This document shows, piece after piece, positions 1 through 23,221 of a stretch of DNA of 23,221 bases. The number at the start of each line of letters is the position of its first letter. Position 1 is the first letter of the stretch. The notes below the pieces were generated by a model. It did not search any database. It was not told where the DNA came from and was given only the letters and a program-made list of their open reading frames with translations. Both the position numbers and the translations under genes were made by a program. The DNA is from a virus, in IMG/VR virus record IMGVR_UViG_3300030333_003297, positions 1 through 23,221 of that record; one strand, given 5' to 3'.

Positions 1-389
1 TAATATCAGCAACTAGATGGATTGATAGTTTTGTATTTTATGGAGATAGATGTGATGATGGTCAGGCACTTAAGTTTCCAAGAAATAATTATCAAGTAGA
101 TGGTGTTGAGTTGGCTTGTTCTACAATTCCGTTAAATATTAAATATGCACAGTATGAATTAGCTAGAGCTTTGGCAAATGATACTGATGCAATTACTGGT
201 ACAACTGGTAAAGATGGTAATTTTTCTGAAGTAAAACTAGGAGACATACAGGTTAAATACAATACTGATAGTCAAGGAACTGGAGCTATAAATAATATTA
301 TGGATGTTTATCCTTGGTTACAAAGTTATCTTGGAGCGTATATGCTTGGTGGAGCAGGTGCTTTTCAAATGAGGGTAGTTAGAGGATAA
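1..389 (+). CDS. Head-tail connector, DnaT_2-like (5' truncated)
   Basis: The reading frame is open from base 3 to the TAA at 387-389, so the gene begins before the window; the internal TTG at 111 is not the real start. Near the window edge the frame reads ATRWIDSFVFYG and then QALKFPRNNY, followed by STIPLNIKYAQYELARAL. This combination (an aromatic-rich start, QAL-FPR, and IP--IK-A-YELA) is the signature of the phage family annotated as putative DnaT-like ssDNA-binding protein. In phages these proteins sit between the capsid and tail genes and are thought to act in the head-tail connector rather than in replication. The stop codon overlaps the next ATG by one base (TAATG), suggesting coupled translation. 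Family recognition is fairly secure; the connector role is inferred from family and position. Confidence 0.75.
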   Translation, partial: ISATRWIDSFVFYGDRCDDGQALKFPRNNYQVDGVELACSTIPLNIKYAQYELARALANDTDAITGTTGKDGNFSEVKLGDIQVKYNTDSQGTGAINNIMDVYPWLQSYLGAYMLGGAGAFQMRVVRG

Positions 390-775
390 TGGCAGGTCAA
401 TTAGATTCATTATTAAAAAGTGTAGCTAAACAGGTTGTTGCTGATTTAGGTAGTTCTTTAGATTCAACTATTGTTTATACAAAGAAAGGAACTGCTATGT
501 ATAACATAGAGAAAGGAGAAAATATTACTGTTGATACAACTTATTCAGATTTAAAAGTTCCTGTTGAGTTTGTTCAATCTACAGAAGATGATGGTAGAGA
601 GAGAAGAGAGGCAAAGATATATATTACACCTGATTTGATTGGAGATAATCAACCTAGTTTTGATGATGAAGTTACATTAACTTATGCTGGATCTACAAGA
701 GTAGGACAGATAGTTAATATAGATACAAGGCAAGGTGGACAGACTTATCTGTTTACATTATTGGTGAGGTTCTGA
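389..775 (+). CDS. Head-closure / head-tail adaptor-like protein
   Basis: A 128-aa protein starting at the ATG that overlaps the upstream TAA. No catalytic motif is visible. The N-terminal 25 residues look helical; from about residue 25 on the sequence alternates short beta-like stretches (STIVYT, ITVDTTYS, VPVEFVQS, REAKIYITP, DEVTLTYAG, GQIVNIDTR, YLFTLLVRF). Size, beta-rich content and place between a DnaT_2-like connector and an HK97 gp10-like protein fit the head-closure or stopper proteins that cap the portal after packaging. This is a positional assignment, not a motif match; the protein could also be an unrelated minor structural protein. Its TGA overlaps the next ATG (TGATG). Confidence 0.5.
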   Translation: MAGQLDSLLKSVAKQVVADLGSSLDSTIVYTKKGTAMYNIEKGENITVDTTYSDLKVPVEFVQSTEDDGRERREAKIYITPDLIGDNQPSFDDEVTLTYAGSTRVGQIVNIDTRQGGQTYLFTLLVRF

Positions 776-1332
776 TGGCTAGAGCTAAAGGTATTGAAAA
801 TATAGAAAGAGATCTTACTGGCAACTTAGAACGTGATTTAAATACTTTGGTTCGTGCTGTATTAACTGATTTATCTACAAAAGAATATAGTCCTGTTGAT
901 ACTGGATTTTTTGTTTCTAGTTGGACAGCTGGTACGCAAAGACCCAGACCTGACGAAGCTAGAGAATCAGTTGCACCTTGGAGTAATATAAAACCTCGAA
1001 GAAGAGGAGATCAAAGTAATCCTCAAGCAGTAATTGAACCTAGATTTATTGATTCGATACCTAATTTTAAACCTTTTTCTAAAGTATTCATTGGTAATAG
1101 ATCACAATATGCAGCTAGAGCTTTAGCTTCTCCTAATAGTCAAATACCTCAATATGTTCAAGGTAAATTAAGACGACTTATAAATACAGTATTTACTGAA
1201 AAACCAAAACTTGGTATTGCTGCTTTTGGTACGGGTGTTAGAGGTAAATCTGATAATGTTAGGTTTAAAGGAAAAGGTATTGGTGGATTTAGTGATCCTA
1301 GTTCTGTATTCGTTGATTACGAAACCCCATGA
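775..1332 (+). CDS. HK97 gp10-like neck / tail-completion protein
   Basis: A 185-aa basic protein. Residues near 39-52 read YSPVDTGFFVSSW, matching the conserved PVDTG-hydrophobic-SW core of the HK97 gp10 family, which joins the tail to the head or completes the tail. A second family-like feature is NRSQYAARALAS near residues 107-118, equivalent to the short segment around a conserved Tyr-Ala in that family. The C-terminal third is glycine- and basic-rich. It starts on the ATG overlapping the upstream TGA and ends four bases into the tail terminator gene (ATGA), so it belongs to the same translationally coupled neck module. The family assignment rests on the motif plus synteny. Confidence 0.7.
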   Translation: MARAKGIENIERDLTGNLERDLNTLVRAVLTDLSTKEYSPVDTGFFVSSWTAGTQRPRPDEARESVAPWSNIKPRRRGDQSNPQAVIEPRFIDSIPNFKPFSKVFIGNRSQYAARALASPNSQIPQYVQGKLRRLINTVFTEKPKLGIAAFGTGVRGKSDNVRFKGKGIGGFSDPSSVFVDYETP

Positions 1333-1757
1333 CTTTAGTTAACACACGAGCAGCTTTTGAAAAAGCAGTTACCGATGCAGTTGCAGATGTTGATCCAACT
1401 GTAGAAATGATTTATGACAATATGGTTTATAAGACTCCTGGTAAAACTAAAAAATATATTGTTATGTCAATAGATTTTGCACAAGCTACAACACAAACTC
1501 AAGGTGCATCACAGGATTTTTACTCTGGTGTAATTCAATGTAATATTTATGTTCCAAGAGGAAAAGGTACTGCCACTTTATCTTCTTTAGGTGAAGCCGT
1601 TATTGATGGACTTACTTCTGTTAACGCTTCTGATTATACAGATTCTTTTAGTTGTGATCCTAGAGTGCTTGATGTTGTCGGCCCTGCTCCTATTGTTTTA
1701 GATGACTCTTCACACTTTCTTGGCTTAATATCTTGCCAATTTACCGCTAACGCTTAG
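1329..1757 (+). CDS. Tail terminator-like protein
   Basis: A 142-aa protein beginning at an ATG that overlaps the preceding stop. The pattern is that of gpU or DUF4128-type tail terminators: an N-terminal helix (NTRAAFEKAVTDAV), a central strand pair around YIVMSIDFAQATT, a Y-GVIQCNIYVPRGKG strand-and-turn, then a helix (LSSLGEAVIDGL) and a closing strand LISCQFTANA. The YSG-IQ-NIY-PRG-G turn is especially typical. Such proteins form a hexameric ring that stops tail-tube polymerisation at the length set by the tape measure and provides the head-binding face. The stop TAG (1755-1757) lies inside the left arm of a perfect hairpin that precedes the next gene. Confidence 0.7.
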   Translation: MTLVNTRAAFEKAVTDAVADVDPTVEMIYDNMVYKTPGKTKKYIVMSIDFAQATTQTQGASQDFYSGVIQCNIYVPRGKGTATLSSLGEAVIDGLTSVNASDYTDSFSCDPRVLDVVGPAPIVLDDSSHFLGLISCQFTANA

Positions 1758-1778
1758 TATACTAAAGTAAGTATACTA
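1755..1778 (+). promoter_or_regulatory. Perfect 9-bp hairpin over the chaperone RBS
   Basis: TAGTATACT (1755-1763) and AGTATACTA (1770-1778) are exact reverse complements separated by a 6-nt loop, AAAGTA. Each arm also contains the self-complementary octamer AGTATACT. The right arm ends five bases before the ATG at 1784, so a folded RNA would occupy the ribosome-binding region; no clear Shine-Dalgarno is present there. It could regulate chaperone translation, pause transcription (a short AATTTT follows), protect a processed 3' end, or be an operator with two palindromic half-sites. Which of these applies cannot be told from sequence. The structure itself is certain, its function is not. Confidence 0.5.
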
Positions 1779-1783
1779 ATTTT

Positions 1784-2137
1784 ATGACTAGAGCAGTTGA
1801 TCTTTTAAAAAACAAGTTTGGAGTTTCTCAACTTTATAAACATGATGTGAAACAAGATGATGAAATTATTTTGACTATTTATTGGCATCCACTAACTATT
1901 GCTGAAAGAGAATCGATAATAAAAAAAAGTGGTTCTGATGATTTAAATGATTATGCATTACTAATGATGATAGAAAAAGCATTAGATAAAGATGGAAAAA
2001 AATTATTTGTTGACGGAGATAAGGCTTCATTAAGAAGAGAGATTCAGTCATCTGTTCTTGAAGAAATACAATTAGCAATGGTTAACGCTGGTGCTGATAA
2101 GGAGGTTAAAGAGGCTAAAGCCGATTTGAAAAGCTAA
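1784..2137 (+). CDS. Tail assembly chaperone, gpG-like
   Basis: A 117-aa acidic-basic protein containing IYWHPLTIAERESI near residues 31-44, then DDLNDYALLMMIEKALDKDGKKLF and a helical C-terminus. The R/H-PLT-AER, aliphatic helix and D-DGK-LF order is typical of the first tail-assembly chaperone (lambda gpG position), which binds the tape measure protein and recruits tube subunits but is absent from mature virions. It lies immediately before the gpT-like frame and the tape measure gene, as expected. Translation stops at TAA 2135-2137 unless ribosomes shift +1 at 2129-2132, which would yield a fusion of about 179 aa. The start ATG follows the hairpin at 1755-1778. Confidence 0.75.
   Translation: MTRAVDLLKNKFGVSQLYKHDVKQDDEIILTIYWHPLTIAERESIIKKSGSDDLNDYALLMMIEKALDKDGKKLFVDGDKASLRREIQSSVLEEIQLAMVNAGADKEVKEAKADLKS
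2126..2137 (+). promoter_or_regulatory. Candidate +1 programmed frameshift site
   Basis: In the chaperone frame the codons are TTG AAA AGC TAA. The downstream chaperone frame is +1 to this one and is blocked upstream by TGA at 2127-2129, so the switch must fall between 2130 and the TAA at 2135. Within that interval tRNA-Lys on AAA (2129-2131) can slip one base forward onto AAA (2130-2132) with full pairing, after which GCT AAT AAG GAT TGG follows in the open frame. A -2 slip at the same codons would land on TGA or mismatched triplets. An SD-like TAAGGAGGT lies at 2098-2106, about 22 nt upstream, farther than in known SD-stimulated shifts. Confidence 0.6.
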
Positions 2138-2324
2138 TAAGGATTGGCAGTTCTTATTTTCTTTAGCAAAGACATTACATAAAACTGTAGCTGAGTTATG
2201 TCAAACTCTTACTATTGAAGAGATGATAGGTTGGGCTGCTTTTGCAGAGCTTGAAAGTGAAGAACATGAAAAACAAAAAGAACAAGCACAAAGATCTAGT
2301 GCTTTAAGAGGTAAAAAGAGGTAA
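2130..2324 (+). CDS. gpT-like chaperone extension, reached by frameshift
   Basis: This short frame has no ATG, GTG or TTG start before 2220, yet it reads KDWQFLFSLAKTLHKTVAEL followed by CQTLTIEEMIGWAAFAELES and a Lys/Gln-rich tail ending at TAA 2322-2324. The pattern (hydrophobic start, LAK-L--TV-EL, TIEE---W-AFAELE) is that of the second tail-assembly chaperone, normally made only as a C-terminal extension of the first by ribosomal frameshifting in long-tailed phages. Here the required shift is +1 rather than the -1 used by lambda. The conserved Trp-containing part lies before the first in-frame ATG, so independent initiation would remove half of it. In such phages the fusion is a minor product that binds the tape measure. 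A real frameshift mutation or a sequence error is the alternative. Confidence 0.7.
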   Translation, partial: KANKDWQFLFSLAKTLHKTVAELCQTLTIEEMIGWAAFAELESEEHEKQKEQAQRSSALRGKKR

Positions 2325-2355
2325 TATAGAGAAAATGTTTTAATTTTTATAGCAA

Positions 2356-4827
2356 GTGGCTAATTATAACGTAGATATTGCTGTAGCCATAAAAAATGCA
2401 AGAGCATTAAAAACACTTAATAAAGATATAAAAGCTACTTCAAAAATTATTGATGATACCAATGCAAAATTAAGACAAAGTGCAAATGCTTATGAAGCAA
2501 ACTTTAATAGATTAAATAGCTCTGTACGAGAAGCACGAAAAAATTTAAATGAAGCAGCTATAGGAACTAATGCTTTTAGAAAAGCTGGTGAAGAGTTGTT
2601 AAGAGCACAAAACCAATTAAATACTGCTTTAAAAGAAGAAGCTCGAATTCTAAAAGAGATCGAAACTAGAAGATTTGGTGTTGCTCAATCCTCAAGTAGT
2701 AATCGTGTTAGAAGAAATGTTGCGGAAAGTTCAAAAAATAGAATTGATCCAAAATTTAAGTCTTTATCTTTATCAGGTCAGAGTGTTCCAGTTGAAGGAA
2801 AGATCGAAAGAACTTTAGCTTTAAGAAGAGATGAAATCAAATTACAAGAAGCATTATTAGCTTTAGAATTAAAATCAGCAGCTACAGAAAATGCAAAATT
2901 ACAAATAAGAGGAGAATTAAATCGTCAAACCGCAACAGCAGTTAATAATGCAAGGTTTATAGGTCAATCAAGTCCTTTAACATCTGCTGTTTCTCGTGGA
3001 TATAGTAGTCCAATCGGTCCAATGCCTATGCCACCAATGCAAGGCCCAATACTTCCTTCGGCTGCTGCATCTATGAGAAGAGAACAAGCACGAGCATTTC
3101 CAAAAGAACGTGGTGACTTTGGTTTTGGTTTAGCTGGAGATCCTATTGCTAAATCTATTAGACGTAATAAAGAAAAACAATTTAGAGATCTTTTAAGAGA
3201 AAAGAAAGCTAATAAAGAGATAAGAGATATAAAAGCTAGACAACTTAGGTTAGAACGAGCACAAAATAGAGCATTAAAAGAACGTGTTGTAACAACTAGA
3301 ACACTTGCAAAAACAAGTCAATCTACTGGTGGAGGTATGAGAGGTGGAGGTTTATTTAGAGGTGGAGCTAGAGGTGCTTTAAGTAATGCAATGATTGGTG
3401 GAGGTTTTCCTCTGTTATTTGGTCAAGGTGTTTTAGGTGCTGCTGGTGGTGGTATCGGTGGTGCTTTGGGTGGAGCAATAGGTGGTGGTTTTGGTTTTTC
3501 TTTATCCATTGTTGGTACTGCTATAGCTCAAAGAATACAAGAAGCTATTGATTTCAGAAAAGAAATTGAAAAAGTAAATGTAGCTATTGAAAAAACAGGT
3601 GGAACTTCACGTTTAACTGCTACTGATATTTCTTTTTTAGCAAAAAATATGAATGTTACAAAAGAAGAAGCATTACAAGCTGCTAATGCATTTGCTGCTT
3701 TTGGTGCTCAATCTTCTTTAGCTTTGGCAGAGACATTTAGAGATAGATCAACATTTAACTTATACGCAAATTTAAATAAAGACGCACAAACATTTATAAC
3801 AACAGTAGATACTTTATTTCAGAAAAATGAGTTAGGTATTAAACAAGCAAAACAATCCTTGCAGATATTAGAAGAGAGAGGATTGAAAGAGGCTTCCATA
3901 TTTGCTGAAGCTATAAATAATGAAAAAAAAATAAGGGAAGAATTAGAAGCAGTAAAACCTACAAAAGAAGATGTAGCAAACGCAAGAGCATTAACTTTAG
4001 CAATATTCGACCCAGAAACACTTACATATACAAAAGAATTTATGATGATGAGTGAAGAAGCACAAAAAGCTACACTCAAACTAACTACTGCTGAAGGGCA
4101 GTTAGAAAATAGACTTGGAACTTTAGAAGAAAGATTTCAAAAAAGATTAGAATTAGTAAAGAAAAATATTGAGGCACAAAGAGAGTTTAATGAATCTGTT
4201 AGAAGAGCATTAATTATCCAAGCACCTAAAGATGAATTACAAAGATTACTAGATCCCTTACTTCAAGTTGATGCTTTAGGTAAAAGTATTGGAGCAAGTT
4301 TTTCTGAATCATTTAAAGGTATTGTTCGTGGTTCAATGACAGCACAAGATGCACTAAGAAATCTATTTAATAGAACAGCAGATCATTTCTTGGATATGGC
4401 TGCACAAATATTAGCAGCACAAATAAGATCAGGTATTTTTGGTTTATTTAGTAGTATGTTTGGTGGCTATAGTATTACTGGTGGCAAATCAATAACAACT
4501 GCTTCGGGTACAAATATAGGAAAAGCAGGTTTTATGCCATCTATGCCTAACTTTAGAGGAGCTAAAGCAGCAGGAGGTTCAGTAAAAGGTGGAGGTAGTT
4601 ATTTAGTAGGAGAACGTGGACCAGAAATGTTTACACCTGGAGTTTCTGGAATGATTACACCAAATGAAATGCTTGGTGGTTCAACAAATATTGTTGTAAA
4701 TGTAGATGCTTCTGGTTCTAATGTGCAGGGAGATGAAGAGCAGGGCAAAGAGCTTGGTCGTCTTATCTCAGTTGCAGTACAATCTGAAATAATACAACAA
4801 CAAAGGCCAGGAGGATTACTTGCATAA
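2356..4827 (+). CDS. Tail tape measure protein
   Basis: An 823-aa protein starting at GTG. Residues about 10-110 and 150-215 are heptad-like helices, 260-315 are very rich in Arg and Lys, and 326-395 form a glycine-rich hydrophobic block of the kind thought to help DNA cross the inner membrane. Further helices follow (about 500-625). The C-terminus has SYLVGERGPEMFTPG and MITPNEM, a hallmark of tape measure proteins. The protein fills the tail tube and sets tail length; at the usual 0.15 nm per residue this predicts a tail near 120 nm (inference). It follows the chaperone genes, as expected, and its TAA overlaps the next ATG. No strong SD precedes the GTG. Confidence 0.93.
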   Translation: MANYNVDIAVAIKNARALKTLNKDIKATSKIIDDTNAKLRQSANAYEANFNRLNSSVREARKNLNEAAIGTNAFRKAGEELLRAQNQLNTALKEEARILKEIETRRFGVAQSSSSNRVRRNVAESSKNRIDPKFKSLSLSGQSVPVEGKIERTLALRRDEIKLQEALLALELKSAATENAKLQIRGELNRQTATAVNNARFIGQSSPLTSAVSRGYSSPIGPMPMPPMQGPILPSAAASMRREQARAFPKERGDFGFGLAGDPIAKSIRRNKEKQFRDLLREKKANKEIRDIKARQLRLERAQNRALKERVVTTRTLAKTSQSTGGGMRGGGLFRGGARGALSNAMIGGGFPLLFGQGVLGAAGGGIGGALGGAIGGGFGFSLSIVGTAIAQRIQEAIDFRKEIEKVNVAIEKTGGTSRLTATDISFLAKNMNVTKEEALQAANAFAAFGAQSSLALAETFRDRSTFNLYANLNKDAQTFITTVDTLFQKNELGIKQAKQSLQILEERGLKEASIFAEAINNEKKIREELEAVKPTKEDVANARALTLAIFDPETLTYTKEFMMMSEEAQKATLKLTTAEGQLENRLGTLEERFQKRLELVKKNIEAQREFNESVRRALIIQAPKDELQRLLDPLLQVDALGKSIGASFSESFKGIVRGSMTAQDALRNLFNRTADHFLDMAAQILAAQIRSGIFGLFSSMFGGYSITGGKSITTASGTNIGKAGFMPSMPNFRGAKAAGGSVKGGGSYLVGERGPEMFTPGVSGMITPNEMLGGSTNIVVNVDASGSNVQGDEEQGKELGRLISVAVQSEIIQQQRPGGLLA

Positions 4828-5189
4828 TGGCTACGTTTCCCTCAATAAAACCTAAATATGGACAACAGAAAAGGTCTGCACCATTAACTCGTATAGTTCG
4901 TTTTGCTGATGGTTATGAACATCGTATAACTTTTGGCCTTGCACAACATCAAAATCCAAAAATATTTAATTTTACTTATGACGTATCAGAAACAGAGGCA
5001 GATCAGATAGAAACATTTTTAGATGCTAGAGCAAACGATAATACTAGCTTTGATGTTCCTGTTGATTATTTACCCGGCGAAGATTCTACTAAATTTAAGT
5101 TTGTTTGTGAAAAGTGGAGCAAGTCAATACCTTTTAAAAATAGAGCTACTATTCAAGCAACCTTTAGACAAGTATTTGAACCACAATAA
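4827..5189 (+). CDS. Minor tail protein, gpM-like
   Basis: A 120-aa protein of usual family length. It opens with FPSIKPKYGQ, then APLTRIVRFADGYEHRITFG, a central acidic helix (SETEADQIETFLDAR), F-VPVDYLPGE, and ends with ATIQATFRQVFEP. This order (P-Y, RFGDGYEQR-like, FL--R, and a terminal ATF-QVFEP) matches the lambda gpM minor tail family, which connects the tail tube to the tip complex. The start and stop overlap their neighbours by one base (TAATG on both sides), placing it firmly in the tail-tip operon between the tape measure and the L-like gene. Confidence 0.85.
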   Translation: MATFPSIKPKYGQQKRSAPLTRIVRFADGYEHRITFGLAQHQNPKIFNFTYDVSETEADQIETFLDARANDNTSFDVPVDYLPGEDSTKFKFVCEKWSKSIPFKNRATIQATFRQVFEPQ

Positions 5190-5764
5190 TGTCAGTAAAC
5201 TCAGCAGTATTTAGTAATTTACAATCAATAAATCCTTCAGCAGTTATTGAGTTATTTACTTTGCAATTATCTACTGCTTTACATGGTGCAAATACAATTT
5301 ATAGGTTTCATGCTGGTAGTAATTTAAATGCTAACGGAAAAATAGTATGGGCTGGTAATGAATACCTTAGATTTCCAATACAAGCATCAGGTTTTGCTTT
5401 TCAACGTGGACAGTTACCTAGACCAAAAATAATTATTAGTAATGCTACAGGCTTGATTTCATCAATACTTTTGACGGTTAATGAAACTACAACTGGTAAT
5501 GACTTAACAGGAGCTACAGTAACAAGAATAAGAACATTAGCTAAATTTTTAGATGCTGTAAATTTTGCTGATGGAACAAATGCAACTGCTGATCCTAGTG
5601 CTGAGTTTCCGCAAGAAATATATGCGATAGATAGAAAATCAGCAGAAAACAGAGAAACTGTTGAATTTGAACTTGCTGCACCTACAGATTTAGCAGGTGT
5701 AAGGATACCCAAGCGTCAATGCACTAGGTCTGTATTTCCTTCTATTGGTACATTTGTAGGATGA
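5189..5764 (+). CDS. Minor tail protein, gpL-like, lacking Cys-rich C-terminus
   Basis: A 191-aa protein with family landmarks: a helix and strand at SAVIELFTLQLST, YRFHAGSN, GKIVWAGNEYLRFPIQ, GQLPRPKIIISNATG, DLTGATVTRIRTLAKFLDAV, EIYAIDRKSAENRETVEFEL and RIPKRQC. These match lambda gpL, a tail-tip protein. Lambda gpL carries a C-terminal domain whose cysteines bind an iron-sulphur cluster, and many relatives continue after the PRRQ-like motif with a C-W-YR-C segment. Here the protein stops 13 residues after its only cysteine (C178) and no such segment follows. The TGA overlaps the ATG of the next gene. I see no remnant of the missing domain in the other frames just downstream. Confidence 0.8.
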   Translation: MSVNSAVFSNLQSINPSAVIELFTLQLSTALHGANTIYRFHAGSNLNANGKIVWAGNEYLRFPIQASGFAFQRGQLPRPKIIISNATGLISSILLTVNETTTGNDLTGATVTRIRTLAKFLDAVNFADGTNATADPSAEFPQEIYAIDRKSAENRETVEFELAAPTDLAGVRIPKRQCTRSVFPSIGTFVG

Positions 5765-6462
5765 CTTGGAAATATAAAGCATTACTTCATGCACAAAGAG
5801 AAGATCCAAAAGAATCTTGTGGACTTTTGTTAAATGTAAAAGGTAAAGAAAGATATTATCCTTGTCGTAATCTTTCAATGACAGAACATCAATGTTTTAT
5901 TATTGATCCAGAAGATTATATAAAAGCAGACAACATAGGAGAGATAGTGGGTGTAGTTCATAGTCACCCAATAACACCTCCTGATCCTAGTCAAGCAGAT
6001 AAGATCAGTTGTGAAGATAGTAATTTACCGTGGTATATTGTTAATCCAAAGACAGAACAATGGGCTTATCTAGAGCCATGTGGATACAAGCCACCATTAT
6101 TAGGTCGTCAGTGGGTTTGGGGTATTACAGATTGTTGGAGTTTAGTTAGAGATTGGTATAAAGAAGAAAAAAATATTGAACTTAGAGATTGGAAAAGACC
6201 GACAACATTAGAAGAGTTTAATAATAAACCTTTGTTTGAAGCTTGTGCTTGGCGAACTAATTTTAGAGAACTTAGACCAGAAGAAAAATTACAAGATGGT
6301 GATGTGCTGCTTATGAGTATTTTGTGTCCAACTTTAAATCATGTAGCATTATTTTTTGAAGGAGATGTTATTCACCATTTAACCGATAGACTATCTTGTA
6401 GAGAGCCTTACTCTGAATGGTTGTTAAAATGTACAGGAAAGAGGTATCGCTATGCTTCGTAA
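5761..6462 (+). CDS. gpK-like tail protein: JAMM + NlpC/P60 peptidase
   Basis: A 233-aa two-domain protein. The N-terminal domain (about 1-105) is a JAB1/MPN (JAMM) metallopeptidase fold: Glu18 in ESCGLLL, HSHP at 67-70, then Ser77 and Asp80, giving the H-x-H-x7-S-x2-D zinc motif intact. The C-terminal domain (about 115-233) is NlpC/P60-like: TDCW with candidate nucleophile Cys125, NHVALFF with His194, and a His pair at 205-206. Lambda gpK has the same architecture and acts in the tail tip; the NlpC/P60 part is expected to cut peptidoglycan peptides during DNA entry. All catalytic residues I can identify are present. It overlaps L by the ATGA junction and I by 11 bases. Confidence 0.9.
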   Translation: MTWKYKALLHAQREDPKESCGLLLNVKGKERYYPCRNLSMTEHQCFIIDPEDYIKADNIGEIVGVVHSHPITPPDPSQADKISCEDSNLPWYIVNPKTEQWAYLEPCGYKPPLLGRQWVWGITDCWSLVRDWYKEEKNIELRDWKRPTTLEEFNNKPLFEACAWRTNFRELRPEEKLQDGDVLLMSILCPTLNHVALFFEGDVIHHLTDRLSCREPYSEWLLKCTGKRYRYAS

Positions 6463-7063
6463 ATTAAAATTATATGGAGAGTTAGCAGAATTTATCGGAC
6501 ATAAAGAGTTCGAGATAAAGGTTCATAATGTTTCACAGGCAGTAAGTTTTTTAATACATAATTTTCCAGAAATAGAATCTTATATGAATCCAAAATATTA
6601 TCAAGTAAAAATTGGTAGTTATGACATTGATGAAAGTGAATTAGGATACCCTATAGGACAAGAAGATATACATTTTATTCCAGTTATTAGTGGTGCTGGT
6701 AGAGGTATTGGAAAGATATTATTAGGTGCTGCATTAATAGGTGCTGCATTTTTCGTTCCACAAGGTTTAGCTTTATCTAAAGGAATAGGAACAGGGTTTG
6801 GATTTGCAAAGGCAGGTGCATTAGCTAAAGGTTTAGTATATGTTGGTGCTTCTTTAGTCTTGCAAGGGGTTTCTGATTTATTATTTCCATTACCAGAACC
6901 ACAAAAGTTTAGTTCAGAGGAAGATCCACAACTATCTTTTAATTTTAGTGGAGTGCAAAATACATCAAGAGCAGGTACTCCCGTTCCGATAGTTTATGGT
7001 GAAATAATTACAGGAAGTGTTGTAATAAGTGCAGCGATTGACACTAATCAGGTAGAAGCATGA
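6452..7063 (+). CDS. gpI-like tail assembly protein
   Basis: A 203-aa protein beginning MLRKLKLYGELAEFIG, with a ubiquitin-like N-terminal part (about 1-80) containing VSQAVSFLIHNFPEI and YYQVKIGSYDID. A glycine/alanine-rich hydrophobic hairpin follows at about 80-145, then a C-terminal segment NTSRAGTPVPIVYGEIITGS. The N-terminal LYG-L--F motif and the C-terminal G-PVPI-YG-----S motif are those of lambda gpI, needed with K for tail-tip assembly though reportedly absent from the mature particle. An AGAGG-like purine run ahead of the ATG and an 11-base overlap with K support this start; its TGA overlaps the ATG of J. Confidence 0.87.
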   Translation: MLRKLKLYGELAEFIGHKEFEIKVHNVSQAVSFLIHNFPEIESYMNPKYYQVKIGSYDIDESELGYPIGQEDIHFIPVISGAGRGIGKILLGAALIGAAFFVPQGLALSKGIGTGFGFAKAGALAKGLVYVGASLVLQGVSDLLFPLPEPQKFSSEEDPQLSFNFSGVQNTSRAGTPVPIVYGEIITGSVVISAAIDTNQVEA

Positions 7064-10000
7064 CAGACGAAACTAAGATTATTAAAGGTGCAGGCGGTGG
7101 GCCTCCTCCTCCTCCTCCTCCTCCCTATCGTGCTCCTGATACTTTACATAGTAGAAGTTTTGCTACTGTTCAAGACTTAATATCTGAAGGTGAAATAGAG
7201 GGTTTTGCTAGTGCATCAAAAGCACAGCTTAGTAAAGGATCAACTAATTATAATAATGCAAGTTTAAAAGATGTCTTTCTTGACGATACTCCAATATTAA
7301 AAGCAACTGCTTCAAATAGTAGTCCTGCTAGTAATGATTTTAATTTTCAAGATGTAACCTTTAAATCTAAGTTTGGAACGTCAAACCAAACTGCGATGAG
7401 TGGTATTCCTGCTGAAAGCAGATCACCTACTGGTGTTGGAGTTACTGTAACTACTTCTAGCCCTGTAACAAGACAAATTTCAAATACTGATGTTGATGCT
7501 GTAATTGTCACTTTAACTTGGCCTCAAATTCAAAAGTTTGAAGATGATGGCGATGTACGAGGTATGACGGTTGAATATAAAATACAAATTCAACACGATT
7601 CTGGTGGTTTTGTTGATAAAGTAAGCAGTTCAGTTAGTGGTAGAACTGCTGATGCTTACGCTAGAGATCACAGAATAGAATTAACAAGTGGATTTACAAC
7701 TGTAGATGTACGAGTTGTTCGTGTTACAGCAGATAGCACAAATCCACAACAAGTAAATGCTTTTGAATTTACCAGCTTTCAAGAAGTTATAGATAATAAC
7801 TCAACTTATGCTAATAGTGCTTATGTAGCTCTTCGTCTAGATAGTAAACAGTTCAATCGTATTCCTACAAGAAAATACAGAATTAGAGGAATAAAAGTAA
7901 GAATACCAGGAGCAGGGGCATCTAACTCTGGCACTCCTACTGTTGATATTCAAACTGGAAGAATACAATATCCATCTGGCTACATATTTAATGGAGTCAT
8001 GGGAGCAGCAACATATACAAATTGTCCAGCCATGTGCTTGCTTGATCTTCTCACAAACACGAGGTACGGTCTAGGAGATCACGTTACTGACAGTAATTTA
8101 GATTTATTTAGTTTTGTAGCTGCTAGTAAGTATGCTAATGAGTTAGTAGATGATGGCACAGGATCAGGTACACAAGAAGCTAGATTTAGTTGTAATGTAA
8201 ATATTCAAAGTCCAAAAGAAGCATTTGCAGCCATAAATGATTTAGCTGGTGTTATGAGATGTATGCCTATCTGGTCTGCTGGATCTATAACCATATCTCA
8301 GGATAAGCCTTTATCAGCAAGTTATTTATTTAATTTAGCCAATGTAGGACAAGAAGGATTTACCTATCAAGGTAGCAGTTTAAAACAACGTCATTCTGTT
8401 GTTTCTGTTAGCTATTTTAATATGGATTCAAAAGAAGTTGATTTTGAAGTAGTAGAAGATGCAACAGCAATATCAAAACTAGGAACGATAGTGAAACAGG
8501 TAAAAGCATTTGCTTGTACTTCTCGTAATCAAGCTGCAAGATTAGGTCGTGCAATACTTTTTGCTGAACAAAATGAAAGTGAAACAGTTACATTTTCAAC
8601 TTCAATAGATGCAGGAGTTGTAGTAAGACCTGGTTCTGTTATTGCAATAAACGATCCAGTAAGAGCAGGAGCTAGAAGAGGTGGTCGTGTAGTATCTGCA
8701 ACTACTACTGAAATAACTATTGATGCTGCTGCACAAACAACCTTACCCGATCCAAACGATAATCCAACTATCAGCGTTATCTTAGGCGATGGAACAGTTG
8801 AAGTAGGTGCTATTTCCAATATGGCTGGTGCAATTATTACTGTTAATAATGTTACAAAACCAGATGGAACAACTGCTTCTGCATTTTCATCAGTACCATT
8901 GGCAAACTCTCCATATCTTATATCAAGCACCACATTACAGACTCAGTTGTTTAGAGTGATTCAAGTAGAAGAACAAGATGATGTTAACTATGTAATTACA
9001 GCTTTATCGTATGTTCCAGGTAAATATAATTTTATTGAAAATGGAACTGCTTTACCTGTAAGAACTATATCCATATTAAACCAACCAGCTAGTCCTCCAA
9101 ATGCTCTAACAGTTACAGAAAAAACAGTTGTAATAAACAGCATTGCAAGAAGTAAATTAATTATTGATTGGCAGCCAGTACAAGGAGTTACTCAATATCT
9201 TGTTAACTACAAAATAGAAAATGGTAACTATGTTTCCCAAATTGTATTTAGTAGTGACTTTGAGATTTTAGATACAGTAAAAGGTACTTATGAGATTCAA
9301 GTATTTTCTTATAATGCAAGTTTAGAATTATCTTCTCAATTTACAAGCACGACTTTTGTTGCAGAAGGTAAAACTGCCTTACCAGAGAATGTTACCAACC
9401 TAACAATAGAGCCTATAAATGAACAGTTTGTCAGACTTAGTTTTAATCAAGCACTTGCAATAGACGTTTTACACGGTGGTCGAGTTTATGTCAGACACTC
9501 AAATCTTGCACTAGGTTCTGCAAATTTTCAGGCTTCACAAGATGTAATTGAGGCTGTAGCTGGTAACTCAACTGATGTTATAGCTCCTGCTCTACCTGGC
9601 ACATATCTCTTAAAGTTCCAAGATGACGGAGGTAGATTTAGTCCAACAGAAGCAAAAGTATCTTTATCTCTTGTTGATATTCTTGACTCTATAACTGTAA
9701 AAACTGATAGAGAAGATACAGATGGAACACCCTTCAACGGAACCAAATCTAACGTACAGTATGACGGTTCCAAAGGTGGCCTAGTCCTTACCAACCCAAG
9801 TGCAAATGCCACTGGAACGTATGACTTTGTAGATACTCTTGATCTTGGAGGTACATTCTCACTTGTCTTAAAGAGACATTTTAGTGGAGAAGGTTTTTAT
9901 ACAAGTGACTTATTCGATAACAGAACTGAGTTGATAGATACATGGACAGACTTTGATGGAGCAACTGCTAATGATGCAAACGCAAAAATAGCTGTACGAA

Positions 10001-10428
10001 CTTCTACTGATATGAGTTCATATACAGATTTCAATGACTTCGCTAACGGAACATTTAAAGGCAGAGGATTTCAATTCAGAATTACTCTCAATACAAATGA
10101 TGTTGCACAAAATATGAATTTACAGCAAGCAGGATATACAGCATCTATGCCGTCTAGAACAGAACAATCTACTGTTATTGCATCAGGAGCAGGAGCTAAA
10201 GCAGTAACATTTACAGCACCATTCTTTGTTGGAACGTCTGCACTAGGCAATCTAAATAACTTCTTACCTTCTGTTAATATCTCTCCACAAAACATGGCAA
10301 CAGGAGATTATTTTGAACTCAGTAGTATATCTGGAACTGGCTTTACAGTTCACTTTAAAAACTCAAGTGATGCTAGTATTGATAGGAACTTTACCTACAG
10401 TGCTGTTGGTTTCGGCAAAGGAGGTTAA
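7060..10428 (+). CDS. gpJ-like central tail-tip / receptor-contact protein
   Basis: A 1122-aa protein close to lambda gpJ in length. After a glycine and eight-proline N-terminus it has TVQDLISEGEIEGF near residues 36-49 and LKDVFLDDTPIL, both typical of gpJ N-terminal domains. CPAMCLLDLLTNTRYGLGDH near 322-341 and WSAGSITISQDKP near 403-415 match the central hub region. Residues about 676-770 and 772-870 resemble two fibronectin type III-like domains, followed by a Gly/Thr/Ser-rich C-terminal region likely to reach the receptor. In lambda this protein forms the tip trimer that selects the host receptor. It starts at the ATGA overlap with I and is the last gene of the conserved tail-tip block before the fibre genes. 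Confidence 0.9.
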   Translation: MTDETKIIKGAGGGPPPPPPPPYRAPDTLHSRSFATVQDLISEGEIEGFASASKAQLSKGSTNYNNASLKDVFLDDTPILKATASNSSPASNDFNFQDVTFKSKFGTSNQTAMSGIPAESRSPTGVGVTVTTSSPVTRQISNTDVDAVIVTLTWPQIQKFEDDGDVRGMTVEYKIQIQHDSGGFVDKVSSSVSGRTADAYARDHRIELTSGFTTVDVRVVRVTADSTNPQQVNAFEFTSFQEVIDNNSTYANSAYVALRLDSKQFNRIPTRKYRIRGIKVRIPGAGASNSGTPTVDIQTGRIQYPSGYIFNGVMGAATYTNCPAMCLLDLLTNTRYGLGDHVTDSNLDLFSFVAASKYANELVDDGTGSGTQEARFSCNVNIQSPKEAFAAINDLAGVMRCMPIWSAGSITISQDKPLSASYLFNLANVGQEGFTYQGSSLKQRHSVVSVSYFNMDSKEVDFEVVEDATAISKLGTIVKQVKAFACTSRNQAARLGRAILFAEQNESETVTFSTSIDAGVVVRPGSVIAINDPVRAGARRGGRVVSATTTEITIDAAAQTTLPDPNDNPTISVILGDGTVEVGAISNMAGAIITVNNVTKPDGTTASAFSSVPLANSPYLISSTTLQTQLFRVIQVEEQDDVNYVITALSYVPGKYNFIENGTALPVRTISILNQPASPPNALTVTEKTVVINSIARSKLIIDWQPVQGVTQYLVNYKIENGNYVSQIVFSSDFEILDTVKGTYEIQVFSYNASLELSSQFTSTTFVAEGKTALPENVTNLTIEPINEQFVRLSFNQALAIDVLHGGRVYVRHSNLALGSANFQASQDVIEAVAGNSTDVIAPALPGTYLLKFQDDGGRFSPTEAKVSLSLVDILDSITVKTDREDTDGTPFNGTKSNVQYDGSKGGLVLTNPSANATGTYDFVDTLDLGGTFSLVLKRHFSGEGFYTSDLFDNRTELIDTWTDFDGATANDANAKIAVRTSTDMSSYTDFNDFANGTFKGRGFQFRITLNTNDVAQNMNLQQAGYTASMPSRTEQSTVIASGAGAKAVTFTAPFFVGTSALGNLNNFLPSVNISPQNMATGDYFELSSISGTGFTVHFKNSSDASIDRNFTYSAVGFGKGG
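7102..7125 (+). repeat. CCT trinucleotide tract encoding eight prolines
   Basis: Seven tandem CCT codons followed by CCC encode residues 15-22 of the J-like protein. This is the longest simple repeat I saw. Length changes by one unit would stay in frame, altering only the proline linker. Runs of proline stall ribosomes unless elongation factor P acts, so translation of the tip protein probably depends on host EF-P (established knowledge applied by inference). Confidence 0.85.
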
Positions 10429-10429
10429 C

Positions 10430-10450
10430 ATGGAGGAAAATAGTATTTAA
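10430..10450 (+). other. Seven-codon mini-ORF before the GTG-started fibre gene
   Basis: GGAGG at 10420-10424, five bases ahead of ATG 10430, introduces codons for MEENSI and a TAA at 10448-10450. Two bases later comes the GTG (10453) of the fibre gene. The mini-ORF also contains a second GGAGG (10432-10436), 16 bases before that GTG, which is long for direct initiation. Reinitiation after the mini-ORF is possible; the mini-ORF could equally be chance around a displaced SD. Confidence 0.3.
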
Positions 10451-10452
10451 CT

Positions 10453-11211
10453 GTGGCTGACGTTACAAACTACACAATCGAAAATGCTTCTGGGGCGAAT
10501 GTAAGAATCGACCTTAACAATGTTTTTGCTGCGATCCAATCAAATAATTCTAAATCTTCTGATCTAGCTACAAGTCAATGCGTAGCTGGCATGACTTTTT
10601 TAAATACAACTTCAAATATTTTAAAAATAAGAAATTCTAGTAACAATGGTTTTACAGAAATAGGAAGTATAAATAGCGATAATTTAGGTTTGTTGCCTAG
10701 AGCAGGTGGCACAATGACAGGAGTTTTAAAAATTGATGACTCCAATAGTGCCTCTACTCCTGCATTAAGTTTTGACACAGATCCAGACACAGGATTATTC
10801 AGAAAAGCTGCTAATAAAATTGGTTTAAGCACGGGTGGTGTAGAGCAAATGTTTTTTGATTCTGATGGCATCACTTTGCAACTACAAAATAATCTTAGAT
10901 TTGCTGATGCTGATAGCTCACATTACATAGGTTTATCCGCACCAGGTACTATTTCTAGTAGTTTTACCTTGACCTTACCTGCCACAGATACACCAGTTGC
11001 AGGGTACGCTTTAGTTTCTAATGGATCGGGAACATTAAGTTGGGGTGTAGCTGGTGGTGCTAGTCAAGGAATATTTTGGGAAAATAATCAAACAGTTACA
11101 AGTAACTATACAATCACAAATGGTAAAAATGCTGGCAGCTTTGGTCCAATTACTATACAATCAGGAGTAACAGTTACCGTTGGATCTGGTGAAACTTGGA
11201 CAGTTGTTTAA
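10453..11211 (+). CDS. Tail fibre protein with 46-residue C-terminal cassette
   Basis: A 252-aa protein starting at GTG. The N-terminus (MADVTNYTIENASG, then RIDLNNVFAAIQSNN) is an attachment-type start common in marine phage fibres, followed by LKIRNSSNNGFTEIG and LPRAGGTMTGVLKID, a typical fibre shaft motif. The middle has short beta-repeat-like stretches (FDTDPDTGLFRKA, LQLQNNLRFADAD). The last 46 residues, from about 207, are nearly the same as the end of the 1316-aa fibre. It probably forms a beta-rich trimeric fibre or a fibre base attached to the J tip. The SD is poorly placed for the GTG. Function as a structural or adhesion protein is well supported; its receptor is unknown. Confidence 0.75.
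   Translation: MADVTNYTIENASGANVRIDLNNVFAAIQSNNSKSSDLATSQCVAGMTFLNTTSNILKIRNSSNNGFTEIGSINSDNLGLLPRAGGTMTGVLKIDDSNSASTPALSFDTDPDTGLFRKAANKIGLSTGGVEQMFFDSDGITLQLQNNLRFADADSSHYIGLSAPGTISSSFTLTLPATDTPVAGYALVSNGSGTLSWGVAGGASQGIFWENNQTVTSNYTITNGKNAGSFGPITIQSGVTVTVGSGETWTVV
11071..11211 (+). repeat. C-terminal fibre cassette, copy 1
   Basis: These 141 bases encode the last 46 residues plus stop of the 252-aa fibre. By hand alignment 36 of 46 residues are identical to 19111-19251, without gaps; shared blocks include NYTITNGKNA and SGVTVTVGSGET. The DNA differs at many third positions, so it is an old or independently imported copy and not a recent duplication. Confidence 0.8.
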
Positions 11212-11214
11212 ATT

Positions 11215-11739
11215 ATGAGCCAAATAAAAGTTGACAGTATAATTCCAAGAGGCGGTCTACCTTCTGGTGCTAGTGGTGGAATTATTCAAATAAAACAAGC
11301 AATAAGGACAAGCGTATTTTCACAATCACTTGGTCAAGGTGTAGAGTCCGACATACTTGTGCCTGTAACAATAACCCCACAAAGTTCTAGCAGCAAAATA
11401 CTTTTTATGGTTACGGCAGAAATGGGTTTAAATACAACACATGGTAGAAATTTCACTATGAAAAGGGGCAGTACGTCAATTTGTATTGGTGATGCTGATG
11501 GTAGTAGAAGTAGAAGAACAAGCGGTAGCTCATCAACAAATAGTTCATCACCAAGTCCAATAGTAATGACATTTTTAGATTCGCCAAATACAACGTCAAC
11601 TTTAACTTATGGTTTTACAATAGGCCATAATGAAAATGGAACGCTTACTGCATACTTAAACAGAACTGACGGTGACAGTAATTCAAGTCACTTAGGTAGG
11701 TACGCTTCTTGTTGCACAGTTATGGAGGTTTCAACATAA
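11215..11739 (+). CDS. Phage fibre-associated structural protein
   Basis: A 174-aa protein four bases downstream of the preceding stop. It begins MSQIKVDSIIPRGGLPSGAS, a variant of the short MS-x-hydrophobic-KV--I tag seen on two genes downstream, and continues GGIIQIKQAIRTSVFSQSLG. The rest is beta-rich (SKILFMVTAEMGL, FTMKRGSTSICIG) with a Ser-rich loop near residues 97-116, ending with a double cysteine and VMEV. This organisation resembles small fibre or tip-decorating proteins of marine phages, with the N-terminal tag docking onto a fibre and the C-terminal domain exposed. There is no enzymatic motif. The role is inferred from the tag and the location among fibre genes. Confidence 0.6.
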   Translation: MSQIKVDSIIPRGGLPSGASGGIIQIKQAIRTSVFSQSLGQGVESDILVPVTITPQSSSSKILFMVTAEMGLNTTHGRNFTMKRGSTSICIGDADGSRSRRTSGSSSTNSSSPSPIVMTFLDSPNTTSTLTYGFTIGHNENGTLTAYLNRTDGDSNSSHLGRYASCCTVMEVST

Positions 11740-12062
11740 TGGGTTACGACCACGCAGCTATAAGAAAAGCTTACCCAGACGTTTTTGCCAAATCTGGTGC
11801 AAAAATTGATGATGATTCTGGTGTTTTTGATTCAACAGGTAATCCTGTAACTATTGACCAAACAAAGGTTGATGCAGCTAGGGCTGCATTAGATAATTTA
11901 GAATACCAACAAAAAAGACAATATTACGGTGAACCTAAATATGCAGATTGGAGGGAGCAGTTAAGTATGTTGTATGACGATATGCTTGCTGGTAAACTAG
12001 ATACAACTGGAACGTGGGCCACCCACATAAAAGCAGTTAAAGACGCAAATCCCAAACCATGA
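11739..12062 (+). CDS. Conserved phage protein in fibre cluster
   Basis: A 107-aa protein. I chose ATG 11739, which overlaps the preceding TAA (TAATG) and has GGAGG ten bases upstream, over an upstream in-frame TTG at 11709. It begins YDHAAIRKAYPDVFAKSGAKID and ends with YADWREQLSMLYDDM and WATHIKAVKDANPKP. The second half, with a QL-MLY-D, W---I--VKD--PKP pattern, recurs as a small domain beside fibre genes in marine phages as far as I recall. It is polar, helical and lacks a signal or membrane segment. A role as a fibre chaperone or a small virion protein is possible, but the sequence gives no direct proof. Confidence 0.6.
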   Translation: MGYDHAAIRKAYPDVFAKSGAKIDDDSGVFDSTGNPVTIDQTKVDAARAALDNLEYQQKRQYYGEPKYADWREQLSMLYDDMLAGKLDTTGTWATHIKAVKDANPKP

Positions 12063-12439
12063 GTACTTTACAAGTCGGTACAATTAAAAGTACATCTTCC
12101 GCAGCACCAGTATTTCAAAACAGTTCGGGTGTTGAAAAAGGAATGATAGCCCTTGCTTGGGCGAATGTAAACGGAGAAGGAGTGGCTTCTATTAGAGCAA
12201 GTTTTAACTATTCAAGTGTTACCGATCAGGGAACTGGAAAATATACTATGGCTTTTACAAATAGTATGCCAGATGGTAATTATGCTCTTATCATGGGAGT
12301 CGGTGATATTAATGACTCAAATAGAACAGTAGCTAGTTTTTCAAATACTTTAGCAACATCAGGTTATACCATAGAAACTAAGTATTATAGTAATGACCAC
12401 AGAGATTGTGGTGGCGGTTACTTTGCTGTTTTTAGATAA
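12059..12439 (+). CDS. Small fibre / adhesion protein with N-terminal VGTI tag
   Basis: A 126-aa protein starting at the ATG overlapping the previous stop (ATGA). The tag MSTLQVGTIKSTSS is followed by a single beta domain containing ALAWANVNGEG, IRASFNYSSVTDQGTGKYT and FTNSMPDGNYA, ending GGGYFAVFR. The W-N--G-G---IRASFN-SS-TD-GTG-Y---F---MPD--Y pattern is a recurrent domain in marine phage tail proteins, probably a host-contacting or fibre-capping module. The neighbouring gene carries the same tag and a related domain. Assignment as a fibre accessory is confident, the exact role is not. Confidence 0.65.
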   Translation: MSTLQVGTIKSTSSAAPVFQNSSGVEKGMIALAWANVNGEGVASIRASFNYSSVTDQGTGKYTMAFTNSMPDGNYALIMGVGDINDSNRTVASFSNTLATSGYTIETKYYSNDHRDCGGGYFAVFR

Positions 12440-12441
12440 CT

Positions 12442-12837
12442 ATGTCAACAATTAAAGTCGGTACAATTCAAGATACAAGCGGAGGTAATAGTATTACCCC
12501 ATCGCAACTATCAGATGGTATAGCTAAAGCTGCCGTTGAATTTACAGCAGCAGGTTCTACGAGTATCGTTACTAGCTATAACGTCAGCAGTGTTACTCAT
12601 AGGTCAAATGGAAATTACACAGTTAGCTTTTCTACTTCTTTTGCTGACACAAATTACATTTCAGTTGGAACGTCAGGTATTAACAGAGATACCTATTCAG
12701 ACGGATTAGACGATATTGATAACACTCCTTTTATTCTAAATAAAAATGTTGCCTATGTTTATGTCGGAACAGCAGATATGGACGATGGTCAAGCGGACGA
12801 CCAACCTAGGGTGTGTGTTGTCGTATTTAGACCTTAA
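12442..12837 (+). CDS. Second VGTI-tagged fibre / adhesion protein
   Basis: A 131-aa protein two bases after the previous stop. It begins MSTIKVGTIQDTSGG, almost the same tag as the upstream protein, and has the same domain skeleton (FTAAGSTSIVTSYNVSSVTH, GNYTVSFSTSFADTNYIS, then a C-terminal VCVVVFRP). The resemblance to the 126-aa neighbour in tag, spacing and ending suggests tandem duplication followed by divergence of surface loops, or recombination that swapped the domain beneath a conserved tag. Likely displayed at the tail tip or fibres. No catalytic residues are evident. Confidence 0.62.
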   Translation: MSTIKVGTIQDTSGGNSITPSQLSDGIAKAAVEFTAAGSTSIVTSYNVSSVTHRSNGNYTVSFSTSFADTNYISVGTSGINRDTYSDGLDDIDNTPFILNKNVAYVYVGTADMDDGQADDQPRVCVVVFRP

Positions 12838-12859
12838 GGTACAATAAAAAGAAAAACTT

Positions 12860-13060
12860 ATGGCTAATTCAGATAAAAGAATTGTGTACACAGATGATGA
12901 AGGAAATTTGTGTATTGTATGTCCAGCAGATAATTGTCCTTTAACTGTTGAGCAAATACAAGCTAAAGATGTGCCATTGGGTAAAACATCTTATATTATA
13001 GAGAAAACTGCTCTTCCTACAGATACATCATTTAGGAACGCTTGGACTTACACACCTTAA
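12860..13060 (+). CDS. Small conserved phage protein
   Basis: A 66-aa protein, ATG preceded by an A-rich stretch with AAAGAAAAA and no classical SD. It contains RIVYTDDEGNLCIVCPADNC and ends ALPTDTSFRNAWTYTP. Three cysteines within residues 18-26 (C-x2-C-x5-C) might suggest metal binding, but there is no fourth ligand in a clear zinc-finger arrangement. The SFRNAWTY ending and the gene that follows tend to occur together next to fibre genes in marine phages, as far as I recall. Probably a small tail-associated protein; function unknown. Confidence 0.55.
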   Translation: MANSDKRIVYTDDEGNLCIVCPADNCPLTVEQIQAKDVPLGKTSYIIEKTALPTDTSFRNAWTYTP

Positions 13061-13064
13061 AATT

Positions 13065-13325
13065 ATGGGATTCGGTATAGACATGGCGAAAGCCAGAGAA
13101 ATTCACAAAAATAAAATTAGAGTTGCAAGAAAGCCTTTGCTTGAAGCTCTTGACATTGAATTTCAAAAAGCACAAGAAACTGGTGCATCAACAACAGATA
13201 TTGTTACTAAAAAACAGGCATTAAGAGATGCTCCTGCTGATTCTGGTATAGCTGCTGCTAGTGACGCTGATGCTCTTAAAGCACAATGGAAAACTGATAT
13301 ACTAGGCACATCTCCATACAGCTAA
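13065..13325 (+). CDS. Small helical protein in fibre cluster
   Basis: An 86-aa charged, helical protein. ATG 13065 is the listed start; an in-frame ATG at 13083 before AKAREIHKNKIRVARKP is also plausible because the conserved-looking part begins there. It continues LLEALDIEFQKAQETG, then KKQALRDAPADSG and LKAQWKTDILG. The KNKIR--RKPLLE-LD and KQ-LRD-P patterns recall small phage proteins encoded with tail fibres. It has no membrane segment and no enzyme motif. The pair formed with the preceding 66-aa gene (four-base gap) looks like a unit. Function unknown, possibly a fibre accessory or chaperone. Confidence 0.55.
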   Translation: MGFGIDMAKAREIHKNKIRVARKPLLEALDIEFQKAQETGASTTDIVTKKQALRDAPADSGIAAASDADALKAQWKTDILGTSPYS

Positions 13326-13666
13326 TGGCAATCACCCCTGGAACGTACAATATGACCGTTCAAAGAAGGTCAGATCATAATTTCCAGCTTGTCTTTAAAG
13401 ATTCAAATAATGCTGCAATAGATTTAACAGGATATACTGTGGAAGCACAGGTTTGGGAAGAAACTCGTACCACAAAATATGCTGACTTTGGGGTTACATA
13501 TACAAATAGAGCTACTGGAATAATTGATTTAGCACTTACAGATACGCAAACTGCTACTTTCTCCCCAGAACTTTTAAAATATGATGTATTACTTACAGAT
13601 ACGAATGGGTTAAAACAATACTATTTAGAAGGTAATATATTTATGAGTGAGGGCTACACTGCATGA
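13325..13666 (+). CDS. BppU-type Ig-like baseplate / fibre-anchoring protein
   Basis: A 113-aa protein starting at the TAATG junction. It shows the pattern of N-terminal baseplate upper protein domains: VQRRSDHNFQLVFKDSNN, then IDLTGYTVEAQVW, GIIDLALTDTQTATF and LKYDVLLTDTNGLKQYYLEG. Q-RG-D--F-L-F-D--G--IDLTGYTV-----, a following beta strand and the Y-L-G ending describe an immunoglobulin-like fold that anchors receptor-binding proteins to tail tips in several phage groups. The protein likely links fibres to the J-tip complex. It ends in an ATGA overlap with the collagen-like protein, so the two may be made in matched amounts. Confidence 0.65.
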   Translation: MAITPGTYNMTVQRRSDHNFQLVFKDSNNAAIDLTGYTVEAQVWEETRTTKYADFGVTYTNRATGIIDLALTDTQTATFSPELLKYDVLLTDTNGLKQYYLEGNIFMSEGYTA

Positions 13667-13890
13667 CTTCAGTAAACATCACCACCACAAAAAATACTGT
13701 TACAGTAAATGAGGGCGAGAGCACTGTTGTAACAGTAGCAACCCGTGGACCTGCTGGACCAAAGGGTATTGAGTTAGATGAAACAGCTAAAGTTGATGGC
13801 TCTGTTGTTTACTATGACTCAAGTTCTGCTAAATTTAAAGCAGATGCAACTACTACCAAACTTACACTTGTCGATGGGGGCAACTTTTAA
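13663..13890 (+). CDS. Short fibre linker with collagen-like triplets
   Basis: A 75-aa protein with a Thr/Val-rich N-terminal strand region (VNITTTKNTVTVNEGESTVVTV), a brief GPAGPKG collagen-like motif at residues 29-35, and a C-terminal domain VDGSVVYYDSSSAKFKADAT ending GGNF. Short G-x-y segments before VVYYDSSS-KF-A domains are common in phage fibre proteins and help trimerisation. Its ATG overlaps the stop of the Ig-like gene and its stop lies two bases before the 460-aa fibre, so it may act as an adaptor between them. The virion role is inferred; there is no catalytic motif. Confidence 0.6.
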   Translation: MTSVNITTTKNTVTVNEGESTVVTVATRGPAGPKGIELDETAKVDGSVVYYDSSSAKFKADATTTKLTLVDGGNF

Positions 13891-13892
13891 CA

Positions 13893-15275
13893 ATGGCTAA
13901 CACAGTACGAATAAAACGATCCACAGGATCATCAGCACCTACAAGTCTTGCAAATGCTGAGTTAGCTTTTGCTGAAGGCAGTAAAAAACTCTTTATTGGT
14001 ATTGGAACGGGTGGAGCAGGAGGTTCTGCAACAAGTATTGAAGCTATTGGTGGTTCTGGTAGTTTTGCTGATTTGTTTACAAGTAGAACACAAAATACAT
14101 TTTTAGCTGCACCAAGTGGTAGTAACGGTGCTGCTACATTCCGTTCAATTACAGCCTCAGACGTACCTTCGCTTCAGCATACGAAAATCTCTGACTTTGA
14201 TACAGGTGTAAGAACTAATAGATTAGATCAAATGGCTGCACCAACAGGTTCAGTTTCATTAAATAGTCAGACAATAACTAACCTAGCTGACCCTGTAAAT
14301 ACACAAGATGCAGCGACACGTGGTTTCGTTGAGGCTACTGCACAAGGATTAGACGTTAAAGATTCATGTAAAGCAGCAACAACTGGAAACATAACAATAT
14401 CTACTGCGTTAAATAATGGAGACACATTAGATGGTGTTACTCTTGCTACTAATGACAGAGTATTGGTCAAAGACCAAAGTACTTCAAGCGAGAACGGTAT
14501 CTACGTAGTCGGGTCGTCACCAGCTAGAGCAGATGATTTAGCTGCTGGTTCAGATGCAGCAGGAATGTTCACTTTCGTAGAACAGGGAACTGTTAATGCG
14601 GATAACGGCTTCGTCTGTACTAGCAACAAAGGTTCAGCAGTTACAGGTACAAATAATCTAACTTTTGCACAATTCTCTGGTGCTGGTCAGATTACACCTG
14701 GTGATGGTCTTGATAAGTCAGGAAACACTCTTTCTGTAGACCTTAAGGCTAACGGTGGACTTGTTATCGAGTCTACTGAAATTGCTGTTGATCTTGGTGC
14801 TAGTTCTATAACAGGAACTTTAGCTGTAGGTGACGGGGGCACAGGAGCTACTTCTGCCTCAAATGCAAGGTCAAATCTTGGTCTTGTGATTGGCACAGAT
14901 GTTGAACCACACTCGGATAAGCTTACAGAGCTTGCCACGATGGGTCAGACAACAGCTAACTCTTTAGCTGATCTTAGTGCTACTGAAGTACAGATATTAG
15001 ACGGAGCTACATTAACTACTGCTGAGTTGAATATTTTAGATGGAGTTACATCTACCACAGCAGAAATTAATGTTCTTGACGGTATTACATCTACAACCAC
15101 TGAATTAAACATTGTTGATGGAAATACATCTGCCACTTCAACAACACTCGCCACAGCAGATCGTATGGTTATAAATGATAATGGAACGATGAAACAGGTT
15201 GCATTGTCCGACCTGGTTACATTTTTAGAAGATGAATCGACAAGTGGGTTCGATATAGATGGGGGTAGCTATTAG
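13893..15275 (+). CDS. Large tail fibre protein (460 aa)
   Basis: The N-terminal domain (MANTVRIKRSTGSSAP, then ANAELAFAEGSKKLFIGIG) is the attachment-type start shared with the 1316-aa fibre. Around residues 148-265 is a domain with LDVKDSCKAATTGNI, RVLVKDQSTSSENGIYVV and GMFTFVEQGTV, commonly found in phage fibres as a shaft or head domain. LAVGDGGTGATSASNARSNL follows, then a four-unit ILDG repeat near 367-415, and a C-terminal VTFLEDESTSGFDIDGG. It is Thr/Ala/Asp-rich and beta-rich with no enzyme residues. The next fibre gene has its own strong SD 26 bases later. Probably a trimeric side or tip fibre. Confidence 0.75.
   Translation: MANTVRIKRSTGSSAPTSLANAELAFAEGSKKLFIGIGTGGAGGSATSIEAIGGSGSFADLFTSRTQNTFLAAPSGSNGAATFRSITASDVPSLQHTKISDFDTGVRTNRLDQMAAPTGSVSLNSQTITNLADPVNTQDAATRGFVEATAQGLDVKDSCKAATTGNITISTALNNGDTLDGVTLATNDRVLVKDQSTSSENGIYVVGSSPARADDLAAGSDAAGMFTFVEQGTVNADNGFVCTSNKGSAVTGTNNLTFAQFSGAGQITPGDGLDKSGNTLSVDLKANGGLVIESTEIAVDLGASSITGTLAVGDGGTGATSASNARSNLGLVIGTDVEPHSDKLTELATMGQTTANSLADLSATEVQILDGATLTTAELNILDGVTSTTAEINVLDGITSTTTELNIVDGNTSATSTTLATADRMVINDNGTMKQVALSDLVTFLEDESTSGFDIDGGSY
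14992..15135 (+). repeat. Four ILDG-type 13-residue repeats
   Basis: Four consecutive units begin QILDGATLTTAEL, NILDGVTSTTAEI, NVLDGITSTTTEL and NIVDGNTSATST, about 39 bases each. The unit (hydrophobic-hydrophobic-DG-x-T-x-TT-E-hydrophobic-N) is typical of beta-helical or beta-spiral fibre shafts, and copy number can vary between relatives. The DNA copies differ at many third positions, so exact repeat recombination is limited. Confidence 0.75.
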
Positions 15276-15286
15276 AAACTAATCAT

Positions 15287-15296
15287 TAGGAGGTAA
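15287..15296 (+). promoter_or_regulatory. Extended Shine-Dalgarno of the 1316-aa fibre
   Basis: TAGGAGGTAA lies with GGAGG ending seven bases before ATG 15301 and is the most complete SD in front of any gene here. It follows a small inverted repeat, ATTAG (15271-15275) and CTAAT (15279-15283). This suggests the giant fibre is initiated independently and efficiently, unlike the coupled tail genes upstream. Confidence 0.6.
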
Positions 15297-15300
15297 GCCA

Positions 15301-18300
15301 ATGTCTAACACAATTAAACTTAAAAGAGGAAGTGGTAGCGATCCAAGTGCTTCTGATTTAGTTGTAGGCGAATTAGCGATAAGAACAGATTTAGGAAAAA
15401 TATTTACTAAAAAAGATAATGGAAACGTAGCAGAAATATCAGGTGGTGGCGGTATTGATGACGGAGACAAGGGAGATATAACAGTTAGCAATAGTGGCGA
15501 TACATGGACTATTGATAATGGAGTTGTTAATGGTCCTAAAATAGCTAGTGGCTCTATAAGCAATGCAAAATTAGCTACTGCTAGTGTTTCTTCCACCAAT
15601 ATTATTGACGGAACTATCGTAAATGCTGATATAAACGCAAGTGCAGCTATAAATGTCAGTAAGCTATCAGGTGTAATGCCATCAGGTGGTGGTATTTTTA
15701 CAGGAGATGTTACTTTTGATGGTGAAACTGCTGGAAGAGATATAGTTTTTGACAGGTCAGACAATGCCCTTGAATTTGCTGACAATGCTCAAGCTAAATT
15801 TGGATCAAGTCGTTTAAGTATTCGATTCAATGGTAGTGAATCAATTATAGAAGATAGTAGTGACTTATATATATTGGGAGATCCAATACAACTTCGTAGA
15901 CCAAATGGTGACAAGTATGTGCAATGTATTGCTAGTAACGCTGTAAAACTTTTTTTTAATGGGAACGAAAAATTTGCAACTACAAATACAGGCATTGATA
16001 TTACAGGAAATATTGTTGTATCAGGAACAGTAGACGGAGTTGATATTGCTGCAAGAAATACATTATTTGGTGGATTGACTTCTAGCTCTGGTGTATTAAC
16101 TAACGGAGTAACAGCAACGACCCAATCAGCAGGAGATAACACTACTAAAGTTGCTACAACCGCATTTGTTTCTACAGCAGTATCTAATATTGTTGATTCT
16201 GCTCCTAGTGCATTAAATACTCTAAATGAACTTGCAGCAGCTTTAGGAGATGATGCAAACTTCTCAACAACTGTCACTAACTCAATAGGAACAAAAATGC
16301 CTTTGGCTGGTGGTCAGTTTACAGGTAATATTACTTTTTCTGGAAGTCAAACTGTTGATGGAAGAGATTTATCTGTAGATGGTGCAAAATTAGACACCAT
16401 TGAGAGTAATGCCACCGCAGATCAGACAGCCTCAGAAATTTTAACACTTATAAAAACTGTTGATGGAGCAGGTAGTGGGCTTGATGCTGACACACTAGAC
16501 GGTATAAGTTCTGCAAGTTTTGTAAGATCAGATGCTAATGATACATCTAGTGGCACTATTGCCTTTGGTGTAGGTGGTTTAGACCCAGACTCATTTTCAA
16601 GCCATAGTGGTGGTTTTGGAGGTATTAGTGATGGAAGTGGTTGGGCTGCTAGAGGTGTTTTTGTTCATGGTGGTGGTACAGGTGACGCAGCAGCAATGGC
16701 TCATAATGGAGGTGCTTTATATTTTGGTATCCAAGATGGTGCTAATGCAAACAGCATGGAGACTTGGTTACAGGTTACACCCGGCACAAGAGTTATAAAT
16801 TTCTCAACTGATAATAATGCTACTAATGTTCAAATTGGCGGCAACAAGATATTCCATGCAGGGAATGACGGCTCTGGCTCTGGCCTTGATGCTGACTTAC
16901 TAGATGGTGTACAAGGCTCAAGTTATGTAAGGTCAGACGCAGATGATACTTTAAATGGTCAATATACAATTTCTGATTCTGCTGATGAGAAATTAATATT
17001 AGCTGGCTCGGCCAGCCCTTACATAAGATTCCAAGAAGGCACAACTAATAAAGCCTACATTCAATGGAACTCAAGTGGGTTTTTAGAATTAGCAAACTCG
17101 GAAACTGGTGAATCTATAAGAATAGATAACGGAGTACATGGATTAAAATTTTTTGAGGGTGGTAATGTAAGGACTGTATTTCATACTGGTAACTTAGCAG
17201 AAGGTGATGGAGGATTAACTACCAATAATTTTACAGACGCAGATCATAGTAAGTTAAACGGAATTGAATCTGGAGCAACAGCAGATCAGACAGCAAGCGA
17301 AATACTTACACTTATTAAAACGGTAGACGGTGCAGGTTCTGGCCTAGACGCTGATCTATTAGATGGTACAAGTTCTGCGGATTTTTATAGAGAAGTTTCT
17401 AATGCGTCAGCAACAGTTGGCCCTGGTTGGGTTACAGTTGCAGAAAATACAAGCGGTAGAAGGCATGGTGAAATTTTTGTTAGTGACTCAGATAGTGGAG
17501 ATCATGCTTTTATAAGAATTGATTGGCTGCGATCTTATAATGATAGTGTTTTTACTGTTATAAATTGTGGTGGTCATCAAAATAGAATTACAGGAGTAAG
17601 AGTTTTAAGAGATAGTGATATTACTTATGGAAATAAAAAATTACAGGTATATGTAACAGTTAGCTCTACTTACAGAGTTGCTATAAAACAGATACAAAAT
17701 CAATCTAATTGGACAAGTCATACTGTTGTAACACCTGTTGTCCAGGCTTCTATTTCTGGATATTCAGTTCAAGGTTCAGCATTAGAAAGTTTAGATACTT
17801 ATGCTTTTTCAAATAATCAAGGAATACAAGCAGGTTCTGGTGGTATAAAATCACTTGGAAATGTAGATATTACAGGAAATATTACTGTCTCAGGAACAGT
17901 AGATGGTCGTGACGTAGCAACAGATGGCTCAAAACTTGATGGAATTGCAGCTGGTGCGACTAATGTAACTAATACGAACCAGTTAACTAATGGAGCAGGG
18001 TTTTTAACCTCTGTCTCAAGTACTGGAAACCTAGCTAATGACGTAGTTACTTTTGGAAAAATACAGAATATATCTGCTGGAAGAATGTTAGGTAATATTA
18101 CTGGTGGTGTTGGAGATATGGCTGAATTGACAGCAGCTAATGTTCGTTCTTTTATTAATGTAGAAAATGGTGCTACAGCCGATCAATCCGCTTCAGAAAT
18201 TTTAACTCTTATAAAAACTGTAGATGGGGCAGGGTCAGGCTTAGATGCTGATACTGTTGATGGTATATCTTCTGGTAGCTTTTTAAGGTCTGACGCAAAC

Positions 18301-19251
18301 GATACTGCTACAGGAACTTTAACTGTCAGAGATATTTTATTTAGTTCTAATTATCATTTACAGAGATCAAATCATCACTCAGGACATTTAGAAGGTAGTT
18401 ATAACAACATAGGTGCAAACGATACAAGATCAAACCCAATTTACTCCATTGGTTCAAGCTACAACCCTGACTCAACTTCTTTAAGCAATTTTTATGGGAT
18501 TGGTTATACACATACAAATGCTTCATTTATTAATTTTACAGGTGCTTCTGCTTGGGGCTTATATGTTGCTGCTGATGGAGATGCAAGAGTTTGGCTTGGA
18601 GGAAGTAATGGAGTTATAAGTTCAACAGGTCAACATTACGTTGGCTCAAATGTTGTTTGGAACGCTGGTAACGATGGTAGCGGATCAGGGCTAGATTCAG
18701 ATTTATTAGATGGGGTACAAGGTTCAAGTTATTTAAGATCAGATGCAAACGATACTTGTTCTGGAGAAATTACTTTTTCTGGTGGTGCTGGTGCTATTAG
18801 TGTTGCTGCTGCTTCTGATATTCGTTTTACAGACTCTAGTAATACATGGACAGGAAGTGTACCTAAAATACAACATTATGCTAATACACTTTATATTGTT
18901 GGAGGAACAGGTGGCATAAGATTTAGAGAAGCTGGTACAGATAGATGGGATATAAATGGTGATGGTCATTTTGTACCAAGAACAGATAGCACTTATAATA
19001 TTGGTTCTAATTCAATTAGAGTTGCTAATGGATATTTTGATACATTATATGGAGATGGATCAAACCTTACAGGCATATCAGCTGGTGCTACAGGTGGAGG
19101 ATCTGACGAAGTATTCTATGAGAATGACCAAACTGTAACTACGAACTATACTATAACTAATGGCAAGAACGCTATGGCTGCTGGTCCTATAACAATAAAC
19201 AGTGGTGTTACTGTTACTGTAGGGTCAGGCGAAACTCTTACTATCGTTTAA
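15301..19251 (+). CDS. Giant tail fibre protein (1316 aa)
   Basis: The largest protein in the window. It opens with MSNTIKLKRGSGSDPSAS and VVGELAIRTDLGKIF, the same type of attachment domain as the 460-aa fibre. Low-complexity beta-rich segments follow (INVSKLSGVMPSGG, RSDNALEFADNAQAKFGSS, TQSAGDNTTKVATTAFVSTAV). Five units of GLDAD--DG------RSDANDT begin near residues 390, 523, 678, 976 and 1125, three of them preceded by SEILTLIKTVDGAG. Between them lie non-repetitive domains that may be receptor-binding or intramolecular heads, and the protein ends with the 46-residue cassette. Likely the main host-range fibre. There is no depolymerase triad that I can identify. Strong SD at 15287. Confidence 0.8.
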   Translation: MSNTIKLKRGSGSDPSASDLVVGELAIRTDLGKIFTKKDNGNVAEISGGGGIDDGDKGDITVSNSGDTWTIDNGVVNGPKIASGSISNAKLATASVSSTNIIDGTIVNADINASAAINVSKLSGVMPSGGGIFTGDVTFDGETAGRDIVFDRSDNALEFADNAQAKFGSSRLSIRFNGSESIIEDSSDLYILGDPIQLRRPNGDKYVQCIASNAVKLFFNGNEKFATTNTGIDITGNIVVSGTVDGVDIAARNTLFGGLTSSSGVLTNGVTATTQSAGDNTTKVATTAFVSTAVSNIVDSAPSALNTLNELAAALGDDANFSTTVTNSIGTKMPLAGGQFTGNITFSGSQTVDGRDLSVDGAKLDTIESNATADQTASEILTLIKTVDGAGSGLDADTLDGISSASFVRSDANDTSSGTIAFGVGGLDPDSFSSHSGGFGGISDGSGWAARGVFVHGGGTGDAAAMAHNGGALYFGIQDGANANSMETWLQVTPGTRVINFSTDNNATNVQIGGNKIFHAGNDGSGSGLDADLLDGVQGSSYVRSDADDTLNGQYTISDSADEKLILAGSASPYIRFQEGTTNKAYIQWNSSGFLELANSETGESIRIDNGVHGLKFFEGGNVRTVFHTGNLAEGDGGLTTNNFTDADHSKLNGIESGATADQTASEILTLIKTVDGAGSGLDADLLDGTSSADFYREVSNASATVGPGWVTVAENTSGRRHGEIFVSDSDSGDHAFIRIDWLRSYNDSVFTVINCGGHQNRITGVRVLRDSDITYGNKKLQVYVTVSSTYRVAIKQIQNQSNWTSHTVVTPVVQASISGYSVQGSALESLDTYAFSNNQGIQAGSGGIKSLGNVDITGNITVSGTVDGRDVATDGSKLDGIAAGATNVTNTNQLTNGAGFLTSVSSTGNLANDVVTFGKIQNISAGRMLGNITGGVGDMAELTAANVRSFINVENGATADQSASEILTLIKTVDGAGSGLDADTVDGISSGSFLRSDANDTATGTLTVRDILFSSNYHLQRSNHHSGHLEGSYNNIGANDTRSNPIYSIGSSYNPDSTSLSNFYGIGYTHTNASFINFTGASAWGLYVAADGDARVWLGGSNGVISSTGQHYVGSNVVWNAGNDGSGSGLDSDLLDGVQGSSYLRSDANDTCSGEITFSGGAGAISVAAASDIRFTDSSNTWTGSVPKIQHYANTLYIVGGTGGIRFREAGTDRWDINGDGHFVPRTDSTYNIGSNSIRVANGYFDTLYGDGSNLTGISAGATGGGSDEVFYENDQTVTTNYTITNGKNAMAAGPITINSGVTVTVGSGETLTIV
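16428..18765 (+). repeat. Five dispersed GLDAD-type repeat units in the giant fibre
   Basis: Units of roughly 30-45 residues start near 16428, 16862, 17285, 18186 and 18670. The first, third and fourth carry SEILTLIKTVDGAGSGLDAD; the second and fifth carry NDGSGSGLD-DLLDGVQGSSY instead. The residues repeat far better than the bases: the same Leu, Gly, Ser and Asp are spelled with different codons in different units. The units sit between unrelated domains and look like hinges or shaft joints. Confidence 0.75.
19111..19251 (+). repeat. C-terminal fibre cassette, copy 2
   Basis: This encodes the last 46 residues plus stop of the 1316-aa fibre and is the same length as copy 1 at 11071-11211. 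It starts VFYENDQTVTTNYTIT and ends SGVTVTVGSGETLTIV. The cassette form ENDQTVT-NYTI--GKNAM-AGPITI--GVTVTV is widespread on marine phage structural proteins as far as I recall, and probably forms a terminal beta-roll or cap. Confidence 0.8.
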
Positions 19252-19253
19252 TT

Positions 19254-19487
19254 ATGAAAACAATTATTGAAAAACAAATTCTTGAATGGAAAGAAGAACT
19301 TAAAGTTCACAAAGAAAGATTAGAACAAGCTAAAGCTGTTACTGAACAAGAGACAAGATTTGTTGCTATGGTTGAGGGCGGGATACAGGCACAGGAGATG
19401 TTGTTGAAAAAGATCGAGTCAGCAGACCAGCCAACAGGTATAGCGGAGCTAGACCAACAATCAGAAAAAGCACCATCAAAGAAATAG
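19254..19487 (+). CDS. Small coiled-coil protein
   Basis: A 77-aa protein two bases after the fibre stop (ATTATG context). Residues about 1-58 are almost entirely charged helix with heptad spacing (IIEKQILEWKEELKVHKERL, then AKAVTEQETRFVAMVEGGIQ), and the C-terminus is polar and disordered (QQSEKAPSKK). No signal, membrane segment or catalytic motif. Small coiled coils of this kind follow fibre genes in some cyanophages. It could be an assembly factor or partner of the membrane protein encoded next; the frame of that protein is open back into this gene, raising the possibility of a fused product. Function unknown. Confidence 0.6.
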   Translation: MKTIIEKQILEWKEELKVHKERLEQAKAVTEQETRFVAMVEGGIQAQEMLLKKIESADQPTGIAELDQQSEKAPSKK

Positions 19488-19519
19488 GTGCTAAAGCCTT
19501 TATTAATGCTTCTTTTATC

Positions 19520-19738
19520 ATGTTTCAAAAAATCGCTAATGTTTTGAGTATCATCTCATTTGTAATGGTAGCCTCCATGAGTGGTGGAGCGTACTTTGGT
19601 TACAAGTATGTAACTTCAGAACAATTCCAAGCAAAAATGATGAATAAAATTCTTGGTAACGTACAAGGTATGATGCCAAAAATATTAGATAATGGTTTAC
19701 CTCAAATGACAGGTCCATCAATGCCGATAATAAAATGA
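19520..19738 (+). CDS. Small single-helix membrane protein
   Basis: A 72-aa protein from ATG 19520. Residues about 6-28 (ANVLSIISFVMVASMSGGAYFG) form one transmembrane helix, followed by KYVTSEQFQAKMMNKILGNV and a Pro/Met-rich end. No SD precedes this ATG. The frame stays open upstream, and the segment just before it (KEIGAKAFINASFIMF) reads like real amphipathic protein, so translation may begin earlier at a non-ATG codon or by a shift from the coiled-coil gene. The stop TGA is embedded in ATGAATGAATG, which provides the start of the next gene. Holin-like size, but one helix and no charge pattern that settles it. Confidence 0.6.
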   Translation: MFQKIANVLSIISFVMVASMSGGAYFGYKYVTSEQFQAKMMNKILGNVQGMMPKILDNGLPQMTGPSMPIIK

Positions 19739-19742
19739 ATGA

Positions 19743-20372
19743 ATGGAAATACCTAATATCAGTATTCCTGAAATTTATATACCAAACGTTCCAGAGCCTT
19801 ATAATCCTCATTATTTACAAATAGCAAAGCCACCTGATATTAATGTTCCTGGTTGCACCTATCAACATCGTGATATAAAAAATACTGGTAATCGTAATTT
19901 ATTATTAGAAGATCCAAATGGTGTATTTACAACGTGTGATTTTCCGTTTCCTAGTTTTGTACCTCTTGACTATACACCTGAGAATATGGTCATTACAGAA
20001 GAACCACTTGTTGATAATGAACCACCGCCCTTACCAGAAACAAAGCAGCCAAAAATTCCTCCACCACCTGACCCTCCCCCACCAGATTTTGCTCCTTGCC
20101 CTGGTAAAAACGATCAACGAGTAGGAGACTTTCGTAACGAAAAGAAACTGGAACGTGTTATCGGACATGAAAGAGGGCAAGATGGTAGTGAATGTATAAC
20201 TCTCTATGAAACAGTTGAGTGGAAAGATCAGTACATACCTTCTGCCCCTCAGTTTGTTGGGGTATTTAGTTTGGCTTTGGTTGGTGCATCTGCTCCCCTT
20301 GTTTTACAACTTGTACGACCAATCGTTAAACAAGTCGTGACAAAGTTGACCAAAAAGAAAAAAGACAAGTAA
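19743..20372 (+). CDS. Proline-rich protein with C-terminal membrane anchor
   Basis: A 209-aa protein. The N-terminal two thirds are rich in Pro, Ile and Asn (IPNISIPEIYIPNVPEPYNP) with a proline tract near 94-117 that includes PPPPDPPPPDF. Four cysteines (in VPGCTY, TTCDF, APCPG and SECIT) could form two disulphides if the domain is outside the cytoplasm. Residues about 170-193 (FVGVFSLALVGASAPLVLQL) form one membrane helix followed by a Lys-rich tail, suggesting an N-out, C-in anchor. I recall similar proteins in cyanophages without assigned function. Candidate roles are envelope interaction, superinfection exclusion or lysis control; none is proven. It is the last plus-strand gene before the convergent operon. 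Confidence 0.6.
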   Translation: MEIPNISIPEIYIPNVPEPYNPHYLQIAKPPDINVPGCTYQHRDIKNTGNRNLLLEDPNGVFTTCDFPFPSFVPLDYTPENMVITEEPLVDNEPPPLPETKQPKIPPPPDPPPPDFAPCPGKNDQRVGDFRNEKKLERVIGHERGQDGSECITLYETVEWKDQYIPSAPQFVGVFSLALVGASAPLVLQLVRPIVKQVVTKLTKKKKDK

Positions 20373-20383
20373 AATAGTAATTC

Positions 20384-20415
20384 GTAGATGAGTTTAATAC
20401 CCGTGACTTATCTAC
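20384..20415. terminator. Inverted repeat between convergent genes
   Basis: GTAGATGAGT (20384-20393) and ACTTATCTAC (20406-20415) pair over ten positions with one G-U, around a 12-base loop. The element sits 11 bases after the proline-rich gene and overlaps the stop of the minus-strand gene. Position fits a two-way terminator, but there is no clean T-tract on either side and the loop is large, so it may only be a weak terminator or 3'-end stabiliser. Confidence 0.35.
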
Positions 20416-20999
20416 TGTAATTTGTGGGTATGTGGAATAACTTGATTAGGGGGAATGTTAACAATAATATCTTCACAGGTAACAGCACTAGGAGTATTAG
20501 GTTTAAAAGTAACACCTAATTTCGCCTGTTTTGCACACATCTCCAAACGATAGAGGCTGATTTCCATTTTAGTTTTCTTTATTAGTAACATCTGAGCATC
20601 TATATTTACTTGAGTAGCTTTGTGGCAAAGGTCTGGTGACTTTCCCAACGGTATGTTTAGTTGAGCCGAGATACCATAATTTAAATTAAAATTATCTTTT
20701 TCAAATCTAGGTATTTCTGAATAGTATTTAATCTCACCAGTATCTTCGTCATAGATGGGTGTTCTCGTAACGTATTCTTTGGGTCGTGCGAAAGACCAAC
20801 TATCGGTTACATAAGGTGTAATTGTAAGGCTAGGCGAAGCACACACTATGCCCTGACTCATTCTGTAAGATGGCATAGCTGATGGAGTTATCATCGTTGC
20901 ATTATTATTTACAACACCTTGAGCATTTGAAGAAGGAGAAGCTACTGTAGTGTTAGCCAAAACCCTTGCAGGGCAAAGGATTATAGCTATTGTCCAAAT
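20412..20999 (-). CDS. Secreted cysteine-containing protein, non-standard start
   Basis: The last gene of the minus-strand operon, about 195 aa if read from ATT at 20999-20997. The reading frame begins IWTIAIILCPARVLANTTVA, a hydrophobic core and VLA cleavage site like a Sec signal peptide, but no in-frame ATG, GTG or TTG lies in a position to start it. The next upstream ATG (21158) runs through sequence antisense-like in composition and out of frame within gene 20987-21418. ATT 20999, or ATA 20990 overlapping the upstream TAG, are the candidate starts. The mature part has five cysteines, a YYSEIPRFEKDNFNLNYGIS segment and helices around QVNIDAQMLLIKKTKMEISL. Related proteins occur in cyanophages as far as I recall. 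Function unknown; a periplasmic or surface location is inferred. Confidence 0.6.
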   Translation of the reverse strand: MWTIAIILCPARVLANTTVASPSSNAQGVVNNNATMITPSAMPSYRMSQGIVCASPSLTITPYVTDSWSFARPKEYVTRTPIYDEDTGEIKYYSEIPRFEKDNFNLNYGISAQLNIPLGKSPDLCHKATQVNIDAQMLLIKKTKMEISLYRLEMCAKQAKLGVTFKPNTPSAVTCEDIIVNIPPNQVIPHTHKLQ

Positions 21000-21418
21000 G
21001 TAGTTGTAGTTTCTGTTGTGGTGCTTGTAGTTATTTGACGAGTTATGGAAGTTACTGTGTCTAATCCTGGAGTAATTAGCGTTTCTTGTAGAGAGAAGGC
21101 TGCTCCATCGTTTGATATTGACCAGCGAGGTATAGCTTCTAAGTTTGGTGAAGTCCAATTAAAATTTACTCCTCCAACTGTTTGTTCATTCGTAGTCGTA
21201 GGAGTAGGGTTGATATATCCTGTTTCAGATTCGATATTGTGTCCTGATGCTGAGTATGAGTATCCTGTGCGATATTGATGGCTCGTGATTGTTTCATTAA
21301 TTATTGATTCAGATGTACTTGAAGTTGTGCTCGACCCTGTACGAAATTGTGGCACAATAGGCACAGCAAGGGTTCTTACTGGTAATACTAATAAAACTAG
21401 CAGCCAAAGTCTAGTCAA
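20987..21418 (-). CDS. Secreted Thr/Ser-rich protein (143 aa)
   Basis: I start it at TTG 21418-21416, which overlaps the end of the upstream gene (ATTGACTAG), because this gives a compact signal peptide TRLWLLVLLVLPVRTLA with cleavage before VPIVPQF; longer in-frame starts only add upstream coding sequence. The mature protein is rich in Ser and Thr, with YSYSASGHNI near residues 53-62, VGGVNFNW and DGAAFSLQETLITPG, and a low-complexity tail ITTSTTTETTTTF. It has no mature cysteine and no membrane segment. It resembles the 171-aa protein upstream in motif order, suggesting paralogy. Translation is probably coupled to that gene. Likely periplasmic or cell-surface; function unknown. Confidence 0.6.
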   Translation of the reverse strand: MTRLWLLVLLVLPVRTLAVPIVPQFRTGSSTTSSTSESIINETITSHQYRTGYSYSASGHNIESETGYINPTPTTTNEQTVGGVNFNWTSPNLEAIPRWSISNDGAAFSLQETLITPGLDTVTSITRQITTSTTTETTTTFGQ

Positions 21419-21926
21419 TCGTAATAGTAACTTTAGTAGATCCAATACAGCTAGTACCACTGCCTCCAGCCGTGCAAGTATGAATCCCAGAACTTAAAGA
21501 AGTAAGTGCAAGGTTTCCTGCTGTACCACCCGAAGCTACAGTTGTCGTTCCACCTAATACTGGTAAAGCTGCGATACCACTAGAAGGAGTTACAGCAGAT
21601 GGGGTGGCATCTCCCATTATTACGGATTCTGTTTTTGAGAAGGCCGAGCCCGATGTTGTCACCGAAGTGTCAGTTTGTATCATCGCTGGAACACCATTAG
21701 TCAAAGAGCCAACATTGATCCCACCAATCTTTCCTGATGTTGTGGTATCTCCTACAGTTACAGATGGGGTAATATTATTTCCGCTTAAAGAATATGTTGT
21801 TCCAACTTTTTGTGTAGTTACGAAGGGCATATCTACAGTGATCTGAGCAGATGTCACAAATTCTTGTTGGATGTCTGCTAGTACAGGACTAGATGCCAAT
21901 AATAATAATGGAAGTAGCTTTTTCAT
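21411..21926 (-). CDS. Secreted beta-rich protein (171 aa)
   Basis: It starts at ATG 21926 in an ATGA overlap with the upstream membrane protein gene. MKKLLPLLLLASSPVLA is a clear Sec signal peptide, cut before DIQQEFVTS. The mature chain is Gly/Ser/Thr/Val-rich and probably all beta (TTYSLSGNNITPSVTVG, KIGGINVGSLTNGVPAMIQ, SGSAFSKTESVIMG). It ends with a cysteine pair (C152 and C160 region, CTAGGSGTSC) before the closing strand TKVTITID. No enzyme motif is visible. Presence of a host-type secretion signal on a phage late gene points to an envelope function rather than a virion part, though that is an inference. Confidence 0.7.
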   Translation of the reverse strand: MKKLLPLLLLASSPVLADIQQEFVTSAQITVDMPFVTTQKVGTTYSLSGNNITPSVTVGDTTTSGKIGGINVGSLTNGVPAMIQTDTSVTTSGSAFSKTESVIMGDATPSAVTPSSGIAALPVLGGTTTVASGGTAGNLALTSLSSGIHTCTAGGSGTSCIGSTKVTITID

Positions 21927-22282
21927 TTTTTAGATTTAGGGTCGATAACTTCTGCTCCCTCGATTTTGATTGGAGTCACTACCCTTATAGTTTGAATCAT
22001 ACCTTCTTCCATGGCAACCTTATCGTCTTTCTTACTACTTTTTTTAGATCCCTCTAAACCGAATGTTGCGAGTGCTCCCGTCAGAAGCGAAGCAGGAAAC
22101 GTGATGTCTTTGGGTTCTGAGCTATAACCTGGAATTGAAATGTAGTTAAGAGTTACTATAAAACCACTCCAAACAACAACACCTAATCTGACAAACAAAC
22201 TTATAATTGCAAGTTGTTCTTCTTTATCATCTAAACCTTCCTTAAGTTTTTGGAAAGGATTCTTCTTCTTTTCTTCAGCCAT
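21923..22282 (-). CDS. Two-helix membrane protein, possible holin
   Basis: A 119-aa protein, first gene of the minus-strand operon. It has a charged N-terminus (AEEKKKNPFQKLKEGLDDKEE), a hydrophobic segment at about 24-48 (AIISLFVRLGVVVWSGFIVT), a second weaker one at about 61-78 (TFPASLLTGALATFGLEG), and a Lys-rich cytoplasmic-type C-terminus. Both termini are thus predicted inside. Size and topology resemble class II holins, and similar proteins occur in cyanophages as far as I recall, but no endolysin gene is adjacent to confirm this. Alternatively it may be an envelope partner of the three secreted proteins that follow with overlapping starts. Confidence 0.6.
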   Translation of the reverse strand: MAEEKKKNPFQKLKEGLDDKEEQLAIISLFVRLGVVVWSGFIVTLNYISIPGYSSEPKDITFPASLLTGALATFGLEGSKKSSKKDDKVAMEEGMIQTIRVVTPIKIEGAEVIDPKSKK

Positions 22283-22296
22283 AAAAGTTAAGATTC

Positions 22297-22325
22297 TTGT
22301 CTAATACTAGCAATTTAGCTATGTT
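22297..22325 (+). promoter_or_regulatory. Weak candidate promoter in the divergent region
   Basis: TTGTCT (22297-22302) and TATGTT (22320-22325) are 17 bases apart and each match four of six positions of the sigma70 consensus. They lie 24 bases before ATG 22350 in the 67-bp space between divergent genes (22283-22349), where a plus-strand promoter is expected. No convincing minus-strand promoter was found in the same space. Low confidence because such partial matches are common in AT-rich DNA. Confidence 0.25.
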
Positions 22326-22349
22326 TGGGAAGTAACACATATTTATTTC

Positions 22350-22511
22350 ATGTATAAGATTCTAAAACCAATCTTACTTACGTTCTTAACTACAACTGCT
22401 GTTAAGAGATTAATAGTAGATTTACTTAAAACAATAGCTAAACAAACTACAAATACTTTGGATGACAGAGCAGTTGAACTTTTAGAAAAACAACTTTTCC
22501 CAATGAAATGA
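22350..22511 (+). CDS. 53-aa hydrophobic/amphipathic protein
   Basis: A short gene from ATG 22350 to TGA 22509-22511. It begins MYKILKPILLTFLTTTAVKR, then LIVDLLKTIAKQTTNTLDDR and ends LLEKQLFPMK: a hydrophobic N-terminal helix and an amphipathic C-terminal helix. The TGA overlaps the next ATG (ATGA), a coupling signal that supports its being real. I recall similar tiny proteins in cyanophages of different types, usually unassigned. It may be peripheral to or inserted in the membrane, and could contribute to lysis or membrane remodelling. No better function can be given. Confidence 0.6.
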   Translation: MYKILKPILLTFLTTTAVKRLIVDLLKTIAKQTTNTLDDRAVELLEKQLFPMK

Positions 22512-22789
22512 AAATTACTAAATTCCTCAACATTGATATCGAACCAGCACCTCCAGAATTGGAGTTAGAAGTTGAAATGCAATGTAGAGAAGTTTTAAAA
22601 GCTAATGATATTGATAATTTAAAAAGATATTGCACTCACCTTATAAGAAAAAAGTTTGACCAAGATATTTTTATGGCATCTTTGCTGAACAGACTTATAG
22701 AGTTGGAGGCAGAAAGAGTTGTTCAACATATGAGAAAAGAAAAGAAAAAGTCAACTAATCCAATCAAGAAGTTTTTTCGTATTCCTTAA
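22508..22789 (+). CDS. Conserved cyanophage-type small protein
   Basis: A 93-aa protein coupled to the 53-aa gene by an ATGA overlap. Its core is CREVLKANDIDNLKRYCTHL followed by FDQDIFMASLLNRLIELEAE; the KRYCTHL---K--QD--A-LL-RI-ELEA pattern recurs in small proteins of marine cyanophages in my memory, without assigned role. All-helical, no signal, strongly basic C-terminus (KKKSTNPIKKFF). It may bind nucleic acid or a host protein. Its 3' end overlaps the 3' end of the minus-strand gene by 26 bases. Confidence 0.65.
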   Translation: MKITKFLNIDIEPAPPELELEVEMQCREVLKANDIDNLKRYCTHLIRKKFDQDIFMASLLNRLIELEAERVVQHMRKEKKKSTNPIKKFFRIP

Positions 22790-23048
22790 TCTCTTCATCA
22801 GTAAAATCTCTAATTAATAAATTATCAATTTTATCAATTTCATAATTAAATTTAAGAACAGCAGTTCTTATATGTTCTGTAACCCAACGACCCTGATCAT
22901 AAATTACCTGTGCTTTGCCATTGTCTTTTATAAAAACATAATGATCCTGTCCCTTCATTTGTATTTCTAAAAAGTTTTTTTCTAAGTTTTTACGTCTTAT
23001 TTCTTTAAGTTTGCGTAGTTTAAGAATTGATTTTCTAACTGGTTTCAT
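22764..23048 (-). CDS. Hypothetical basic protein downstream of DNA methyltransferase
   Basis: A 94-aa protein from ATG 23048, overlapping the methyltransferase stop (ATGA), so it is probably co-translated. The N-terminus is highly basic and helical (RKSILKLRKLKEIRRKN), then a small beta region DHYVFIKDNGKAQVIYDQGR and an acidic helix to the end. It could be a small nucleic-acid-binding or regulatory protein, but nothing specific is recognisable. It converges with the 93-aa plus-strand gene and overlaps it by 26 bases, so each transcript carries antisense to the other's end. Confidence 0.55.
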   Translation of the reverse strand: MKPVRKSILKLRKLKEIRRKNLEKNFLEIQMKGQDHYVFIKDNGKAQVIYDQGRWVTEHIRTAVLKFNYEIDKIDNLLIRDFTDEEIKEYEKTS

Positions 23049-23221
23049 TTGAAATAAAGATCATGAACACGTTGTAATGGAATTGCAGCTACAGCAGGCA
23101 CAATACTGTTGCCTAATGCTCTAGTGCGGTCCACCCGATTGGATAACCCATAACTTCCTCTAGGAAGTATGGGCTTACTGACATATGATCGCCAGTTTGG
23201 GTCAAGACGTCTGGTATGTTT
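23045..23221 (-). CDS. DNA (cytosine-5) methyltransferase, C-terminal fragment
   Basis: The reverse strand is open from the window end to TGA 23047-23045, giving 58 residues. It reads TRRLDPNWRSYVSKPILPRG and then LSNRVDRTRALGNSIVP with AVAAIPLQRV. The RV-R--ALGNSIVP--A----L motif is motif IX/X of C5 cytosine methyltransferases, where the chain closes over the SAM-binding site; the segment before it belongs to the target-recognition side. The catalytic Pro-Cys and SAM motifs lie outside the window. In phages these enzymes are usually solitary and protect DNA from host restriction or alter expression. The stop overlaps the next gene start. Confidence 0.8.
   Translation of the reverse strand, partial: KHTRRLDPNWRSYVSKPILPRGSYGLSNRVDRTRALGNSIVPAVAAIPLQRVHDLYFK

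Follow-up and report, generated by a model that had tools for sequence, protein, structure and literature searches.

What do four small genes, turned against the late genes of a siphovirus and encoding one membrane protein and three secreted proteins, do for the phage that carries them? The question is raised by the window, a 23.2-kb virus contig with late genes of a lambda-like siphovirus, in which an earlier note made from the sequence alone had pointed out a four-gene minus-strand set opposing plus-strand genes and had suggested superinfection exclusion, envelope remodelling or a lysis aid as its function. The set is confirmed by our analysis, and its members are listed in Table 1 together with plus-strand genes that adjoin it.

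A gene set on both strands

Gene 1 belongs to DUF6450 (85.9 bits against a Pfam gathering cut-off of 25) and is a two-helix membrane protein as first described, with one strong and one weaker transmembrane (TM) segment in the window. The TM scan found two segments in 81/81 podovirus homologues, and the P-SSP7 record gives two by TMHMM; the second segment is weaker in siphoviruses and in about half of the myoviruses. Judged from its sequence, gene 1 would be a holin-like small membrane protein with charged, predictedly cytoplasmic ends. Gene 2 is a paralogue of gene 3 (hhalign 97%, E=3.7e-11), and gene 3 scores 97.0 bits against the DUF6322 gathering cut-off of 30.6. No enzyme family matched any of the four proteins, for which Pfam returned DUFs only, in agreement with the lack of a recognisable enzyme motif remarked on before; the NCBIfam search gave no matches. 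The start or stop overlaps claimed for all four genes are found at the 4-nt and 8-nt junctions but not between genes 3 and 4, which share 172 nt.

Table 1. Coordinates of the module genes and their features in the window
Feature	Positions	Strand	Description and evidence
Gene 1	21923-22282	-	DUF6450 (PF20048, phrog_2714/721); 119 aa; Pfam E=1.7e-24, PHROGs 4.8e-33, TM scan
Gene 2	21411-21926	-	phrog_564, secreted, beta-rich; 171 aa; 4-nt ATGA overlap with gene 1; PHROGs 2.4e-34, predicted signal peptide
Gene 3	20987-21418	-	phrog_650 / DUF6322 (PF19847), secreted; TTG start, 143 aa; 8-nt overlap with gene 2; PHROGs 1.6e-38, Pfam 1.1e-27
Gene 4	20412-21158	-	phrog_848/1755, secreted, four invariant Cys; TTG start, 248 aa; 172-nt overlap with gene 3; PHROGs 6.9e-64
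Gene 3/gene 4 overlap	20987-21158	-	172 nt; gene 4 leader before the signal peptide
SD-like GGAGGAG	21169-21175	-	10 nt upstream of the TTG start of gene 4
Gene 4 predicted long beta hairpin	20667-20813	-	AlphaFold2 E51-71 + E78-99, mature piece
Gene 4 predicted 40-residue helix	20520-20639	-	AlphaFold2 H109-148, local pLDDT 84-92
phrog_570	19743-20372	+	In the module of all three phage types; PHROGs 2e-39
phrog_568 ("plasmid stability")	19520-19738	+	72 aa, N-terminal TM; PHROGs 1.9e-15
phrog_2738/402	22350-22511	+	53-aa hydrophobic protein; PHROGs 9.5e-20

The idea of a self-contained four-gene operon was not borne out, since the convergent plus-strand genes phrog_568 and phrog_570 belong to the same module. 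The phrog_570 protein is proline-rich and has four conserved Cys, a single C-terminal TM and a lysine-rich tail; neither an N-terminal signal peptide nor a lipobox was found in it. The small phrog_568 protein, apparently with one TM and a short periplasmic part, is a usual rather than constant member, present in siphovirus and myovirus modules and not found in those of podoviruses. More loosely associated is phrog_2738/402, which adjoins the module in siphoviruses and podoviruses and occurs without it in Syn5 and S-CRM01; it is possibly a second small membrane protein linked to lysis or packaging. In myoviruses only, there is an extra member, GC219 (phrog_605; S-SM1, L005:8670-9230), which has a TM at its N-terminus and, towards the C-terminus, a glycine-rich region of two segments.

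Export signals and the gene 3/gene 4 overlap

Sec signal peptides are predicted for genes 2, 3 and 4, with cleavage between MKKLLPLLLLASSPVLA and D, between MTRLWLLVLLVLPVRTLA and V, and between a signal ending in YIWTIAIILCPARVLA and N, respectively, which agrees with the VLA, TLA and VLA endings read earlier. An A-x-A site after a hydrophobic core is present in 88-100% of gene 2 and gene 3 homologues, in 93-100% of siphovirus and myovirus gene 4 homologues and in 26/28 podovirus gene 4 proteins; a lipobox-like motif was found in 0% of the gene 2 and gene 3 homologues and in 0-3% of those of gene 4. The four Cys of gene 4 are invariant in 100/100 sequences. Among the exported set, gene 3 proteins are Cys-poor, and there are T/S-rich proteins with long strands.

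AlphaFold2 models gene 4 (pLDDT 73, pTM 0.45) as a long beta hairpin, its strands at a local pLDDT of mostly 70-94, followed by a 40-residue helix, and gene 3 (pLDDT 84, pTM 0.47) as two long strands with smaller strands. Foldseek against the PDB gave nothing at E<=0.001 (best E 0.13 for gene 4 and 0.007 for gene 3); the weak fold matches were to ring-, collar-, appendage- and pore-forming beta-hairpin proteins, including Andhra tail and lower-collar proteins. In the viral structure library, the matches that passed 0.001 seem to be homologues from cyanophages, and a sequence search against solved structures gave nothing meaningful. The models offer only a hint of a pore-forming role for the gene 3 and gene 4 proteins. 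The two do not qualify as beta-barrel pore-forming proteins: there was no significant fold match, and strand alternation was significant in only one gene 4 strand; amphipathic alternation was significant in neither gene 3 strand.

The gene 3/gene 4 overlap, in which the basic, N/H/R-rich leader of gene 4 is encoded, is a maintained arrangement. The frame of gene 4 relative to gene 3 is identical in 254/255 loci carrying both genes, and it is open over the last 159 nt of gene 3 in about 98-99% of cases; when synonymous codons of gene 3 were re-drawn, it was open in 3.5% (siphoviruses), 12% (podoviruses) and 7.5% (myoviruses) of trials, and the other alternative frame was open in 0-1% in this re-draw test. 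The candidate start of gene 4 is a TTG at -168 in 80/82 siphovirus loci, mostly an ATG at -162 or -168 in myoviruses, and an ATG or GTG at -204 in podoviruses. Upstream of the gene 4 start, at least 4 nt match a Shine-Dalgarno (SD) sequence in 78/82 siphovirus and 81/90 myovirus loci, compared with 21-30% at control positions; podovirus starts had no SD excess over controls. Within the overlap, gene 3 shows only 7-11% less synonymous diversity, a difference that is significant in myoviruses alone and too slight for the amino acids of the gene 4 leader to be strongly constrained; the constraint thus appears to lie mostly on the open frame, the start and the SD and less on the leader sequence, as would fit the n-region of a signal peptide. 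The myovirus tallies for the overlap, and for the promoters described below, include the window copy and some loci from genome contigs; the picture is unchanged.

In podovirus loci such as L105, L110 and L163, the frame of gene 4 runs open across nearly all of gene 3, about 400 nt, and contains a conserved ATG at -360, so that a longer gene 4 leader is possible. The gene 3 homologue of P-SSP10 (L004:3717-4088) is unannotated in GenBank, probably because of its overlap with gene 4, which shows that gene 3 can escape annotation.

Distribution, late promoters and genome position

A profile-HMM scan for gene layout, covering about 250 loci, revealed one module common to T4-like, lambda-like and T7-like marine cyanophages. 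With arrowheads giving the direction of the genes (g2-g4 being genes 2-4), its layout is phrog_570 > DUF6450 > g3 > g4 > phrog_402/2738 in podoviruses; phrog_568 > phrog_570 > < g4 < g3 < g2 < DUF6450, then phrog_402 >, in siphoviruses; and DUF6450 > phrog_568 > (GC219) > phrog_570 > < g4 < g3 < g2 in myoviruses, where several genes separate gene 1 from g4-g3-g2 and gene 1 is read from the other strand. At loci with enough flank, gene 3, DUF6450 and phrog_570 accompany gene 4 in 14/14 siphovirus, 34/34 podovirus and 24/24 myovirus contigs, a count subject to recruitment bias, podovirus loci having been fetched by DUF6450 and the others by gene 4. The constant co-occurrence looked for in the earlier note therefore holds for genes 1, 3 and 4 and fails for gene 2, which is absent from podoviruses.

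In 21 named genomes the four core genes (DUF6450, gene 3, gene 4 and phrog_570) are all-or-none. They are present in eleven, namely P-SSP7, P-SSP10, MED4-117, Syn9, P-SSM2, S-TIM5, S-SM1, P-RSM4, P-TIM68, S-SSM7 and S-PRM1, and absent from ten, namely Syn5, P60, S-PM2, PSS2, S-CBS1, S-CBS4, S-CRM01, Pf-WMP4, T4 and T7; in this tally phrog_570 of P-SSP7 was counted as present on a weak match (E=0.0018), and a lone gene 3 match in S-PM2 (E=0.009, inside a 3048-residue frame) was taken as chance. DUF6450 is present but unlinked in S-TIM5 (about 11.7 kb versus 155 kb). This pattern supports the view that the genes are a linked, co-inherited envelope set with a dedicated function. Matches in the phage collection were confined to cyanophage or marine virus records, and one scan of genome contigs found no clear host family; its 15 matches, on SAG and MAG contigs, are read as phage-derived. 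The module-less genomes include those of the estuarine, coastal or freshwater Synechococcus phages S-CBS1, S-CBS4, S-CRM01, P60 and S-PM2, as well as Syn5, and Prochlorococcus phages mostly carry the module, with PSS2 as an exception; a host or habitat pattern is possible.

The cassette was already known in cyanomyoviruses, a report that the earlier note had missed. Sullivan et al. (2010) described five of the module families (T4-GC 218, 219, 234, 235 and 237) as a cassette in 15/16 cyanomyoviruses, often with a plasmid-stability gene, without a function and variable in genome position in 6/15 myoviruses (PMC3037559). The T4-GC tags of S-SM1 and P-RSM4 equate DUF6450 with 218, phrog_570 with 234, gene 4 with 235, gene 3 with 236, gene 2 with 237 and phrog_568 with 414, and by PHROG and Pfam the cassette consists of the same gene families as the set in the window; the report, however, was restricted to T4-like cyanophages, and gene 3 is missing from its list. 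New here are the podovirus and siphovirus versions, the export signals, the conserved overlap, the late-promoter motifs and the lysis-slot position.

Both cyanomyovirus transcription units begin with a T4-type late-promoter motif, the evidence for which comes from myoviruses only. The motif [AC]TAAATA stands about 28 nt before DUF6450 in 55/82 loci (67%) and about 33 nt before gene 2 in 61/80 loci (76%), compared with about 2% in random stretches and near-background levels before internal module genes. The CTAAATA form is an extension made here of the late motif published for S-PM2, NATAAATA (PMC2984593); the strict ATAAATA form alone precedes DUF6450 in 38% and gene 2 in 28%.

In podoviruses the module occupies a telling position. 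The gene order in P-SSP7 is tail fibre ... phrog_570, DUF6450, gene 3, gene 4, a small hydrophobic protein, TerS (phrog_891) and TerL; that in T7 is tail fibre, holin 17.5, TerS, the embedded spanin pair 18.5/18.7 and TerL. Between tail fibre and TerS, the module-less P60 encodes an endolysin (phrog_181, E=2.8e-31) together with a phrog_12220 protein, which has one TM and resembles a coiled coil; Syn5 carries phrog_12220 too, and no convincing match to it was found in module carriers. It looks as if the module and the endolysin/phrog_12220 pair replace each other within the lysis slot. The P60 endolysin gp37 and the phrog_12220 protein gp38 lie at L281:3353-4325, and phrog_12220 of Syn5 lies at L268:14393-14653, in both phages next to TerS. 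With an N-terminal TM and a likely coiled coil, and for gp38 a weak Rz-like match (E=0.03), the phrog_12220 proteins are candidate spanin-like proteins of module-less, "spanin-less" cyanopodoviruses.

A possible lysis role and the alternatives

Linked, co-inherited, furnished with export signals and a constrained overlap, and preceded in myoviruses by late-promoter motifs, these genes form what we take, tentatively, to be a late-expressed host-envelope module, most likely a lysis/egress cassette of marine picocyanobacterial phages. We infer the lysis role from position, chiefly because of the apparent replacement within the lysis slot: a module in the same slot as the cell-bursting genes of related phages may itself break open the host. 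Of the three functions put forward at the outset, a lysis aid is thus the best, at this tentative strength. In the proposed mechanism DUF6450 would act like a holin in the inner membrane, and phrog_570, proline-rich and anchored at its C-terminus, would span from the inner membrane into the periplasm. The products of genes 2-4 would be exported by Sec, and the gene 4 protein, a putatively disulphide-stabilised hairpin and helix, would assemble with partners at or in the outer membrane. Linked to phrog_570, the exported proteins would open the outer membrane at the end of infection, doing the job of a spanin without a lipoprotein. The division of labour, the outer-membrane insertion and the contact with phrog_570 are speculative.

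No module protein matched any holin, endolysin or spanin family by sequence, and a search with one endolysin family found no endolysin beside the module. Likenesses to known lysis genes lie in the arrangement. DUF6450, like the class II holin gp17.5 of T7, is small, has two predicted TM and is found in the interval between tail fibre and TerS, but the families are unrelated (phrog_2714/721 versus phrog_920) and DUF6450 has long charged termini. Two-component spanins such as Rz/Rz1 of lambda and 18.5/18.7 of T7 are likewise encoded by an overlapping late envelope gene pair, and the T7-like module, as the spanin pair in T7, has a holin-like gene and terminase genes as neighbours. Genes 3 and 4 share the overlapping, embedded or adjacent arrangement of such pairs; unlike Rz/Rz1, the module is without a lipobox, has cleavable Sec signals on both overlapping proteins and shows no sequence match. 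As for the inner-membrane subunit, which has an N-terminal TM and a periplasmic C-terminus, the TM of phrog_570 is C-terminal, and phrog_568 has an N-terminal TM but a short periplasmic part. A unimolecular spanin is not indicated either, because phrog_570, despite its C-terminal TM, lacks both a signal peptide and a lipobox.

Kongari et al. (2018) listed 20 Prochlorococcus and Synechococcus phages without a recognisable spanin, for which a fragile outer membrane was suggested (PMC6139136). Listed as spanin-less are the module carriers P-SSP7, P-RSM4, P-SSM2, S-SM1, S-SSM7 and Syn9 and the module-less Syn5, P60, S-PM2, PSS2 and S-CBS4 (PMC6139136), and the latter show that the module is not the general answer. 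In a literature search of incomplete coverage, no paper was found that ties the cassette to the spanin-less list or extends it to podoviruses or siphoviruses. By position and anatomy the module would work in the manner of a holin-plus-spanin cassette, but having neither the lipoprotein that defines spanins nor a sequence link to holins, it is assigned to neither group. It is conceivable, if rather doubtful, that phages of Gram-negative bacteria have in this module an additional class of system for disrupting the outer membrane, neither two-component nor unimolecular spanin. Such a class would rely on DUF6450 as its holin-like component, on a proline-rich protein anchored in the manner of TonB and on non-lipoproteins that are exported by Sec and encoded by overlapping genes; exchange between T4-like, lambda-like and T7-like phages of Prochlorococcus and Synechococcus would have spread it.

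Sec in cyanobacteria serves both the periplasm and the thylakoid lumen, so exported proteins could stabilise or modify membranes in either place as late envelope remodelling without lysis, or give the infected cell a surface layer or an appendage. The cyanophage-restricted mixture of several membrane and several secreted proteins would suit such remodelling, as would the T/S-rich long-strand proteins and the weak fold matches to appendage and ring proteins, but the lysis-slot position in podoviruses and the late promoters make it unlikely. Exclusion of superinfecting phages, or the masking of receptors on the cell surface, would account for secreted proteins without enzyme domains in a module common to phages competing for the same hosts. 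Exclusion systems usually need fewer than the 5-7 genes at which this set is kept, however, and the myovirus promoters are late, not early, which leaves this role distinctly unlikely; a PADLOC defence-family search gave no matches and is not a test of it.

Late promoters, the tail genes that adjoin the module in siphoviruses and podoviruses, and the weak fold resemblance to collar and tail proteins would also be expected of virion or virion-assembly proteins such as tail or collar accessories. Against this stand the cleavable Sec signals on three proteins, the sharing of the module by three phage types with different tails, and the record of S-SM1, a phage with virion mass spectrometry, in which the module genes are "hypothetical" and not "virion structural"; we weakly disfavour the virion alternative and regard it as improbable. 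Gene 4 was not found in S-SZBM1, a phage with a virion table, which has no bearing on virion membership. Least credible is a mobile cassette held by the "plasmid stability" gene with no joint function, in line with the mobility that Sullivan et al. (2010) had suggested. The variable position in 6/15 myoviruses (PMC3037559) and the occurrence in three phage types speak for mobility, but phrog_568, apparently a small one-TM protein, was not found in the modules of podoviruses, the core genes keep their all-or-none pattern of four even where DUF6450 is unlinked, as in S-TIM5, and the overlap is constrained; we consider this explanation highly improbable.

The preferred reading, a lysis/egress cassette, bears on how marine cyanophages open their hosts. 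Phage lysis of Prochlorococcus and Synechococcus moves much ocean carbon, and the module supplies concrete lysis candidates in the well-used laboratory phages P-SSP7, Syn9, S-SM1 and P-SSM2. The question of host opening in marine cyanophages thereby becomes testable by expression and knock-down.
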